Assembly: GCF_001573155.1 (NCBI RefSeq)
Contig: NZ_JRWG01000005.1
Coordinates: forward strand, 62,001 to 126,000
Reading direction: 5' to 3'
DNA length: 64,000 nt
Source of the DNA: Aequorivita aquimaris
Lineage (GTDB): Bacteria > Bacteroidota > Bacteroidia > Flavobacteriales > Flavobacteriaceae
Shown here: one piece after another, positions 1 to 64,000 of the stretch
Position numbering within the stretch: position 1 is the first letter of the stretch
Layout of the letters: every line of letters starts with the position of its first letter
Notes under the pieces: generated by a model
The model's input: the letters and a program-made list of their open reading frames with translations, nothing else
Databases searched by the model: none
What the model was told of the DNA's origin: nothing
Translations under genes and position numbers: made by a program

Positions 1-102
1 ATATTGATTTGACCGTGAAGCATTATAACTATTAAGAGTATTTTAAGTGAATGGCACGACTATTACAATTGTTAATAGTGGTAAAATAAACCTTATAAAA
101 GC

Positions 103-144
103 AAAACCCACCCAAAAACGAAATTCTTGGGTGGGAAAAAAATT
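103..144 (-). terminator. terminator of grpE-dnaJ
   Basis: CCCACCCAA (107-115) pairs with TTGGGTGGG (127-135). Read on the minus strand, downstream of the dnaJ stop, the hairpin is followed by a T-rich tract (TTTTGCTTTTA). The rest of bases 1-223 holds no gene. A 7-bp inverted repeat (ACTATTA 59-65 / TAATAGT 73-79) lies beyond it. Confidence 0.7.
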
Positions 145-223
145 GCTATGAAAAAGAAAAATTATCACTTCTAAGATGAAGCGACTTTTCAAATATATAT
201 AAAAATATTTATTTAACGTTTAT

Positions 224-1333
224 TTAAGAGAACATATCTTTCACTTTTTCAAAAAATGATTTGTCCTCCTTTTCGGGTTTTGGCTGAAAATGTTCGTCAT
301 TATTCATTTTTTCGAAAAACTCCCGTTGCTCTTTTGATAAAGATTTTGGAGTCCAAACATTGACATGTACAAGCAAATCTCCTGTTCCGTAACCATTTAT
401 ACTTGGAATGCCTTTATTTCGAAGTCTCAAAATTTTTCCGCTCTGTGCTCCACTGTCAATTTTGATACGTACTTTTCCTGTAACGGTCTCAATTTCTTTG
501 GAGGTTCCCAAGGCGGCTTCAGAAAAGCTTATGTATAGATCATAATGTAGATTGTCTCCTTCACGTTGCAATGTTTCGTGGGGCTTCTCTTCAATCGCAA
601 CCAATAGATCGCCTGCAATTCCATTGCCCGGCGCGTCATTTCCTTTTCCGGATACTTTCAGTTGCATACCATCTACTACACCTGCTGGAATTTTGATAGA
701 AACTGTTTCTTCAGTAATCAGCATGCCTTCGGCATCTGCATTTGCGGGTTTTGAATCTACAATCTGGCCCAAGCCTCCGCAAGAACTACAGGTAGCCGAA
801 GTTTGCATACGGCCCAAAATAGTATTTTGAATGCGCGTAACCTGCCCCTGGCCGTTACAGGTGGAACAGGTTTTATAAGTAGTTCCCTTGGCTAATTTTT
901 TCCGCTTAACCTTTATTTTCTTCTCAACGCCGTTGGCAATTTCTTCTAAAGTTAGTTGCACGCGAATACGCAGGTTGCTTCCTTTAACGGTTCTGCGGCC
1001 ACCGCCACCAAAACCGCCCCCGAAACCACCGCCAAAGGCACCGCCAAAAATATCTCCAAACTGGCTGAAAATATCTTCCATGTTCATGCCACCGCCGCCG
1101 AAGCCGCCGCCTTCAAAGGCACGATGCCCAAACTGGTCATAACGCGAACGTTTATTTGGGTCGCTAAGGACTTCATAAGCTTCGGCAGATTTTTTAAACA
1201 TTGCCTCTGCTTCGTGATCGCCTGGGTTTTTATCGGGATGGTATTGTAGCGCTTTTTTTCGATATGCCTTTTTAATTTCGGCAGCCGTGGCACTTTTTGA
1301 TATTCCTAAAATTTCGTAATAATCTTCCTTCAT
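224..1333 (-). CDS. dnaJ: chaperone DnaJ (Hsp40) with reduced zinc finger
   Basis: Co-chaperone that delivers unfolded proteins to DnaK and stimulates its ATPase in the cytosol. The 369-residue protein has an N-terminal J domain with HPD at residues 32-34, a Gly/Phe-rich linker (about 73-112) and two C-terminal substrate-binding domains. Only two CxxCxGxG-type motifs are present (CSTCNGQG and CSSCGGLG) instead of the canonical four. They correspond to motifs 2 and 3, so one zinc centre (center II) is kept and center I is gone. I recall this as usual for flavobacteria. The gene starts 1 base after grpE ends, so the two form an operon; dnaK is not in the window. Confidence 0.97.
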
Positions 1334-1334
1334 A

Positions 1335-1886
1335 TTATTGTCCTATAACCACTTTTGGGTAGCGGATTATCTTGTCGCCCAAAGTATATCCTTTTTCCAC
1401 TACATCTATAATTTTGCCTTTCAGTTTATCTTCGGGTGCTGGAATTTGGGTAATTGCTTCGTGCGAATCTGCATCAAATGCATCACCCGGTTTTACATCC
1501 ATTAAATGAAGTCCCTTAGATTTAAGGGTCTCACGCAGTTTGTTATGAATAAGCTCCACACCCTTGTGAAGACTGTCGTCCTCACTTTTTTCTATTTCTT
1601 TCAAGGCACGCTCAAAGTCGTCCAAAACTGGCAATAAAGAACCAATTACATCGGCACCTGCAGTTTTAAACATATCTACCCGTTCACGGGCAGTACGTTT
1701 TTTGAAATTTTCAAACTCTGCAAAAAGACGAAGATAGCGATCCTTTTCACGCTGAAATTCTTCCTGCAATTCGGCAAGTGCATCGGTTACTTTTTCCTCA
1801 GCGGCTTCTTGTTCACTTATATCCGTTTCGTCAAAACCTACTTCTTCTTCATATTCGGTTTCTTTCATTTTATCTTTTTTGCCCAT
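1335..1886 (-). CDS. grpE: nucleotide exchange factor GrpE
   Basis: Nucleotide exchange factor for DnaK in the cytosol. The 183-residue protein has an acidic N-terminus, a long helical segment and the typical GrpE C-terminal beta domain. A longer reading from an ATG at 1934 is possible, but a consensus promoter -7 box (TACTTTTG, minus strand 1927-1920) lies inside that extension. The ATG at 1886 is therefore preferred: the upstream codons would not be transcribed. It is first gene of the grpE-dnaJ operon. Confidence 0.95.
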
Positions 1887-1919
1887 AATAGCGTTTCTTT
1901 CAATTTTTTCTGAAGGGAG

Positions 1920-1952
1920 CAAAAGTACTGCCATTTGTTTTAAAATGTCAAA
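1920..1952 (-). promoter_or_regulatory. grpE-dnaJ promoter
   Basis: On the minus strand, TTTG (1952-1949) is followed after 21 bases by TACTTTTG (1927-1920), matching the Bacteroidota -33/-7 pattern. The -33 region sits inside two tandem 8-bp copies of AAAATGTC (plus 1942-1949 and 1950-1957), i.e. repeated TGACATTTT on the transcribed side, a possible regulator site. Confidence 0.7.
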
Positions 1953-2007
1953 ATGTCACAGCATTTTAATTTAATATAACTTTAAGAAAATTCATTTTGT
2001 TTAAGCA

Positions 2008-2015
2008 TATTTTTG
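2008..2015 (+). promoter_or_regulatory. -7 element of the YceI-family gene
   Basis: TATTTTTG fits TAnnTTTG and lies 25 bases before the start codon. No good -33 TTTG is seen at the expected distance, so the call rests on one element. Confidence 0.4.
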
Positions 2016-2040
2016 CCAATCAAAACAAAAACCAATATTT

Positions 2041-2694
2041 ATGAAATCTACATTTTTGAAAATAACGTTGATGGCTTTTATCACTGTAGGAGCCTTCTCA
2101 TGCAAAAACAATGAAAAAGAAGCAGAAACAACAGTAGAAGAAGCTTCCGAAGCCACTGAAATGGCTACAGAATATACAGTAGACACTGCTGCTTCTACTA
2201 TTATGTGGGAGGGTGCTAAGCCCACTGGAAAGCACCACGGAACAATAAAACTTTCTTCAGGAACGGTTCATTTAAACAATGGAAATATTGAGGCCGGAGA
2301 GTTTGTAATTGATATGAACAGCATTACTAATGAAGATCTGGAAGGTGATGACAAAGCTAATCTAGAGGCTCACTTAAAAGGAACTGTTGAAGGCAAGGAA
2401 GGTGATTTCTTTAATGTAAAAGAATATCCAACCGCTAAATTTGAAATGACAGGCATCGAAAATAACGTGGTTAAAGGAAATTTGACCATTAAAGACAAAA
2501 CCAATGCTATTGAATTTCCTGCAACTGTAACTATGGAAGGAGATAAAATGATGCTCAAGAGTGAGACTTTTGAAATAGACAGAACTAAGTGGGATGTTAA
2601 CTACGGTTCAAAATCTATATTCCCAAATTTGGGCGATAAGTTTATAAACGACGCTATGAAAATTACCGTTTCATTGGTTGCCAATAAAGCTTAA
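2041..2694 (+). CDS. YceI-family lipoprotein
   Basis: Exported lipoprotein of 217 residues. A lipobox ends at Cys21 (AFSC) after a hydrophobic signal segment, followed by an acidic linker and a YceI-like lipocalin domain (about 45-215). YceI proteins bind isoprenoid-type lipids in an eight-stranded barrel; the ligand here is unknown. Motifs supporting the family are the WEGAKPTGKHHGTI stretch, repeated beta strands and the terminal DAMKITVSL. It is a single gene with its own promoter element, ending at a bidirectional terminator shared with the convergent epimerase gene. Confidence 0.9.
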   Translation: MKSTFLKITLMAFITVGAFSCKNNEKEAETTVEEASEATEMATEYTVDTAASTIMWEGAKPTGKHHGTIKLSSGTVHLNNGNIEAGEFVIDMNSITNEDLEGDDKANLEAHLKGTVEGKEGDFFNVKEYPTAKFEMTGIENNVVKGNLTIKDKTNAIEFPATVTMEGDKMMLKSETFEIDRTKWDVNYGSKSIFPNLGDKFINDAMKITVSLVANKA

Positions 2695-2719
2695 TCCAGA
2701 AGAATTTTTTTATAAACTG

Positions 2720-2750
2720 AAGAGAGGCAAAACTGCCTCTCTTTTTATTT
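2720..2750. terminator. bidirectional terminator
   Basis: AAGAGAGGCA (2720-2729), loop AAAC, TGCCTCTCTT (2734-2743), then TTTATTT. It serves the YceI gene on the plus strand and probably the convergent epimerase gene. Confidence 0.8.
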
Positions 2751-3657
2751 ACAGTAAATCCTGTAAGGCGTTTTCCAAATTATAATACTTAAAAGGATAA
2801 CCAAGTTTCTCAACTTTTTGGGAACTCACCAACTGCCCTTCCAAAACCAAGACAGACATTTCGCCCAATAACAATTTGATTGCAAAATCTGGAATGTTTG
2901 GCATCCAGAGCGGACTGTCCAGCTTTGATGCAATCATCTTGGTCATTTTTTTATTTTGAACAGGGTTTGGTGCCACTGCATTATATTTTCCTTCCAGCTG
3001 GTTCGTTAGAAGAAAAAGATAAATTCCTGCAATATCTTCAAGATGGATCCAGGATATCCACTGTTCTCCGCTACCTAAGGGTGCGCCCACTCCAAGTTTT
3101 ATTGGTTTTACCAATTTTGGCAAAGCCCCGTCATTTTTTGCCAAAACCACTCCTGTGCGTACTTTGCTCACTTCCATTCCCATATTTTTAAATTGGGCAG
3201 CGGCAGCCTCCCAAGCCACTACTACTTCGCCCAAAAAGGTATCATCAACCTCTTCATTTTCCTCAGTATATAGCTTAGTCTTTGAGTTTGGATAGATACT
3301 GATACCACTTGCAGAGATAAAATGTACAATATTGTGATCTATTTTTAGAAGCGTATCGCGTAGCAGATTGATAGATTCTAATCTACTTTCAAGAATAATC
3401 TTTTTATATTTTTTGGTCCACCGTTCAGAAATAGTGGCTCCAACCAAATTAATTATTGCCGTTGCACCATCAAAAGCCTGAAAATCAATCTCACCTTTTT
3501 GAGGATTCCAATAGAACCCTTTATAATTCTCGGTGTTTTCAATTTTTTCACGACTGGTTGTGAGGTAGTTAACGGCAATTCCGGCAGCATGACATTGACG
3601 AACAATTTCACTACCTATAAGGCCTGTAGCACCTGTTATCAACACTTTTCTACTCAT
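2749..3657 (-). CDS. TIGR01777-family NAD-dependent epimerase/dehydratase-like protein
   Basis: A 302-residue short-chain-dehydrogenase-like protein with an N-terminal Rossmann nucleotide motif (TGATGLIGSEI, about residues 8-18) and the TIGR01777/YfcH family pattern: RLESINLL, SASGISIYP, the GSGEQWISWIHLED region and the C-terminal DUF1731-like tail with GxMSxLVLEGQ. The substrate of this family is not known; a nucleotide-sugar or quinone-related role is only speculative. It has full length for the family and is cytosolic, without signal peptide. It stands alone on the minus strand. Confidence 0.88.
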   Translation of the reverse strand: MSRKVLITGATGLIGSEIVRQCHAAGIAVNYLTTSREKIENTENYKGFYWNPQKGEIDFQAFDGATAIINLVGATISERWTKKYKKIILESRLESINLLRDTLLKIDHNIVHFISASGISIYPNSKTKLYTEENEEVDDTFLGEVVVAWEAAAAQFKNMGMEVSKVRTGVVLAKNDGALPKLVKPIKLGVGAPLGSGEQWISWIHLEDIAGIYLFLLTNQLEGKYNAVAPNPVQNKKMTKMIASKLDSPLWMPNIPDFAIKLLLGEMSVLVLEGQLVSSQKVEKLGYPFKYYNLENALQDLL

Positions 3658-3774
3658 AATTTTAAATTTAGAAATTCAAATGAGAATAGCAAAGGGTGTT
3701 AACGGAAGATTGTGAATTGTTTGTTTTAAATTGGTTAATCTACCCCCTTTTGGCAAAGTCAAAGTATAATGAAT

Positions 3775-4443
3775 TTAAATTTTTGTGCCTCTCAACATTT
3801 CCTTTTTCCCCGGAGGTCCAGAAAGACGCTCCACTTCAAAACCAACGGTTTGCATGGCGCGACGGGCATTGCCATTTGCCGCATAAGTAACCAAAGCGCC
3901 GTTCGGGTTTAGTGCCGTGTACATTTTTTTAAAAATTTCCTCGGTCCAGAGTTCTGGCTGAACTCGGATTCCGAAAGCATCAAAATAGATAAGGTTGAAG
4001 GAATTTTCAGAATTTATTTCAGAAAAGAATTTCTGCTGTTTAGTAAGTTGGAAATTTTCAGAGATGCTGCTTATTTGCTCCCAAGGGGAATGGTGCATTG
4101 TTAAAAATATTTTTTCCGATGCATTTAAAAGCGAAGTATAATTAAGCTTAACAATCTCGCCTATCTCCAAGGGATATGCCTCAACACCGGTATAATGGAC
4201 CTTAAACGGATTTTTTTCAGTTTCCAAAAAAGTTAGGAGTGCGTTCAGACCGGTCCCGAAACCGATTTCGAGAATTGAAACTTCTGTTTCCTTATTTTTA
4301 GAAAACCAATGATAAAGCCCTTCCTTTATAAAAACGTGAAGGGCTTCGGCTATTGCACCATGCTTAGAGTGATATTGCTCGTCCCACTCTGGAATATGCA
4401 AGGTGTAAGAGCCGTCGCCCGTTTTAAACAAAGTTCTCTTCAA
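3775..4443 (-). CDS. mnmD: tRNA 5-methylaminomethyl-2-thiouridine methyltransferase, MnmD type
   Basis: Monofunctional methyltransferase that makes the last step of mnm5s2U34 synthesis on tRNA wobble uridines. The 222 residues contain the DUF752/MnmC1 fold: SAM-binding ILEIGFGTGLNALL (about 60-73), the aspartate-rich YFDAFG motif and a C-terminal NGNARRAMQTVGFEV segment. The FAD-dependent MnmC2 oxidase half found in the E. coli fusion is absent. The start codon is TTG at 4443, only 4 bases after the DUF4920 gene stops, so the two genes are co-transcribed. Confidence 0.88.
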   Translation of the reverse strand: MKRTLFKTGDGSYTLHIPEWDEQYHSKHGAIAEALHVFIKEGLYHWFSKNKETEVSILEIGFGTGLNALLTFLETEKNPFKVHYTGVEAYPLEIGEIVKLNYTSLLNASEKIFLTMHHSPWEQISSISENFQLTKQQKFFSEINSENSFNLIYFDAFGIRVQPELWTEEIFKKMYTALNPNGALVTYAANGNARRAMQTVGFEVERLSGPPGKKEMLRGTKI

Positions 4444-4447
4444 AAAA

Positions 4448-4963
4448 TTATTGTTTTTCCTCTTCGGGAATTAATACGCCGTGTGCCTCAAAAGCAAGTG
4501 TGCGCTTTGGCTCGGTGATGGCTGCAATTTCCTCTGGAGTGGCGCCTCCGTCTTCGGCGTAGTGACGTTGGTCTTCAACGCTCATTTCTTCAACATAAGC
4601 TTTTCCTTCAGCAATGATGCTCTTACCAGCAATATCTTTTGGCATAAAGAAGCCATAATCCTTAAAACGTACCATAGCCTCGTTCTCTCCCATATCAACT
4701 TTCATCCAGCAACCTTTCTTTTGGCACACTTCCTTCACTTGCGTAGTAAATTTTACGTTTATGGTGTCGCCAGCCTTTAAACCGTTATACTTTTCGATTA
4801 TTTCTGATTTAGTCAAAACATCTTCATCGGTAATTTTATCGCCAAAAGTTTGATAGTTAACCGCTATTTCTTCCGTTTCAAGCACTGGTGTATCTTCAGT
4901 TTTTTCGTTTTTACAGCTAATTAAAACTGCCATTATTGAAAATAAAAATAGAATTTTTTTCAT
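4448..4963 (-). CDS. DUF4920 domain lipoprotein
   Basis: A 171-residue lipoprotein: hydrophobic leader with lipobox ending at Cys17 (VLISC), a short acidic linker, then a DUF4920 domain with the conserved CxxxGCWM motif (CQKKGCWMKV) followed by a small OB-like beta region (MVRFKDYGFFMP). Function is unknown in the family; the paired cysteines suggest metal or redox chemistry at the cell envelope, which is inference. It is the upstream partner of mnmD. Confidence 0.85.
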   Translation of the reverse strand: MKKILFLFSIMAVLISCKNEKTEDTPVLETEEIAVNYQTFGDKITDEDVLTKSEIIEKYNGLKAGDTINVKFTTQVKEVCQKKGCWMKVDMGENEAMVRFKDYGFFMPKDIAGKSIIAEGKAYVEEMSVEDQRHYAEDGGATPEEIAAITEPKRTLAFEAHGVLIPEEEKQ

Positions 4964-5075
4964 TTTGAAGTATTTAATAAATTATTGATTGGTAATGCGT
5001 TGCAATTTTAATGATTTTTTGAATTTTATATGGCCTAAATTTTACCTATTTTTACAAAATAAATAATTCTTTTTC

Positions 5076-6146
5076 ATGAATTCTTCCACCACCCAAAAAA
5101 TTGACATACAAAAAGTTTCAACTTCCAGAATAGGAGATGTAGATTTTGACAACCTTACTTTCGGAAGCACTTTTAGCGACCATATGTTTGAATGTGATTA
5201 TAAGGATGGAGAATGGCAGAACCCTACTATTAAACCTTATGGACCTTTAACCATTTCACCTGCGGCAAAGGTTTTTCATTACGGTCAGGCAGTTTTTGAA
5301 GGAATGAAAGCCTTTAAGGATGAAGATGGTAAAGTGTGGCTTTTTAGACCTGAAGAAAATTTTAATAGAATAAACAGGTCATCTAAAAGAATGGCCATAC
5401 CAGAATTTCCCAAAGATATATTCTTTGAGGCATTGACAACTCTGGTAAAAATGGATAAGGATTGGGTTAAGCCCGGCCTAGGGAATTCATTGTACATACG
5501 CCCTTTTGTAATGGCAACCCAAGTGGGGGTTTCGGCTTCCCCATCTACAGAATATAAGTTTATGATTTTGATGTCGCCCGCCCAAGCATATTATACGGGA
5601 GATGTTAAGGTTGTAATCGCTGAGCATTACAGCCGTTCGGCAAATGGCGGAGTGGGTGCTGCAAAAGCAGCCGGAAATTATGGCGCGCAATTTTTTCCAA
5701 CAAATTTGGCACGAGAGAAAGGTTTTCAGCAAGTAATCTGGACAGATGCCAGTGACCATAAATATTTAGAGGAGGCAGGAACGATGAATGTATTTTTTCG
5801 TGTGAATGATACGCTCCTTACCGCTCCAATAAGCGACCGGATTTTAGACGGTGTTACCCGCAAAAGCGTAATAGCTATTGCAAAAAGAGACAATATTAAC
5901 GTTGAAGAAAGACCTGTTTTGGTTTCAGAAATTGTGGAAGCCGCAAAGAACGGAAGTCTAAAGGAAATTTTTGGCGCGGGAACAGCTGCGGTTATAAGCC
6001 CTGTAAGCGCCTTTAGCTATAAAGAAACTGTTTATGAACTTGAAATGCAAAAGAATGGTTTTGCAACCCGCTTCAAAAATGAGTTAATGAATATACAGTA
6101 CAACAGAAGCGAAGATCCCTTTGGCTGGAGATTTGAGGTTGTATAA
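5076..6146 (+). CDS. ilvE: branched-chain amino acid aminotransferase
   Basis: PLP-dependent transamination of leucine, isoleucine and valine with 2-oxoglutarate in the cytosol. The 356-residue protein is a class IV aminotransferase of the BCAT-II (eukaryote-like) branch: YGQAVFEGMKAF near residue 70, the PLP lysine in AAKAAGNYG (about residue 195), QVIWTD and the EEAGTMNVFF signature, and GAGTAAVISPV for cofactor phosphate binding. It is full length. It is monocistronic and ends at a strong bidirectional terminator. Confidence 0.95.
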   Translation: MNSSTTQKIDIQKVSTSRIGDVDFDNLTFGSTFSDHMFECDYKDGEWQNPTIKPYGPLTISPAAKVFHYGQAVFEGMKAFKDEDGKVWLFRPEENFNRINRSSKRMAIPEFPKDIFFEALTTLVKMDKDWVKPGLGNSLYIRPFVMATQVGVSASPSTEYKFMILMSPAQAYYTGDVKVVIAEHYSRSANGGVGAAKAAGNYGAQFFPTNLAREKGFQQVIWTDASDHKYLEEAGTMNVFFRVNDTLLTAPISDRILDGVTRKSVIAIAKRDNINVEERPVLVSEIVEAAKNGSLKEIFGAGTAAVISPVSAFSYKETVYELEMQKNGFATRFKNELMNIQYNRSEDPFGWRFEVV

Positions 6147-6167
6147 CAGTTTCTGACAGTACATTTT

Positions 6168-6203
6168 AAAAAATCCAAAACCTTCTCGTTTTGGATTTTT
6201 TTA
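6168..6203. terminator. bidirectional terminator of ilvE and the MazG-like gene
   Basis: A perfect 14-bp stem: AAAAAATCCAAAAC (6168-6181) and GTTTTGGATTTTTT (6188-6201), with A and T runs on both sides. Confidence 0.85.
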
Positions 6204-6587
6204 TTTATCAAGTATAGCTCGAATGTCAGGTTTAAAGTAATTGGGCCCCTTTAAAACTTTACCGTCCTCACGATATATTGGCTTACCATCATTGCCAAGC
6301 TTGCTCATATTGCTTCGCTGTATTTCATTAAATACTTCTTCAATTTTGTGTTGCATTCCGTGTTCAATAATGGTTCCGCACAAAATATAGAGCATATCAC
6401 CTAGCGCATCTGCCACCTCAACCAAATCATTGCTATTTGCCGCTTCAAGATATTCTTCGTTTTCCTCACGCATAAGTTCATAGCGTAAAAGATTTTTCTT
6501 TATTCCTAGATCGGCAGTGGGAGATTCCTTCATACCCAATCCAAATGCATTGTGAAATTCGGACACTGCGGCTATTTTATTCTTCAT
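6201..6587 (-). CDS. MazG-like nucleotide pyrophosphohydrolase
   Basis: A 128-residue all-alpha NTP pyrophosphatase of the MazG/phosphoribosyl-ATP-pyrophosphohydrolase-like type. The metal-binding pattern is visible as EENEEYLEA (ExxE) followed by the ADALGDMLYI helix (DxxxD). Such enzymes cleave (deoxy)nucleoside triphosphates or related compounds to monophosphates and pyrophosphate; the substrate is not predictable here. The C-terminal LKGPNYFKPDI is typical of the flavobacterial group. It diverges from the small membrane protein gene at 6634. Confidence 0.85.
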   Translation of the reverse strand: MKNKIAAVSEFHNAFGLGMKESPTADLGIKKNLLRYELMREENEEYLEAANSNDLVEVADALGDMLYILCGTIIEHGMQHKIEEVFNEIQRSNMSKLGNDGKPIYREDGKVLKGPNYFKPDIRAILDK

Positions 6588-6605
6588 ATTATAATTTATA
6601 AGGTG

Positions 6606-6613
6606 TAAATTTG
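6606..6613 (+). promoter_or_regulatory. -7 element for the small membrane protein gene
   Basis: TAAATTTG matches TAnnTTTG, 20 bases before the ATG at 6634. No clear -33 is visible. Confidence 0.45.
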
Positions 6614-6633
6614 CCCCGTAAAACTACACATTT

Positions 6634-6822
6634 ATGTTTACTACCGGCCAATTTGTTTTTGCTGTTTTATTTTTTATTGTCTTCGTCATTATTATGGTTT
6701 ACAGCTATCGTGGCGACAAAAAACTTCATAAAAAACAGTATAAGGGCAGTCTCTGGATTTTAGTGGGTTTTATTGCTTTTATTGTATTTCTTCTACTCGT
6801 AAAGACGTATTTAAAAAATTAA
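6634..6822 (+). CDS. small two-helix membrane protein
   Basis: A 62-residue protein with two hydrophobic segments (about 6-24 and 42-58) separated by a basic cytosolic-type loop (YRGDKKLHKKQYKG). No family name can be given. The composition, consensus promoter element and position between two well-defined units support a real gene. It may help a membrane complex, but nothing in the neighbourhood points to which one. Confidence 0.65.
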   Translation: MFTTGQFVFAVLFFIVFVIIMVYSYRGDKKLHKKQYKGSLWILVGFIAFIVFLLLVKTYLKN

Positions 6823-6906
6823 TTTTTCTCTCTGGCTGAAAAATATTTTACTGTTTATCCCTTTCCTGTATAATTTTTCTTAATCATTTTTAGGTACCGT
6901 TTCGAT

Positions 6907-6932
6907 AAAAATACCCTAAAGTAGGTATTTTT
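6907..6932. promoter_or_regulatory. candidate activator operator
   Basis: Perfect inverted repeat AAAAATACC (6907-6915) and GGTATTTTT (6924-6932), spacer CTAAAGTA. Its centre lies about 42 bases upstream of the start site predicted from the -7 box at 6951, the usual place of an activator that touches RNA polymerase. Confidence 0.5.
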
Positions 6933-6950
6933 CAAAAACTCTTCCCGTCT

Positions 6951-6958
6951 TAATTTTG
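6951..6958 (+). promoter_or_regulatory. -7 promoter element of the 6.96-kb transcript
   Basis: TAATTTTG matches TAnnTTTG exactly. There is no TTTG at -33; the palindrome at 6907-6932 occupies that area, which fits an activator-dependent promoter. Confidence 0.5.
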
Positions 6959-6961
6959 TCT

Positions 6962-7137
6962 CAGACAATCTAAACCTTGACTAACCCAAAACCTTTCAAT
7001 TGAACTAATTGAATTAGCGAATTGAATTTCTATGAAAAAACCTACAGGTGCATTGTGAGTGAGGAAATATAATAATTTTTCTCTTTGAGGAGGGAGGAAG
7101 ATTGAAATTAACAGATCGATGCACTATGGTTTTTTTT
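6962..7137 (+). ncRNA. candidate structured RNA or leader element
   Basis: Predicted from promoter to T-run. AAAAAACC (7035-7042) can pair with GGTTTTTT (7128-7135), and GTGCAT (7048-7053) with ATGCAC (7119-7124), separated by a small internal loop; the apical part is purine-rich (GAGGAGGGAGGAAG). The final stem runs into eight T, as in an intrinsic terminator. It could be an independent small RNA or a 5' leader controlling the lipoprotein gene at 7209. No known RNA family is recognised. Confidence 0.35.
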
Positions 7138-7208
7138 AAATACAGCACTAATTTCAAATATTCAAAATACATTCAACTAGAAAAGTAACCTAAAAACCAA
7201 ATTAAAAT

Positions 7209-8018
7209 ATGATCAAATTAAAACTAGTTTTTCCGTTTTTATTAGCTTTTTCAATTTTTTTTATAAGCTGTGAAAAAGAAGAATCTGAACCGGAGCCAGA
7301 ACCAATAGAAGTAAACGAAACTTCTATAATACCTTCTTCCACTTTTGGAAGAACCAACAATTATTTGGGGTGTATAGAAATTTCTAGCAGAATTACTAAT
7401 ATTAAAGTTTGGGATCACGGAACGGTTGATGATGATATTGTTTCTATAATAGCCAATGGCAATACTATTATTGATGAACAGACACTCAGAGGTCCATCAG
7501 ACCCAATTAGTGTAGATTACGATTTTGGATACAATGGGTTTAATTATGTAACACTCTATGCACATAATCTAGGGAATATTCCACCAAATACCTGTACCAT
7601 ATCTATAAATGGCGTGGAATTTATTCTAGAAGCAAATCTGGACGCCAATGGTTCTATTGATGTAATTGTGGGTGGATACGGAGTAGATTGTAGCAATGCA
7701 GGTAGTGGCGGCGGAACCGGTGGAGGTGGCGGCGGAACCGGCGGTGGCGGAAGCGGTAAAGGAGATGTTAAATTCTGGACCAACCAAGATTATGGTTGTG
7801 GGCCAATAACCGTTAATCTTAGCGGTGTTGGAACCAGCACTATAACTGGTTATTACTACGCCGGGACACCAGATTGCATTAATGATGGTTATGGAGGAAA
7901 CTTTAATGACCTACCCGAAGGCACTTATAATTATACGGCAAGCTGCCAAGGTTATAATTGGGATGGTTCCATTACAATTACAGAAGACTCCTGTTTACGT
8001 TTTCAACTTACGTTATAA
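7209..8018 (+). CDS. hypothetical exported lipoprotein with Gly-rich linker
   Basis: A 269-residue protein with a signal segment and lipobox ending at about Cys21 (FFISC), then an acidic spacer of alternating Glu-Pro. Residues 40-155 form a beta-rich domain with two conserved-looking cysteines, followed by a Gly/Thr/Ser-rich linker (about 164-190) and a C-terminal beta domain of about 80 residues with four cysteines. I do not recognise a family. The architecture suggests a surface protein with two globular modules. Its leader contains the structured RNA candidate described above. Confidence 0.75.
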   Translation: MIKLKLVFPFLLAFSIFFISCEKEESEPEPEPIEVNETSIIPSSTFGRTNNYLGCIEISSRITNIKVWDHGTVDDDIVSIIANGNTIIDEQTLRGPSDPISVDYDFGYNGFNYVTLYAHNLGNIPPNTCTISINGVEFILEANLDANGSIDVIVGGYGVDCSNAGSGGGTGGGGGGTGGGGSGKGDVKFWTNQDYGCGPITVNLSGVGTSTITGYYYAGTPDCINDGYGGNFNDLPEGTYNYTASCQGYNWDGSITITEDSCLRFQLTL

Positions 8019-8043
8019 GTGTTGATTTGAATTGTTCAAAACT

Positions 8044-8080
8044 AAAAAGCTCTTCGCATAGACGAAGAGCTTTTTTTTTG
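8044..8080. terminator. bidirectional terminator
   Basis: GCTCTTCG (8049-8056) and CGAAGAGC (8063-8070) with flanking A5 and T9. It lies between the lipoprotein gene and the convergent M49 peptidase gene. Confidence 0.85.
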
Positions 8081-8094
8081 CTTTAAAAATACCT

Positions 8095-10134
8095 TTAGTT
8101 TACAGCAGGCAAATTGCTGTAATTCTTAGAATAGAAGAACATTTGCTCTGCAAAATTATTTGGTTGCTCAATAGTAAAACTCTCTATTTCACCATTACCG
8201 TCCATTTTTGGCACAAGCACAGGATTTACAAATCCGCTGTAAGGTGCAGAAGTGAATTGCTTATTGCGCTCCAAAATTTCCTCGTGAAGTTTTTGGTCCA
8301 CCTTTACGCCGTAAGTTTCAACTAAATTTTCCACGGCGGCATAATCCCCCTCACTTTTGATGCGCTGTGTTTCGCGAAGCAATTGCCCGAAAAGGTCGTG
8401 CAGTTTGTCATAATCATTGATGTTGAAATAGGTTTTTCCGTCGCGGGTAATTTTTTCGATTACGTTATCAGCCTTTCCTTTCTCATAAACCCAAGCAGAT
8501 ACCCACTGGCGATTGCGCATGTGTGCTTCTTCTACATCATCACCTAAATTCAAACGAATCAACTGTGTCATTAAACCATTACGGATGTAACCGTCATACG
8601 CTGCCATTCCCACTTTTTTCCAGTCGTCAACCAAGCCAAGCTCCTGTAATTTTGGATTGTACAAATAGTAAAGGCCCACCAAATCGGCACGTCCTTCTTC
8701 CAAAGTAGAGGCATAGTTTTTCAAGGTTTCCTTGGTTTCGCCAACGCCAGGATTTAATTGTCCAGAAGCGTGACCAATTACTTCGTGAAGCGCGGTGTGG
8801 AGTTTATCGGCTTTCTGTCCGTATTTTTCTTCCAGCTCCAATTCTTCTTCATCGTGCACAAATTCCTTTAATCTGCCCGTGCTTCCTGCGTTGTTATAGG
8901 CTTCGATAATATTTCCGAGGGAAACGGACTTACTGCCTACTTCGGCACGAATCCAGTTTGCGTTTGGAAGGTTTACCCCAATTGGCGTACTTGGGGAAGC
9001 ATCACCTGCCTCACCTGCAACATTTACCACTTTATAGGTTACACCAACCACGTTTTTCTTTTTGTGTTCGTCCATCAATGGCGAATTATCCTCAAACCAC
9101 TGTGCGTTTTCAGAAAGTACGGCCATTTTTTCAGACATATCAAAATCCTTTATTTGAACGATGGTTTCATACGAACCTCTGTAGCCCAACGGATCGTTAT
9201 AAACCTCTATAAAGCTGTTTATATAGTCTATGTTTCCTTCGGTGGCGGCGGTCCAAGCTACGTTGTAGTCGTCCCAAGTTTGAAGATCTCCCGTTTTGTA
9301 GTATTCAATCAAAAGACCGATGGCATCGCCTTGGGCCTTGTTTTCGGCTACTCCCTGTGCCTTTTCAAGCCAACCAATAATTTTGTCAATCGCTGGGCCG
9401 TAAAGTCCGCCAGATTTGTAAACCAACTCCTTAAGCTCGCCATTTTCCTTCACCAATTTAGAATTCAACCCAAAAGACAATGGTTTTTTAGGATTCGGAG
9501 ATTTCTTTTTCGCATAGAAACTTTCCACATCTTTATTGGTTACGTTTGGCCCATAAAAGTTTACCGCGCTTTCCGCAACATTATCCACGCCTTTTGCCTG
9601 GTTTACTTTTTTGGAATCTTTATCGTTAAAGATTACTTCAAACGCCTCGCCTTCCAAAGTTGTGTTTGTGTCGGTTAAAAGTTGCTTTAAGTATTCCGAA
9701 GAAAATTCAGGCTTCAATTTGTCGTTTGAATAATGGTGGTGAATACCGTTGCTGAACCAAACCCTTTTTAAATAGGTTTCAAAATTCTTCCAATCTTCGG
9801 TAGTTTTATCGCCTTTATAGTTTTCATACACATTTTCCAGCGCCTTTCTGATGGTTAGATTATGGCGGTAGTTTTGGTCCCACATAATATCCCGCCCTTC
9901 CAGACCGGCCTGGGTAAGGTAATAGACTAATTTTTGTTCCTTTAGGGTAAGCTGGTCCCAACCCGGGATTTGGTAACGCAATATCTTTACGTCCCCGAAA
10001 GATTCCACATTATAGTCAAACTCGGTGGATTCGACAGTTTCCAATTGGGCCACATCTTTTTCCGGCTGGTTGTCCTTGCACGAAAAAAAGAGCAAACCGC
10101 TCATTGCCATCGCAATAAAAAAGGTCTTCTTCAT
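8095..10134 (-). CDS. M49-family (dipeptidyl peptidase III-like) metallopeptidase lipoprotein
   Basis: A 679-residue zinc exopeptidase of the DPP III family, which removes dipeptides from the N-terminus of oligopeptides. The diagnostic zinc motif HEVIGH (HExxxH, near residue 449) and the second motif EEGRAD (near 478) are intact. Unlike cytosolic eukaryotic DPP III, it has a signal segment and lipobox (LLFFSC, Cys19), so it should sit in the envelope and act on peptides from outside. It is full length. A perfect -7 box on the minus strand (TACATTTG, 10164-10157) supports the start. Confidence 0.93.
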   Translation of the reverse strand: MKKTFFIAMAMSGLLFFSCKDNQPEKDVAQLETVESTEFDYNVESFGDVKILRYQIPGWDQLTLKEQKLVYYLTQAGLEGRDIMWDQNYRHNLTIRKALENVYENYKGDKTTEDWKNFETYLKRVWFSNGIHHHYSNDKLKPEFSSEYLKQLLTDTNTTLEGEAFEVIFNDKDSKKVNQAKGVDNVAESAVNFYGPNVTNKDVESFYAKKKSPNPKKPLSFGLNSKLVKENGELKELVYKSGGLYGPAIDKIIGWLEKAQGVAENKAQGDAIGLLIEYYKTGDLQTWDDYNVAWTAATEGNIDYINSFIEVYNDPLGYRGSYETIVQIKDFDMSEKMAVLSENAQWFEDNSPLMDEHKKKNVVGVTYKVVNVAGEAGDASPSTPIGVNLPNANWIRAEVGSKSVSLGNIIEAYNNAGSTGRLKEFVHDEEELELEEKYGQKADKLHTALHEVIGHASGQLNPGVGETKETLKNYASTLEEGRADLVGLYYLYNPKLQELGLVDDWKKVGMAAYDGYIRNGLMTQLIRLNLGDDVEEAHMRNRQWVSAWVYEKGKADNVIEKITRDGKTYFNINDYDKLHDLFGQLLRETQRIKSEGDYAAVENLVETYGVKVDQKLHEEILERNKQFTSAPYSGFVNPVLVPKMDGNGEIESFTIEQPNNFAEQMFFYSKNYSNLPAVN

Positions 10135-10156
10135 TTTAAAAAATTTTAGATTTCCG

Positions 10157-10164
10157 CAAATGTA
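10157..10164 (-). promoter_or_regulatory. -7 element of the M49 peptidase gene
   Basis: TACATTTG on the minus strand, 23 bases before the start codon at 10134; consensus TAnnTTTG. Confidence 0.5.
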
Positions 10165-10284
10165 CTAAAATATTGTTCGTGATAGCCAAGGGGCTAAATT
10201 CTACAGATTCCAAAGCCTTTCCTTTTCAGAAGCGTCAATGAATTTTCACTATCTTAGCAACACCAATCAATACCCCACGACCAA

Positions 10285-11340
10285 ATGAAAATTTTAAAAT
10301 ACTTATTTTTTCTTCTTCTCATTATTATTATAGGCAGTGCCATCTACTTTGGAACCAAGGAAGGAAGCTATGATATTCAGGATACCATGGTAATCAATGC
10401 GCCGCCGGAAGTGGTTTTCAATAAGGTAAACGATTACAAAAGCTGGGAAGAATGGGGACCGTGGAAAAAAGAGGATTCCACAATAACCTTCACCTATGCC
10501 GAAAAAACTGTGGGCGAAGGAGCGTCCTATTCCTGGGAGGGCGAAATGAGCGGCTCTATGACCACGACAAAAGTGATTCCCAACAAAGAAATAGAACAAG
10601 ACCTTACACTGAGTACTCCCGGTGGGGAAAGACATCCAAAAGTATATTGGAAATTTGAGGAAGTGGACGGCGGAACCAAGGTGACGTGGGGAATGAAGGG
10701 CGAACATACGCTGATTGACAAAGCCTATTATTCATTGAGCGGCATGGACTTTGATGCCGAAATGCACAAGATGAACAAAGCATGTTTGGAAGGAATTGCT
10801 GAAGAAGTAGCCGAAGATATGAAGCAGTATTCCATAAATGTGGATGGCGTTACCCAATATGGCGGTGGCTATTATATGTACACAACATCGGTTGCGAAAA
10901 TGGGCGAATTGGGTGAAAAAATGGAGCCGATGATGAATGTGGTCATGGATTTTATAAAAAACAACAATCTGAATATGGCGGGCAAGCCTTTTGCTCTTTA
11001 CAATGAAATAGACAGCGCCAACAATACCGTTATTTTCTCAACCGGCGTTCCCGTAAAGGAAAGAGTGATTACCCCAGAGGGCAGCCCCGTAGTTTGCGGT
11101 TTTATGGAACCCGTTTCAGCAGTAAAAATTTCTTTGAAAGGAAATTATAAACACCTTCCGGAAGCATATACCAAAGGCAGACAATATATGGAGGAGAATG
11201 ACCTTCAAGCAGACCCCAATGGAAAAATGTTTGAGGTTTACATAACAGACCCCGAAGAAACGCCCAATCCGGCAAACTGGTTGACCGAGATTTACATCCC
11301 AATAATTACCGCCCCCGAACCTGTTCAAGAAGGTATTTAA
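10285..11340 (+). CDS. SRPBCC domain protein with C-terminal GyrI/effector-binding-like domain
   Basis: A 351-residue protein with one N-terminal transmembrane segment (about 4-22). Residues 30-175 look like an SRPBCC/polyketide-cyclase hydrophobic ligand fold (VINAPPEVVFNKVNDYKSWEEWGPW); residues 205-345 resemble the GyrI-like/AraC effector-binding domain (ending in EIYIPI). No DNA-binding region is present, so it is not a transcription factor. The domain pair is common in Bacteroidota, but its ligand and role are unknown. The gene precedes crcB by 82 bases. Confidence 0.8.
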   Translation: MKILKYLFFLLLIIIIGSAIYFGTKEGSYDIQDTMVINAPPEVVFNKVNDYKSWEEWGPWKKEDSTITFTYAEKTVGEGASYSWEGEMSGSMTTTKVIPNKEIEQDLTLSTPGGERHPKVYWKFEEVDGGTKVTWGMKGEHTLIDKAYYSLSGMDFDAEMHKMNKACLEGIAEEVAEDMKQYSINVDGVTQYGGGYYMYTTSVAKMGELGEKMEPMMNVVMDFIKNNNLNMAGKPFALYNEIDSANNTVIFSTGVPVKERVITPEGSPVVCGFMEPVSAVKISLKGNYKHLPEAYTKGRQYMEENDLQADPNGKMFEVYITDPEETPNPANWLTEIYIPIITAPEPVQEGI

Positions 11341-11422
11341 AATGAAACATCGCGCGCTATAAAGAAATTGCAATAAAAAAATATGTTCCCTTTAGCCACG
11401 AAAAAACAATTTTTATAGAAAA

Positions 11423-11794
11423 ATGAAACAATTGGCACTGGTTTTTTTAGGCGGTGGCTTGGGAAGCGTCCTGCGGTATTTCTTTTCAAAGTTTTTGAAC
11501 AATCCCGAAACCGGCATTCCGTTTGGAACCTTTGCGGCAAATATTTTGGGAAGTTTGCTGATTGGAATAATTTTGGGACTGGCCTTGAAAAACGAAACGC
11601 TCTCCCAAAATACTGTCCTGTTTTTGGCCACGGGCTTTTGCGGTGGGTTTACCACTTTTTCAACCTTTGCCTATGAAAACCATCTCTTTTTAAGAAGCGG
11701 CGACTTTATGTCTTTTGCCTTTTATACCATCGCCAGCTTTGTAGTGGGTTTCGCAATGGTTTTTTTCGGAATGTGGCTGGTGAAGTATTTTTAA
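11423..11794 (+). CDS. crcB: fluoride channel CrcB/FluC
   Basis: Small four-helix inner-membrane channel that exports fluoride. The 123 residues show the family signature: GGGLGSVLRYFFS at the N-terminus, GTFAANILGSLLIG (conserved Asn), TGFCGGFTTFSTFAYE (the Phe box and Na+ site), and four hydrophobic helices. It is full length as one half of a dual-topology dimer. No recognisable fluoride riboswitch is seen in the short upstream gap. The stop overlaps the convergent DUF1684 gene by 4 bases. Confidence 0.95.
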   Translation: MKQLALVFLGGGLGSVLRYFFSKFLNNPETGIPFGTFAANILGSLLIGIILGLALKNETLSQNTVLFLATGFCGGFTTFSTFAYENHLFLRSGDFMSFAFYTIASFVVGFAMVFFGMWLVKYF

Positions 11795-12396
11795 TGCTTC
11801 CCAAAATCTTTCACTCCGGCTTCAATTCGAATTAAAAGGTCGTTCTCCTTCGGCGGAATGGGGCACGAAAAACGAGGGCTGTACGCACAGTAAGGATTGT
11901 ATGCCTTGTTGAAATCTATAATGATGGTATCGCCTACCGGAATGCGCTGGTCCAAAAACCTGCCACCGCCGTAGGAACCGTCGCCGCTGGTTAAATCGGT
12001 AAAGGGCAAAAATAAATAATCTTCGTAGCCAGGTTCATCGTACGGCTGGGTGCTTTTAAAAAGATTCAACACAAAATCCTTTCCTTCCAAAGAAAAATGG
12101 GCTTCGCCATACTTAACATATTCGGGCCTGCGGGAAGTGGTTGTGGGCATCAGGAACGGTTTTTCATCTAGGGTACGCACAAATTTTGCCTTCACAATAT
12201 ATTTTTCATCAATAGGATAAAATTCCAATCCTTTAAAGTTTTTGAAATCCTTGGGCTCCAAAATGGTAGTTTCAGGGTTGCTGAATTCTTCGTTCAGTTC
12301 CAGCTGCGCCGCCCTGCTTTCGGAAACTGTGGCCCCATTCTGGGCACCAACCCCGAGACAGCACAGTAAAAAGAGAATACTAATTGGGTACTTCAT
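11791..12396 (-). CDS. DUF1684 family exported protein
   Basis: A 201-residue protein with a cleavable signal peptide (cut after about residue 18, GVGAQ) and the DUF1684 domain, including the conserved YNPYCAYSPRFSCPIPPKEN block and the FxDxTSGDxxYGGGRFLD segment. Function is unknown; members are often found as small exported enzymes or binding proteins. It converges on crcB with a 4-base overlap. Confidence 0.87.
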   Translation of the reverse strand: MKYPISILFLLCCLGVGAQNGATVSESRAAQLELNEEFSNPETTILEPKDFKNFKGLEFYPIDEKYIVKAKFVRTLDEKPFLMPTTTSRRPEYVKYGEAHFSLEGKDFVLNLFKSTQPYDEPGYEDYLFLPFTDLTSGDGSYGGGRFLDQRIPVGDTIIIDFNKAYNPYCAYSPRFSCPIPPKENDLLIRIEAGVKDFGKH

Positions 12397-12471
12397 AATT
12401 TGTTTTCAGTAAAAGTAGAAAAGAATTCTAAACTTCATAAATATTTCTATTTTTGGGCAAATAAAAATTTT

Positions 12472-13182
12472 ATGAAATTTCAAGTTTTACTCTTCACTTT
12501 TTTTATTTGTTTTGGCACACAATTTTTAGTTGCACAACATATTAGACTCGATAAAAAAGAAATGGCTTTTTTGGCATCTCAGGAAAAAATAAACGTTGTC
12601 TTTACTTACCACGACCTTCATTTCAATGCCGATAATTTTACCGAAGCAGAATTTTTGGATTATATAAAGAAAAAAATAGAAGGGAAATTAAACACTGAAG
12701 AAGCCTTGGATTGGGAACAAAAGCATCTTGCCGCCAAAGATTCTGTATATCCAAGGATATTTGTTGCTTCATTAAATAACCGCATCAAAAATTATGACCA
12801 CCCCGTTGAATTTGTTTGGAATGATCCATCAATAAAATACACAATGAAAGTGCAAACAGATTGGATGTATTTTGGATATGATGCCGGAATAGCAAAACAG
12901 CCAGCCAAAGCAAATCTTAAAATCTATTTTTTTGAAACCTCAAATCCGGAAACCATTATTTCGCAAATTGACGTTGAAAGAGCCGAAGGTTTTGATGTTG
13001 TCGGAAGTTTATCTTTTTATAAAACTGGCACAACCACCTCTTTTGGCCCCTCGGGTAATTGGCTGGAAGAGTTTTTGAAAGCCAACGAAGATTACCCAAA
13101 ACCAAGCCTTATAAGAATGGGAAATATGTATGATAAAGCCGCTGCTAGGTTCGGGATGACTTTAAAAAGAGTTTTGGATTAA
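12472..13182 (+). CDS. hypothetical exported protein
   Basis: A 236-residue protein with a signal peptide (MKFQVLLFTFFICFG..., cut near VAQ at about residue 22). An earlier in-frame ATG at 12400 exists, but the signal peptide begins at 12472, so that start is used. The mature part has a helical N-terminal region and a beta-rich C-terminal half; no family is recognised. It diverges from the DUF1684 gene. Confidence 0.7.
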   Translation: MKFQVLLFTFFICFGTQFLVAQHIRLDKKEMAFLASQEKINVVFTYHDLHFNADNFTEAEFLDYIKKKIEGKLNTEEALDWEQKHLAAKDSVYPRIFVASLNNRIKNYDHPVEFVWNDPSIKYTMKVQTDWMYFGYDAGIAKQPAKANLKIYFFETSNPETIISQIDVERAEGFDVVGSLSFYKTGTTTSFGPSGNWLEEFLKANEDYPKPSLIRMGNMYDKAAARFGMTLKRVLD

Positions 13183-13195
13183 AATAAAAAAATAA

Positions 13196-13225
13196 TTTGC
13201 CAAAAAATATTTTTCACTACATTTG
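13196..13225 (+). promoter_or_regulatory. promoter of the leader transcript before the MFS gene
   Basis: TTTG (13196-13199), 18 bases, TACATTTG (13218-13225): matches the Bacteroidota -33/-7 pattern. Transcription should start near 13230. Confidence 0.65.
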
Positions 13226-13244
13226 AAAATCAATTCCATTAAAA

Positions 13245-13319
13245 ATGACAAATAGAACATACACCTGCCGCAAAAACCAGGTCATTTCACACCAGAAGTG
13301 CCGGCGATGTATGTATTGA
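13245..13319 (+). CDS. candidate 24-residue leader peptide, Cys/Arg-rich
   Basis: ATG at 13245, 24 codons, TGA at 13317-13319. The peptide has three cysteines (positions 8, 19 and 22) and is strongly basic, ending in CRRCMY. It starts about 15 bases after the predicted transcription start, stops 28 bases before a strong terminator hairpin, and contains most of a hairpin in its codons. This arrangement resembles leader-peptide attenuation, with cysteine or arginine supply as possible signals (inference). A non-coding small RNA is the alternative. Confidence 0.4.
   Translation: MTNRTYTCRKNQVISHQKCRRCMY
13257..13314 (+). repeat. long-range hairpin overlapping the leader peptide
   Basis: ACATACA (13257-13263) pairs with TGTATGT (13308-13314) and GCCG (13267-13270) with CGGC (13302-13305), with a 3/2-nt internal loop between them. 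Confidence 0.55.
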
Positions 13320-13347
13320 CTATATTACAATAGGTTTATACTATATA

Positions 13348-13377
13348 AAAACGTCCCGGCCAAAACCGGGACGTTTT
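13348..13377 (+). terminator. terminator or attenuator hairpin upstream of the MFS gene
   Basis: A perfect 12-bp stem AAAACGTCCCGG (13348-13359) / CCGGGACGTTTT (13366-13377) with loop CCAAAA. It ends 22 bases before the MFS start, leaving no room for another promoter, so the MFS gene must be read through it. Confidence 0.8.
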
Positions 13378-13399
13378 ACTTTTATGATACCAACCAAAG

Positions 13400-14620
13400 A
13401 TGAAAAAAATTTATTCCAATTATTTAGCAAACTTTCGGGGACTCTCCCGGGAGATTTGGCTATTGTCCTTGGTTACGTTCATTAACCGCGCGGGGGCAAT
13501 GGTAATTCCGTTTCTATCCTTATATCTCATAAATGTTGAAGGGTTCGATCTGCCACAAGTGGGTTGGATTATGTCGTGCTTTGGGCTGGGCTCCTTGGTG
13601 GGCACCTATATTGGCGGTAGATTAACAGATTCTATCGGGTTTTATAAAACCCTTCTTTCCAGTCTCTTTTTGGGTGGGGTGGGGTTTATACTTCTTCAAT
13701 ATATCAATACATTTTACGGATTCTGCATAGGTATATTTTTATTGACTTTGATGGCAGATGCAGGACGGCCCGCAATTTTTGTAGCAGCAGACGCATACTC
13801 TAAGCCCGGAAATATAACCCGGGGCATAGCACTGATTCGCTTGGCAATAAATCTTGGCTTTTCAATAGGGCCGTTAGTTGGAGGATTGATTATTGCCCAC
13901 ATCAACTATACGGCACTCTTCTGGATTGATGGGCTTACCTGCATGCTTGCTTCCTTCGGAGTATTTCTACTTTTGAAACCGAAAAAACTAAAAAGTACTG
14001 ACGAAAAACCCATTATTGTAAAAGAGGGCCGACCTCCTTATTTCAATAAATATTTTCTGGTTTTTTTCTTTATCATGATTGCCTACAGTTTAGCGTTTGT
14101 CCAATATTTTTCGGTAATGCCAGTGTTTTATGAAAAGGTGCATTTCCTCACCGAAGACGTTATCGGGTGGCTATTATTTATAAATGGTGCCACGATTGTA
14201 ATTTTTGAAATGCCGCTGATTGCCTGGCTCGACCGAAAGAAAATCTCAAAAACGATGGCCACCTTTTGGGGAATCTTCTTTTTAGGGTTGAGTTTTCTGG
14301 TACTAAATATGACCGATTGGGCAGGAATTTTGGTAGTTGCCATGCTTTTGATGACACTTGGCGAAATGATCGGGTTTCCATTCTCAAACGCGCTTGCATT
14401 GGAAATGTCGCCCAAAGGAAGAAAGGGAAGTTATATGGCGTTATACAGTATGAGCTTCAGCTTTGCGCACTTGATTGGGCACAATGGCGGGATGAATTTG
14501 GTAGATAATTTTGGTTATTTTAATACTTGGATATTTTTCTCGGCATTTCTGCTGTTGATAGCCGGATTAACCATTTGGCTCTACTTTTTACTGAAAAAAT
14601 CGCAAACGGGAAATATTTAA
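13400..14620 (+). CDS. MFS transporter
   Basis: A 406-residue inner-membrane transporter of the major facilitator superfamily with about 12 hydrophobic helices. The motif A-like loop between helices 2 and 3 reads GGRLTDSIGFYKT, and a central cytosolic loop (about 195-215, KPKKLKSTDEK) divides the two halves. It resembles multidrug-type MdtH/YfcJ members; the substrate is not predictable. It lies downstream of the leader peptide and terminator, which suggests control by attenuation. Confidence 0.9.
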   Translation: MKKIYSNYLANFRGLSREIWLLSLVTFINRAGAMVIPFLSLYLINVEGFDLPQVGWIMSCFGLGSLVGTYIGGRLTDSIGFYKTLLSSLFLGGVGFILLQYINTFYGFCIGIFLLTLMADAGRPAIFVAADAYSKPGNITRGIALIRLAINLGFSIGPLVGGLIIAHINYTALFWIDGLTCMLASFGVFLLLKPKKLKSTDEKPIIVKEGRPPYFNKYFLVFFFIMIAYSLAFVQYFSVMPVFYEKVHFLTEDVIGWLLFINGATIVIFEMPLIAWLDRKKISKTMATFWGIFFLGLSFLVLNMTDWAGILVVAMLLMTLGEMIGFPFSNALALEMSPKGRKGSYMALYSMSFSFAHLIGHNGGMNLVDNFGYFNTWIFFSAFLLLIAGLTIWLYFLLKKSQTGNI

Positions 14621-14626
14621 ATTGCC

Positions 14627-14824
14627 TTATACTTGGGGTTTCTTTTTGGCGCGACGCTGTTTACGCGAAACAATAACCGCATCCAAACACGAAATCATCA
14701 GGCCGATCCCCGCAAATAAACATATCAATCTAACTACTGTCGCTCCCGGAAATTCCAGGCCTGTAAACCCCAAAAGCGCCGAAATGACGGTAACTACTAA
14801 AAAATGGAAAGTATAATTTTTCAT
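14627..14824 (-). CDS. small DUF1328-like membrane protein
   Basis: A 65-residue protein with two hydrophobic segments (about 6-24 and 29-50) and a strongly basic C-terminus (SRKQRRAKKKPQ). The pattern VTVISALLGFTGLE...ATVVRLICLFAGIGLMISCL resembles the small DUF1328/UPF0391 membrane family. It converges with the MFS gene, 6 bases apart. Confidence 0.6.
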   Translation of the reverse strand: MKNYTFHFLVVTVISALLGFTGLEFPGATVVRLICLFAGIGLMISCLDAVIVSRKQRRAKKKPQV

Positions 14825-14923
14825 AATATTTTAAATTGGAAAGAATCTTGAGCGAAGATACCATACGGGCGGCACAAGAATTCTTAAAATGAATCCAATT
14901 ATAACATATTTAACACTGCATAG

Positions 14924-15367
14924 TTACTTCAATGGCTTTATTTCATTGTTTTTAACCACGTGCGAAAGAACAATCTGTGTTTTGGTTTCGCCATACACTA
15001 TCAGTTGATCGATAAATGCTTCCAAATGTTTTTGGTTTTTTAATACTACTTCCATTACAATATTCTCATTGCCGGTAATTCGGTAACAATTTAACACCTC
15101 ATCATAGGTTTTTACAATTTCAAGGAAGGGTTTTAATTTCCCCATAAAGGCGCGCAATGTGATTATGGCCTTAAATTGATAGCCCGCCTCAAAAGGTGAA
15201 ACGACCGTATAATAGCCATTGATAATACCCGAGTCCTCCATTTTTTTTATCCGTTCCGAAACTGCGGGTGAACTTATACCGACCTTTCTTCCTATTTCGG
15301 TATTGGGTTGCCTCGCATTTTTTTGAAGACAATTGAGTATTTTCCAATTTAAAGAATCGATGCTCAT
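14924..15367 (-). CDS. Lrp/AsnC-family transcriptional regulator
   Basis: A 147-residue regulator: N-terminal winged helix-turn-helix (about 1-60, NARQPNTEIGRKVGISSPAVSERIKKMEDSGII) and C-terminal RAM ligand-binding domain (about 65-140, with the GNENIVMEVVLKN strand). Such proteins sense amino acids and form octamers. The effector cannot be predicted. An inverted repeat spanning its own -7 box suggests autoregulation, and the divergent gene at 15495 may be a target. Confidence 0.93.
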   Translation of the reverse strand: MSIDSLNWKILNCLQKNARQPNTEIGRKVGISSPAVSERIKKMEDSGIINGYYTVVSPFEAGYQFKAIITLRAFMGKLKPFLEIVKTYDEVLNCYRITGNENIVMEVVLKNQKHLEAFIDQLIVYGETKTQIVLSHVVKNNEIKPLK

Positions 15368-15397
15368 GTTAAAGTTATTTTGAAAATTTAAATAATA

Positions 15398-15427
15398 ATT
15401 AAAGCAAATATAAAGTTTTACTTTAAT
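15398..15427. promoter_or_regulatory. candidate Lrp operator over its own promoter
   Basis: ATTAAAG (15398-15404) and CTTTAAT (15421-15427) flank a minus-strand -7 box TATATTTG (15412-15405). Confidence 0.5.
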
Positions 15428-15432
15428 ATCGA

Positions 15433-15464
15433 TTGTACAAAGTGAGGTGTAGTAAGTAAATTTG
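15433..15464 (+). promoter_or_regulatory. promoter of the 15495 gene
   Basis: TTG (15433-15435), 21 bases, TAAATTTG (15457-15464), a full Bacteroidota-type match 30 bases before the ATG. Confidence 0.65.
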
Positions 15465-15494
15465 GTTCACTCTAAAATATAGTTAAGTACAACA

Positions 15495-15890
15495 ATGGCA
15501 CCGCAAGCTTTCAGAAATAATTCGCACTCTGCAATTTATAATAAAGCACTTGAGATTTTCTCTCTTTCAAGAAATATTGCTACCTATATTGGTCACGATT
15601 TGGCACACTTACAAAGAAACGGGCAGGAGGACCCAGGTATTTATTTTACAGGAGATATTGTGCAACAATCCATATCCCTGGGCCCTCAAATTTTGAAAGC
15701 AGAAAGCGGGAAATTTTCAGAAGAAAAACACAAATATGCTGCTTCAGTGATGCGGCTTTCCAATCTGCTTTATAAAAATTGTGAACGTCTGGAAAGAGTA
15801 AATAGCAACGGAAAGGATTTTCTACCCTTGTTGCGAAAAGAATTAAAAAGATTTAGAAAGCTCCAACACACCTGGAGGCTGACACTTTAG
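15495..15890 (+). CDS. four-helix-type protein related to the next gene
   Basis: A 131-residue, mostly alpha-helical cytosolic protein without signal peptide. Its pattern (IYNKALEIFSLSRNIATYI, then SISLGPQILKAESGK, then LLRKELKRFR) resembles the S23/four-helix-bundle family in outline. It shares this layout with the gene 64 bases downstream, so the two are likely old paralogues. Function is unknown. It is the first gene of a two-gene unit divergent from the Lrp regulator. Confidence 0.7.
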   Translation: MAPQAFRNNSHSAIYNKALEIFSLSRNIATYIGHDLAHLQRNGQEDPGIYFTGDIVQQSISLGPQILKAESGKFSEEKHKYAASVMRLSNLLYKNCERLERVNSNGKDFLPLLRKELKRFRKLQHTWRLTL

Positions 15891-15954
15891 CCGATAGTTT
15901 TCGTCATTGCATCATTTTCATTTCGTATTTTCGTGGAACAGCTTTGCAATATAT

Positions 15955-16551
15955 ATGTTTGAAGACGACGATAATCCCGATCCCCGCGAAAGGTTTGAAC
16001 GGACCAAAAAATTGCCCATATATAAGAAGGCCGAGGAAATTTCGGAATTGGTCCGGCATTTGGTAAAATCTGTTGAAAAAACCGATTTAAAATTCAAGCG
16101 AAAGGGTGAAAAGCAGCTACTGAACCACAGCCTTGCCTACTTAATGGAAAATTCCTTGATAATCCCCGCCAAGATAATGGGTGCCGAGGCCGTGGAACAA
16201 TACGATCTTAAAATGGAAAATGCCGCCATAATTAGAAAAGCGGCGCGAGAGCTTGTTACCGACACTCATGGAATAGAGATGACAGGCTTTAAGGATACTG
16301 AGTATCTGGACCTACTGCGAAAGGAAGTGGATGAATTGCGCATTCTTTTTGCTGAATGGGTAAAAACGTTCGATCCCTGGGATTATATTATTGACCGCTG
16401 GGGGCTGTTCAATCCGCCCGGCATAAATTATGACGACCACGATCCCGATGACGACATTCCTTTTGACCCAAATAATTTCCCCGAAGAGTTTTTTGACGAT
16501 GACTACGAGGAAGACAGTTTTGACGAAGATATGGATGACGAAGAGGATTAG
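15955..16551 (+). CDS. four-helix-type protein with acidic tail
   Basis: A 198-residue protein. The ATG at 15955 is preferred over one at 15907 because the conserved-looking part starts there. Residues 17-140 repeat the pattern of the preceding gene (LPIYKKAEEISELVRHLV, SLIIPAKIMGAEA, LLRKEVDELRILFAEW). Residues 140-198 contain a Trp/Pro segment (FDPWDYIIDRWGLFNPPG) and then an almost entirely Asp/Glu tail of about 45 residues, unusual for the family. No function can be assigned. Confidence 0.7.
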   Translation: MFEDDDNPDPRERFERTKKLPIYKKAEEISELVRHLVKSVEKTDLKFKRKGEKQLLNHSLAYLMENSLIIPAKIMGAEAVEQYDLKMENAAIIRKAARELVTDTHGIEMTGFKDTEYLDLLRKEVDELRILFAEWVKTFDPWDYIIDRWGLFNPPGINYDDHDPDDDIPFDPNNFPEEFFDDDYEEDSFDEDMDDEED

Positions 16552-16561
16552 CCCGAAAACG

Positions 16562-17020
16562 TTATCGAATTAACCGCGGGTCAAAATCCAAAGTTCCTTT
16601 CTTAATAATCTTTATGTTCCCGATATCTTTGTGATGTGGGTTTATCAAAATATTATGCTCCAGTTCCAAAATGGCCGATGGCACGCGTAGCGCCAAGCTC
16701 TCGTGCCGCTTGAGCCAAAAGGACCCCAACATCTGCACTTGTTTTGCGGCTTCTTCAGAGCTCCATTTCGGCTTAATGAAATCCAAGGATTGAATTGGTT
16801 TTATAAATTTATCTAAAATTTCCACTTCCAGAAAAGAATAGCCCACGGGCAATTTTGCAAATTCAACGTGCACGATAATTTCCAACAAGCTCAAGGAAAG
16901 ATTCTGGGAAAAATAAACTACGGGATCACCGACCAAGTTCCACCTACCACCGTATAGTCTGGCGCCCTCGCCAGAAAGATCGTCAATATATTCGGTTTTG
17001 GAGATTCTAAAAATTCGCAC
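16562..17020 (-). CDS. RES-domain toxin
   Basis: A 152-residue toxin of the RES family, which degrades NAD+ in RES-Xre type II toxin-antitoxin systems. Conserved features are an Arg near the N-terminus in FRISKTEYIDDLSGEGARLYGGRWN, a PVVYFSQNLSLSLLE block with the family's conserved aromatic and acidic positions, and a C-terminal DPR motif. The start is GTG at 17020, 2 bases after the antitoxin stop, so the two are translationally linked. It is complete. Confidence 0.9.
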   Translation of the reverse strand: MRIFRISKTEYIDDLSGEGARLYGGRWNLVGDPVVYFSQNLSLSLLEIIVHVEFAKLPVGYSFLEVEILDKFIKPIQSLDFIKPKWSSEEAAKQVQMLGSFWLKRHESLALRVPSAILELEHNILINPHHKDIGNIKIIKKGTLDFDPRLIR

Positions 17021-17022
17021 AA

Positions 17023-17523
17023 TTAAGAAGGAATACCATGGGCAATGCGACCAAGTACATTTTTTACATATTGAATTCCAAACCTCGTGTCGAGAAAGTC
17101 TAAGGGTTGCTGCCCTTTAAAAATATAGGGTCTAGAATGGAGCCAATTTCTAAAATCTTCGAGTGTTTCAAAAACGTCTATGCCTTCTGAGACCATTTCG
17201 GCTATCTCAAAAAGCTGTTCGGAAGCCGAAACCCCCAAGAGGTCATCATCTGCCTTGCGCTGTAATGTGCGGTGCGAAATGTGCAGCAAATCACTAAGCC
17301 GATCCATGGAAATACCCAATACTTCGCATATAGAATAAACCACGCTCTTGGGCAGACCCTTCCGGGTAACGGTAATAAGGTCAATATCGCTATTTACGGC
17401 CTGGCCCACCTGCCCCACGCCTCCTAAAACACCTACTATTCTGTCAAAAGGGTTGTCGAGCAAATAGAAAACCTCTGGTTCTTTCACCAAATTTACATCG
17501 GAAGGGTTTTGGTACCTTTTCAT
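17023..17523 (-). CDS. Xre/MbcA/ParS-type antitoxin (DUF2384)
   Basis: A 166-residue antitoxin for the RES toxin. The N-terminal part is an Xre-like DNA-binding region (LPKSVVYSICEVLGISMDRLSDLLHISHRTLQRK); the C-terminal DUF2384 part (ASEQLFEIAEMVSEGIDVFETLEDFRNWLHSR...PLDFLDTRFG) binds the toxin. An earlier start at 17541 is rejected because the -7 box (TATCTTTG, 17548-17541) covers it. It is the first gene of the pair. Confidence 0.9.
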   Translation of the reverse strand: MKRYQNPSDVNLVKEPEVFYLLDNPFDRIVGVLGGVGQVGQAVNSDIDLITVTRKGLPKSVVYSICEVLGISMDRLSDLLHISHRTLQRKADDDLLGVSASEQLFEIAEMVSEGIDVFETLEDFRNWLHSRPYIFKGQQPLDFLDTRFGIQYVKNVLGRIAHGIPS

Positions 17524-17527
17524 AATA

Positions 17528-17562
17528 ACGACATTTGACACAAAGATATGTATTTTTGTCGT
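17528..17562 (-). promoter_or_regulatory. RES-Xre promoter and candidate operator
   Basis: The minus-strand -7 box TATCTTTG (17548-17541) lies between ACGACA (17528-17533) and TGTCGT (17557-17562), an inverted pair about 29 bases apart centre to centre, with TTTG-aca-CAAA (17534-17544) inside. This fits repression by the antitoxin complex. Confidence 0.5.
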
Positions 17563-17579
17563 GTTTAAAAAACTTTCCG

Positions 17580-20500
17580 CTACATATTTCGCCTATATTG
17601 ACCTCCTACTTCAAATAAGGACTCCGTAATCTGGCCCAAAGAGCAGACTTTAGTGGCTTCCATTAACTGTTCAAACATATTTTCGTTATGAATGGCGGCC
17701 GATTTCACTTTTTCAATTTTCTCATTTGCAATATCGGCATACATTTTATGAAGATTTTTCAATGTTTCAATCTGAACCTGCTTCTCTTCCTCGGTTGCAC
17801 GAATCACTTCCGCAGGAAGCACGGTTGGCGAACCTTTGCTGCTTAAGAACGTATTCACCCCAATTATTGGGAAGTCGCCATTGTGCTTCAAAGTTTCATA
17901 ATACAGGCTTTCCTCCTGAATCTTACTGCGCTGGTACATAGTTTCCATAGCGCCCAAAACGCCCCCGCGTTCCGTAATACTATCAAATTCCTTTAGAACA
18001 GCCTCTTCAACCAAATCGGTAAGTTCTTCAATAATGAAAGATCCTTGAATTGGGTTCTCGTTCTTGGCCAACCCGAGCTCCTTGTTAATGATAAGTTGAA
18101 TTGCCATTGCACGGCGAACGCTCTCCTCGGTGGGGGTTGTAATCGCTTCGTCATACGCATTTGTATGAAGGGAATTGCAATTGTCATAAATAGCATATAA
18201 AGCCTGAAGAGTAGTCCGAATATCGTTGAAATCAATTTCCTGCGCGTGGAGCGAGCGCCCGGAAGTTTGAATGTGATATTTCAACATTTGTGCACGCGGG
18301 TTTGCGCCATATTTTTTCTTTAAGGCCTTTGCCCAAATTTTTCGTGCCACCCGGCCAATTACGGCATATTCCGGATCAATTCCGTTGCTGAAAAAGAATG
18401 AGAGGTTCGGGCCAAATTCATTGATGTCCATTCCTCTGCTCAAATAATATTCCACGTAGGTAAAACCGTTAGCGAGGGTAAATGCCAATTGGGTTATAGG
18501 GTTTGCGCCAGCCTCTGCAATGTGATAGCCGCTAATGGATACCGAGTAAAAATTTCGAACTTTTTTCTCGATAAAATATTCCTGCACATCGCCCATTAAG
18601 CGCAGTGCGAATTCAGTTGAAAAAATACAGGTATTCTGGGCTTGGTCTTCCTTTAAAATATCTGCCTGGACCGTGCCGCGAACCTGCTGTAAGGTTTCGT
18701 ATTTAATCTTGTTATAGACTTCAGCATCCAAAACTTGATCGCCGGTAACACCGAGTAGCATAAGGCCCAAGCCATTATTGCCTTCGGGTAACTGACCGTG
18801 GTATTTGGGACGGGCAATATTCTTTTTCTTATAAATAGCTGAAATTTTCCTTTCTACTTCTTCCTCCAAACCATTTTCTGAAATGTACTTCTCACAATTC
18901 TGGTCAATGGCCGCATTCATAAAGAAGCCAAGAAGCATTGGTGCAGGCCCATTGATAGTCATACTAACCGAAGTCATTGGATGGCTTAAATCAAACCCGG
19001 AGTAAAGTTTTTTGGCATCATCCAAACAGCAGACGGAAACCCCTGCGTTACCTATTTTACCATAGATATCGGGACGAAGATCTGGATCATTTCCATATAA
19101 AGTTACACTATCAAATGCCGTGGAGAGTCTTTTGGCCGGCAGCCCCATACTCACATAATGGAAACGACGGTTGGTACGCTCCGGTCCACCCTCGCCGGCA
19201 AACATGCGGGCTGGATCCTCCCCCGTTCTCTTAAAGGGATAAAGTCCGGAAGTGTATGGAAATTCGCCCGGCACATTTTCCTGAAGGGTCCATTTTAGAA
19301 TATCGCCCCAAGCCTGATATTTTGGCAGGGCAACTTTTGGAATCTGTGTGTGCGAAAGTGATTCGGTATGGGTCTTTATATTTATTTCCTTGTCGCGGAC
19401 CTTAAAACTATAGATTGGATTTTTATACTTATTTACTTTTTCGTCCCAACCTGTTATTATTTCCCAATTGTAGGGATCTAAATTTAATTTTTCACGATCA
19501 AATTCAGCGAGCAACAGTTTTAATAGGTCTTTGTTTTTTTCTGAATTGACAATGGTTTCCGAAACAATTCCCGCCTTGTCCAATTCAGGTTTTTTACCTG
19601 AAATAGTTTCAATAGTTTTAAAAATTCCATAAAGTCTTTGGGCAACTTCGGTCTGTTCCGAAGCCTTTTTATCGTACGCCCTATTGTTTTCTGAAATTTC
19701 CGAAAGATATCGTGTGCGTGAGGGAGGAATCACAAACACTTTTTCGTCCATTTCCTCCGTAATCTTAAAATCACTTTTTAAATCTGTATCGGTTTTTTCG
19801 GCAAGTTGCTGCATTACGGCCTTGTAGAGCTTGTTCATTCCCGGATCGTTGAACTGGGACGCAATGGTGCCATAAACCGGGAGATCATCTTGTGAGGCAT
19901 CCCATAATTGATGGTTGCGCACGTATTGTTTTTTTACATCGCGCAGGGCATCCAGCGAACCACGTTTATCAAATTTGTTTATTGCGACCAAATCGGCAAA
20001 ATCGAGCATATCAATCTTTTCAAGTTGGGTGGCCGCACCAAATTCCGGCGTCATAACATATAAGGAAACATCACTGTGCTCAATAATTTCAGTATCACTC
20101 TGTCCAATTCCCGACGTTTCCAGAATAATAAGATCATACTCTGCAGCTTTTAGAACTTGGATGGCCTCGGTTACATATTTGGAAAGCGCAAGATTGCTTT
20201 GGCGTGTTGCCAAACTGCGCATATAAACCCGCGGGGAATTGATGGCATTCATACGAATTCGGTCACCCAACAATGCCCCGCCAGTTTTTCTTTTAGAAGG
20301 ATCCACGGAAATTATTCCGATAGTTTTCTCCGGAAAATCAATTAAGAATCTTCGCACCAATTCATCGACGAGTGAAGATTTTCCAGCACCTCCGGTGCCG
20401 GTAATCCCTAAAACCGGAGTAGCTGCATTTTTATTTTTTACATGAATTTTGTCAAGTGTTTCCTTTGCAACCTCGGGAAAGTTTTCGGCCGCGGAAATTA

Positions 20501-21005
20501 TTCTCGCAATTGCGCCAAATTCCTTCTTCTCCATATTTTTGAGCTCTCCATTCAATTTATCGCCTATGGGAAAATCAGATTGTTCTACCAAATCGTTTAT
20601 CATTCCCTGTAATCCCATCTTACGGCCGTCATCTGGGGCGTAGATGCGTGTAATTCCATAATCCATCAATTCTTTTATCTCTGACGGCAGGATAACTCCG
20701 CCGCCGCCGCCAAAAATTTTTATATGTCCCGCTCCTTTTTCCTGCAAAAGATCATACATATATTTAAAGTATTCGTTGTGTCCTCCTTGATAGGAAGTCA
20801 AGGCTATTGCATTGGCATCTTCCTGAATGGCAGTATTTACAACCTCATCCACACTTCTATCATGGCCCAAGTGAATCACCTCTACGCCCGTAGATTGTAT
20901 GATACGTCGCATAATGTTTATAGCCGCGTCGTGGCCATCAAATAATGATGCCGCTGTAACTATTCGAACTTTATATTTTGGTTTATAGGGAGTTACTTGT
21001 TCCAT
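17580..21005 (-). CDS. icmF: fused isobutyryl-CoA/methylmalonyl-CoA-type mutase IcmF
   Basis: Adenosylcobalamin-dependent acyl-CoA mutase (isobutyryl-CoA to n-butyryl-CoA or a related pair) with its own GTPase chaperone. In 1141 residues it carries a B12-binding domain (about 10-145, DxH motif with D23 and H25), a MeaB-like G domain (about 190-420, P-loop GTGGAGKSS near 205) and a mutase large-subunit TIM barrel (about 570-1141). This order is that of IcmF. The ATG at 21005 is chosen because a -7 box (TAAATTTG, 21040-21033) covers the earlier ATG. It implies use or uptake of cobalamin; a BtuF-like protein is encoded at 23164. Confidence 0.95.
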
Positions 21006-21032
21006 GTTTGTTTTTTCATTAATTATGAATTG

Positions 21033-21040
21033 CAAATTTA
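21033..21040 (-). promoter_or_regulatory. -7 element of icmF
   Basis: TAAATTTG on the minus strand, consensus TAnnTTTG, 28 bases before the chosen ATG. Confidence 0.5.
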
Positions 21041-21118
21041 GTTAAAACGCAACGAACATAACGTATTGGAAGACTACACATATCATAAAAAAAACTAAAA
21101 TGGGTTGCAATATTTCAA

Positions 21119-21126
21119 TATTTTTG
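21119..21126 (+). promoter_or_regulatory. -7 element of the T9SS cargo gene
   Basis: TATTTTTG, 43 bases before the start codon at 21170. No TTTG at a normal distance upstream. Confidence 0.4.
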
Positions 21127-21169
21127 TATATTGCAGCATCAATATTAAACAATTAAAAACTTAAACATT

Positions 21170-22069
21170 ATGAAAAAAATTTACTTATTGGCTTTTGCTA
21201 TAGGAGCTTTTACATTTAGTGCTAATGCACAAATAATTGATGACGACATGGAAGGGTACTCGCCAGGTCCAGTACATGAAGACCATTGGTCTAGCTGGAG
21301 TGGTGCTGCAGGCCCTGAAGATTTGGTTATAAGTACTGACCAAGCATTTTCTCCTTCTCAGTCTGGTTATATCGGCGATGACGGTGTACAAGATGCCATG
21401 CTTTTGCTAGGAAACCAGACTTCGGGACAGTATATACTTTCATGGTATATGTATATTCCTGGTGGAAAAACTGGATACTATAATATCCAAGAAGATGAAG
21501 ACACAGGTGCTTCAGGTGGAATTTGGGGTATTAACGTTCATTTTAACCTAGACAACTTAGCTCCTGGAACTGGATATGTTGTAGATGATGCGAACCCAGC
21601 AAATATTGTTTCAACTTTTAGCTACCCTGAAAACTTTTGGTTCCAAATTACTCACGAAATTGACTTAGATACTGACACCGTAGTAATGTATATCGATGGT
21701 AGTGAAATCTACAGTGGAGATTTTTATACTTCTGGTGGTAACCTAGGAGGTGTTGATTTCTTCTCTATTGATGCAAACAACCAGTATTACATTGACGATG
21801 TTTTCTTTGACACTGACAGTGCTGGATTAGAAGATTTTGCTGCTGATTCTTTCAGAGTATATCCAAACCCAGTTAAAGACGTATTGACTATTAGCACTAA
21901 AACTGCTGTGGATAACGTAACTATTTACGATGTATTAGGTAAAGCGGTTCTTACCGTAAATCCTGATGCTATTTCTCCAAAAGTAGATATGAGTGGTTTA
22001 GCTTCTGGTGCTTACTTGGTTCAAGTAACTATTGGAAACGCTACAAAAACAGTAAAAGTTCTTAAATAA
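21170..22069 (+). CDS. secreted protein with type IX secretion sorting domain
   Basis: A 299-residue protein: signal peptide (about 1-20, ending SANAQ), a beta-jelly-roll-like domain (about 25-215, rich in Gly/Asp, LamG-like in feel) and a C-terminal T9SS type A sorting domain (about 228-299: FRVYPNPVKDVLTIST...VTIYDVLGKAVL...SGLASGAYLVQV...KTVKVLK). It should be exported by the type IX system and attached to or released from the cell surface. The ligand of the N-terminal domain is unknown. Confidence 0.9.
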   Translation: MKKIYLLAFAIGAFTFSANAQIIDDDMEGYSPGPVHEDHWSSWSGAAGPEDLVISTDQAFSPSQSGYIGDDGVQDAMLLLGNQTSGQYILSWYMYIPGGKTGYYNIQEDEDTGASGGIWGINVHFNLDNLAPGTGYVVDDANPANIVSTFSYPENFWFQITHEIDLDTDTVVMYIDGSEIYSGDFYTSGGNLGGVDFFSIDANNQYYIDDVFFDTDSAGLEDFAADSFRVYPNPVKDVLTISTKTAVDNVTIYDVLGKAVLTVNPDAISPKVDMSGLASGAYLVQVTIGNATKTVKVLK

Positions 22070-22094
22070 GAATTTTTAAAAACTCTTTTTAAAG

Positions 22095-22126
22095 AAAAAA
22101 GCCCTTCAATATTGAAGGGCTTTTTT
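22095..22126 (+). terminator. terminator of the T9SS cargo gene
   Basis: A perfect palindrome: GCCCTTCAAT (22101-22110) and ATTGAAGGGC (22111-22120), with A6 before and T6 after. Confidence 0.85.
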
Positions 22127-22155
22127 ATATTTGAAATCTATATAATTCTAAAACT

Positions 22156-22869
22156 ATGTTACTTAAAAAAATCTTTCTTTTCTGTTCAATTTTTCTTTTA
22201 CTTTCTTGTGCTGAACTTCAACAAGTTGTCAACACAATTCCTACCGAAACAGGTATCGGAATGGACTCAACGACAATAGCTAATGGATTAAGACAAGCAT
22301 TGGACAAGGGTATTGACAAACAAGTAACCAAACTTACCCAAAAAGATGGTTTTTATAAAAATCAACTGGTAAAAATAATGCTGCCATCTGAATTACAGAA
22401 AGTGGATCAGGGCTTAAGAGATATAGGCCTAGGGAGTTTAGCAGATGAGGGCATTAAAGCCTTGAACAGAGCCGCCGAAGATGCCGTAAAAGAAGCTACT
22501 CCTATATTTGTATCCGCTGTAAAAGAAATAACTTTTGCAGATGCAAAAAACATTTTATTGGGTCCCGATAATGCAGCTACCAATTATTTGGAACAAAGAA
22601 CAACCTCAGCGCTCTATTCAAAATTTAACCCTGTGATTAAGCAGTCTTTTTCAAAAGTAGGTGCAGACCAGATTTGGACAAACATAATTACGAAATATAA
22701 TTCCATTCCTTTCGTAACCAAAGTAAACCCAGACCTAACAGATTATGTTACCACTGAAGCGCTACAAGGCGTTTATAAAATGATAAGCGTAGAAGAGAAG
22801 GATATCCGCAATAATATTTCAGCAAGGACCACTACTTTACTTCAACAGGTTTTTGCCCTACAGGATTAA
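22156..22869 (+). CDS. DUF4197 domain lipoprotein
   Basis: A 237-residue lipoprotein: lipobox ending at Cys18 (LLSC) and a DUF4197 domain (about 35-235) with the conserved EAxxGLRxAL-like helix (IANGLRQALDKGIDKQV), MLPSELQKV and the TKYN/TTEALQGVY blocks near the C-terminus. Function of this family is unknown. It has 30 bases to the upstream terminator and is probably monocistronic. Confidence 0.87.
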   Translation: MLLKKIFLFCSIFLLLSCAELQQVVNTIPTETGIGMDSTTIANGLRQALDKGIDKQVTKLTQKDGFYKNQLVKIMLPSELQKVDQGLRDIGLGSLADEGIKALNRAAEDAVKEATPIFVSAVKEITFADAKNILLGPDNAATNYLEQRTTSALYSKFNPVIKQSFSKVGADQIWTNIITKYNSIPFVTKVNPDLTDYVTTEALQGVYKMISVEEKDIRNNISARTTTLLQQVFALQD

Positions 22870-22973
22870 AAAAAGATATTTTTAATCAAATATAATTTAT
22901 AAAATCATTAACCTCTTGTTAATAACACTTTACAAATACTAAGGCTATTTTTGTTGTGTACAAAGGTTTAGTT

Positions 22974-23156
22974 ATGTATAATTGGTTTAGAAAAAAATCC
23001 AGAATTGAACAATTAAAAGAAAGATACAGACTTTTAATGAAACGCTCATTTGAACTTTCTTCAAAAGATCCCGAAAAAAGTGAAAAAGCACATCAACAAG
23101 CAGATAGAATTTTTCAAGAAATACAATATTTATCTTTTAGGAAAGCAGATAAATAA
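22974..23156 (+). CDS. Lacal_2735-like small protein
   Basis: A 60-residue cytosolic helical protein starting MYNWFRKKSRIEQL, with a Lys-rich N-terminus and SSKDPEKSEKAHQQADRIFQEI. From memory this is the Lacal_2735 family of short flavobacterial proteins of unknown function. The ATG at 22974 is preferred over 22956 because the MxNWFKKKS opening is the family start. A TATTTTTG -7 box (22946-22953) is 20 bases upstream. Confidence 0.75.
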   Translation: MYNWFRKKSRIEQLKERYRLLMKRSFELSSKDPEKSEKAHQQADRIFQEIQYLSFRKADK

Positions 23157-23163
23157 TTATTGG

Positions 23164-23937
23164 CTAATGTAATTCTTTAAAATATTCAAAAGCCTTTATA
23201 AGTCGCGATCCATACCAGCTAAAAAACTCCCCATCTACTAATTTAACTTCAGAATTAAGTTCCTCTGCTAAAACATTCGCATCTACTTTTTTAAAGGGAT
23301 AAGGTTCTGTAGAAAGAAGTACCAATTCTGCAGTCTTTATCAATTCAATACTTACTTCCGGATAGCGGGAATTTTTTTTTATAATGATATTTTCAAAATT
23401 ATTAATTTGTAATAATTCATCAATAAAAGTGTTCTTTCCTACAGCCATATACGGATTTTTCCAAATTAAGTAAAGCACTTTTTTTGACGGGAAATCTCTT
23501 ACATACTCCTTAAACCCTTCCAATTTTAATTTAATATTTGCTGTAATTTCCAAAGCCCTACCATCAACCTCAAAAATTTTCCCCAACTGAAGTATCATCT
23601 CAATACTTTCTGAAATCGTAGTAATATCACTCACCCAAACCGGAGCAACGTTTTCCAACTGAAGTACTATTTCTTCGCTGTTTTCTTCTTTGTTGCAAAT
23701 GATAATATCTGGTTTAAGTGATTTTATTTTTTCAAAATCAACCTGCTTGGTTCCACCAACAATCGTTTTCTCCTTTCGCAAATCTTTGGGATGGACACAG
23801 AATTTGGTAACACCAACTATATTTTTGCGCAAGCCAAGAGCTACCAACAATTCGGTTTGGGAAGGCACCAACGAAATAATTCGCGATGGGGTGTGGGTAA
23901 AAGTTACAGTTCTATTTAATTGATCAACGAACTCCAT
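23164..23937 (-). CDS. BtuF/FecB-like substrate-binding protein without signal peptide
   Basis: A 257-residue periplasmic-binding-protein fold of the helical-backbone metal-receptor type ([33 protein letters not shown], the long alpha-helix near 110-140). These bind cobalamin or chelated iron for ABC import. No signal peptide or lipobox is visible, which is odd for a periplasmic receptor but is seen in flavobacterial members. It overlaps pyrF by 14 bases. A link to the B12-dependent mutase IcmF is an inference. Confidence 0.8.
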
Positions 23938-24745
23938 CTAGAATGGCTTTCATGTCAAGCTGCATGTTCTTTGCTTCCTGAGCCGCAGCTTTGGCAAAAT
24001 CAGTATCTTTTGAAGCATAAATAATTCCACGTGAAGAATTCACTAGCAAGCCAACATTCTCAGTCAATCCATATTTGCAGACTTCTTTCAAGCTTCCGCC
24101 CTGTGCCCCTACGCCGGGAACTAATAAAAAACTGTGCGGAATAATTTTACGAATGTCAGCAAAGAACTCAGCCTTCGTTGCGCCTACCACATACATCAGG
24201 TTTTCACTATTGCGCCATTTCTTTGAGGTTTTTAAAACCTGTTTGTACAACTCTTTTTCACCAACGAGTTTGGTTTGAAAGTCGAAAGCGCCTTCATTGG
24301 ACGTCAATGCAAGCATAATAGTGTGCTTATTCTCAAAAGCGAGAAAAGGCTCTACGGAATCCTTTCCCATATAAGGAGCAACAGTAACCGAATCAAAACC
24401 AAGATCCTCAAAAAAAGCTTTTGCGTAACGGCTGGAAGTATTGCCAATATCTCCTCGCTTCGCATCGGCAATGGTAAAAATTTCAGGATAGTTTTCGTTT
24501 AAATAGTTTATGGTTTTCTCCAACGACCTCCAGCCTTTCAAACCATACGCCTCATAAAATGCGGTATTCGGTTTATAGGCAACCGCATATTGGTGGGTAG
24601 CGTCAATTATGGCTTTATTGAATGAAAAAATAGGATCTTCCTCTTTTAAAAGAAATTCAGGAACTTTTTCAAGGTCAACATCAAGCCCAACGCAAAGAAA
24701 CGATTGCTTTTTTTTTATTTCTGAAATCAAATTCGCTGTAGTCAT
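23924..24745 (-). CDS. pyrF: orotidine 5'-phosphate decarboxylase
   Basis: Last step of UMP synthesis, decarboxylating OMP in the cytosol. The 273-residue protein belongs to the longer (type 2) form. The catalytic DxKxxD motif is present as [10 protein letters not shown] (about residue 90), with [14 protein letters not shown] at the N-terminus and [11 protein letters not shown] near residue 210 for phosphate binding. The start overlaps nothing upstream; the end overlaps the BtuF-like gene, suggesting co-transcription. pyrE is elsewhere in the window (60.2 kb). Confidence 0.95.
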
Positions 24746-24771
24746 AATCTATTATTGCAGAAGAAAAATAT

Positions 24772-25848
24772 TTAAAAAGTTTCGCCTGTTTCCTTCAATT
24801 TTTCGGTATTGCTAACCAATTGCAGCTCGTCAATTATTTCCTGAATGTCACCGTTCATAATATTTCCGAGGTTATATAATGTAAGGTTAATTCTATGATC
24901 GGTCACACGTCCTTGTGGATAGTTATAGGTTCTAATCTTGGCGCTACGGTCACCACTGGTCACCATTGATCCTCGTTTCAGAGCATCTTCAGCCTGCTTT
25001 TTGGCCAGTTCAAGATCATACAATCTGGAACGTAAAACCCTAAAGGCTTTCTCTTTATTTTTATGCTGCGATTTCTGGTCTTGGCACTGTGCTACAATTC
25101 CCGTGGGCACATGCGTTAATCGCACCGCAGAATAGGTAGTGTTAACAGATTGTCCTCCAGGTCCTGAAGAACAAAAGAAATCAATACGCACATCTTTGGG
25201 ATTTACTTCTATATCAAATTCCTCCGCTTCCGGAAAAACCATCACCGTTGCTGCACTTGTATGTACCCGACCCTGCGTTTCCGTTTGCGGCACACGCTGC
25301 ACACGGTGTACACCCGCTTCGAACTTAAGCGTTCCGTAAACATCTTCCCCTTCTATTTCAAACTGTACTTCCTTAAAACCGCCGCTGGTGCCCTCGTTAA
25401 AATCTATCACATTGGTCTTCCAGCCTTTTCCCTCGCAGTATTTGGTGTACATTCTGAAAAGATCGCCTGCAAAAATACTCGCCTCATCACCACCTGTTCC
25501 AGCTCTTATCTCCATCACGGCATTTTTGGCATCTTCGGGGTCTTTCGGCACCAAAAGAAATTTGATCTCTTCTTCTAGCTTAGGCAAGCGTGTTTTTGCT
25601 TCTTCCAGTTGTAGCTTCGCCATTTCCACCATTTCGGCATCGCTACCATCGGCAATTATTTCTTCTGCTTCGTTTATATTGTCAGTAAGTTCCAAAAATT
25701 CGGCTCGCTTATCCATCAAAATTCGCAGATCCTTATATTCCTTATTTAACTGAATGTACCGCTTTTGATCGCTGATTACATCGGGTTGTATTATGAGGTC
25801 GCTCACCTCGTCAAAACGTTGTTTTATTATTTGAAGCCTGTCTAACAT
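24772..25848 (-). CDS. prfA: peptide chain release factor 1
   Basis: Class I release factor reading UAA and UAG. The 358 residues include the N-terminal helical domain, the catalytic GGQ loop ([12 protein letters not shown], about residue 230) and the anticodon-like recognition segment; the PCRF domain holds [12 protein letters not shown]. It starts 26 bases upstream of pyrF, so these genes (prfA-pyrF-btuF-like) form an operon. A -7 box TAAATTTG (25875-25868, minus) lies 20 bases before the start. Confidence 0.96.
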
Positions 25849-25867
25849 ATAGATTTTATAATGGGTG

Positions 25868-25875
25868 CAAATTTA
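25868..25875 (-). promoter_or_regulatory. -7 element of prfA operon
   Basis: TAAATTTG on the minus strand, TAnnTTTG consensus. Confidence 0.5.
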
Positions 25876-25946
25876 CAATTTTTTAAGGGAATGGAAGCGA
25901 TTGTAAATGGGTTCAATCTTTAAAAAAATTTGAGGAGCGACAGTTT

Positions 25947-26660
25947 TTAAAACCTTTTGGTTTTTAAATCGAAAAAAGAAAAATGCACCAACGTATAGAG
26001 GCTACCCACAAATAAAATTCTCGCCACATACACAAAAGCGATGCTATACCCTAAGTCGTAGTAGGCAATACCCCTGAATATTTCGGCAAAAATGATCAAA
26101 AACACCAAAAGCATAAAGCTCATGGACAGCTTAGAATTAAAATAATGATTGTAGAAAAGTGCCAAAAAAGCCAATAAAATTCCACAAAAAGCACTCAATA
26201 TCATAAAGAGGTATTGCGTATAGTTTAAAATCATATCCTTCATCAATTCAATCAACTGAATGAACAAATAACCATTCACCAACATCATCAATACAAAAAG
26301 AAGGGTAAACTTTTTAGTTAGATTTTTCAAATTAATCTTTGGAATAATATACCAAAGCAGCATCAAAAACGCCAAAAAGTTCAATATCATAGAAATACTT
26401 GCCATGGTACCGTTTTCATACCAAATGGTTGTAATGCTGGAAGCCCCGTAAAAGAAAAGAAACCCCACCAACCACTTTTGAATATGCTTTCCGTGTGCAA
26501 TAAATAGATAAACCAGGGCGGTATAACAAATGATACCACGCAGTAAACGAAACAAAAAATAATTGTGTAATAAGTGAACAATAACGCTTAAAAGGACAAA
26601 AAAAACAGCCAGAAAACCTAGCCCTATTTTGTAGTTTTTGAAAAAAAGTTTCTCAGACAT
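25947..26660 (-). CDS. hypothetical multi-pass membrane protein
   Basis: A 237-residue protein with about seven or eight hydrophobic helices and short polar loops (such as GKHIQKWLV, PKINLKNLTKK). No family recognised. It lies between prfA and purM on the same strand; no terminator is obvious between them. Confidence 0.65.
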   Translation of the reverse strand: MSEKLFFKNYKIGLGFLAVFFVLLSVIVHLLHNYFLFRLLRGIICYTALVYLFIAHGKHIQKWLVGFLFFYGASSITTIWYENGTMASISMILNFLAFLMLLWYIIPKINLKNLTKKFTLLFVLMMLVNGYLFIQLIELMKDMILNYTQYLFMILSAFCGILLAFLALFYNHYFNSKLSMSFMLLVFLIIFAEIFRGIAYYDLGYSIAFVYVARILFVGSLYTLVHFSFFDLKTKRF

Positions 26661-26727
26661 TCGCTATTAATGATATGAGAATAAAACGTAACCAACTCAA
26701 AATCATTTGCGAATATAATTGAAAATA

Positions 26728-27906
26728 TTAATATACAAATTCTCCCATAGTAGATTTAATAGTAAGCTGTTTGGAAGAAGCGGCTTCTACCCTGCCCACA
26801 ACCTGTGCATCTACATTAAAAGATTTTGAAATTTCAATAATGCTTTCAGCAATAGTTTCGGGAACGTAAAGCTCCATCCGGTGTCCCATGTTGAATACTT
26901 GGTACATTTCTTTCCAATCTGTCCCACTTTCAGCCTGAATAAGTTTAAACAGTGGTGGAATTTCAAATAGATTATCCTTTATAATATGAAGATTTTCCAC
27001 AAAGTGAAGAATCTTCGTCTGCGCGCCCCCACTGCAGTGCACCATTCCTTGAATTTCCCCATTACTGAATTGTGAAAGAATTTTTTTAATGATAGGCGCA
27101 TAGGTACGTGTGGGTGAAAGCACCAACTTACCAGCGTTTAAAGGACTGTCCGCAACTGAATCATCCAATCTTTTTGATCCCGAATAAACAAGTTCCTCAG
27201 GAACTGATGAATCAAATGTCTCTGGATATTTTTTTGCCAAATAGTTTTCAAAAACATCGTGTCTAGCGGAAGTCAAACCGTTACTACCCATACCACCATT
27301 GTATTCCTTTTCATAAGTAGCTTGTCCAAAAGAAGCAAGCCCCACGATCACATTGCCCGGTTTAATATTCGCATTGTCAACAACCGCACTGCGTTTCATT
27401 CGTGCCGTAACTGTGGAATCTACTATTATGGTACGTACCAAGTCACCCACATCTGCCGTCTCTCCACCCGTTGAATGAATGGTAACGCCGTATTGTCTCA
27501 TTTCAGAAATCAATTCTTCGGTACCGTTTATAATTGCTGAAATGACTTCACCGGGAATTAAATTTTTATTTCTACCAATGGTTGAGGAAAGCATAATATT
27601 ATCAACGGCGCCTACGCAAAGAAGATCGTCTATATTCATAATAAGTGCATCTTGCGCAATTCCTTTCCATACCGAAAGATCGCCAGTTTCTTTCCAATAA
27701 GAATATGCAAGTGATGATTTTGTACCGGCCCCATCGGCGTGCATGATCAGGCAATAATCTGCATCGCCAGTTAGATAATCTGGAACAATCTTGCAGAATG
27801 CCTTCGGAAAAAGACCTTTATCCACGTTTTTGATGGCGTTGTGCACATCCTCCTTAGCTGCTGAAACGCCACGTTGCGCATATCGTTTTGAAATATCTTT
27901 GCTCAT
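26728..27906 (-). CDS. purM: phosphoribosylformylglycinamidine cyclo-ligase (AIR synthase)
   Basis: ATP-dependent ring closure of FGAM to AIR in purine synthesis. The 392-residue protein is longer than the roughly 345-residue E. coli enzyme, as is common in Bacteroidota. Landmarks are the RYAQRGVSAAKEDV start, HADGAGTKSSLAY (the FGAM/ATP loop), the DDLLCVGA segment, GGETADVGDLV and the C-terminal NMGHRMELYVPE. It has a -7 box TACTTTTG (27931-27924, minus) 17 bases upstream of the start. Confidence 0.93.
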   Translation of the reverse strand: MSKDISKRYAQRGVSAAKEDVHNAIKNVDKGLFPKAFCKIVPDYLTGDADYCLIMHADGAGTKSSLAYSYWKETGDLSVWKGIAQDALIMNIDDLLCVGAVDNIMLSSTIGRNKNLIPGEVISAIINGTEELISEMRQYGVTIHSTGGETADVGDLVRTIIVDSTVTARMKRSAVVDNANIKPGNVIVGLASFGQATYEKEYNGGMGSNGLTSARHDVFENYLAKKYPETFDSSVPEELVYSGSKRLDDSVADSPLNAGKLVLSPTRTYAPIIKKILSQFSNGEIQGMVHCSGGAQTKILHFVENLHIIKDNLFEIPPLFKLIQAESGTDWKEMYQVFNMGHRMELYVPETIAESIIEISKSFNVDAQVVGRVEAASSKQLTIKSTMGEFVY

Positions 27907-27923
27907 TGCGAAATATTAAGGCA

Positions 27924-27931
27924 CAAAAGTA
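27924..27931 (-). promoter_or_regulatory. -7 element of purM
   Basis: TACTTTTG on the minus strand fits TAnnTTTG. Confidence 0.5.
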
Positions 27932-27940
27932 CGGATTAAT

Positions 27941-27964
27941 AAAAAGCCCACAAAGGTGGGCTTT
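27941..27964 (-). terminator. terminator of the curli operon
   Basis: AAAGCCCAC (27943-27951) pairs with GTGGGCTTT (27956-27964); on the minus strand the hairpin is followed by TTTTTATTA. It closes the csg operon after the PD40 lipoprotein gene. Confidence 0.8.
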
Positions 27965-27988
27965 CAAGGTTTTTAATATTTTATAATA

Positions 27989-29512
27989 TTATTCCCAATC
28001 GGGCATAAATGCTTCGGTGAACAGTAATTGATCCTCCTGGTTATCATCAAAAATATAGGAAAAAATTGCTGGAGTGGCTCCAAAGTTGTTTCGCTTTCGT
28101 GTAAAAATCACTGCCCCTTCCGAAGGTGAAAATTTCACATCAAGATCATTCTCTCCTTCAAGAACATCTGTATCTAAAGGCACCAAAGGATCGGTACTGC
28201 CTATAGGATGTAGAAAGATACGGCTCTGAAATATTCTATAAGAATTGTTTTCCGATCCGCTTATATCCCAAGTGAATAATACCTTATCTGCATTTGCAGA
28301 AATATCAATACCTCCCGCTGCACCATTCACGTTTTCCAAAATTATATTTTCTTCGGTCTGGGTAGATAGTCTTGCTGTATAAATACGAATATTATAACCA
28401 CTAGAGTTGTTTGTCTTCAACATTACCAAATCATCGTCAAATTGAGGTACTGCAACTTCGGAAATAAAAGCGCCATCGGTCGTTGTGTATTCTAACTTAA
28501 AGCCACTTCCATCGGAATTTATGGAATATAATTTATCGAAATGTGGATAATAGATTTTACTGTCATTCTGTGCCCAGGTGAATTCCAATTCCTCAGTACG
28601 GAAACCCGCTATAGGTTTTTGCGATGTAATTTGAGTAATACCAGTTCCGTTAAAATTCATTGTAAAAATATGTGTGTTTCCCCCAGAATTCCTTAAAAAG
28701 GCTATTTTATTTAGAATATTACTTTTTTTGGGTCTAAAACTGTTTACGTTTTCACTGGTTAACTGAAGAACGTTAAAGTCTGGTTCTTGAGAAGTTCCCG
28801 AGGTAGGATCTTCAGCCCCAGAATAGATCACTAAATTATCATTGTTTTTCCTTACAAAAACAAATGGATTATCCGGAAAGGTTATTGTCTTAAATTCACT
28901 TATTATAGAACTTACGGGATCGTTGGTATCATCGGTAACTGTAACTTGCCAGAAATATTTTGTGGCCAATTGCAAATTGCTAACCGTAAACGTTGTATCC
29001 TGACCAACTTCAAAAACCTGTATTTCGTCGGTACTTCCGTTTCTTAAGTCCAATTTATAGGAAAGCTCATCATTTTCAGGATCGGATGCTTCCCATATAA
29101 ACTGTACTTGTAAAGGTTGCTCTACTGCGCCATCTTCAGGTGTTACGAGATTTGGCACCGACGGCGGATTATTATCTGAATTGGCAAGCTTCAATTCAAA
29201 GGACACGGCAGCCGTTTTTCCTTCTTGAACTGTTGTAGATTCAAAGCCAGCTGCATAACCAGCTAACTCAGCTTGTACGGAATAATCATCGACTTTAACA
29301 TCTACCAATCGGAATCTTCCCACTGAATCCGTAAAAACCGTAGTTGACGCCGGGTTGGTCGTAATTTTTACATTTTCAAGTGCCTCACCAGTAATCTTGT
29401 CTGTAACCTTTCCTGAAATATTACCGGTAAGGACAACATCTATAGTATCTTCACTACATCCAAAGTTGATTAGGAAGAAACTTGCAAAAACTAAGAATAT
29501 ATATTTTTTCAT
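27989..29512 (-). CDS. lipoprotein with carboxypeptidase-regulatory, Fn3-like and beta-propeller-like domains
   Basis: A 507-residue lipoprotein (lipobox near Cys19, INFGC). Order of parts: carboxypeptidase-regulatory-like domain (about 28-110, GNISGKVTDKITGEALENV), a fibronectin III-like domain (about 115-210, PSVPNLVTPEDGAVEQPLQVQFIWEASDPENDELSYKLDL), then WD40/PD40-like repeats (about 215-507, with NKIAFLRNSGGNTHIFTMNFNGTGITQIT and others). It starts 15 bases after csgG stops and is the last gene before a terminator, so it belongs to the curli operon. Its role in amyloid assembly or surface attachment is unknown. Confidence 0.85.
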   Translation of the reverse strand: MKKYIFLVFASFFLINFGCSEDTIDVVLTGNISGKVTDKITGEALENVKITTNPASTTVFTDSVGRFRLVDVKVDDYSVQAELAGYAAGFESTTVQEGKTAAVSFELKLANSDNNPPSVPNLVTPEDGAVEQPLQVQFIWEASDPENDELSYKLDLRNGSTDEIQVFEVGQDTTFTVSNLQLATKYFWQVTVTDDTNDPVSSIISEFKTITFPDNPFVFVRKNNDNLVIYSGAEDPTSGTSQEPDFNVLQLTSENVNSFRPKKSNILNKIAFLRNSGGNTHIFTMNFNGTGITQITSQKPIAGFRTEELEFTWAQNDSKIYYPHFDKLYSINSDGSGFKLEYTTTDGAFISEVAVPQFDDDLVMLKTNNSSGYNIRIYTARLSTQTEENIILENVNGAAGGIDISANADKVLFTWDISGSENNSYRIFQSRIFLHPIGSTDPLVPLDTDVLEGENDLDVKFSPSEGAVIFTRKRNNFGATPAIFSYIFDDNQEDQLLFTEAFMPDWE

Positions 29513-29527
29513 CTTATCTATTTTGAA

Positions 29528-30910
29528 TTATAGTTTAAAGTAATAATTGAGGCCCACTCCAAAATTATAATAAAAGTCGTTTCTTTTTCCTTGGACTGCC
29601 TTTTCCAGTTTATCGGTAAAAACCAAATTGTGTTCTCCAAAAACTTTTATTCCAAATTTTTTGGAAATAAAATATTCCAGACCTACACCGTATTGAACTT
29701 TAAAAAAAGGCTCGCCAGTGTCAAAAGCATTGTCATTTCTAGGATCCAAAAGCGCAATTATTACCCCAGAACCTGCATAAATAAAGGGAGTAAATTTATC
29801 ATTAGGCAATAAAGCAAACTCGCCATTTAAATCTGCACTCGCAAACACATTTCTATACTGCCGTCCATTATCAATCCTGAAAGCAGAAGCTTTCAGGTTT
29901 GCATTAAAATAGCGGCCAAAATGTTTTTTATATTCCAATCGGGCTAAAAATCCAAGTTCCTGCGTGCTATAGTCATTGTCGGGCAGATTGCCTCCCAGGG
30001 AAATTGACAGTGCATTTTTGGCTTCCCGTCCCACTTGCAATCGATCAAAAAGTAAAGTTGATTCATCTTTTTCCTTTTCCGCAATATAGTCTGCCACCAA
30101 TTGGTCATTTACTTCTTTTCCTCCTTGAGTACTCCAGAATTGTTTCTGAATACCCTCAATAATCAAATCGTGAACCGCCTTTTCAATGGCATCTTTCATA
30201 GCTAATTGCACGGGTTCATTTTGAGTTACTCCTGTTTCTGCTTCAAGTAATCTTTGAAATTTTACGAAACGAAAAAAACTTGCATCGATGGCTTGGGAAA
30301 GAATCGTTTTTGAAACATATACAGTCTTTAAAATTTCGCCATTGCTGGTGGAAACAGCTCGTAAATAAACAGTTATTCTATCTTGTCTATATTTTGCAGA
30401 GCCTCCCAGCCCAAAATAACGAGCACCCATTCCACCTGTAATGATGTTTGTATCGTAGGAAATTATACCCCCCTCAAGCAACAGACCCGCATATAAAAGG
30501 GGTGGTAGCGGAGGTTCATTTGGATTTAAATTTTTTATGTATTCCTGTTTGGTATTCCGAATAATATTACGTTCGGTGGAAAGATTACTCAAATTTTCTC
30601 GCTCAATGGGTATAAACCAACCTGAATCCTCCAAGGCTTTGATAAGCATGGTCGTCCCCCCTTGAGAAACAGCGGTACTAAATGTACTTCCATTTTCTAC
30701 CGCCTTATACTGTCCAGTCTGATCGCTAAAATTATAAACTGCAACTTCCAAAGGCTGGGCCGCCGCGGGTAAATCTAACAAAGTGGAGGTAGATTTTGAA
30801 AACTCTCCAGTCCTGGCCGCCTCTTGAAACATTGGCTGATTAAAATAGGCACCACAGGACGACAACATTAAAACTCCCAATAGGGAAAGTGATTTTAAAA
30901 AGATTTTCAT
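29528..30910 (-). CDS. csgG: curli secretion channel CsgG with C-terminal beta-barrel-like extension
   Basis: Outer-membrane lipoprotein forming the curlin export pore. Residues 1-20 are the signal and lipobox (SSCGAYFNQP, Cys19); residues 25-275 match CsgG (VAVYNFSDQTGQYK, LIKALEDSGWFIPIEREN, GGIISYDTNIITGG, RVYLRAV-type strands). Residues about 290-460 are an added, beta-strand-rich section alternating aromatic and polar residues and ending in YYNFGVGLNYYFKL, with a terminal aromatic-Leu signature of outer-membrane barrels. E. coli CsgG is about 277 residues, so this looks like a fusion. It is preceded by csgF with 9 bases between. Confidence 0.9.
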   Translation of the reverse strand: MKIFLKSLSLLGVLMLSSCGAYFNQPMFQEAARTGEFSKSTSTLLDLPAAAQPLEVAVYNFSDQTGQYKAVENGSTFSTAVSQGGTTMLIKALEDSGWFIPIERENLSNLSTERNIIRNTKQEYIKNLNPNEPPLPPLLYAGLLLEGGIISYDTNIITGGMGARYFGLGGSAKYRQDRITVYLRAVSTSNGEILKTVYVSKTILSQAIDASFFRFVKFQRLLEAETGVTQNEPVQLAMKDAIEKAVHDLIIEGIQKQFWSTQGGKEVNDQLVADYIAEKEKDESTLLFDRLQVGREAKNALSISLGGNLPDNDYSTQELGFLARLEYKKHFGRYFNANLKASAFRIDNGRQYRNVFASADLNGEFALLPNDKFTPFIYAGSGVIIALLDPRNDNAFDTGEPFFKVQYGVGLEYFISKKFGIKVFGEHNLVFTDKLEKAVQGKRNDFYYNFGVGLNYYFKL

Positions 30911-30919
30911 GAATGTATT

Positions 30920-31330
30920 TTAATTTGGGACAATTACTTGAGTTTCCTCGCCAGTTGATGTGTCTAATATATTTATGACTACTCCTTCATCAGATTGAAA
31001 TATCTCAAGATTTAGAGTGCCGTAGGTAAAAGTTCCCTCTTCGTCAAGGTTTAGGCCGTTAATATTCTGTTGCAATAATATGCGAGAGATTTGGCTTAAC
31101 AATTGTCTATTTAAATTATCGCCAAATTGTCCAAGCTCAGATTGCTGATCTCTTTGATTTGCAGGAGCGGTAAGTTTATTTTGAGAAGTGGCAGAACTTA
31201 ATAACCAGTTATAATTAAATGTATCACCCCCAAATGCAGGATTTAAAGGTTCATATGTAAATTGTTGCGCAAACCCAAGAGTTCCAAAAAATAATAAAAC
31301 AGTAGAAAAAATTAGTTTAAATAGGTTCAT
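30920..31330 (-). CDS. csgF: curli assembly factor CsgF
   Basis: A 136-residue exported protein that couples the CsgG pore to the nucleator at the cell surface. Signal peptide about 1-21 (ending GFAQ). The mature N-terminus QFTYEPLNPAFGGDTFNYNWLLSSATSQN matches the CsgF segment that inserts in CsgG (FxNPxFGG...LLNSAxxQN). The C-terminal part is beta-rich (INGLNLDEEGTFTYG...INILDTSTGEETQVIVP). It starts 1 base after CsgE ends. Confidence 0.92.
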   Translation of the reverse strand: MNLFKLIFSTVLLFFGTLGFAQQFTYEPLNPAFGGDTFNYNWLLSSATSQNKLTAPANQRDQQSELGQFGDNLNRQLLSQISRILLQQNINGLNLDEEGTFTYGTLNLEIFQSDEGVVINILDTSTGEETQVIVPN

Positions 31331-31331
31331 A

Positions 31332-32129
31332 TCAATATCGAGTTAGGGTATTGTCTTTTTGCTTTTGTAATTGTTGAAGGTACGCAATACAACGATCTAA
31401 TGCGGCAATAGCCATGCTTTGTAAAAATGATTTTTTAGGTTGCGAAAAAAATTGCCATATTAATTTATCATCTATTTTTACTGATATTCTAGTACTTCGC
31501 ATTCTTCCTGGTACTTCTTCTATTAGGATATTTTTCTTTGTTTGCATGCCACGGTTAAAATATTCGGAATAAAAATACTTGTAAAAATCACGCCCCGCCT
31601 TTGTGAGAGTATTTTCCACTACCAATCCATCCATGACATAACCATCTTGCGGAGCTGCTTGATCCTGACTCGCTGCAGTTTTTGGATTCAATACATCCTC
31701 ATTTACAATTCTCTGATAGCCATTTTCGTATATTAATTCTATGCGATCTTGACCCACAGGCTTATCATCTTTATCATAAAGCACCAACACTAAAACTATC
31801 TTATCGTCAACACTATAATTTACGGATACTGTGGACAATACTTTCTTTTCATTAGCTTTTAGAAAGAAGCGATCAGTCTGATTATTTCTTGATGTATTAT
31901 TATTATCATCAGTGCTATATACGCTAAAATCATATCTTAAATTTATATCTGTTGGCGTAAGATTTTCAGCAGTTGCGGCAAAAGTGAAAAATTCACTTTC
32001 TTTCTTAATATAAATTTTAGCTACATAATCTTTGTTATAAAATTGTGCATTTATCTCTGTAGTTATGCAGAGCATAATTACCAAGAATAAAAAATTTCTC
32101 AATGTATTTTTAAATGTAAAAACTTTCAT
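31332..32129 (-). CDS. csgE: curli assembly protein: CsgH-like domain fused to CsgE
   Basis: A 265-residue periplasmic protein. After a signal peptide (about 1-28), residues 35-135 form a beta-sandwich-like domain resembling the curli inhibitor CsgH (LRYDFSVYSTDDNNNTSRNNQ...KKVLSTVSVN). Residues 160-265 match CsgE (the TKAGRDFYKYFYSEYF block, NILIEEVPGRMRSTRISVKID, IWQFFSQPKK), where CsgE captures curlin and docks on CsgG. E. coli CsgE is about 130 residues. The CsgE part is certain; the CsgH-like part is by pattern only. It directly follows the csgB-like gene. Confidence 0.85.
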   Translation of the reverse strand: MKVFTFKNTLRNFLFLVIMLCITTEINAQFYNKDYVAKIYIKKESEFFTFAATAENLTPTDINLRYDFSVYSTDDNNNTSRNNQTDRFFLKANEKKVLSTVSVNYSVDDKIVLVLVLYDKDDKPVGQDRIELIYENGYQRIVNEDVLNPKTAASQDQAAPQDGYVMDGLVVENTLTKAGRDFYKYFYSEYFNRGMQTKKNILIEEVPGRMRSTRISVKIDDKLIWQFFSQPKKSFLQSMAIAALDRCIAYLQQLQKQKDNTLTRY

Positions 32130-32669
32130 TTAATAAAAACTTCTAACAATAATTGTTGGAGAAGCTTCTGTTTGTCTAAACTTTATTGATTTGGTCAATT
32201 CGTTAACGCCATCACGTTCAAAGTTAAGATAGTCTCCTTCCTGAATCAAATCTAAAGAAATATCCGCATTTGGATTATTTACAAAATCTTTAATTCTGTT
32301 GTTGTTTCCATTCTGCACGAGATCTGTCACCGCAGAATTAGCAATATAATTTAGGTTTGTGTCATTATAATTACCATTTTGAAGAAGATTGATTTCACTG
32401 GCGTTTGTTTGGGTTATAATTCGTGTAGTATTAAAATCTCCTATTTGACGCACATATACTGAATTACCTTCAATAAGTGCATTTTTTGGATTTGGCACTG
32501 AAATGATCCCTAAATTAGTCAAAATCTGAGGAGTTACATTATCTGCATTAATTACTTTTTCATCCCCATTTGTATTATCTCCCTCCCCTTTATAAGTTTG
32601 GCCCCAAACAACTGGCATTAATAAAATTGAAGCTAAGATACCAAATACTATATTTTTTGTTTTTTTCAT
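32130..32669 (-). CDS. csgB: CsgB-like curlin minor subunit
   Basis: A 179-residue exported protein with a signal peptide (about 1-23) and three or four imperfect curlin repeats (NALIEGNSVYVRQIGDFNTTRIITQTN, INLLQNGNYNDTNLNYI, DLVQNGNNNRIKD...LIQEGDYLNFE). CsgB nucleates amyloid growth on the surface in E. coli; the same is likely here. The ATG at 32669 is chosen; an earlier TTG at 32678 is possible. csgE starts at the next base. Confidence 0.8.
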   Translation of the reverse strand: MKKTKNIVFGILASILLMPVVWGQTYKGEGDNTNGDEKVINADNVTPQILTNLGIISVPNPKNALIEGNSVYVRQIGDFNTTRIITQTNASEINLLQNGNYNDTNLNYIANSAVTDLVQNGNNNRIKDFVNNPNADISLDLIQEGDYLNFERDGVNELTKSIKFRQTEASPTIIVRSFY

Positions 32670-32776
32670 AATCAGCAATGTATATGTTTTTCAATAAAAT
32701 CGTATTTAGTATATCAATACCCAAATAGTTTTTAGAATATTCAAAAACCTTGTGTTAAAGATATTAATTTTATTGG

Positions 32777-32805
32777 AAAAGGAGGGCAAAAATTCGCCCT
32801 CCTTT
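32777..32805 (-). terminator. terminator between curlin and csgB
   Basis: AAAGGAGGGC (32778-32787) pairs with GCCCTCCTTT (32796-32805); a T-rich tail follows on the minus strand. It follows the 489-residue curlin gene and precedes csgB, so the downstream genes get less or separate expression. Confidence 0.8.
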
Positions 32806-32839
32806 ATTTATTAGTAATATGTATTTACAAAAGTTGGGC

Positions 32840-34309
32840 TTAGCAACCTGGACATACATCATCAATAACTAATCCTGGAGTGCCATAATTTCCAGTGTGA
32901 GTATCCATATCAGGGAAATCACAAATGATGCCTGGATCTGTTCCATTAGGATTTAGTTGAAGAACGTTTACAGAATTACCTCCATTAGGCATACCATCTG
33001 TAAGGTTTTGTTGAACTGAATAGCTGTGACCACCATCTTGTACAACTAAAATACCATTATCCATTCCTCTTTGTGCAGTTTGAACATAATTATCGTCACC
33101 TAATTGATGAGTATTTACTTGATTACACTCACCTCTTTGAGTTGACATAGCTATGTTATCATTACCATCCTGGAATTGATATGCTTTATGAGTATTACCG
33201 TTTTGAGCTATACCAGCTTGGTTACCATTTCCTGTTTGATCTTGCCAAGCAGAGTTACCACTTCCATTAGGATTACCAAATAAATTCTGGATTACATAAG
33301 CAGCGTTATCATCGCCTGTTTGATTTTGCTCAGAATAGTTACTACCATTAGTTGCATCACCATTTTGATAAAGTTCAGCATTGTTTCCAACACCTAGTTG
33401 ATTTTGGAATGCTCTACCATCAGTAGATCCAGGATTGTATGAACCATTTTGGATATCGTCTATAGAAGTAAGACGACCAAAATAAATTGAAGTTGTTAAG
33501 TCACTAGCGATGGTACCGTCTCCTTGAGAAATAAAAGCTTCGTTTTGTGCAGCAGCGGCCCCCCCGGTATTTTCTTGAGTTTGCTGAGCCTCATTTCCAT
33601 CGCCTATTTGAGCTATAAGAGCAGAGTTATTGCCATCATTACCTCTTTTTTGATCTTGGAAAGCTTTGTTCTCATCTCCTTGTTGCCAGATTTCTGATTG
33701 ATGCCCACCAGTTAAGTTTGCACCCGCATTTTGCTTACTAAAAGCCATGTTACCATCACCAACTTGGTTAATTAAAGCGGAACTACCGTCAAAAGTTTGC
33801 AAGGTTTTAGCAACGTTATTATCACCATCTTGATTTACTTCTGCCATATTATCTTGCGCTTGCTCATTAGTACCTTGACGGATCCAAGCAAAGTTATTAC
33901 TGCTTCCGTCATCATTCATACCCTGATTTGTAAGTGCTTCATTATAATCCCCTTGTTGGTCAGTAATGGACTTATTCTCAGATCCCATTTGATGCACTTC
34001 AGCATCATTTCTTACACCACTAGTAGTTTGAATTGCACCAACTTGTGTAATAAGAGCTAAATTACCTCCGATTCCTGAACCATTTCCTTGATAAGTAGAG
34101 GCCGATTGACTCGTACCTACTTGAAGAACTTGTACGCGGTTATTATCGCCAGTTTGTGTAGATTGCCCAGTGTTTGCATTGGGATCTACAGATAAATTTG
34201 TAATGGTTTCAGCACCAGTGGGAGCTGTAGGAGTTTCCACTCCACCTCTCTGCGCAAAGGCAAAACCACAAAACATTAACGCCGCAGCGCCTAAAATTAC
34301 TTTTTTCAT
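32840..34309 (-). CDS. csgA: large CsgA-like curlin subunit with Cys-containing tail
   Basis: A 489-residue exported amyloid subunit. Signal peptide about 1-19 (FGFAFAQ). The body is made of repeats with Q-x-G-x-x-N pattern spaced about 20-22 residues apart (QTGDNNRVQVLQVG, QQGDYNEALTNQG, QQGDENKAFQDQ, QNGNTHKAYQFQDGNDNIA), as in CsgA fibres. E. coli CsgA is about 150 residues. The last 30 residues break the pattern and hold three Cys (IICDFP...DDVCPGC). A cysteine also lies in GECNQVN. It is transcribed separately from csgB by the terminator at 32777. Confidence 0.88.
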   Translation of the reverse strand: MKKVILGAAALMFCGFAFAQRGGVETPTAPTGAETITNLSVDPNANTGQSTQTGDNNRVQVLQVGTSQSASTYQGNGSGIGGNLALITQVGAIQTTSGVRNDAEVHQMGSENKSITDQQGDYNEALTNQGMNDDGSSNNFAWIRQGTNEQAQDNMAEVNQDGDNNVAKTLQTFDGSSALINQVGDGNMAFSKQNAGANLTGGHQSEIWQQGDENKAFQDQKRGNDGNNSALIAQIGDGNEAQQTQENTGGAAAAQNEAFISQGDGTIASDLTTSIYFGRLTSIDDIQNGSYNPGSTDGRAFQNQLGVGNNAELYQNGDATNGSNYSEQNQTGDDNAAYVIQNLFGNPNGSGNSAWQDQTGNGNQAGIAQNGNTHKAYQFQDGNDNIAMSTQRGECNQVNTHQLGDDNYVQTAQRGMDNGILVVQDGGHSYSVQQNLTDGMPNGGNSVNVLQLNPNGTDPGIICDFPDMDTHTGNYGTPGLVIDDVCPGC

Positions 34310-34646
34310 AATTAAAAGATTTAAAGATTAATATTTGGTTAAAAAAATATTCAGTTTTTGACAAGGAATTACTTCCTTGCATAAAAATAAACCATCATTA
34401 AATGATTTATATAATTATTAAAGGGGATATGTTTTAAAATGTATTTAAAACACATTTTAGAACTAAGGGATACTTTAAAAATGAATCAATATGATTTAAA
34501 ACCAAAAGATTCTTTTACTAAGGGGATAGATTTGTTATTTTAACAATTTTGAGGAGATGGGTTTGTGATATTGCTACCACTTAACCACAACCCAAAGATG
34601 CAATAAAAAATATTAATACACAACTAAGTAACAGCCAGTTGCACTA

Positions 34647-34668
34647 AAAAGGGGGATTTCCCCCTTTT
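34647..34668 (-). repeat. strong G/C hairpin in the csgA leader
   Basis: Perfect 9-bp stem AAAAGGGGG / CCCCCTTTT, loop ATTT. It is 338 bases upstream of the 489-residue curlin start and could be a leader structure, second terminator or intergenic repeat. Confidence 0.4.
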
Positions 34669-34970
34669 GAAAAAGGGTTTTCCCTCACACCAATTCCAAA
34701 TTTATCAGACAAAAAACTTAAAATTATCGATGAACTGCAAAAAATGGGAATTTAACAGATAATGTTAATTTTTTGTTAAAAATTTATTTCTTCATTTTTG
34801 GGCAGAAGTTTTTTCACTTAAATCACAAAAGATAAATTACCTACTCAAAAGGAAACTTTCCTTAGCTGTTTTCTAAAACACTTGTCTTCAATTAAATACC
34901 TTAATATACGGAGTCAAAAAAGGAATAGGCCATAACTCTTACATAAAAATCCTTTTGTCAAAAATTATTC

Positions 34971-35014
34971 TAAAAGCAAAAAGTGCGGAACGCTTAGTGA
35001 CAGCGCTCCACACT
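34971..35014 (-). terminator. terminator of the 655-residue curlin gene
   Basis: Stem 34982-34994 with 35002-35014 (13 bp, loop 34995-35001). Read as minus-strand RNA all 13 pairs are allowed, two of them G-U; read on the plus strand these two would be mismatches, which shows the hairpin works for the minus strand. A TTTTTGCTTTT tail follows. Confidence 0.75.
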
Positions 35015-35056
35015 CTTTTAAATTGCAGAAATTCATTTCTACTGTTTATGCAGTTA

Positions 35057-37024
35057 TTAGTTTTGGGTTACCGTAGAGGTATTCATATTACCCAATTGGT
35101 TAACGGTACTCATATTGCTCATGCCGGTTTGACCAACAGTACTCATATTGCTATTACCGTTTTGCATAACATCACTGATGTTTAGATCTCCCATTTGTGA
35201 GACATCCGATGTATTTGTAGCGCCTAGCTGATTTACTTCTGCTGTATTCCAATCACCTTCTTGCAAGATTTTGGAATGATTAGTAATTCCTCCACTTTGT
35301 TCGCTGGTAGCTATGTTATCATCACCAAGCTGATATGTATCTGATTTTTGCATATTTTCTGCCCCCTGTATCTGGATTGAACTATTTCTGTTACCCTCTT
35401 GTTCTAAAGTAGCTCGAGATTGACTCGCTTGTTGAGATTCTCCATAGTTATTGTTTCCTGCTTGTCTGAAATAACTTGTACCCGCACGACCTGTTTGATT
35501 TTGTACACTCTCATTCATATCGCCAATCTGATCAACAAAGGCTGCATTGGAACTGCTCCAAGCATGTGCCAAAAGATTGGTTTGAGTTATAGTTGCCTTA
35601 TTTGAATTTCCTAATTGTCCAATACCTGCACTACCAGAACCAGATGTTACGCCTGTATAACCAACTTGCGTAATAGTTCCTATGTTATTATCACCCGTTT
35701 GTGTGATTCCTTTTGCCATCATTGTGCCTGATGCTCCAGGAGTTCTCCAAACACCATATTTGGTAATATCATTTTTAAATCTATTCCCTTCCGAGCTCAT
35801 GGTAGCCTTATTGTCGTTTCCTAACTGATTTACAATCCCTGTATTATCATTTCCATTTTGATCAACATTTGATTCGTTTCTACTTCCCACCTGCTGCACA
35901 TCACTATTATTGCGGTTTAATTTCTGACTAACAATCGAAATGTTTTCTGTACCATTTTGATTAACAACAGAGACATGGTCATTTCCATTTTGATCTACAT
36001 CTGAAGAATTATAATTTCCACCATTTTGTCTCACGTTACTGCTATTATCATCTCCTTCCTGCGAAACTTCACTGTCGTTTCCAGTTCTAGCCTGTGCTAC
36101 TAAACTACCATTATCATTTCCGGTTTGAATTGTCTTACTCTGGTTATAAGACCCATATTGTGAAACTCCTGCACCGTTTCTATCTCCAGTTTGAGTTATT
36201 GTCGATTCGTGATTATCACCATTTTGATTAGTGTTGGTATGATTTCTAAAACCAGTTTGGTTTACTTCAGAATTACTGTCAATCCCATTGCTTTGTACAA
36301 GATTAGCAGTGTTTGAATCTCCATCCTGTGCAACTGTGGAGGTGTGAAGGCTTCCGGATTGACTTACAGAAGAGTTGTTTTCATTCCCAATTTGGTTTCC
36401 AGTACTTTGGTTTTGGTCACCATCTTGAAGAATATCGCTAATGTTATCATTTCCATCCTGCGAAACACCCGAAGTATTATTGTCGCCAGTTTGTCTTACT
36501 TTACTATCATTTCGATCACCCAATTGTGATACGGTAGATCCGTTGAATTCACCTACAAGCGTATTGGAATCCCATTGCTCTACTACAGATTTGTTACTAT
36601 TTCCATCTTGTGAAACATCACTTGTGTTGTCTCGCCCGGTTCTGCTTACAGTTCCGTTACTGCTAATCTGACCTTGGCTAACCCTAGAAGAGTTATTATT
36701 GCCACCTTGCTGAAGAACTACACTTGTATTGCGCTCATCTACTTGGCCCACTTTGGAATTATTGTTTCTGCCAATAGAAGTTACGGTACTGGCATTGTCA
36801 TCTCCACGCTGCTCAACAATAGAGTTGTGGATGGTACCGGACTGTGTAACGGTAGCGGCATTTCTATTTCCTGTAGAAATAACTTCGCTGTCATTGCCAC
36901 CTCCGCTCTGTACAATCTGGGCATCATTGCTATTACCATCTTGATTTACATCGCTTACATTTGATTGTGCGAACATAAGTGTTCCACACATAAGTGCTGC
37001 TGCACTGAATACTACTTTTTTCAT
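35057..37024 (-). CDS. very large CsgA-like curlin subunit, 655 residues
   Basis: A 655-residue exported amyloid subunit. Signal peptide about 1-20 (LMFAQSN). The rest is a near-regular run of half-repeats about 11 residues long (SDVNQDGNSNDAQIVQSGGG, ASTVTSIGRNN, SVVLQQGGNNN), i.e. roughly 50 half-repeats, with Ser/Asn/Gln/Gly dominating and no Cys in the mature part. Around residues 415-460 the pattern is interrupted (RFKNDITKYGVWRTPGA), containing the only Trp-rich stretches. E. coli CsgA has five repeats. It stands first in the csg cluster. Confidence 0.87.
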   Translation of the reverse strand: MKKVVFSAAALMCGTLMFAQSNVSDVNQDGNSNDAQIVQSGGGNDSEVISTGNRNAATVTQSGTIHNSIVEQRGDDNASTVTSIGRNNNSKVGQVDERNTSVVLQQGGNNNSSRVSQGQISSNGTVSRTGRDNTSDVSQDGNSNKSVVEQWDSNTLVGEFNGSTVSQLGDRNDSKVRQTGDNNTSGVSQDGNDNISDILQDGDQNQSTGNQIGNENNSSVSQSGSLHTSTVAQDGDSNTANLVQSNGIDSNSEVNQTGFRNHTNTNQNGDNHESTITQTGDRNGAGVSQYGSYNQSKTIQTGNDNGSLVAQARTGNDSEVSQEGDDNSSNVRQNGGNYNSSDVDQNGNDHVSVVNQNGTENISIVSQKLNRNNSDVQQVGSRNESNVDQNGNDNTGIVNQLGNDNKATMSSEGNRFKNDITKYGVWRTPGASGTMMAKGITQTGDNNIGTITQVGYTGVTSGSGSAGIGQLGNSNKATITQTNLLAHAWSSSNAAFVDQIGDMNESVQNQTGRAGTSYFRQAGNNNYGESQQASQSRATLEQEGNRNSSIQIQGAENMQKSDTYQLGDDNIATSEQSGGITNHSKILQEGDWNTAEVNQLGATNTSDVSQMGDLNISDVMQNGNSNMSTVGQTGMSNMSTVNQLGNMNTSTVTQN

Positions 37025-37249
37025 AAAGGTTTAAAATTTAAATTTGAGTTAATATTTAGATTCAATAAAATTCATAATACTGCACAGTCCGTTCCTTAAA
37101 AGACATACGTATCCCTTGAGAATTGTGCTAATTTTTTTAAAATTTTAGAAATAGACTTTTGATTGAAAAGTCTCTATCGGCGTTGGGGAGATACCGATCA
37201 AATAATGATTAAAAAAACAGAGTTTATACCGCTCCGATTTTTATTTTTT

Positions 37250-37257
37250 CAAATGTA
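37250..37257 (-). promoter_or_regulatory. candidate -7 element for the large curlin
   Basis: TACATTTG on the minus strand; no -33 TTTG is found. It would give a leader of about 220 nt. Confidence 0.35.
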
Positions 37258-37322
37258 GAAACTCTAATTCATTAAAAAAAACGAACCCCTGAACCTTAAA
37301 AATATAAGGCAGAAAACTGTAA

Positions 37323-37334
37323 GAAAGCGCTTTC
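37323..37334. promoter_or_regulatory. 12-bp palindromic operator candidate
   Basis: GAAAGCGCTTTC is a perfect palindrome of the LacI-family type. It sits 66 bases upstream of the candidate curlin -7 box and may control the curlin gene. Confidence 0.4.
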
Positions 37335-37367
37335 AAGGTAAGAAGGTGTTAAGAGTTTCAAATACAC

Positions 37368-37401
37368 AAAAAGACCGTCCAAAAACATTCGAACGGTCTT
37401 T
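37368..37401 (-). terminator. terminator of glnN
   Basis: AAAGACCGT (37370-37378) pairs with ACGGTCTTT (37393-37401); T-rich on the minus strand side after the stem. Confidence 0.75.
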
Positions 37402-37431
37402 AATTTTGAAAAGTTAAATAAAAGTTAATTT

Positions 37432-39618
37432 TTATTTCGTGAAAAGAAGCTCTCTATACTTGGTTAATGGCCATAGCTCGTCATCCACAAGCAATTCCAA
37501 CTTATCACAGTGATAACGAATGACTTGGAAAAACGATTTCACCTCATCGCAATAGGCAAAAGCTTTTTTCTCGGCATTTTCAATTTTATTCGCTTTTTTT
37601 CGCGACTCTATCATATCTGTAATCCCTTTGTTAATCTTCGCAATATGTTCACTTATCTGTTCAATCAGCTGCATCTGCTCGCCGGCGAATTTTTTAAAAT
37701 CTGTCCCGTATATATTTTTGAGTCCTTGTACGTTCTCTATCAAAATATTTTGATAACGGATGGCAGTGGGTATAACGTGGTTTCGAGCAATATCACCTAA
37801 AATGCGGCCTTCAATTTGAATTCGCATTGCATAATCTTCCATTTCTATTTCATATCGGGCCTCGAGCTCCACTTTGCTCATTATTCCCAATTCTTCAAAA
37901 AGTGCAATTGTCTTTTTTGAAACCTTCGCTTTTAGTGCATTGGGAGTAGTTTTGTGGTTGCTCAAACCGCGTTTTTCAGCTTCCTTTTCCCAGGCTTCTC
38001 CGTAACCATCACCTTCAAAGCGAATTCTTTTTGAATCCTTGATATATTCCTTTAATACATTGAAGATGGCATCATCCTTCTTCATCTTTTTATCCTTAAT
38101 TAGAGCATCTACTTCCTTTTTAAAGTCAATAAGTTGTTTTGCCACAATAGCGTTAAGGACGGTCATCGGGTTGGCACAGTTAGCTGTAGAACCAACGGCA
38201 CGGAACTCAAACTTATTTCCCGTGAACGCAAAGGGTGAGGTTCGGTTTCGGTCTGTGTTGTCCAAAAGAATCTCCGGGATTTTCCCTACAACGTTCAATT
38301 TAAGGTCTGTTTTTTCTTGAGGCGAAAGTTTACCACTAGTTACCTTTTCCAGTTCATCCAAAACTTCAGTCAGTTGCGAACCGATAAATGCCGAAATAAT
38401 TGCAGGTGGCGCCTCATTCGCTCCCAAGCGGTGATCGTTGCCCGCACTGGCTATGGAAGCACGCAATAACTCCTCGTGTTCATTAACGGCTTTAAGTGTG
38501 TTGATAAAGAATGTAAGGAACTGAAGATTTTTCATTGGGGTACTGCCAGGCCCCAGAAGATTGACGCCAGTGTTGGTAGCTAACGACCAATTGTTATGCT
38601 TTCCACTTCCGTTTACATTGGCAAACGGTTTTTCGTGAAACAAGACCTTGAAATTATGCTTGTCGGCAATTTTATTCATCAAGTCCATTAATAAGGAGTT
38701 GTGGTCCACTGCCAAGTTGGTTTCCTCAAAAATAGGTGCCAATTCAAATTGATTTGGGGCTACTTCATTATGACGGGTTTTCACGGGAATACCCAAAAGC
38801 ATACACTCGGTTTCCAAATGGCGCATAAAATTCAATACACGAGCCGGGATGGAGCCGAAGTAATGATCGTCCAACTGCTGTCCCTTTGCTGATGAATGGC
38901 CCAACAAAGTTCTTCCCGCCAAAGAAATATCCGGACGGCTCAAAGCCAATGCACTATCTACCAAAAAATATTCCTGCTCCCAGCCAAGTGTAGCATTTAC
39001 CTTGACAACGTTTTTATCAAAATATTTAGCCACAGCAGTTGCCGCGACATCTACAACCTGCAGGGCGCGTAGCAATGGCGTTTTAAAATCTAAAGCCTCG
39101 CCAGTGTACGCCACAAATACCGTTGGGATACATAATGTAGTGCCGTAAATGAAGGCAGGCGAAGTGGGATCCCAAGCTGTATATCCACGGGCTTCAAAAG
39201 TATTTCTGATGCCGCCGTGGGGAAAACTTGAGGCATCCGGCTCTTGCTGTACTAACTGCCCGCCACCAAATTTTTCAATTGCATGACCATTTTCCATCGT
39301 CTCAAAAAATGCATCGTGTTTTTCAGCGGTCGCACCTGTTAGCGGTTGAAACCAATGGGTGTAATGCGTGGCACCTTTGGCAATGGCCCATTCCTTCATA
39401 CCCGTAGAGATATGATCAGCTATGTGGCGTTCAATCTTGGAGCCGTTCTCGATGGCGTCCATAACACTTTTAAAGGAGTCTTTGGTAAGATACTGCCGCA
39501 TGGCAGCTTCATTAAAAACGTTTTTCCCGAAGATATCGGAACGTCTATCGGGTTCGGTAACTGGAACGGGCACTCGGTTAAAAGTTTCCTTGATGGCATG
39601 AAATCGTAAAGTGGACAT
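37432..39618 (-). CDS. glnN: glutamine synthetase type III
   Basis: ATP-dependent amidation of glutamate to glutamine in ammonium assimilation. At 728 residues it is a GSIII (GlnN) enzyme rather than GSI. Landmarks: GGIRNTFEARGYTAWDPTSPAF, the glutamate-rich WEQEYFLVD and RHNEVAPNQFELAP metal-binding blocks, NVNGSGKHNNWS (ATP/substrate loop) and a C-terminal helical domain typical for GSIII. It lies with its own terminator. A -7 box TATTTTTG (39651-39644, minus) precedes it, and an inverted repeat CCCCTAAA/TTTAGGGG (39670-39677, 39731-39738) lies further upstream. Confidence 0.95.
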   Translation of the reverse strand: MSTLRFHAIKETFNRVPVPVTEPDRRSDIFGKNVFNEAAMRQYLTKDSFKSVMDAIENGSKIERHIADHISTGMKEWAIAKGATHYTHWFQPLTGATAEKHDAFFETMENGHAIEKFGGGQLVQQEPDASSFPHGGIRNTFEARGYTAWDPTSPAFIYGTTLCIPTVFVAYTGEALDFKTPLLRALQVVDVAATAVAKYFDKNVVKVNATLGWEQEYFLVDSALALSRPDISLAGRTLLGHSSAKGQQLDDHYFGSIPARVLNFMRHLETECMLLGIPVKTRHNEVAPNQFELAPIFEETNLAVDHNSLLMDLMNKIADKHNFKVLFHEKPFANVNGSGKHNNWSLATNTGVNLLGPGSTPMKNLQFLTFFINTLKAVNEHEELLRASIASAGNDHRLGANEAPPAIISAFIGSQLTEVLDELEKVTSGKLSPQEKTDLKLNVVGKIPEILLDNTDRNRTSPFAFTGNKFEFRAVGSTANCANPMTVLNAIVAKQLIDFKKEVDALIKDKKMKKDDAIFNVLKEYIKDSKRIRFEGDGYGEAWEKEAEKRGLSNHKTTPNALKAKVSKKTIALFEELGIMSKVELEARYEIEMEDYAMRIQIEGRILGDIARNHVIPTAIRYQNILIENVQGLKNIYGTDFKKFAGEQMQLIEQISEHIAKINKGITDMIESRKKANKIENAEKKAFAYCDEVKSFFQVIRYHCDKLELLVDDELWPLTKYRELLFTK

Positions 39619-39643
39619 ATTTGGATTTTAGAGTTTGACTTGG

Positions 39644-39651
39644 CAAAAATA
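39644..39651 (-). promoter_or_regulatory. -7 element of glnN
   Basis: TATTTTTG on the minus strand 26 bases before the start codon; no clear -33. Confidence 0.45.
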
Positions 39652-40011
39652 GAAAAAACACATACGCACCCCCTAAATTTTATTAATTATTTACACAAAA
39701 CTGTCAATATAATTATAAACACCCATAGTTTTTAGGGGTCAATTACGTTTTATTCATATTAAGGAATATGATATTTGTATCCTTGAATTCACAAAACCCA
39801 TTATGTTTCTTTCATACTTTGTCCTTATACATATAAATTTATCAAAATTTATTATTCAACCCGTATAGCTATTTCAGGACGGGTCACCTAAAACTCCTCC
39901 CCACGGATACTCCATAGCAAAGCCATAGCAAAGCCATAGCAAAGTCATTAAAACGTAGGAAAACAGCCCTTTTTTCCTACAAAATAAAATCTATCCGAAA
40001 ATATAAATGAA
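39652..40011. other. upstream region of glnN without a gene
   Basis: 360 bases. It holds an inverted repeat (CCCCTAAA 39670-39677 / TTTAGGGG 39731-39738), a tandem 11-bp repeat (39912-39944) and a 9-bp hairpin GTAGGAAAA (39955-39963) / TTTTCCTAC (39972-39980). No recognisable coding sequence. Confidence 0.7.
39912..39944. repeat. three tandem copies of CCATAGCAAAG
   Basis: Three exact 11-bp units in a row at 39912, 39923 and 39934, followed by a degenerate TCATT. It resembles short intergenic repeats seen in Bacteroidota genomes. Confidence 0.8.
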
Positions 40012-40131
40012 ATGAGTGGTAAAAGAACCCCTTTAGATAGCGCTTCAACTAACAATACAACACCAAATGAAATATTTAAATGGCAAAACCATTCCTATAT
40101 TTCCAAAAAATACTTCCGGCTTAAGAAATAA
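40012..40131 (+). CDS. possible 39-residue small protein
   Basis: An ATG at 40012 opens 39 codons to a TAA at 40129-40131. The product is basic (SKKYFRLKK end). No recognisable family and no promoter seen; it overlaps the antiporter stop by 11 bases on the opposite strand. Listed as weak. Confidence 0.2.
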   Translation: MSGKRTPLDSASTNNTTPNEIFKWQNHSYISKKYFRLKK

Positions 40132-41074
40132 TGGTCATCGAAATAAAAATTCCATACGCCAGGACTAATACAATTCCTCTTTTACGGCCTAGTTGAAATG
40201 ATTGGGGAAGAAATGCCAAGGGAAGCAATACCGCGGCAAAGCCAATCATCCAAAAAATATCATTGGTAAGCACCTCGTTGCTTTTAACGGCTATGGGCTG
40301 AATTATGGCGGTAATACCCAATACGGATGATATATTAAAGATATTTGAACCAATAAGATTTCCCAAAGAAATAGCTTTTTCCTTTTTTAGGGCGGCAATC
40401 ACAGACGCTGCAAGTTCAGGAATGCTCGTGCCCACCGCAATCATGGTTACGGCTATTACACGCTCACTAACACCGAAATTTTCTGCCAAGGAAACGGCCC
40501 CACCTACCAAAAACTCACTTCCGGCATAAAGAGCGACGCCTCCTATCAATAACCAAAGAATTATTTTAAAATTGGAAGCCTTTGACAAGCCCTCGTCTAT
40601 ACCTTCGTCAACAGGCTGTGTTCCTCTTTGTTTTTTGGCTCTTCGTATCAAAATCCATAAATAGACAAAAAGCATAAGCAAAAGCGCAATCCCCTCGGAT
40701 CGGGAAATCTGCATGCCGCTTTTCAAAATAAAGTACAGCGCCACGGAAAGAATCATCATCACCGGCCAATTCAATTTATAGAAATCCTTATCTATGGCCA
40801 GTGGCGAGATAATCGCCGTGATCCCCAATACCAACCCAATGTTCGCAATATTTGAACCCAGCACATTTCCTAAGGCAATATCAGAAAAACCATTAAGCGC
40901 GGCCTGCAGGCTCACTAAAAGTTCTGGGGCAGAAGTTGCAAATGAAACCACCGTGAGCCCAATCACCATTTTTGAAAGGTGAAGTTTAAAGGAAAGTGCC
41001 ACTGAAGAACGGACCAAAAATTCACCGCCAACCACTAATAATACCAATCCAAAAAATACTAAGAGATAATCCAT
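40121..41074 (-). CDS. calcium/sodium antiporter (CaCA family)
   Basis: A 317-residue inner-membrane exchanger with about 10 helices. Two alpha-repeat motifs of the family are visible: VSFATSAPELLVSLQAALNG...GNVLGSNIANIGLVLG, and VAVGTSIPELAASVIAALKKEKAISLGNLIGSNIFNISSVLG-like repeat (MIAVGTSIPELAAS). The ATG at 41074 (MDYLLVFFGL, first helix) is preferred over the upstream ATG, which would add 33 polar residues. It imports Na+ or H+ in exchange for Ca2+. Confidence 0.92.
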   Translation of the reverse strand: MDYLLVFFGLVLLVVGGEFLVRSSVALSFKLHLSKMVIGLTVVSFATSAPELLVSLQAALNGFSDIALGNVLGSNIANIGLVLGITAIISPLAIDKDFYKLNWPVMMILSVALYFILKSGMQISRSEGIALLLMLFVYLWILIRRAKKQRGTQPVDEGIDEGLSKASNFKIILWLLIGGVALYAGSEFLVGGAVSLAENFGVSERVIAVTMIAVGTSIPELAASVIAALKKEKAISLGNLIGSNIFNISSVLGITAIIQPIAVKSNEVLTNDIFWMIGFAAVLLPLAFLPQSFQLGRKRGIVLVLAYGIFISMTIIS

Positions 41075-41124
41075 AGAATATAGTAAAGGCTGCGAAGATA
41101 CTAAATGCAAAAAAGAATTTGTTG

Positions 41125-41132
41125 TATATTTG
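41125..41132 (+). promoter_or_regulatory. -7 element of the 41213 gene
   Basis: TATATTTG, consensus TAnnTTTG, 80 bases before the chosen start; no -33 identified. Confidence 0.4.
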
Positions 41133-41212
41133 TTGCTATCCCCCAAAATTTTACTGTGCCCCACGGTTCCCATTTTCTTTTACATGGCACATTCTTTAAT
41201 TTAGATATACTT

Positions 41213-42085
41213 ATGAAAACACATATCAAAAAAGTGATTCAAAATCTTTCAATCTTTTCTATTTTGGCATTATCCTGTTTCGCTTTTCCATCTTTTGGTC
41301 ATAATACCGAACCGCGAAATATTCAGAATAAGCTAATTCCAGGGAAACAGCTTACGCTGGTAATTACGAAAATGACAACGCTTGAGGAACTACAGAATAT
41401 TAAGGAGCAGATGGAGGCCAACGGATTGGGGTTTGATTATTCTAACGTGGTTTATAATGACAAAAACGAAATTATCGCCATAACCATTCGGTATAAGGAC
41501 GGTAATAACAACTCAGGAAATTATAGCGTGAGCAGCGAGCATCCCATCAATGATATTGTAATAGTTTCTGAAGGAAGCCGGATTTCCATTAAAAGCGCGG
41601 GAAGCTCCAATCAGGCTTTTATTAGCCAAGGAAGTGGAAAACGGGATTTGGACGATTCTAATAAAAATTATAATGACCAACGCCGCGCCATGGAAGAAAG
41701 AAGAGCACAAATGAAAAAGGAAATGGAGGAAAGACGGGCCGAAATGAAAATGCGCATGCAAAACCGAAGGGATAGCCTGAACAAGGCAAATGGAGCAATA
41801 ACCAAAAGTACCATGGACTTTAAAGGCTCTCCAAACGTAATAACCAAAAACACTACCGATTTAGAGCTATTGGAGCTTCAAAAGAGCTACGATGCTGCGG
41901 ATATTTCATTCAAGTACAATAATCTGGAGCGAAATGATAAGAACGAAATAACACATATTTCCATTACAATCGACAACAGAAACGGCTCTGTTTCTACTTC
42001 AACTTTTGGCAATGGAAAGGAAGGCATAAAAAACATCACGTTGGCGGTAGATAAACAGTACACAATTATGAAAAGCGCCGAATAG
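41213..42085 (+). CDS. exported protein with two copies of a flavobacterial peptidase-associated domain
   Basis: A 290-residue protein with a signal peptide (about 1-29). Two similar segments occur (residues about 59-110 and 220-270, each TTxxELxxxKxxxxxxxxxFxYxNxxxNDKNEIxxIxI, such as TTLEELQNIKEQMEANGLGFDYSN). They resemble repeats that I recall from C-terminal regions of flavobacterial M56/BlaR1-like proteins. Between them is a Glu/Arg/Lys/Met-rich helical stretch (about 145-180). Function is unknown. The ATG at 41213 opens the signal peptide; the earlier ATG at 41105 would precede it by 36 residues. Confidence 0.7.
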   Translation: MKTHIKKVIQNLSIFSILALSCFAFPSFGHNTEPRNIQNKLIPGKQLTLVITKMTTLEELQNIKEQMEANGLGFDYSNVVYNDKNEIIAITIRYKDGNNNSGNYSVSSEHPINDIVIVSEGSRISIKSAGSSNQAFISQGSGKRDLDDSNKNYNDQRRAMEERRAQMKKEMEERRAEMKMRMQNRRDSLNKANGAITKSTMDFKGSPNVITKNTTDLELLELQKSYDAADISFKYNNLERNDKNEITHISITIDNRNGSVSTSTFGNGKEGIKNITLAVDKQYTIMKSAE

Positions 42086-42151
42086 GTTTTAACATCACTT
42101 TAAAAACTTTTTATCGATAAATGCCTACATTCATATTCAATTTAAATAAAT

Positions 42152-42304
42152 ATGAAGAAGAAATTTTTCAAATTCCTTTCAAAAGTTAATAGCAAGCTGC
42201 TTCCAAGCTTCACAAAAAAGGGCGTGGAACTGGAAAAGGCCTCAAAACTTCAAATGGCAATATTCGCCTATAAATTGTGGGTCACAAAAAACGCTTTGGA
42301 CTAA
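42152..42304 (+). CDS. conserved-looking 50-residue small protein
   Basis: A 50-residue basic, amphipathic protein (MKKKFFKFLSKVNSKLLP..., ending LWVTKNALD). From memory similar short proteins with a LPxxTKKxxxLxKAxKxQMAIxAxxxxVTxxALD pattern occur in flavobacteria. It overlaps the end of apt by 4 bases on the opposite strand. Function unknown. Confidence 0.6.
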   Translation: MKKKFFKFLSKVNSKLLPSFTKKGVELEKASKLQMAIFAYKLWVTKNALD

Positions 42305-42813
42305 TATTTTAAAAGTGATTTTACGGGATGACTTCTTAATTTTTTAATTCCATTTAAAAATTCAAGTTCGAGCAGAAAATTGCATTGTACAATTTCTCCA
42401 CCCAACTGTTCAATTAAATTACAAGCAGCCCGTGCCGTTCCCCCGGTTGCCAGAACATCGTCGTGCAAAAGCACACGCTCCCCTTTTTTAATTGCGTCTT
42501 CATGAATTTCGAGGGCATCAAGACCATATTCTAATTGATATGGTTCTTTTAAGGTTTTATAGGGAAGCTTTCCTGGTTTTCTGATAGGCACAAATCCCGC
42601 ATTGAGTTTTTGGGCTAAAAGGGTTCCGAAGAAAAACCCACGGGACTCAATAGCCGCAACTTTGTCAATTTCTTGATCATCTATTAATACCAATAGTTGT
42701 TGAACACAATGTTCAACCGCATCACTGTTTGCAAGTAATGGCGTTATGTCCTTAAAATTAACTCCAGACTTTGGAAAATTTTCAATATTTCGAATATATT
42801 CAGATAAATTCAT
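42301..42813 (-). CDS. apt: adenine phosphoribosyltransferase
   Basis: Salvages adenine with PRPP to AMP. The 170-residue protein has the PRPP-binding loop VLLHDDVLATGGTARAA (about 118-134), the NFKDITPLL start of the family and the AIESRGFFFG substrate block. Full length. It lies between the small gene at 42152 (convergent) and the tRNA-Arg promoter. Confidence 0.95.
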   Translation of the reverse strand: MNLSEYIRNIENFPKSGVNFKDITPLLANSDAVEHCVQQLLVLIDDQEIDKVAAIESRGFFFGTLLAQKLNAGFVPIRKPGKLPYKTLKEPYQLEYGLDALEIHEDAIKKGERVLLHDDVLATGGTARAACNLIEQLGGEIVQCNFLLELEFLNGIKKLRSHPVKSLLKY

Positions 42814-42828
42814 TTTTTATAGCATTAA

Positions 42829-42860
42829 TTTGTCTTGCAATTTAAAAAGAAATATATTTG
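42829..42860 (+). promoter_or_regulatory. tRNA-Arg promoter
   Basis: TTTG (42829-42832), 20 bases, TATATTTG (42853-42860), an excellent Bacteroidota promoter 26 bases before the tRNA. Confidence 0.75.
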
Positions 42861-42886
42861 CACCCGCTTAAAGCAAAATATATTAC

Positions 42887-42960
42887 GGCCTCGTGGCGCA
42901 ACTGAATAGCGCATCTGATTACGGCTCAGAAGGTTCCAGGTTTGAATCCTGGCGAGGTCA
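42887..42960 (+). tRNA. tRNA-Arg (ACG)
   Basis: Acceptor stem GGCCTCG (42887-42893) pairs with CGAGGTC (42953-42959, one G-U). Anticodon loop TTACGGC gives anticodon ACG, read as arginine (CGN). The T stem and loop CCAGG-TTTGAAT-CCTGG are clear. CCA is not encoded. No integrase lies next to it. Confidence 0.93.
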
Positions 42961-42965
42961 CAAGT

Positions 42966-43000
42966 AAAAAAAACCACGTTTTTGAAGACGTGGTTTTTTT
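42966..43000 (+). terminator. terminator of tRNA-Arg
   Basis: AAAACCACGT (42970-42979) and ACGTGGTTTT (42988-42997), with further A and T runs extending both ends. Confidence 0.85.
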
Positions 43001-43064
43001 ATGGCTTAATTTTTACAAAAACTTCAGAATTTTTAAGTATTTTGGTTTCCATAAAATCATCAGA

Positions 43065-43223
43065 ATGACTAAAATCGTAAAAGACTCCGACAACGAAAAA
43101 GAAAGAGACTATATTCTTCAGGACAATAAAAAAACCCGCTTTGGCGCAGGTTTTATTATTACTGTATTGATTATTTTAATAATAGCGGTAATCGTTTCAG
43201 GCTTGTATTTTGAATGGTTTTAA
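43065..43223 (+). CDS. small single-pass membrane protein
   Basis: 52 residues: a charged N-terminus (about 1-25, TKIVKDSDNEKERDYILQDNKKTRF) and one hydrophobic helix (about 28-47). The ATG at 43065 is chosen because the codons upstream of it run into the tRNA terminator. It overlaps the stop of clpS by 4 bases on the other strand. Function unknown. Confidence 0.6.
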   Translation: MTKIVKDSDNEKERDYILQDNKKTRFGAGFIITVLIILIIAVIVSGLYFEWF

Positions 43224-43495
43224 ATTATTTCTGCGCTCAATCCCGCTTCCAACAGCATCGTACAGCGCGGTTTTAATTCGTTAAATTCTCCTGTTTTCAC
43301 GGTACATTTTCCTTTATAATGCACAATAATCGAGCATTGCTCGGCCTGTTCTGGAGTATGTTCGCAAGCGAAAATTAGGCTGTTAATAACGTGATCAAAC
43401 GTGTTTACATCATCATTGTAAAGCACAATTTCATTGAGATTGCTCTCCTTTTCTGCAACCTCTACCTCTTCTTGGATTTTTTCTCTGGTACTCAT
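43220..43495 (-). CDS. clpS: ATP-dependent Clp protease adaptor ClpS
   Basis: Adaptor that brings N-degron proteins to ClpAP. In 91 residues it shows the core fold: the LYNDDVNTFDHVI block, FACEHTPEQAEQCSIIVHYKGKCTVKTGEF and the C-terminal LEAGLSAEI. Full length. It is the last gene of the tpiA-prmA-clpS run. Confidence 0.95.
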   Translation of the reverse strand: MSTREKIQEEVEVAEKESNLNEIVLYNDDVNTFDHVINSLIFACEHTPEQAEQCSIIVHYKGKCTVKTGEFNELKPRCTMLLEAGLSAEII

Positions 43496-43533
43496 ACTAT
43501 CGTTTGTAAAATTCCTAAAACAAATGAAATTTA

Positions 43534-44367
43534 CTAAATTTTAAACTTAGCCGCAACCCATTTGTTTTTCTCCTTGTTTTCAACGAAGGTAAAACCCAGA
43601 TTATTGCAAGCATCTTTAATAATCGGCAAATCTTCATTATAAAATCCGCTTAGGTAAAGTTCCCCGCCCGTATCCAAACATTTGCGATACGTTTCCATAT
43701 CATTCAAAAGAATATTTCGGTTGATGTTGGCTATAACCACATCATATTTTCTTTCGTTCAGCAGCGAGGCATCGCCCAAAAACACTGAAATATTTTTGCA
43801 ATCGTTTCTTTGAATATTTTCCAAAGAGTTCTCAAAACACCACTCGTCAATATCAATGGCATCCAGTTTTGAAGCGCCGCGCATTTCTGCCAAAATTGCC
43901 AAAACCGCCGTGCCGCAGCCCATATCGAGTACCGTTTTCCCCTTAAAATCGTTTTCCAAAATAAACTGGAGCATCATAAAGGTAGTTTCGTGATGGCCCG
44001 TTCCGAAGGACATTTTTGGCTCGATTACTATTTCGTATTCAAAATTTTTATTTGGGTGAAATGGCGCGCGAACGGTACATTTTCCGTCAACTTCAATGGG
44101 GTCGAAGTTTTTTTCCCATTCAGAATTCCAGTTGATTTGTTCTATTTCTGAAAAGGTATGTTCTATTTCGAATTCCTCAGAATTTAAAATATGAATGTCA
44201 TCCAAAATATTTTGGCTCCATTCTTCCTTTTGGATGTAAGCCGTAACGCCTTCCTCCGTTTCAACAAAACTTTCAAAACCGGCGTATCCCAATTCGGCAA
44301 TCAGGATTTCGGTTCCTGATTGGAGCGGGCTCACTTTAAAATCATAACCGATATAAATTTGCGACAT
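43534..44367 (-). CDS. prmA: ribosomal protein L11 methyltransferase
   Basis: SAM-dependent trimethylation of lysines and the N-terminus of L11. The 277-residue protein has an N-terminal substrate-recognition domain and a Rossmann domain with VLDMGCGTAVLAILAEMRGA (about 142-161), FGTGHHETT (Post-I region) and the NINRNILLNDM motif. Its start shares one base with the tpiA stop. Confidence 0.95.
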   Translation of the reverse strand: MSQIYIGYDFKVSPLQSGTEILIAELGYAGFESFVETEEGVTAYIQKEEWSQNILDDIHILNSEEFEIEHTFSEIEQINWNSEWEKNFDPIEVDGKCTVRAPFHPNKNFEYEIVIEPKMSFGTGHHETTFMMLQFILENDFKGKTVLDMGCGTAVLAILAEMRGASKLDAIDIDEWCFENSLENIQRNDCKNISVFLGDASLLNERKYDVVIANINRNILLNDMETYRKCLDTGGELYLSGFYNEDLPIIKDACNNLGFTFVENKEKNKWVAAKFKI

Positions 44368-45116
44368 TAAAATGAATTTACAATTTTCATAAAACTCTCA
44401 ACCTTTAGCGAAGCTCCGCCAATAAGGCCTCCGTCAACGTCATCTTGCCCAAAGATTTCAGAAGCATTGTCCGGTTTTACACTTCCTCCGTAAAGAATTG
44501 AAACCTCATCGGCTATTGCTTTTGAATAATTTTCCGCAATGGCCTCTCTTATGAATTTGTGCATTTCCTGAGCCTGTTCGGGACTTGCGGTTTCACCAGT
44601 TCCTATTGCCCAAACGGGTTCGTAAGCAATAATAATATTTTCCCAAGCTTCGTCAGCAATATGGAAAAGACCCTCGGAAAGTTGCGTTTTTATCAATTCG
44701 AAATAGTTTCCTTTTTTTCGGTCGTCCAATTCCTCACCGATACAGAAAATAATGGTCATTTCATTTTCGAGCGCCGTATTCACTTTTTCGGCCAGTATGG
44801 CGCTGTCTTCATTAAAATATGCACGCCGCTCGCTGTGGCCCAAAATAACTGTACTTGCCCCTACACTTTTCAGCATTTTTGCGGAAATTTCACCCGTAAA
44901 AGCGCCTTCATTGCTCTGGTGCATATTCTGTGCGGCAAGCGCTACGGGATGCTCGCGCAAAGACCGGAAGGTATGGTTCAAATTTGTAAACGGCGGCGCT
45001 ATCATAACTACCACGTCTTCCGGAAATACCTGCTTTTTCAATTCTACCAAAAACATTTCGGTTTCGGCCAAATCGTTGTTCATTTTCCAATTTCCAGCTA
45101 CTATTTTTTTTCTCAT
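44367..45116 (-). CDS. tpiA: triosephosphate isomerase
   Basis: Interconverts dihydroxyacetone phosphate and glyceraldehyde 3-phosphate in glycolysis. The 249-residue TIM barrel carries GNWKMN (Lys11), LGHSERR (catalytic His), and AYEPVWAIGTG (catalytic Glu), plus the C-terminal LIGGASL phosphate motif. The ATG at 45116 (MRKKIVAGNWK) is the normal start. A short GC-rich palindrome (45121-45140) lies directly upstream. Confidence 0.97.
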   Translation of the reverse strand: MRKKIVAGNWKMNNDLAETEMFLVELKKQVFPEDVVVMIAPPFTNLNHTFRSLREHPVALAAQNMHQSNEGAFTGEISAKMLKSVGASTVILGHSERRAYFNEDSAILAEKVNTALENEMTIIFCIGEELDDRKKGNYFELIKTQLSEGLFHIADEAWENIIIAYEPVWAIGTGETASPEQAQEMHKFIREAIAENYSKAIADEVSILYGGSVKPDNASEIFGQDDVDGGLIGGASLKVESFMKIVNSF

Positions 45117-45120
45117 AGTC

Positions 45121-45140
45121 ATGCCCGCGAAGGCGGGTAT
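45121..45140. repeat. GC-rich REP-like palindrome
   Basis: ATGCCCGC (45121-45128), loop GAAG, GCGGGTAT (45133-45140). Same motif as a widely scattered bacterial repeat (remembered). It lies between tpiA and the TlpA-like gene. Confidence 0.5.
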
Positions 45141-45150
45141 CTTTTTAATA

Positions 45151-45630
45151 TTAGTTATTCAGTTCTTTTAAAAGATTTTCATCATTAGTCTCAATGGCTT
45201 TGTAAAGGCTGATTTTGCCTTCGGCATTCACAACCATATATCTGGGAATCCAGTCCAAATCTATGGAAGAACAAAAATCGCCCTTCCACCCTGCGGGGAT
45301 AAAGTAGTTTTCGCCCACAACGCCGTATTTTTCAATGCCGTGTTTCCAGCTTTCGATTTCCTTGTCCAAGGAAAGGAAAAGAAAAACAACTTCCGGGTTT
45401 TCCTCCCGCAGCTTTTGCACCTTCGGCATCCCGACGATACAGTCCTTGCACCAACTGGCCCAAATGTCTATAAATACGGTTTTCCCTTTGTACTGTTGAA
45501 GTATTTCTGAAAAGCTTATTTCCACATTATTTTCAGAAAGAAACTTTTCGTTCAACGCAGCTTCGGAAAAGGATTTTTGCTGGGCTTGTGCAAAAGTTAT
45601 AAATAATAGGAAGATGATTATAGATTTCAT
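45151..45630 (-). CDS. TlpA-like thioredoxin-fold exported protein
   Basis: A 159-residue protein with a signal peptide (about 1-16) and a thioredoxin-like domain with active-site WASWCKDC (CxxC about 70-73), DIWASW and the FLFLSLDKEIESWKHG and WIPRYMVVNAEG segments. Such proteins reduce or check disulfides in the periplasm or are thiol-disulfide sensors. It lies in the run between the permease gene and tpiA. Confidence 0.9.
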   Translation of the reverse strand: MKSIIIFLLFITFAQAQQKSFSEAALNEKFLSENNVEISFSEILQQYKGKTVFIDIWASWCKDCIVGMPKVQKLREENPEVVFLFLSLDKEIESWKHGIEKYGVVGENYFIPAGWKGDFCSSIDLDWIPRYMVVNAEGKISLYKAIETNDENLLKELNN

Positions 45631-45682
45631 TATTTTGGGTTTTTAATGTCGTTAATAATGATAATGGTTTTGTTCGTGAATT

Positions 45683-45703
45683 CCCCCTTTGGGGGTTAGG
45701 GGG
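45683..45703. repeat. G/C-rich intergenic repeat
   Basis: CCCCCTTTGGGGG (45683-45695), then TTAGGGGG (45696-45703). This string of C and G blocks is typical for repeated intergenic elements; the permease stop codon (45696-45698) lies inside it. Confidence 0.45.
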
Positions 45704-46778
45704 CTTGCCGACTGATTTTCGGGTCCAGCCAACCATAAATTATATCCACAAAAATATTGATTATAATGAACAATGTGGCTATTACGATTACAGCTCCCAT
45801 AATTACGGGCAAATCGAGCGTGTTCAGCGCGTTGACGATTTCCTTTCCCAAGCCGTTCCATCCGAAAATGTATTCTACGAAAACCGCGCCCGCAAGCATG
45901 CTGGCAAACCAACCCGAAATGGCCGTAACAACCGGATTCAGCGAATTTTTAAGTGCATGTTTTTTTATAATTTGATAAAAGGTAAGTCCCTTCGCTTTTG
46001 CGGTGCGAATGTAATCCTGGTTCAAAACCTCGAGCAATGAATTGCGCATCAACTGACTCACAACGGCCAACGGCCGGATGCCCAAAACAATGGCCGGAAG
46101 TATCAAATTTTTCCATTGAATGTATTTGCCGTTCCCAAAATCGTCAACTTCGTACAGGCTTCCGGTCATATTCAAATTTGTGTATTCGTGCAGTAAAAAA
46201 CCGAAAATCCACGCAAAGATAATCGCACTGAAAAACGAGGGAACGCTCATCCCCAGAGTGCTTACCAATTGAATTGCTTTATCGATAAACCCATCCTTAA
46301 AAAGCACGGAAATAATTCCGAGGAAAACCCCGATCAACATTGCTATAACAATTGCTGAAACCGCAAGAATAAATGTATTCGGAAGTGTTTCAGAAATAAC
46401 TTCACTTACCTCCTTTCCATTCTTTTGAAAGGATTCACGTAAATAGGGTGTTTTTAAAACCACGTTTGTATTTCCGACAGAGAATAATTTTGCCGCATTG
46501 TATTTCCCTTCGGAAAGAAAGGTGTAATCCTCCGGATTTTTACTGTGGAAGGAAATGGGCGATAAATCATTCAAATACCGTACATATTGCACCGAAACAG
46601 GTTGGTCAAAACCGTATTTCTTTTTTACAACGGCAAGTTGTTCCGCGGTTTCGTTTTGGCCGAGCATCATGCGAGCGGGATCGCCGGGAAGGATTGTGAA
46701 GAGCAGAAAAATTACGGTCACAACCCCAAACAACGTTAGCAACGCATAACCCAATTTTTGAAGTATGTAACCCGTCAC
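45696..46778 (-). CDS. ABC transporter permease, DppB type
   Basis: A 360-residue inner-membrane permease of the dipeptide/oligopeptide/nickel family: N-terminal helix, a large periplasmic loop (about 32-140), then four to five further helices with the EAA loop motif GIRPLAVVSQLMRNSLLEVLNQDYIRTAKAKGL (about residue 230-265, EVLNQDYIRTAKAKGL). The start codon appears to be GTG. Partner genes (DppC, ATPase, binding protein) are not in the window. The last codons lie in an intergenic-type repeat. It starts 3 bases downstream of the DoxX gene stop. Confidence 0.88.
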   Translation of the reverse strand: MTGYILQKLGYALLTLFGVVTVIFLLFTILPGDPARMMLGQNETAEQLAVVKKKYGFDQPVSVQYVRYLNDLSPISFHSKNPEDYTFLSEGKYNAAKLFSVGNTNVVLKTPYLRESFQKNGKEVSEVISETLPNTFILAVSAIVIAMLIGVFLGIISVLFKDGFIDKAIQLVSTLGMSVPSFFSAIIFAWIFGFLLHEYTNLNMTGSLYEVDDFGNGKYIQWKNLILPAIVLGIRPLAVVSQLMRNSLLEVLNQDYIRTAKAKGLTFYQIIKKHALKNSLNPVVTAISGWFASMLAGAVFVEYIFGWNGLGKEIVNALNTLDLPVIMGAVIVIATLFIIINIFVDIIYGWLDPKISRQAP

Positions 46779-46781
46779 TTA

Positions 46782-48494
46782 TTATTGTTTTATTTGTTCT
46801 ATGGTGCGAGGCTCATATACAAAGTCGTCGCCAAAAAGAATTTTGGCATATTCCTCAACAGTTTCTTCAAAACCTGCTTCTTTTCTTCTTTGGTTTACGG
46901 TTTCGGGGTTTTCAATGGGCCATATAAATGAGCCGCGTGCATCATCGTACGTCATTCCCTGTGTGCCGTATATTTGTGGTTTCCCTTCCATCATCAAATA
47001 GCGGTCTTCCATCATTGCGGCGGAAGTTTTGGGTATTTCGCCAGCTTCAGCAGCTTTCTTTACCAATGGTAAATAAAGTGGAATTTTATCTGGGTTGTGT
47101 TGCAGCACATTCCACGCAACAAGACTTGATTCTTCACCAACTACAGATTTGCCCGGATAGCCTTTTTGAATAAAATATTTTTCAATAAAAACCATATTTA
47201 CACTATCCAAAACACTTTGCATTTGCGAAAGATCCCCACTATATTCAGCTTCGGAAAGCCCCATACTTTCACCCAATTTCTTTCTTTCTTCCAAAGATTT
47301 TGTCTGCATCAGCGTGCGGTATTTTTGATCCAGCACTGCAATGCTGTCCAAACGTTGTTTCAAGGAAAGATCCAACTTTGGCTTTGCGTTTTCGACTACT
47401 GGAAGTTGCAATTTTTGGGCATCGTTCCAGTGAAGCTTTTGTTTTATGGTTCCGTTGTCAAGTTCCAAAATTCCCGGATTGCTGCGCACAATGGTTTTCA
47501 ACGTGGTTTCATCACAGAAGTAAAATTTGAAATTCAACTTATATTTTTCCGTCAAAGCTTCGGTCATTTCCTGCGATGATGCCGAAAGGCCAATCACGCT
47601 ATAACCATTTTTTAAGGCTTTATCGGTAATTTCTTTTATAGGAAGGTAACCGTCTTTTTCGGTATTACTCAAGCTATAAGCAATCACAACCACCAGATTT
47701 TCTTCATTTAAAAATTGTTCGGTGTAATCCTCACCATCCCTTTCCATCGTAAAATCGTGGATTGGCGGGGTGTAGCCCTCCTGTATCATTTCGGTTTCAG
47801 TACTTATCAATTCGCCATCAACCTGTGGGTATTCGCCGTTTGTAGTGATTACTTTTTCTTCACCATTAATGTTGAATTTCCACTTATATTCATAAATAGG
47901 ACCCGGCGCACCTTCGGGAACTGTCATTCCTTCTTTAATATTCGCGCCAATTTTATACGGACGGAAATCGATTATCGGTAAATGCAACAAAACATAATAG
48001 GTGATTCCGAGACAGAAAACGAAGGATGCAAAAATGAGGATGCTGCGTATTCCTTTTGTGAAAAACGGCTGAATATATTTTCTTCCCACAAAAAGAATCA
48101 AAATCAAAATTAGGAGCACGATATCTTTTGTGAAAGATTCCCAAGGCGTGAGTTTTATGGCATCGCCAAAGCAGCCGCAATCGGTCACCTTGTTGAAATA
48201 TGCCGAATAAAATGTAAGAAATGTGAAAAACACGATCATTAGCAACAAGGCCCAAAGTGTGAATTTTTTGAGGTAACCCAATAGTAATGCCACGCCCAGC
48301 AGCACTTCAAAAATGACGACAAATATTGCAATCAGCAAAGCATACGGCACCAGAAACCCAAGATCCAAAACTTCGGGAGCGAAATAATCCTTCAGCTTAA
48401 ATGAAAAACCAACGGGGTCGTTCAGCTTTATCAATCCGCTGATTATAAAAAGTACTCCAACAATTATTCGTGATATTCCTACTAAGTATTTCAT
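46782..48494 (-). CDS. BT_3928-like DoxX/MauE membrane protein fused to DUF6624-like domain
   Basis: A 570-residue protein. N-terminal about 1-150: four-helix DoxX/MauE-like membrane domain (ISGLIKLNDPVGFSFKLKDYF start). About 175-360: periplasmic thioredoxin-like region (MVIAYSLSNTEKDGYLPIKEITDKALKNGYSVIGLSAS), resembling BT_3928. About 370-570: additional segment matching DUF6624 (ALLEDR-like MMEDRYLMMEGKPQIYGTQG, WPIENPETVNQRRKEAGF). It appears to be a fusion. It lies upstream of the permease and TlpA-like genes. Confidence 0.82.
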   Translation of the reverse strand: MKYLVGISRIIVGVLFIISGLIKLNDPVGFSFKLKDYFAPEVLDLGFLVPYALLIAIFVVIFEVLLGVALLLGYLKKFTLWALLLMIVFFTFLTFYSAYFNKVTDCGCFGDAIKLTPWESFTKDIVLLILILILFVGRKYIQPFFTKGIRSILIFASFVFCLGITYYVLLHLPIIDFRPYKIGANIKEGMTVPEGAPGPIYEYKWKFNINGEEKVITTNGEYPQVDGELISTETEMIQEGYTPPIHDFTMERDGEDYTEQFLNEENLVVVIAYSLSNTEKDGYLPIKEITDKALKNGYSVIGLSASSQEMTEALTEKYKLNFKFYFCDETTLKTIVRSNPGILELDNGTIKQKLHWNDAQKLQLPVVENAKPKLDLSLKQRLDSIAVLDQKYRTLMQTKSLEERKKLGESMGLSEAEYSGDLSQMQSVLDSVNMVFIEKYFIQKGYPGKSVVGEESSLVAWNVLQHNPDKIPLYLPLVKKAAEAGEIPKTSAAMMEDRYLMMEGKPQIYGTQGMTYDDARGSFIWPIENPETVNQRRKEAGFEETVEEYAKILFGDDFVYEPRTIEQIKQ

Positions 48495-48541
48495 ATATTT
48501 TAAATTCTAATCATTTTTAAAAATTCCAAATTTCAAGTACC

Positions 48542-48557
48542 TCCCGAAGTTTCGGGA
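48542..48557. repeat. GC-rich palindrome
   Basis: TCCCGAA (48542-48548), GT, TTCGGGA (48551-48557): a short inverted repeat in an AT-rich region; similar sequences recur in flavobacterial spacers (remembered). Confidence 0.5.
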
Positions 48558-48597
48558 CCAAGCAAATTCCAAATTCCAAGTACCAAATTCCAAGGGG

Positions 48598-48942
48598 CTA
48601 CTCAAACTTTTTAATTATTGCGGAAAGTATTTTTCTAAGTTCTTCCGATTCATTTATTAATTTGTCCATTTCCCCCATTTCAGGATTACCATTTTATAAT
48701 AACCGCAACCAATAACGTGATTCCTTTGCTTCTTTTCTTGCTATTTTCAGACGGAAAACAAAATCTTTTTCACCTAAATTTTCATTTGCTTCAATATAAT
48801 TGGCTCCAATTGAACCCGAGGATTTTATTAATTGCTTTCCATCTTCAACGTTAGCTGTGGAAAACTTTAAAGAACTCATCATTTTACGACAATCATTGGC
48901 AAATTGAAAAGTTCTTTCCTCTAAATCATATTTTGAATCCAT
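48598..48942 (-). pseudogene. four-helix-bundle (23S rRNA intervening-sequence type) protein, interrupted
   Basis: ATG at 48942. Residues 1-82 are typical for the family (LEERTFQFANDCRKMMSSL, QLIKSSGSIGANYIEANE, FVFRLKIARKEAKESRYWLRLL). A TAA at 48694-48696 stops it, but the same frame continues past it with 31 more family-like residues (ending LINESEELRKILSAIIKKFE) to a TAG at 48598. So one nonsense change (from a GAA or AAA codon, presumably) breaks the gene. Homologues are about 115-125 residues. The role of the family is unknown. Confidence 0.75.
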
Positions 48943-49013
48943 TTTTATGGTTATAATATTTTCAAAATTCCAAATATGTGCTTTTGGAATTTGGATTTTT
49001 TTTATTTGGAATT

Positions 49014-49571
49014 TTAATTACGCGAATTTTGCGCTGTTTCCTCTAAATGAATCAGCGCAAAAACCGCATAATTTATCATATCCTGATAATTGGCATCAAT
49101 CCCTTCCGAAACTAGGGTTTTGCCGCTATTGTTTTCAATTTGCTTAACGCGCAGTAATTTCTGAAGAATCAAATCCGTCAACGAACTTACCCGCATATCG
49201 CGCCACGCCTCGCCGTAATCGTGGTTTTTGTCCATCATCAACTGCTTGGTTTTCGCAACCTGCTCATCATAAAGCTGTGTGGCTTCTTCCAAGGACAGGT
49301 CGGGCTGCTCCACCACGCCTTTATCAAGTTGGATAAGCGCCATTATGGAATAATTTACAATCCCAATAAACTCGCTGGTTTCGTCCTCTTCAATTTTTCG
49401 CTCCGCATTTTGCTGCAAACCACGGATGCGCTGTGCCTTTATAAAAATTTGGTCGGTAAGGGACGGAAGCCTGAGAATGCGCCATGCACTTCCGTAATCG
49501 TGCATTTTCTTGATAAACAGCTCCCTGCATTGTTCAATCTGGTCGTTGTATTGATTTGAAGTATCCGCCAT
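49014..49571 (-). CDS. DUF1599 domain protein with two repeats
   Basis: A 185-residue cytosolic protein made of two similar halves: residues about 8-80 (CRELFIKKMHDYGSAWRIL, SLTDQIFIKAQRI, IVNYSIMALIQL) and about 95-180 (TKQLMMDKNHDYGEAWRDM, SLTDLILQKLLRV, MINYAVFALIHL). DUF1599 proteins resemble nucleotide-acting MazG-like folds, but function is unknown. The ATG at 49571 (MADTSNQY) is preferred over 49616. In the order folP-cdaA (divergent) it lies upstream of the DoxX run. Confidence 0.87.
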   Translation of the reverse strand: MADTSNQYNDQIEQCRELFIKKMHDYGSAWRILRLPSLTDQIFIKAQRIRGLQQNAERKIEEDETSEFIGIVNYSIMALIQLDKGVVEQPDLSLEEATQLYDEQVAKTKQLMMDKNHDYGEAWRDMRVSSLTDLILQKLLRVKQIENNSGKTLVSEGIDANYQDMINYAVFALIHLEETAQNSRN

Positions 49572-49616
49572 TAGTGATTTGTAAGATTTTGCGTAAATTT
49601 CGCTTAAATAGTTCAA

Positions 49617-49640
49617 AGTTCAAAGTTGAACGCTCAAAGT
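49617..49640. repeat. short tandem-like repeat GTTCAAA
   Basis: Units GTTCAAA, GTTCAAA, GTTGAAC, then CTCAAAGTT near 49611-49640 in the divergent spacer between DUF1599 and folP. Confidence 0.4.
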
Positions 49641-49703
49641 TATTTGCCAATCGGCACATTGACTAAAAATTTTTGAATTTTGAATGATTAAAAATTTAAA
49701 AAA

Positions 49704-50546
49704 TTGCAGACCCTTAATTGCCGCGGCACCCTTATAGACCTTTCCATTCCAAAAGTAATGGGTATTATTAACGTAACGCCCGATTCGTTTTATGACGGCG
49801 GGAAAACGTTTTCAGAAAAGGAAATTTTAAAGCAGGCCGAAAAAATGCTTTCCGAAGGTGCTACATTCTTGGATGTTGGCGGTTACAGCACTCGGCCGGG
49901 CGCTGAGGAAATTTCAGATGCCGAAGAAATTAGAAGGGCTGTTGACGCCGTTGAATGTATTCTGAAAAGATTTCCCGAAACATTGATTTCCGTAGATACG
50001 TTCCGAAACGAGATTGCAAAAAAAACCGTGGAAGCCGGAGCAGCGATTGTGAATGATGTCTCCGGCGGAACTTTGGACGCCGAAATGTACAATATCGTTG
50101 AAAAGTTGAAAGTGCCGTACATTTTGATGCACATGCGCGGAACGCCAAAAACGATGGCAAAACTTACCGATTATAAAAATGTAACCATTGAAGTTTTAAA
50201 AGATTTAGCCGAAAAAATCGCGCTCGCCCGTGCATCGGGCATCAACGATATTATTGCCGACCCCGGTTTTGGCTTTGCCAAAACCCGCGAACAAAGTTTT
50301 CAGCTTTTGAATAATCTGGAACTTTTTCAAAATCTAAACGTTCCAATTTTAGCAGGTATTTCAAGAAAATCTATGATTTATAAAACCTTGGAAACTTCCG
50401 CGGAAAATGCTTTAAACGGCACCACTTCGCTCAACACCATCGCGCTTTTAAAAGGAGCAAAGATTCTTCGAGTACACGATGTAAAGGAAGCGGTTGAATG
50501 TGTGAAATTAAGGGGTGAGGTTTGTGGGATGAGGTATGAGCGATAG
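49704..50546 (+). CDS. folP: dihydropteroate synthase
   Basis: Joins p-aminobenzoate and the pterin pyrophosphate in folate synthesis. The 280-residue TIM barrel has GIINVTPDSFYDGGK (pterin loop, about 21-35), GGYSTRPGAEEIS, the NDVSGG block (about 117) and the C-terminal RVHDV. The start codon is TTG at 49704: no in-frame ATG precedes VMGIINVTPDS at a sensible distance. It is followed by cdaA after 89 bases. Confidence 0.95.
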   Translation: MQTLNCRGTLIDLSIPKVMGIINVTPDSFYDGGKTFSEKEILKQAEKMLSEGATFLDVGGYSTRPGAEEISDAEEIRRAVDAVECILKRFPETLISVDTFRNEIAKKTVEAGAAIVNDVSGGTLDAEMYNIVEKLKVPYILMHMRGTPKTMAKLTDYKNVTIEVLKDLAEKIALARASGINDIIADPGFGFAKTREQSFQLLNNLELFQNLNVPILAGISRKSMIYKTLETSAENALNGTTSLNTIALLKGAKILRVHDVKEAVECVKLRGEVCGMRYER

Positions 50547-50635
50547 AATTAACCCAAAAAAACAATTGCATCAATAGAAACAACAGTTTCAAAAGAATCA
50601 ATTTTTAAACTACTTTTACAAAAAAACGCACACCC

Positions 50636-51409
50636 TTGGATTTTCTCGACATTCGGATTATAGATATTGTGGACATTGTGCTGGTGGCATTCCTGCTGTA
50701 TTACCTCTATAATTTGGTGAAAGGCACCGTTGCCATCAATATTTTGGTGGGTATTATCATTGTTTACGCCATTTACGTAGTTACCCAACTTTTGGAAATG
50801 GAGCTTTTGAGCAAAATTCTCGGCGGTTTTTTGGGGGTCGGTATGTTTGCTTTAGTGGTGGTTTTTCAGCCGGAAATACGAAAATTTCTGTTGATGTTGG
50901 GCTCTACCAATTTCAACGCACGGCGAAGATTTCTTAAACAGTTTAAATTTTCAGGAAATGACTCTACTCTCAAAACAAATTTAGACGGAATTATTGCAGC
51001 TTGCAAAAAGATGTCAGCTTCGCACACCGGAGCGTTAATCGTTCTCCAGCGCAACAATAGCCTCGATTTTGTAAAAAACACGGGCGATGAAATGAACCTA
51101 GAAGTTAACCAGCCCATTATTGAAAGCATCTTTTTTAAGAACAGCCCGTTGCACGATGGCGCTATGATTATTGAAGAAAATAGAATTACGGCAACCCGGG
51201 TTATTCTGCCCGTTTCAAATGACAAAAAAATACCGTTGCGCTTTGGACTTCGGCACCGCGCAGCCGTTGGTATTACTGAAAAAACCGATGCCGTGTGTTT
51301 GGTTGTTTCCGAAGAAAACGGTCAGATTTCATATTTAAAGGATGGCGATTTTGTACTTTTTGAAGATACAGAAGAGCTTATGAAGATTTTAAAAAAGGAT
51401 TTAAGCTAA
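50636..51409 (+). CDS. cdaA: diadenylate cyclase CdaA (DAC domain)
   Basis: Makes cyclic di-AMP from two ATP at the inner membrane. The 257 residues have three N-terminal helices (about 8-70) and a DAC domain with the DGA motif (LHDGAMIIEEN, about 178-190) and RHRAAVGITE (about 205-214). The start codon is TTG at 50636. Neighbour folP is a common arrangement in Bacteroidota. No c-di-AMP phosphodiesterase is seen in the window. Confidence 0.93.
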   Translation: MDFLDIRIIDIVDIVLVAFLLYYLYNLVKGTVAINILVGIIIVYAIYVVTQLLEMELLSKILGGFLGVGMFALVVVFQPEIRKFLLMLGSTNFNARRRFLKQFKFSGNDSTLKTNLDGIIAACKKMSASHTGALIVLQRNNSLDFVKNTGDEMNLEVNQPIIESIFFKNSPLHDGAMIIEENRITATRVILPVSNDKKIPLRFGLRHRAAVGITEKTDAVCLVVSEENGQISYLKDGDFVLFEDTEELMKILKKDLS

Positions 51410-51413
51410 ATAC

Positions 51414-52250
51414 ATGAATTGTAAGAATTGCGGAAAATCACTTTCAGAAATAGATAAATTCTGTAGTGAATGTGGAGCACAAGTGGTTAATCAAAGATTG
51501 ACCTTAAAATATCTTTTTACAGAATTCTACCAAGTATTTTTTAGTATTGATTCCAATAGACCACTACTTACTTTTATTGATCTTTTTAAGAAGCCTGAAG
51601 TTGTTATTGGCGGATATATCAATGGAACACGAAAAAAGTATATAAACGCCTTTGGTTATTTTACCATTGCCGTTACCATTAGCAGTTTGTTTTATTTTAT
51701 AGCATTCAGATTCTATCCTGATTTGTTTGATGGCACTTTTGATTTTTCTCAAAATAATGATGCACAAAAAGAATTTGGAAAAAAATTACAGTCATCAGTT
51801 TTTGATTATCAAAACTTATTGTTTTTTGCAGCCATACCTCTTTTGGCGTTTTTGTCGTGGATTGTTTTTTATAGAAATAAGTATAATTATGCCGAACATT
51901 TAATAATAAATCTATATACCTATTCACAAGGTTCCATTGTTGCGATAATATTGTACATATTAACTATATGGAATAAACAATTATTCAATTTTATAGCAAT
52001 CGGCGTTCTTTTTGTTCAAATACTTATATATGCTTATGTACTGAAAAGATTGTATCAACTGACGTTTCTCCAATTAATAAAAAAAACATTGTTGTTTATC
52101 GTTATCCTAATACCATTATACTTAATTGTAATCGTCATTACACTTTTTATACTATATCTATTAGGCGATTTGAACGGATTTATTGATGCAGAAAAAGGAA
52201 ATGAAGCCATTGGTTATATAGCTTCCTCTGCCATAAACTGTACTTCATAA
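51414..52250 (+). CDS. DUF3667-type membrane protein with N-terminal zinc ribbon
   Basis: A 278-residue protein. It begins with a zinc-ribbon with two CxxC pairs (NCKNCGKSL and KFCSECGAQ), then about 75-260 contains five hydrophobic helices. This is the layout of DUF3667 proteins, whose function is unknown. It starts 4 bases after cdaA stops, so the two are likely co-transcribed. Its last 37 bases overlap the convergent ABC exporter gene. Confidence 0.72.
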   Translation: MNCKNCGKSLSEIDKFCSECGAQVVNQRLTLKYLFTEFYQVFFSIDSNRPLLTFIDLFKKPEVVIGGYINGTRKKYINAFGYFTIAVTISSLFYFIAFRFYPDLFDGTFDFSQNNDAQKEFGKKLQSSVFDYQNLLFFAAIPLLAFLSWIVFYRNKYNYAEHLIINLYTYSQGSIVAIILYILTIWNKQLFNFIAIGVLFVQILIYAYVLKRLYQLTFLQLIKKTLLFIVILIPLYLIVIVITLFILYLLGDLNGFIDAEKGNEAIGYIASSAINCTS

Positions 52251-53980
52251 AGATTTTTATAGAGACCGTTTTCCAATTTCAACAATTCTTTATGCGTGCC
52301 TTCCTCCACGATTTTACCGGCGTCCATCACTATAATTTTATCGGCTTTTTTGATAGTTGCCAATCGGTGCGCAATTACAATGGAGGTTCGGCCTTTTGTA
52401 ATTTTATCTGTAGCTGTTTGAATCAATTCCTCGGAATACGTATCTACGGAAGAAGTAGCCTCGTCCAAAACCAAAATGCTGGGCTTGCTAACATAGGCGC
52501 GTAAAAATGAAATGAGCTGCCGCTGCCCCGAGGAAAGCATGCTGCCGCGTTCCTTCACATTATAATGATAGCCATCGGGTAGCGATTGTATGAATTTATG
52601 GACACCTATTTCCTTTGCCGCCGCTATTACTTCTTCTTCAGAAATGTTTGGGTTGTTCAGCGTAATATTGTTCAAAATTGAATCGGCAAAGAGGAATACA
52701 TCCTGCAAAACCACAGCTATCTGCCCCCGAAGTGACGCCAGTTTATAATCCTTTAAAGAAATACCGTCAATCAAAATATCGCCGCTGTTTATTTCGTAAA
52801 AACGATTCAAAAGATTGATAATCGTACTTTTTCCGGCTCCGGTAGCACCTACTATGGCAACCGTTTCACCGGGATTTGCCTTAAAGGAAATTCCCTTTAT
52901 TACTTCTTCACCTTCATTATATCCAAATTGTACATTTTTGAATTCAATCTCTCCCTTGGTGCTGGTATAATCAACCATTCCAGTATCAGCGATGTGCGAT
53001 TTGGTATCGAGAATTCCAAAGACGCGGTTCGCGGCCACCATCCCCATTTGAAGGGTGTTGAACTTATCGGCAATCTGCCGCAGCGGTCTGAAAAGCATTT
53101 CGGCATATTGAATAAAAGCAGTAATTATACCCAATGTAACAAAGCCCCCGCCAATCACATTCAAGCCTCCGTACCAAACTAACAATCCTGTGGCCACAGC
53201 TCCAGCGGTTTCAGCAATAGGGAAGAAAATAGAGTTGTACCAAACGGTTTTTATCCAAGCCTTTCGGTGATCTTTGTTTATTTCCCGAAAACGCTCATAT
53301 TCGGTTTTTTCCCGGGTAAAAATCTGAACTATTTTCATCCCCGTAATGCGCTCCTGCACAAAGGTGTTTAGGTTTGCAACTTGGTTCCGTACGTCTTCAA
53401 AAGCAACTTTCATCGCTTTTTGAAAAACACGGGTTGCATATAAGATAAAAGGCAAAACAATAAAAACAATGAGCGACAATCGCCAGCTTTGGTATAGCAT
53501 AAATCCAGCGATTACGAGCATTTTCAATAGGTCGCTAATAATCATAAACAAGCCTTCGCTGAAAATACTGGAAATGGTTTCCACATCGTTCACGGCACGG
53601 GTGGTCAATCTTCCGACGGCGCTCTTATCAAAATATTTCATCTTGAAACTCATCATCAATCGGAAGAGTTTTTGGCGCATATCGCGGATTACACTCTGGC
53701 CGAGCCAGTTGGTGTAAAATATGAAGGCGAACTGGAAAATTACTTCCAGCATGAGTACGACCACCATTAAAATGATGTACTTTATAAAACCGTCGCCATC
53801 TTTGGGAACCATAGAATTGTCTATGGCCAACTCCAAAAGATAGGGTCGCAGCACGGCAAGGCCGGACATTATGATTGCGGCAAAAGCGACAAAATAAAAC
53901 ACAAGCCGATAGGGCTTTGTAAAAGCCAGCAATCGCTTAAAAAGCTTAAAATCGAATGCGTTTCCTGTGGTTTCTGCCAT
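52214..53980 (-). CDS. ABC exporter, fused membrane and ATPase domains (MsbA-like)
   Basis: A 588-residue half transporter working as a dimer. Six-helix domain about 1-320, then the ATPase about 345-580 with Walker A GATGAGKST (about 378-386), the LSSGQRQ signature, Walker B ILVLDEATSS and H-loop IVIAHRLAT. Substrate unknown: lipid or drug. It starts where truA stops (one base shared), suggesting co-transcription. It ends in overlap with the DUF3667 gene. Confidence 0.93.
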   Translation of the reverse strand: MAETTGNAFDFKLFKRLLAFTKPYRLVFYFVAFAAIIMSGLAVLRPYLLELAIDNSMVPKDGDGFIKYIILMVVVLMLEVIFQFAFIFYTNWLGQSVIRDMRQKLFRLMMSFKMKYFDKSAVGRLTTRAVNDVETISSIFSEGLFMIISDLLKMLVIAGFMLYQSWRLSLIVFIVLPFILYATRVFQKAMKVAFEDVRNQVANLNTFVQERITGMKIVQIFTREKTEYERFREINKDHRKAWIKTVWYNSIFFPIAETAGAVATGLLVWYGGLNVIGGGFVTLGIITAFIQYAEMLFRPLRQIADKFNTLQMGMVAANRVFGILDTKSHIADTGMVDYTSTKGEIEFKNVQFGYNEGEEVIKGISFKANPGETVAIVGATGAGKSTIINLLNRFYEINSGDILIDGISLKDYKLASLRGQIAVVLQDVFLFADSILNNITLNNPNISEEEVIAAAKEIGVHKFIQSLPDGYHYNVKERGSMLSSGQRQLISFLRAYVSKPSILVLDEATSSVDTYSEELIQTATDKITKGRTSIVIAHRLATIKKADKIIVMDAGKIVEEGTHKELLKLENGLYKNLYEVQFMAEEAI

Positions 53981-54729
53981 TATAGTTTTATGTTATCGGG
54001 GTAAACAACTTTCGTCAAATACAAACCGTGCGCCGGCGCGGATGCCCCCGCTTCTTCCCTACTTTTACTTTTCAATATTGCCTTAAAATCTTCCAGCGTA
54101 GTCTTTCCGTAACCCACATCCAAAAGCGTCCCGACTATTGCGCGGACCATATTTCGAAGAAAACGATCTGCGGCAATGGTAAAAATAAGCCTATTATCCG
54201 TAGCTTCCCAAAATGCTTTTACGATGGTGCAATTGTACGTTTTTACATCGGTTTTGGAGCGGGAAAAGCATTGAAAATCTCTATGGGCCAATAGCAATTC
54301 AGCGGCTTGGTTCATCCAGGGTACATTTGGCACATTGTTAATCTGAAAGGCAAAATCCTGACTAAAAGGATCTTTGCCGACCGAAATAACGTATTCGTAC
54401 TCCCGTTCCACCGCGTCAAATCGCGCGTGGGCATCTTCCTTTACTTCAAAAATATTCTTTACTGAAATATCCTTCGGAAGAAAGGAATTCATTCTAAAAA
54501 TAAATTCATCAAAATTTTCAATTTTATCACTATCAAAATGTGCGAAAAGCTGTTTGGCGTGCACACCAGTGTCAGTTCTGCCAGCGCCCGTGAGCTTTAT
54601 TTCCTTCCGAAGCAAGGTTGAAATGGTCTCCTCCAACACTTGCTGTACACTAATCTGTTCGGGCTGGCGCTGCCATCCAAAATAATTTTTCCCGTTATAG
54701 GCTATTTCAATAAAATATCGCACTTGCAT
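53980..54729 (-). CDS. truA: tRNA pseudouridine synthase A
   Basis: Isomerises U38-U40 of tRNA anticodon stems. The 249 residues contain the catalytic GAGRTDTGVHAKQ motif (Asp near residue 52), the FRMNSFLPKDISV block and the typical C-terminal FLRNMVRAIVGTLLDVG. It stands upstream of the ABC exporter gene and has a -7 box TAATTTTG (54751-54744, minus). Confidence 0.95.
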   Translation of the reverse strand: MQVRYFIEIAYNGKNYFGWQRQPEQISVQQVLEETISTLLRKEIKLTGAGRTDTGVHAKQLFAHFDSDKIENFDEFIFRMNSFLPKDISVKNIFEVKEDAHARFDAVEREYEYVISVGKDPFSQDFAFQINNVPNVPWMNQAAELLLAHRDFQCFSRSKTDVKTYNCTIVKAFWEATDNRLIFTIAADRFLRNMVRAIVGTLLDVGYGKTTLEDFKAILKSKSREEAGASAPAHGLYLTKVVYPDNIKL

Positions 54730-54743
54730 TTTTTCAGAATTGA

Positions 54744-54751
54744 CAAAATTA
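54744..54751 (-). promoter_or_regulatory. -7 element of truA
   Basis: TAATTTTG on the minus strand, TAnnTTTG consensus, 15 bases before the start codon. Confidence 0.4.
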
Positions 54752-54764
54752 CGATTTACTTTAA

Positions 54765-54802
54765 AGAGTTTAGAAGTTTGGGAGTTTAAAAGTTTAGAAG
54801 GT
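54765..54802. repeat. degenerate AGTTTAGAA repeats
   Basis: Runs of AGTTTAGAAG, GTTTGGGAG, TTTAAAAG, TTTAGAAG lie in the spacer between truA and the metallophosphatase gene. Confidence 0.4.
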
Positions 54803-54877
54803 TGGCTGAGGGCTGTCCTTTTATTGAGACAAAACCAAAATATTAAATAACTTCGCTACATAGAAAAATAATCTATT

Positions 54878-55372
54878 TTGAAAAAAATCCTGCTCCTTAG
54901 CGACACCCATAGTTATATAGATGAAAAAATCCTGAAATACGTAAAACAGGCTGATGAAGTATGGCATGCAGGCGATATTGGCGACCTTTCGGTAACTGAT
55001 GCCATCAAAAAACTAAAACCGCTTCGCGCGGTTTACGGAAATATTGACAGTACGGAAGCTCGGATGGAGTTTCCACTCCACAACCGTTTTATGTGCGAAG
55101 GGGTTGACGTGTGGATTACGCACATTGGCGGCTATCCGGGAAGGTACAATCCGTCAATCCGGCAGGAAATTTATTCCAATCCACCAAAAATCTTTATTTG
55201 TGGGCATTCACATATTCTGAAGGTCATGCCCGATAAAACAACTGGACTGCTTCATATGAATCCAGGTGCCGTGGGAAAACATGGTTTTCAAAAGGTACGC
55301 ACGATGCTGCGTTTTGAGATTGATGGGGAAAAAATACTAAATTTGGAAGTTATTGAATTTGGGAATCGTTGA
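54878..55372 (+). CDS. YfcE-like metallophosphoesterase
   Basis: A 164-residue phosphodiesterase of the calcineurin-like fold. Metal-binding motifs are present in order: SDTHSYID, HAGDIGD, YGNID, THIGGYPG and CGHSHIL. Such enzymes cleave simple phosphodiesters; the natural substrate is not known. The start is TTG at 54878 (KKILLLSDTH begins at once), preceded by weak repeats. Confidence 0.9.
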   Translation: MKKILLLSDTHSYIDEKILKYVKQADEVWHAGDIGDLSVTDAIKKLKPLRAVYGNIDSTEARMEFPLHNRFMCEGVDVWITHIGGYPGRYNPSIRQEIYSNPPKIFICGHSHILKVMPDKTTGLLHMNPGAVGKHGFQKVRTMLRFEIDGEKILNLEVIEFGNR

Positions 55373-55394
55373 TTCGGGATTTGAGAAACAAAAA

Positions 55395-55423
55395 ACCCCC
55401 GAAGTTGGCATACTCCGGGGGTC
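55395..55423 (+). terminator. terminator of the metallophosphoesterase gene
   Basis: ACCCCCG (55395-55401) and CGGGGGT (55416-55422), with partial pairing inside. Confidence 0.6.
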
Positions 55424-55447
55424 TTGCACTAATATACCAAGATCGGT

Positions 55448-55858
55448 TTAACGTAAACGATCGACAGATTTTACGAGGTCCTCATCCCTTTTTATGGCCT
55501 TGTTGGCCAGCACTAAAAATACGATAGAAATGATGGGAAAAAGTACCCCAATACCCTTCTCTGAAACAATAGTTTCTCCGGATAACGTTAGCAACCTGTA
55601 AACGAAAACTCCCAGTAATACAAAGTTTGATATGATGTTCAAACGGTTGAGCACAAACTGCAACTGCCGTTTTTTGAAACTTAAAATTGAAATTATTGCC
55701 AACGCAATCGAAACAAATATCAGCCCAAAAATCAAGGGCTCACTCCGTTCCATAATTACAGAACCATCAGTGCCAATCACCACTGGAAACCACATAAATA
55801 AAGCTCCCATTACAATGGCAGAAACGACTAAATAAATGGTTTGGATGCGTTGGATCAT
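55448..55858 (-). CDS. DUF4293 membrane protein
   Basis: A 136-residue inner-membrane protein of the DUF4293 family with four helices, starting MIQRIQTIYLVVSAIVMGALFMWFP and ending in the basic KAIKRDEDLVKSVDRLR. Function unknown; often next to rho in Bacteroidota, as here (divergent). A -7 box TATTTTTG (55890-55883, minus) is 25 bases upstream. Confidence 0.9.
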   Translation of the reverse strand: MIQRIQTIYLVVSAIVMGALFMWFPVVIGTDGSVIMERSEPLIFGLIFVSIALAIISILSFKKRQLQFVLNRLNIISNFVLLGVFVYRLLTLSGETIVSEKGIGVLFPIISIVFLVLANKAIKRDEDLVKSVDRLR

Positions 55859-55882
55859 TTTTTACAAAAATCTATTCTGCAG

Positions 55883-55890
55883 CAAAAATA
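55883..55890 (-). promoter_or_regulatory. -7 element of the DUF4293 gene
   Basis: TATTTTTG on the minus strand; a weaker plus-strand TATTATTG (55937-55944) could serve rho. Confidence 0.4.
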
Positions 55891-56061
55891 CTGTTTCTTT
55901 TTAAAAAAAATAACGGTGGTTTTTAATTTATTGTTGTATTATTGCAGTAACAATTCGTAACCAACTCAATCAAGGTTACTTAGTCTTCGAAAAAATTTTC
56001 AACGTACTTACCTTCTCAAAAGGAACACATTTGTATCAACATTAACAACAGTATATTCTAC

Positions 56062-57768
56062 ATGTTTGAAATTTCAGAATTAAAAGAAAAAAAGCTACCT
56101 GAATTACAGGAAATAGCCAAAGAGCTTAATGTGCCGAAATATCGCACTCAAAAAAAATTGGACTTGGTATATCAAATTCTCGATTACCAAGCTGCTAACC
56201 CAAAAGCGGTTAAAGCAGTCATTAAAGCCGAAGAGTCATCTACAGAATCCAAGAAAGAGGAAAAAACTTCTTCTACAAGTGACAATGCAGCCAAGGACCA
56301 AAAACAACGTCCTCAGAAAAATGAGAATAGGAACAAAAAACCTCAACCTCAAAAAAAGCATCACGATAAAAAAAGTGATGATGACAAAAAACCTGCAGAC
56401 GATAAACGTTCCGGCAATGACAGAAATGACAAAGACAGGAAGGACAAAAAGGAAAGCGATAATAAACCGCAGCACCAAAAACCAAATTCCAACAATAACG
56501 ACAATCGTCAGAAAAACCAACGCAACGACAATAACAATCCTGACAATCGCCAAAAACACCAAGGCCACAAACAAAAAGATGGCAATGTGCACGACAACAA
56601 AAGCAACGGAAATAAAGACTCCCGCAACCGTTATAGAGAGCCAGACTATGAGTTTGACGGTATAATTGAAAGCGAAGGCGTGCTGGACATTATGCAGGAT
56701 GGCTACGGCTTTTTGCGTTCCAGCGATTACAACTACCTTTCATCACCCGATGATATTTACGTTTCCCAATCACAGATTCGTCTTTTCGGATTAAAGACTG
56801 GAGATACGGTTTTGGGCGAGGTGCGCCCGCCAAAAGAAGGTGAAAAATATTTCCCCTTAATTAAAGTGAACAAAATAAATGGCTTGAACCCGAACGTGGT
56901 TCGCGACCGTGTTTCTTTTGAACATTTAACGCCGCTTTTCCCTCAGGAAAAATTCAACCTTGCAGACAAGCAAAGTACCATTTCAACACGAATTATTGAT
57001 CTTTTTGCACCTATCGGAAAAGGGCAGCGAGGCATGATTGTTTCGCAACCAAAAACAGGTAAAACCATGCTGTTGAAAGATATTGCAAACGCAATAGCAG
57101 CAAACCACCCAGAAGTCTATCAAATTATTCTTTTGATTGACGAACGCCCTGAAGAAGTTACCGATATGCAACGAAATGTACGTGGTGAAGTGGTTGCTTC
57201 AACCTTCGACAAAGAGGCCAGTGAGCATGTTCGTGTGGCAAATATTGTAATTGACAAAGCAAAGCGTTTGGTAGAATGTGGCCACGATGTGGTAATTCTT
57301 TTGGATTCCATTACACGTTTGGCGCGAGCTTACAACACAGTCCAGCCTGCAAGTGGTAAAATATTAAGTGGTGGTGTAGATGCAAACGCACTTCACAAAC
57401 CAAAACGTTTCTTTGGTGCCGCCCGTAATATTGAAAATGGTGGCTCACTAAGTATCATTGCAACCGCTTTGACTGAAACGGGTTCTAAAATGGACGAGGT
57501 GATTTTTGAGGAATTTAAAGGAACCGGTAACATGGAACTTCAGTTGGATAGAAAAATCTCCAACCGAAGAATTTTCCCTGCTATTGACCTTACTTCTTCA
57601 AGCACGCGACGTGACGATTTACTGCTTGATGAAAACACCATTCAAAGAATGTGGGTATTGCGCAAATACCTTGCGGATATGAACCCAGTGGAAGCAATGG
57701 AATTCATCAACGACCGAGTTAAACAGACTCGAAACAACGAAGAATTTTTGATTTCGATGAACGGATAA
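56062..57768 (+). CDS. rho: transcription termination factor Rho
   Basis: RNA-dependent ATPase that ends transcription. At 568 residues it exceeds the 419-residue E. coli form by an insertion of about 140 residues (about 50-190) rich in Lys, Asn, Asp and Gln, disordered-looking, between the N-terminal SAP-like helices and the RNA-binding domain ([30 protein letters not shown]). The ATPase has Walker A PKTGKT (about 331), Walker [15 protein letters not shown] and Q-loop segments. It has a leader of about 120-200 nt with a GTAACC/GGTTAC hairpin (55957-55979). Confidence 0.95.
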
Positions 57769-57790
57769 AGTTCTTTAAAACAACCTAATT

Positions 57791-57821
57791 GAGCCCCTCA
57801 AAGTCTTGTGGGGCTTTTTTT
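57791..57821 (+). terminator. rho terminator
   Basis: GCCCC (57793-57797) pairs with GGGGC (57810-57814), followed by seven T. Confidence 0.8.
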
Positions 57822-57891
57822 ATGACTTATAAATTACCACAGCCCTCAAAATGTTTTTATGCCTTTACTATATTTGTGAATATTATTTTCG

Positions 57892-59640
57892 ATGAAAAAA
57901 ACACTACTACATTTCAGTCTGCTTTATTTACTGTTTTGTTTCGCACTACAGAACATTTCGGCACAAAATTTAAACACTACTTTTGAAACTTCAAACGGCC
58001 TACAAACTGCACCCTATGAAGAAGTAATTGCATATTATTTGGCACTGGAGAAGAAATTTCCCTCCATCACTGTTTTTGAAATGGGCCAGACCGATAGCGG
58101 CTTGCCGCTTCATATCGTGGTATTCGATCCACAAAATAAAAAACATTCAAAAGAAAATTTTTCAAAAAACGGAAGAAATCTATTATTGATAAACAACGGA
58201 ATACATCCGGGAGAACCCGACGGGATTGACGCAACAATGCTTCTTTTTAGAGATTTTGCCGAAAATAAAATCATCCCTCCCCAGAATACAATCATCGCGG
58301 CGATTCCCGTTTACAACATTGGCGGTGCTTTAAACCGAAACAGCACAAGCCGCACCAATCAAAACGGTCCCGAGGAATACGGGTTTCGCGGCAATGCGAG
58401 AAATTATGATTTAAACCGTGATTTTATAAAAAAAGACACAAAAAATGCTCGGGCTTTTGCGGAAATATTCCATTGGCTAAATCCAGATTTGTTTATAGAC
58501 AACCACGTGAGCAACGGCGCCGACTATCAATATGTGCTCACGCACCTTTTTACACAGCACGACAAATTGGGCGGAGATTTGGGCACCTATCTGCACACTT
58601 CCTTTATGCCGCAATTGGAAGATTCATTGCTTCGAAAAAAATGGGACATTACGCCTTATGTAAACGTTTTTAACCAAGTGCCAGAAAAAGGGTTCTCGCA
58701 ATTTATGGATTCGCCGCGTTACGCCTCGGGCTATACCACGCTATTCAACACCTTAGGCCTTACGGTGGAAACTCATATGCTAAAACCCTACAGACAAAGG
58801 GTGGATGGCACATACGAACTGATGAAGAGCTTTATAAATATTGCCGATAAAGACGCCGAAACAATAAAAACCCTTCGAAAAAATGCTTTGGAGAAATATA
58901 AAGTTGGCAGCTACTACCCCCTTTCCTGGGCAGTGGATTCCTCGAAAACCTCGACTTTAAAATTTAAAGGTTTTGAAGGAAAAATGGTACCAAGCAAAGT
59001 TACAGGGGCAGAAAGGTTGAAATATTTCCGTGACAAACCGTTTACGAAAGACGTTACATATTACAATCATTTTAAGGCAACGGATTCCGTAACAATTCCT
59101 TCGGCATATATTGTCCCGAAAGGATATTGGAATATTATTGAGCTTTTGAAGTTGAACAAAATTGAATTTTCGGAATTTTCAAAAGACACGATAATTACTG
59201 CGGAAGTTTATCACATAAAAAGTTTTGAAACCGTTAAAAATCCTTTTGAGGGACATTACCTTCATTATAAAACGGAAGTAAGAAAAAGCACAGAAAATGT
59301 TTCAGTAAAAGAAGGTGATATTTTGGTCAAAACCCAGCAGCCCGGCGTTCGCTATCTTTTGGAAACTTTGGAACCTTCAGCTCCCGATTCGTTTTTCAAC
59401 TGGAATTTTTTCGACGCAATCCTGCAACAAAAAGAAGGTTTTTCGCCCTATGTTTGGGAAGATATGGCTGAAAATTTTCTGAACGAAAACCCCGAAATCA
59501 AAAAAGAATTTGAGCGCAAAAAGATGAGCGATCCCGCATTTATGAATAATTGGTATGCGCAGCTGGACTGGATACACAAGCAATCGCCCTATTACGAAAA
59601 ATCACACCTTCGGTATCCGATCGTTCGGGTGGGTGGTTAA
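57892..59640 (+). CDS. M14-family zinc carboxypeptidase-like exported protein
   Basis: A 582-residue protein with a signal peptide (about 1-24, ending ISAQ). Residues 35-330 form an M14 metallopeptidase domain with NNGIHPGEPDG (HxxE, about 102-105) and the third zinc ligand in NHVSNGADYQY (His about 204), and Glu in VETHML (about 298). The C-terminal part (about 340-582) has no recognised name. The 3' end overlaps the NUDIX gene by 39 bases. Confidence 0.9.
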   Translation: MKKTLLHFSLLYLLFCFALQNISAQNLNTTFETSNGLQTAPYEEVIAYYLALEKKFPSITVFEMGQTDSGLPLHIVVFDPQNKKHSKENFSKNGRNLLLINNGIHPGEPDGIDATMLLFRDFAENKIIPPQNTIIAAIPVYNIGGALNRNSTSRTNQNGPEEYGFRGNARNYDLNRDFIKKDTKNARAFAEIFHWLNPDLFIDNHVSNGADYQYVLTHLFTQHDKLGGDLGTYLHTSFMPQLEDSLLRKKWDITPYVNVFNQVPEKGFSQFMDSPRYASGYTTLFNTLGLTVETHMLKPYRQRVDGTYELMKSFINIADKDAETIKTLRKNALEKYKVGSYYPLSWAVDSSKTSTLKFKGFEGKMVPSKVTGAERLKYFRDKPFTKDVTYYNHFKATDSVTIPSAYIVPKGYWNIIELLKLNKIEFSEFSKDTIITAEVYHIKSFETVKNPFEGHYLHYKTEVRKSTENVSVKEGDILVKTQQPGVRYLLETLEPSAPDSFFNWNFFDAILQQKEGFSPYVWEDMAENFLNENPEIKKEFERKKMSDPAFMNNWYAQLDWIHKQSPYYEKSHLRYPIVRVGG

Positions 59641-60231
59641 ATATTCTTTCGGAAAAAGCAACTTAATATTTTCATAGGAATTCTGCAAAGCCCTTTGGGA
59701 TTTTTCAAAATCCTTCCATTTTACTTTTTTAATGCCCTCTTCAGGCTCGGGAATTAGCGGCCCATCATAATCACTGAACATTTCGTACCAGTAGGTTATT
59801 TTTAGCCGGAATTTATCATTGCGGGTAAAAACATGGTACGTAGTCATCAAAAAATCGCGGATTTCGAGATCCTTCACCCCTGTTTCTTCGATAACCTCGC
59901 GAACGGCTGCCTCTCGATGGGTTTCTCCTTTTTCTATTTTCCCTTTTGGGAGGTCCCACTTTTTATTTCTTCGTATAAAAAGAATTTCCTTCTTGCTGTT
60001 ATAGACCAGTCCACCAGCGGCTTCCACGACTTTTATTTTTTTTCGAAGAAAACGCTCAAGTTTTTCCGCATTTTTGTGGTACAGGTTAACATAAAGCAGT
60101 TCGCCGTTGTTTATTTTTTTTACCAACTTTTTAAAACGAGCCTGTTTTAAAGGAATGGTGGTGTAATGCTCCCCAATATTTTCTTCAGTTGAAAGAATAA
60201 TGGGAATATCTTTTACAAAAACTTTATACAT
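59602..60231 (-). CDS. NUDIX hydrolase
   Basis: A 209-residue protein with a NUDIX box GKIEKGETHREAAVREVIEETGV (about residues 95-117), preceded by an N-terminal region of about 60 residues not typical of the simplest NUDIX. Such enzymes remove pyrophosphate-linked groups; substrate unknown. The ATG at 60231 (MYKVFVKDIPI) is chosen over 60252, which would overlap pyrE's start. Its start and the pyrE start are 7 bases apart and divergent. Confidence 0.88.
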   Translation of the reverse strand: MYKVFVKDIPIILSTEENIGEHYTTIPLKQARFKKLVKKINNGELLYVNLYHKNAEKLERFLRKKIKVVEAAGGLVYNSKKEILFIRRNKKWDLPKGKIEKGETHREAAVREVIEETGVKDLEIRDFLMTTYHVFTRNDKFRLKITYWYEMFSDYDGPLIPEPEEGIKKVKWKDFEKSQRALQNSYENIKLLFPKEYLTTHPNDRIPKV

Positions 60232-60234
60232 TTG
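60227..60234 (+). promoter_or_regulatory. -7 element of pyrE
   Basis: TACATTTG (TAnnTTTG) ends 4 bases before the ATG at 60239, so the transcript would have almost no leader. Confidence 0.45.
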
Positions 60235-60238
60235 CACA

Positions 60239-60880
60239 ATGATATTAAACAAAGAAACGGCGCAAAAAACCGCTGCCTTACTATTGCAAATTAATGCAAT
60301 AAAATTGCAACCACAAAACCCTTTTACGTGGGCGTCGGGATGGAAATCTCCAATTTACTGTGACAATCGCATTACACTCTCCTATCCGATGATTCGGAAT
60401 TACATCCGCGAGAACCTCGCAAAACAAATTGAGGAACTGTACGGAAAGCCCGAAATGATTGCCGGTGTAGCCACTGGCGCGATAGGAATTGGCGCTTTGG
60501 TTGCCGATTATTTAAACGTTCCTTTTTGCTATGTGCGTCCCGAAGCAAAGGGACACGGCCGCCAAAATAAAATTGAGGGGCATCTGGAAAAAAACACAAA
60601 CGTTGTTGTTGTTGAAGACCTCATCAGCACCGGAAAAAGCAGTTTGTTGGCCGTGGAAGCTTTAAAGGAGGCCAATGCGAACGTGAAAGGAATGCTTGCC
60701 ATTTTCAGTTACGGTTTTGATACTGCCGAAGAAAACTTTAAAAAGGCAAATGTTACCCTAAACACTTTGAGCAATTATGAAATGTTGCTGGAAGAGGCCG
60801 AAAAATCCAAATATATCAATTCTGAAGAAGCTGCGCTGCTTTCTGAATGGAGGGAGAATCCTGCTGTTTGGGGGCAATAA
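60239..60880 (+). CDS. pyrE: orotate phosphoribosyltransferase
   Basis: Converts orotate and PRPP to OMP. The 213-residue protein has the PRPP-binding motif VVVVEDLISTGKSS (about 120-133), the CDNRITLSYPMIR start block and the GVATGAIGIGALVADYL loop. The ATG at 60239 (MILNKETAQKT) is chosen over 60200 because the consensus -7 box ends at 60234. It is followed by a SRPBCC gene. Confidence 0.95.
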   Translation: MILNKETAQKTAALLLQINAIKLQPQNPFTWASGWKSPIYCDNRITLSYPMIRNYIRENLAKQIEELYGKPEMIAGVATGAIGIGALVADYLNVPFCYVRPEAKGHGRQNKIEGHLEKNTNVVVVEDLISTGKSSLLAVEALKEANANVKGMLAIFSYGFDTAEENFKKANVTLNTLSNYEMLLEEAEKSKYINSEEAALLSEWRENPAVWGQ

Positions 60881-60914
60881 TGTTCAGTGTTCAGTCGCAG
60901 TATCCAGCACTTCT

Positions 60915-60938
60915 AAACTCATAAACTCATAAACTCAT
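60915..60938. repeat. three tandem copies of AAACTCAT
   Basis: Exact 8-bp units at 60915, 60923 and 60931, ending 2 bases before the ATG at 60941. They sit in the translation-start region of the SRPBCC gene. Confidence 0.8.
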
Positions 60939-60940
60939 AA

Positions 60941-61333
60941 ATGAAACTAAACAGCAAAAAAGTAACCACCCAAAAATCCGCAGCAGAACTTTGTGATTTT
61001 TTGGCCGATGTAAGGAATTTCGAAACATTGATGCCCGAGAACATCAGCAAATTTGAAGTGATCAGAGAAAATGCTTTTGTATTTGCTTTAAAAGGCATGC
61101 CCGAAATAGCGTTGGAAGTAAAAGAAGTTGAAAAGCCAAACAAAGTAGTTTTGGGCGCAATCAGCGATAAAATTCCGTTTACGTTAACCGGAAATATTGA
61201 GGAAATTTCTGAGAACGCATCAACTGTTGAACTTCATTTTGAAGGCGAATTTAACGCGATGATGGCAATGATGGTAAAAGGGCCTATTTCAAAATTTATA
61301 GATACGTTGGCATCCAATTTGGAGCAAGTTTAA
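60941..61333 (+). CDS. SRPBCC-fold protein
   Basis: A 130-residue protein of the START/SRPBCC type (KKVTTQKSAAELCDFLADVRNFETLMPENISKFEV...KFIDTLASNLEQ), probably binding a hydrophobic ligand. Full length for a stand-alone domain. It follows pyrE; a role in the same pathway is not evident. Its start is next to an 8-bp tandem repeat. Confidence 0.82.
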   Translation: MKLNSKKVTTQKSAAELCDFLADVRNFETLMPENISKFEVIRENAFVFALKGMPEIALEVKEVEKPNKVVLGAISDKIPFTLTGNIEEISENASTVELHFEGEFNAMMAMMVKGPISKFIDTLASNLEQV

Positions 61334-61395
61334 ACAAACTTCAGCTTTCTCCCGCAAGTGTGAGTGAAGGGAAAGTTTTTTATTCGTTTTCAATT

Positions 61396-62127
61396 TCAAA
61401 AAATTAGTTTTACTTCTTTCAACTGAAATTTTCGTAAGCCTTCATTTTCGGTATCCACCAAAAGCTCGCCGATATTAGACACGCCTTTTATTATTCCATT
61501 GAAACGTGAATTTTCGGAAGTTTCAAACACTGAAACCTTTCCCTTTTGGAATAAATTTTCCTCGTAAATGGGTTTCATTTCTGAAAAATCGAAAGTTGAG
61601 AGTTTTTTTAGTTTTTCGAGCATATTTCTCAGAAGTACATCCTGCAATTCTTCAAGCTGGAATGTCTCACCTGTTTCAAGCTTCATTGAACTAGCCTGTG
61701 GCAGTTCGTGGAAGTCGGTTTCATTCACATTGATTCCCACTCCTATAATCGCATATTTAACAGTGTTTCCCGTTAATACGTTCTCTATTAAAATACCGCC
61801 AATTTTTTTATTGGCTGACAATATGTCGTTTGGCCATTTGATACTTAATTTGGGCACATTTAGACTTTGAAGCGCCTTCAATATAGCTAAAGATACTGCC
61901 ATAGAAACCCAAAATTGCCTTTCTATTTGTAGCTTATCAAAAGCTTGAAATACACTAAATGTAAGGCTTTGGCCTTCCTTGGAGAGCCACCCATTCCCCA
62001 TTTGGCCACGCCCCGCAAATTGTCTTTTGGCCACCACAATGGTGGGGTTTGGCAATTGCGTTTCTTTTGCCAATTGCTTTAAGTATGTATTGGTAGAATC
62101 GATGGCATTAAGTTTGATTATCTTCAA
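61396..62127 (-). CDS. birA: biotin-[acetyl-CoA carboxylase] ligase
   Basis: Attaches biotin to the carrier domain of acetyl-CoA carboxylase. The 243-residue protein has the GRGQMGNGW biotin-binding loop (about 39-47), the KWPNDIL block (about 98-104), and KIGGILIEN. It lacks the N-terminal DNA-binding domain of E. coli BirA, so it is an enzyme only. The start appears to be TTG at 62127. Confidence 0.93.
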   Translation of the reverse strand: MKIIKLNAIDSTNTYLKQLAKETQLPNPTIVVAKRQFAGRGQMGNGWLSKEGQSLTFSVFQAFDKLQIERQFWVSMAVSLAILKALQSLNVPKLSIKWPNDILSANKKIGGILIENVLTGNTVKYAIIGVGINVNETDFHELPQASSMKLETGETFQLEELQDVLLRNMLEKLKKLSTFDFSEMKPIYEENLFQKGKVSVFETSENSRFNGIIKGVSNIGELLVDTENEGLRKFQLKEVKLIF

Positions 62128-62185
62128 AACGATAATTATGTTTAGTATTACGCCTTTTAAGGCGCTTCAAGAAACAAAAAAGTAA

Positions 62186-62193
62186 TAACTTTG
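62186..62193 (+). promoter_or_regulatory. -7 element of rsfS
   Basis: TAACTTTG, 24 bases before the ATG; no clear -33 in the spacer. Confidence 0.45.
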
Positions 62194-62217
62194 CACAATA
62201 GAAAAGAAAAATAATTA

Positions 62218-62589
62218 ATGCAGAAAAAACAAGCAGGAACAGATCAACTTATTGCTCAAATAATACGAGGGATTGAAGATGTTAAGGGAAATGATATAGA
62301 AATTCTTGACCTAAGAGATATAGAAAATACCGTTTGTGACTATTTTATAATATGCAATGGTACCAGTAACACACAGGTGAATGCCATTGTAAATTCCGTT
62401 CAGAAATCAGTAAGCAAAGCACTTAAGGAAAAACCGTGGCACGTTGAGGGCAGCGACAACGCGGAGTGGATACTTATGGACTATGTGCACGTGGTAGTGC
62501 ATGTTTTCCAAAAGCACATTCGCGAGTTTTATGATATTGAGGGGCTTTGGGGCGATGCAAAATCGGTTAAAATAGAAACAACACATTAA
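62218..62589 (+). CDS. rsfS: ribosomal silencing factor RsfS
   Basis: Binds L14 on the 50S subunit and stops premature joining of subunits. The 123-residue protein has the conserved [24 protein letters not shown] and [22 protein letters not shown] blocks. It starts the rsfS-ftsH pair. Confidence 0.95.
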
Positions 62590-62606
62590 AAAAAGAAAAT
62601 TGCCTT

Positions 62607-64000
62607 ATGGCCGAAGAAAATAAAAATAAAAAGAACGAATCGAAAAGACCGAAACCTAGCTATTACTGGATTTACGCGGCAATAATTCTATTGTTTTTCG
62701 GTATCCAAATCTTTGGGGGTGGAAGTTGGTCGCAACCCGAGAAAACGAATCAAGCAAAGTTTGAAGAGTTTCTGAGAAATGGGGACGTTGAAAAAGTGGA
62801 TGTCATCAATAAGAAAATTGCGAAGGTATATCTTACCGATGAAGCCAAAAAAAAGGAAATCCATTCCAGCAAAACCAATGCCCCTTCCTTTTTGGAACCA
62901 GGGCCGAACGATCCCGATTATCAGTTTGAATTTGGCGATTTACAGCTTTTCCAAGAGGATTTTCAGCAGATTAAAACAGAAAATGGATTATCTACTCCGC
63001 TAAATTTTGAAACAGACAATAATGTTTGGGGTGATATCTTAATGGGCATCCTGCCCTTCGTAATTATTATCGCTATTTGGATTTTCATCATGCGAAGAAT
63101 GTCTTCAGGTGCTGGAGGTGGCGCTGGAGGACAACTTTTCAATATAGGAAAATCAAAAGCCAAGCTTTTTGACGAAAAAACAGATGTAAAAACTTCATTT
63201 AAGGATGTTGCCGGACTTGAGGGCGCCAAAGAAGAAGTTCAAGAAATTGTGGATTTCTTAAAGCAACCTGAGAAATACACCTCCCTTGGGGGTAAAATCC
63301 CTAAAGGAGCACTGCTTGTAGGTCCTCCAGGTACGGGTAAAACACTTTTGGCGAAGGCCGTTGCTGGCGAAGCTAAAGTACCGTTCTTCTCACTTTCCGG
63401 TTCAGATTTCGTTGAAATGTTTGTGGGCGTGGGTGCTTCCCGCGTGCGCGATCTTTTTAAACAGGCGAAAGACAAATCACCCGCAATTATTTTTATTGAT
63501 GAAATTGATGCCATTGGCCGTGCCCGTGGAAAAAATAATTTCTCGGGAAGTAATGACGAGCGCGAAAACACACTGAACCAGCTGCTTACAGAAATGGACG
63601 GCTTTGGAACAAATACTAATGTTATTGTACTTGCCGCCACCAACCGTGCCGATGTATTGGACAAAGCTTTAATGCGCGCCGGCCGTTTCGATAGACAGAT
63701 TTATGTAGATCTACCAGACGTACGTGAGCGTAAGGAAATTTTTGAAGTGCATTTGCGCCCGATAAAAAAAGATGATGATTTAGATACAGACTTTCTTTCA
63801 AAACAAACTCCGGGCTTCTCTGGAGCTGATATTGCAAACGTTTGTAACGAAGCAGCTTTGATTGCCGCCCGAAATGGTAAAAAATCTGTTGGAAAGCAAG
63901 ACTTTTTAGATGCCGTGGATAGAATTGTTGGCGGTCTGGAAAAGAAGAACAAGATAATGACCATGGACGAGAAGCGCGCCATTGCGTTTCACGAAGCGGG
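62607..64000 (+). CDS. ftsH: ATP-dependent zinc metalloprotease FtsH (partial)
   Basis: Membrane-bound AAA+ protease that degrades damaged and regulatory proteins. Only the first 464 codons lie in the window; the reading frame is open to the edge. Parts seen: helix 1 (about 20-38), periplasmic FtsH-extracellular domain, helix 2 (about 145-168), AAA domain with Walker A GPPGTGKT (about 238-245), Walker [12 protein letters not shown], second-region-of-homology [17 protein letters not shown] and the start of the protease zinc motif HEAG at the very edge. It begins 17 bases after rsfS. Confidence 0.95.

Follow-up and report, generated by a model that had tools for sequence, protein, structure and literature searches.

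The seven minus-strand open reading frames between positions 27989 and 37024 of a 64,000-nucleotide stretch of Aequorivita aquimaris DNA (the window, from contig NZ_JRWG01000005.1) raise two questions: do they form a curli system and, if so, what is the additional domain at the N-terminus of its CsgE? All seven frames were found where a preliminary description had placed them, in the order and with the sizes it gave (Table 1), and csgB, csgE, csgF, csgG and the lipoprotein gene follow one another, as it said, almost without gaps, with spacings of 0, 1, 9 and 15 nt. That description had made its reading depend on profile matches of CsgE, CsgF and CsgG: all three match their own profiles, and solved CsgG is matched at 1.1e-69 by profile A2. 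Judged by its sequence, the locus encodes a flavobacterial curli (type VIII secretion) system in one operon and in a variant form, as had been proposed.

Table 1. Features of the curli locus, in coordinates of the window.
Feature	Positions	Strand	Evidence
Giant curlin subunit, 655 aa	35057..37024	-	PF07012 7.9e-52, 18 stretches; 11/22-aa periodicity
Terminator-like hairpin 3' of giant curlin gene	34975..35025	-	-26.8 kcal/mol, z -6.4 against shuffles
Candidate leader/regulatory region, conserved, 5' of 489-aa curlin gene	34310..34780	-	8-locus alignment
Curlin subunit, 489 aa	32840..34309	-	PF07012 2.2e-12, 5 stretches
Terminator-like hairpin 3' of 489-aa curlin gene	32770..32815	-	-19.3 kcal/mol, z -5.6; T-tract short
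Small curlin-like protein, csgB position, 182 aa	32130..32678	-	weak NCBIfam CsgA match 4.7e-4; motifs
csgE, 265 aa, CsgE with fused CsgC/H-like domain	31332..32129	-	profiles, predicted structure, Foldseek
CsgC/CsgH-like chaperone domain, residues ~33-135	31725..32033	-	CsgH 5.4e-6; Foldseek ranks 1-2
CsgE domain proper, residues ~163-260	31350..31643	-	PF10627 3.5e-19 over 166-258
csgF, 136 aa	30920..31330	-	PF10614 2.7e-32
csgG, 460 aa, channel and added barrel	29528..30910	-	PF03783 3.7e-66 over 49-261
Predicted OmpA-like 8-strand barrel, CsgG C-terminus, residues 299-458	29537..30016	-	model, OmpA/NspA matches, OMP_b-brl
Lipoprotein, carboxypeptidase-regulatory and fn3-like domains, 507 aa	27989..29512	-	PF13620 2.9e-13

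Three genes are candidates for the subunits. The curlin repeat PF07012 (Curlin_rpt) is present in the two large ones, which hold all 14 matches of the genome; at lag 11 their self-identity amounts to 0.283 and 0.165, where shuffles reach at most 0.123 and 0.119. A repeat scan of the DNA lists no tandem repeats: the curlin repeats exist at the protein level. The third candidate, previously described as CsgB-like, starts with TTG, with an ATG three codons further in, and carries three QxGxxN motifs at 22-residue spacing. It has zero Pfam matches up to E 1 and a weak CsgA match, and its lag-11 self-identity, 0.111, falls within the shuffle range (largest 0.14). Consequently, the two large curlins keep their assignment and the 182-residue protein is called curlin-like, no more.

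Compared with csgBAC and csgDEFG of E. coli, the locus shares the curlin repeats, CsgE, CsgF, CsgG and a CsgC-like domain; it differs in being one operon, in the fusion of the chaperone to CsgE and in its much longer curlins, and it adds a barrel on CsgG and a lipoprotein. The preliminary description saw no gene for CsgD, a regulator that some curli loci lack. Two traits that the preliminary description singled out are less particular than it held. Subunit length does set the locus apart from E. coli, but the available text of PMC3521004 already describes long curlins in which the repeats number as many as 22; and curli genes outside gammaproteobacteria generally form a single operon, according to that of PMC4838910, so that an arrangement presented as rearranged is not special. 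The order curlin(s)-csgB-E-F-G-lipoprotein is common to relatives in a comparison of loci, the lipoprotein gene adjoining csgG in all 15 named loci that extend that far, and the Bacteroidota operons in the accessible portions of PMC3521004, PMC4838910 and PMC12822426 likewise combine csgA/B with csgEFG.

Extra domains on two assembly proteins had been noted, and both are borne out: a CsgC/H-like domain on CsgE and an OmpA-like barrel on CsgG. The first had been seen without its type, and nothing else in the locus is as informative as this CsgC-type domain. It also changes the meaning of the reported absence of csgC: as a gene of its own csgC is missing, but CsgE itself contains a CsgC/H-like domain.

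When the model of this N-terminal domain is compared by Foldseek with 350,542 chains, rank 1 is CsgC (2xsk, 3.4e-5, TM 0.78 by target) and rank 2 is CsgH (2n59, 5.0e-5, TM 0.66). Although 38 further chains pass E 0.001, among which Ig-like domains from larger enzymes are numerous, these two first ranks led us to reject an arbitrary beta-sandwich. The AlphaFold model of CsgE is of moderate confidence (mean pLDDT 71.1, pTM 0.44); as modelled, the domain has the Ig-like fold of CsgC.

The sequence comparisons give a similar picture. The NCBIfam profile for CsgH is matched (Table 1) with 26.4 bits, below the cut-off of 35, and CsgC is matched at 0.008; the CsgH profile matches in 16 of 16 close relatives. 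Profile A1, built on close relatives only, matches the solved CsgE, with CsgC and CsgH absent at E up to 10, and the order-wide profile A7 matches both the solved CsgE (2na4, 1e-8, positions 156-247) and CsgC (2xsk, 9.9e-5, 65-125), though not CsgH. Where other Bacteroidota have CsgH as a gene of its own, its profile matches that of the fused domain (98.2, 5.3e-14), and these CsgH genes also match the solved CsgH (5.7e-11). On these profile matches, the domain is homologous in sequence to CsgC and CsgH.

The domain is thus like CsgC of E. coli (2xsk, 2y2t) and CsgH of R. palustris (2n59) in its fold and in detectable sequence homology; it is unlike them in being part of CsgE, in its acidic bulk pI and in having no cysteines (zero in 16 of 16). 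CsgC and CsgH are characterised by disulphides and a positive patch. In the sections of PMC4838910 that define the two types, the CsgC-like sequences have CxC and the CsgH-like ones a distant cysteine pair. Since the domain has neither pattern, we name it CsgC/H-like, and not CsgC or CsgH. Its bulk pI is 4.4-6.5 in 15 of the 16 and 8.1 in one, the CsgE domain being the basic half (9.0-10.0); the related genus with split csgE, discussed below, differs, with medians of 5.6 and 4.9 for the N-terminal and CsgE domains. In the window the domain stands at 4.9 against 4.05 and 4.41 for the curlins, less than the roughly two units above curlin that go with CsgC and CsgH; these are bulk values, not surface charges, and the family mark is a positive patch.

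How widely is the domain joined to CsgE? The genomes searched were 395 of the phylum, 397 of the family and, out of a larger group, 398 of the related genus. The CsgH profile is found in 21 of 41 genomes with csgE: in frame with CsgE in 13, split in 2 and as a separate gene in 6. Of the 16 csgE genomes of the family and order, 15 have CsgE together with a CsgC/H-like domain in one gene, which is split in two of them; the separate genes belong to six other Bacteroidota genomes and lie 4.0-6.8 kb from csgE. In the family, csgE occurs in 86 of 397 genomes, and 87 of its 88 frames span 238-405 residues (the other has 152), an open-frame length from which alone we infer a family-wide fusion. A second copy of the chaperone domain in the Aequorivita aquimaris genome was looked for and discarded, the best other match having E 0.297.

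It could be argued that the domain, a diverged beta-sandwich, has retained the fold of CsgC without an inhibitor role, and only aids the oligomerisation of CsgE or its docking on the longer CsgG of Bacteroidota. Its missing cysteines, its acidic bulk pI and its score under the CsgH cut-off agree with this, and other CsgE proteins have LysM in its place (8 of 10 in one family), so that this end of the protein may serve for docking. We nevertheless hold this reading to be quite unlikely: CsgC and CsgH are the two best fold matches, the related CsgH genes of the six other Bacteroidota genomes stand in curli loci, and there are relatives that appear to produce the domain alone.

These relatives form one genus of Flavobacteriaceae, in which 41 of the 93 copies of csgE are interrupted where the two domains meet. 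An A10-G run stands at the split in 40 of the 41, in the dnaX phase (A_AAA_AAG in phase), and a run of at least nine A's marks the frame change in all 41, with A12 and A9 variants among them. The csgE of Aequorivita aquimaris is in frame, and the A10 slippage junction is absent from the window.

Are these genes simply broken? Homopolymers are error-prone in both sequencing and mutation, and in a quick FastTree tree of the 93 genes, midpoint-rooted, the splits fall mostly in one clade (support 0.43 for a group of 45 tips with 40 splits, 0.878 for 44 tips with 40 splits), and would thus reflect few independent events. Decay or mis-sequencing, without recoding, is nonetheless highly improbable: the A10-G run occupies one place in 40 of 41 genes, with no A10 elsewhere across 123,504 nt; both halves are under purifying selection, with dN/dS medians of 0.17 and 0.10 (for each domain, the 405 of 820 possible pairs that passed a divergence filter fixed beforehand); in 40 of 41 a stop in the zero frame follows within 13 nt; and the main clade does not include one additional split gene. 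Moreover, in 6 of the 8 in-frame genes whose run has at least nine A's, the -1 frame stops within 3 nt. With an A10 run in an in-frame gene and an immediate -1 stop, slippage would therefore yield the same two products with the polarity reversed, as in dnaX.

The halves might also be two proteins made by translational coupling, the frame being left unchanged. The two frames do overlap by a few codons, and an ATG, GTG or TTG precedes the CsgE domain in 11 of the 41 split genes. However, the other 30 lack such a start codon there, and no secretion signal was seen by eye in two whole frames of the CsgE part, while CsgE acts in the periplasm; we regard coupling as very unlikely. The conserved run, with purifying selection on both halves, suggests programmed slippage, which would yield both a free chaperone and the fusion.

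The split genes are like the dnaX-type frameshifting at A_AAA_AAG, or slippage on A runs, treated in the available text of PMC5009743, in that 40 of the 41 have A10-G with the heptamer in that phase. They are unlike it in that an SD-like tetramer lies within 15 nt upstream in 7 of 41 only, too few for a dnaX-type Shine-Dalgarno stimulator, and in that the downstream structure is weak (z averages -1.34 and falls below -2 in 11 of 41, with 60 mononucleotide shuffles each). Slippage of RNA polymerase accounts better than dnaX-type frameshifting for the A12 and A9 variants, and these, together with the weak stimulators, lead us to reject a reading by the ribosome only.

One could hold that this is an ordinary Bacteroidota curli operon whose novelty is confined to its domain architecture. 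Curli systems are widespread in Bacteroidota, and CsgH-type sequences are reported there in the accessible text of PMC12822426 and PMC4838910, the latter already placing a CsgH sub-family in Bacteroidetes. The fusion, the barrel and the split gene are unmentioned in the available portions of PMC3521004, PMC4838910 and PMC12822426, and the first of these has csgC missing from all Bacteroidetes genera; on balance, this ordinary reading is unlikely. Neither the CsgE fusion nor a split csgE was found in a literature search over titles and the beginnings of abstracts.

We thus consider it very probable that this flavobacterial curli operon joins a periplasmic amyloid inhibitor, its CsgC/H-like domain, to CsgE, the following working included. 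The steps we infer, with their stoichiometry and the occurrence of slippage, would begin with Sec bringing the curlins into the periplasm, where the CsgC/H-like domain would hold these acidic, N/Q-rich proteins unfolded. As CsgE would cap the CsgG channel, the tethered inhibitor would act at the mouth of the pore and pass subunits straight on, to be nucleated outside by CsgF and the small curlin. In the related genus, slippage at the A10 junction would give free chaperone and fusion from a single gene.

A broader conjecture is somewhat more likely right than not: Bacteroidota may have made the curli inhibitor part of the secretion cap, with separate CsgH genes in some lineages, a fusion in Flavobacteriales and, in one genus, an A10 recoding switch between the domains that would govern how much free chaperone is made relative to the chaperone-cap fusion. 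The published lack of CsgC in Bacteroidetes curli needs qualification, the domain being present, in the sampled Flavobacteriales, within CsgE. That the two are naturally fused suggests that the inhibitor and the secretion cap work on the same subunit at the same site, and makes this joint action testable in a single protein. The A10 junction, if the slippage is real, would be a programmed recoding event tuning a functional-amyloid pathway, and a natural Bacteroidota system in which the need for an excess of chaperone over cap can be tested.

The intergenic regions were also considered. Flavobacterial promoters follow a -33/-7 pattern, of which there are 22 occurrences against 13.93 expected; 5 of 100 shuffles reach this number, and no promoter is claimed. 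TATCYCCY, a would-be regulatory motif 5' of the curlins, was rejected, with 8 occurrences in the window against 5.35 expected and 15 of 100 shuffles reaching 8. A repeat scan with it carries no weight, because the motif was taken from that same site. Terminators had been announced after both large curlin genes: a terminator pattern scan misses the first hairpin and picks up the second on the plus strand only, because its T-tract on the minus strand is short, but the folding energies of both are well below those of shuffles (Table 1).

The C-terminus of CsgG carries, in the predicted model, an OmpA-like barrel of eight strands whose best fold matches are OmpA and NspA; the channel part of the same model is poor (mean 56.6). 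The OMP_b-brl profile matches CsgG in 16 of 16, and such a barrel on every CsgG subunit may brace the pore within the membrane.

In the window protein of 265 residues, the CsgE profile spans only the C-terminal part, and the N-terminal part resembles CsgC and CsgH, which are separate periplasmic chaperones elsewhere (Table). CsgH is matched by all 16 members of an alignment of close CsgE relatives (E up to 0.1; best 1.5e-6). A selected set of 34 proteins from the phylum, two of which are free N-terminal halves of split genes, gives 10 matches to CsgH, 9 to NCBIfam CsgC, 7 to Pfam Tafi-CsgC (best 4.7e-5) and 10 to LysM. The AlphaFold model of the window CsgE (mean pLDDT 71.1) predicts two parts, one a seven- to eight-stranded sandwich and the other alpha/beta and CsgE-like; with Foldseek, CsgC is the best match and CsgH the next best among 350,542 PDB chains. 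Distinct parts of a profile built from 12 order-level fused proteins match solved CsgE (1e-8) and CsgC (9.9e-5); the narrower profile of the 16 close relatives matches solved CsgE (0.0021) but neither CsgC nor CsgH, a negative result for the close set. The N-terminal domain has no cysteines and an acidic bulk pI, which count against a simple equivalence to CsgC or CsgH.

Positions of domains, motifs and regions in the window, and loci (L) of relatives
Feature	Position or loci	Remark
CsgE domain of window CsgE	residues 166-258	CsgE profile
CsgH-like match, window CsgE	residues 42-123	NCBIfam CsgH, 5.4e-6, below its cut-off
CsgC-like match, window CsgE	residues 77-121	NCBIfam CsgC, 0.008, below its cut-off
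Eight predicted strands of CsgG	residues 299-458	model, mostly pLDDT about 80-90
Lipoprotein cysteine and the residues after it	29447-29458	cysteine followed by S-E-D in 14 of 16 relatives, N-E-D in one, S-E-N in one
Candidate regulatory region or long leader	34310-34780	precedes the gene of the 489-residue curlin; conserved among Aequorivita, including loci where no adjacent giant curlin gene was found
Apparently fragmented curlin genes, Aequorivita	L042:5467-6711; L049:5249-6723	
Split csgE, genus g2	L094-L126, L128, L129, L131-L133, L136, L137, L139	also split: L035, L036
LysM at the CsgE N-terminus, family f24	L010, L013, L014, L017, L022, L023, L024, L027	8 of 10 scanned

CsgE was found in 41 of the 395 genomes searched in the phylum, and the CsgH profile matches in 21 of these: 13 in frame with CsgE, two split at a run of A, and six as separate genes. 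The latter, seven copies in six genomes, lie 4.0-6.8 kb away from csgE; they match solved CsgH (5.7e-11) and, profile to profile, the fused domain (98.2, 5.3e-14). Within the family and order of the window, 15 of the 16 genomes with csgE have a fused or a split gene, and the remaining one, G130, has a weak match (0.051). Over the family at large, CsgE occurs in 86 of 397 genomes, and 87 of 88 frames are long enough for the fusion, judged by length only. Twenty csgE genomes have no CsgH match, ten of them in f24, a family of another class, where LysM often stands in place of the CsgC/H-like domain (Table) and may tie the cap to peptidoglycan.

In E. coli, according to passages of PMC4838910, PMC5135000 and PMC12822426, periplasmic CsgA is held in solution by CsgC, CsgE works with CsgG in export, and CsgF and CsgB direct nucleation; a passage of PMC5135000 puts the active ratio as low as 1:1000 for CsgC and at 1:1 for CsgE. 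The window CsgE would join inhibitor and cap in one chain, and the likeliest gain would be local inhibition at the pore mouth, with inhibitor and cap in constant proportion. Relatives that apparently make the free domain too would hold more inhibitor than cap.

The two halves often lie in different frames in g2, a genus of the same family, in which CsgE matches in 93 of 398 genomes. The junction was examined in all 93 genes: 52 are in frame and 41 are split, with an offset of -1 in 40 and +1 in one. At the break, 40 of the 41 carry A10-G, in which A_AAA_AAG has the same phase as in dnaX, and the remaining gene carries A12-G; a zero-frame stop lies at most 13 nt from the run in 40, and at 31 nt in one. 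A start codon (ATG, GTG or TTG) in the CsgE frame precedes the CsgE domain in 11 of 41. All 40 A10 runs on 123,504 nt of that strand lie at the junction; elsewhere A9 occurs five times and A11 once. Median dN/dS is 0.17 for the N-terminal half and 0.10 for the CsgE half (405 filtered pairs each). On a quick tree, 40 splits fall in a group of 44 tips (support 0.878) and L139 in a 29-gene group whose other members are all in frame (0.991); parsimony on this tree counts five changes between in-frame and split.

The A10 junction is likely a site of programmed slippage. Ribosomal shifting is possible in 40 of the 41 split genes; 7 of the 41 have an SD-like tetramer upstream of the run, and structure downstream of it is modest. 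Since these stimulators are weak, and since genes with A12 and A9 exist, we favour slippage by RNA polymerase. A run of at least nine A at the junction is also found in 8 of the 52 in-frame genes, with a -1 frame stop within 3 nt in six; the remaining two have it at 12 and 17 nt. The window csgE contains no A or T run longer than 7, and none of 6 or more at the junction.

Passages of PMC3521004 state that csgC is missing from all Bacteroidetes genera and that curlins have up to 22 repeats. CsgH-type sequences in Bacteroidetes are not new, because a passage of PMC4838910 already reports CsgH sub-families there. Excerpts of PMC12822426 describe csgA/B with csgEFG as a common cluster and curli as widespread in Bacteroidota, and those of PMC5219744 six curli genes in the flavobacterium Lutibacter profundi. 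The fusion, the CsgG barrel and the split csgE are mentioned in none of the paper excerpts consulted. Were the recoding in relatives demonstrated, it would be a greater surprise than the window locus itself.

The seven minus-strand genes of the preliminary description are present as listed, and the stem-loops that it placed 3' of both large curlin genes are strong. CsgG, CsgF, CsgE and both large curlins have Pfam matches; the 182-residue protein called CsgB-like shows a weak curlin match and none in Pfam, and its gene place and motif spacing suggest a nucleator role. The genome (3,146,406 bases, 65 contigs) holds 14 curlin-repeat matches, all within the two large curlin genes, and one CsgG match. 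Next after the operon is a 392-residue gene that we take to resemble purM. Among named relatives the nearest are Aequorivita, and the window CsgE shares 83% identity (best segment) with that of A. vladivostokensis.

The C-terminal part of CsgG matches OMP_b-brl in 16 of 16 proteins (best 1e-7), and the top Foldseek matches of the predicted barrel are OmpA (1.8e-7) and NspA (1.9e-7); the channel part of the model is of low confidence. CsgG was found in 33 Bacteroidota loci; it is 453-523 residues long in 32 of them and 364 in one, whereas the E. coli chain has 277. The lipoprotein carries a carboxypeptidase-regulatory and an fn3-like domain, the latter below cut-off, and weak propeller-like matches. 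Acidic residues after the lipoprotein cysteine are a surface-export signal in Bacteroidota lipoproteins, which the motif found here (Table) resembles in sequence.

The order csgB-csgE-csgF is kept in all 16 named related loci, 13 of which are from Aequorivita, and csgG adjoins the lipoprotein gene in the 15 whose contig extends that far, that of L047 stopping after csgF. The same order occurs in further members of the family and order, several with short curlin genes. Curlin genes or fragments lie upstream in 16 of 16 loci, in variable number. Among Aequorivita genomes (L040-L052), the count upstream of csgB differs, hinting at fast gain and loss of subunits; the apparently fragmented curlin genes of two of them could reflect decay or assembly trouble in repeats.
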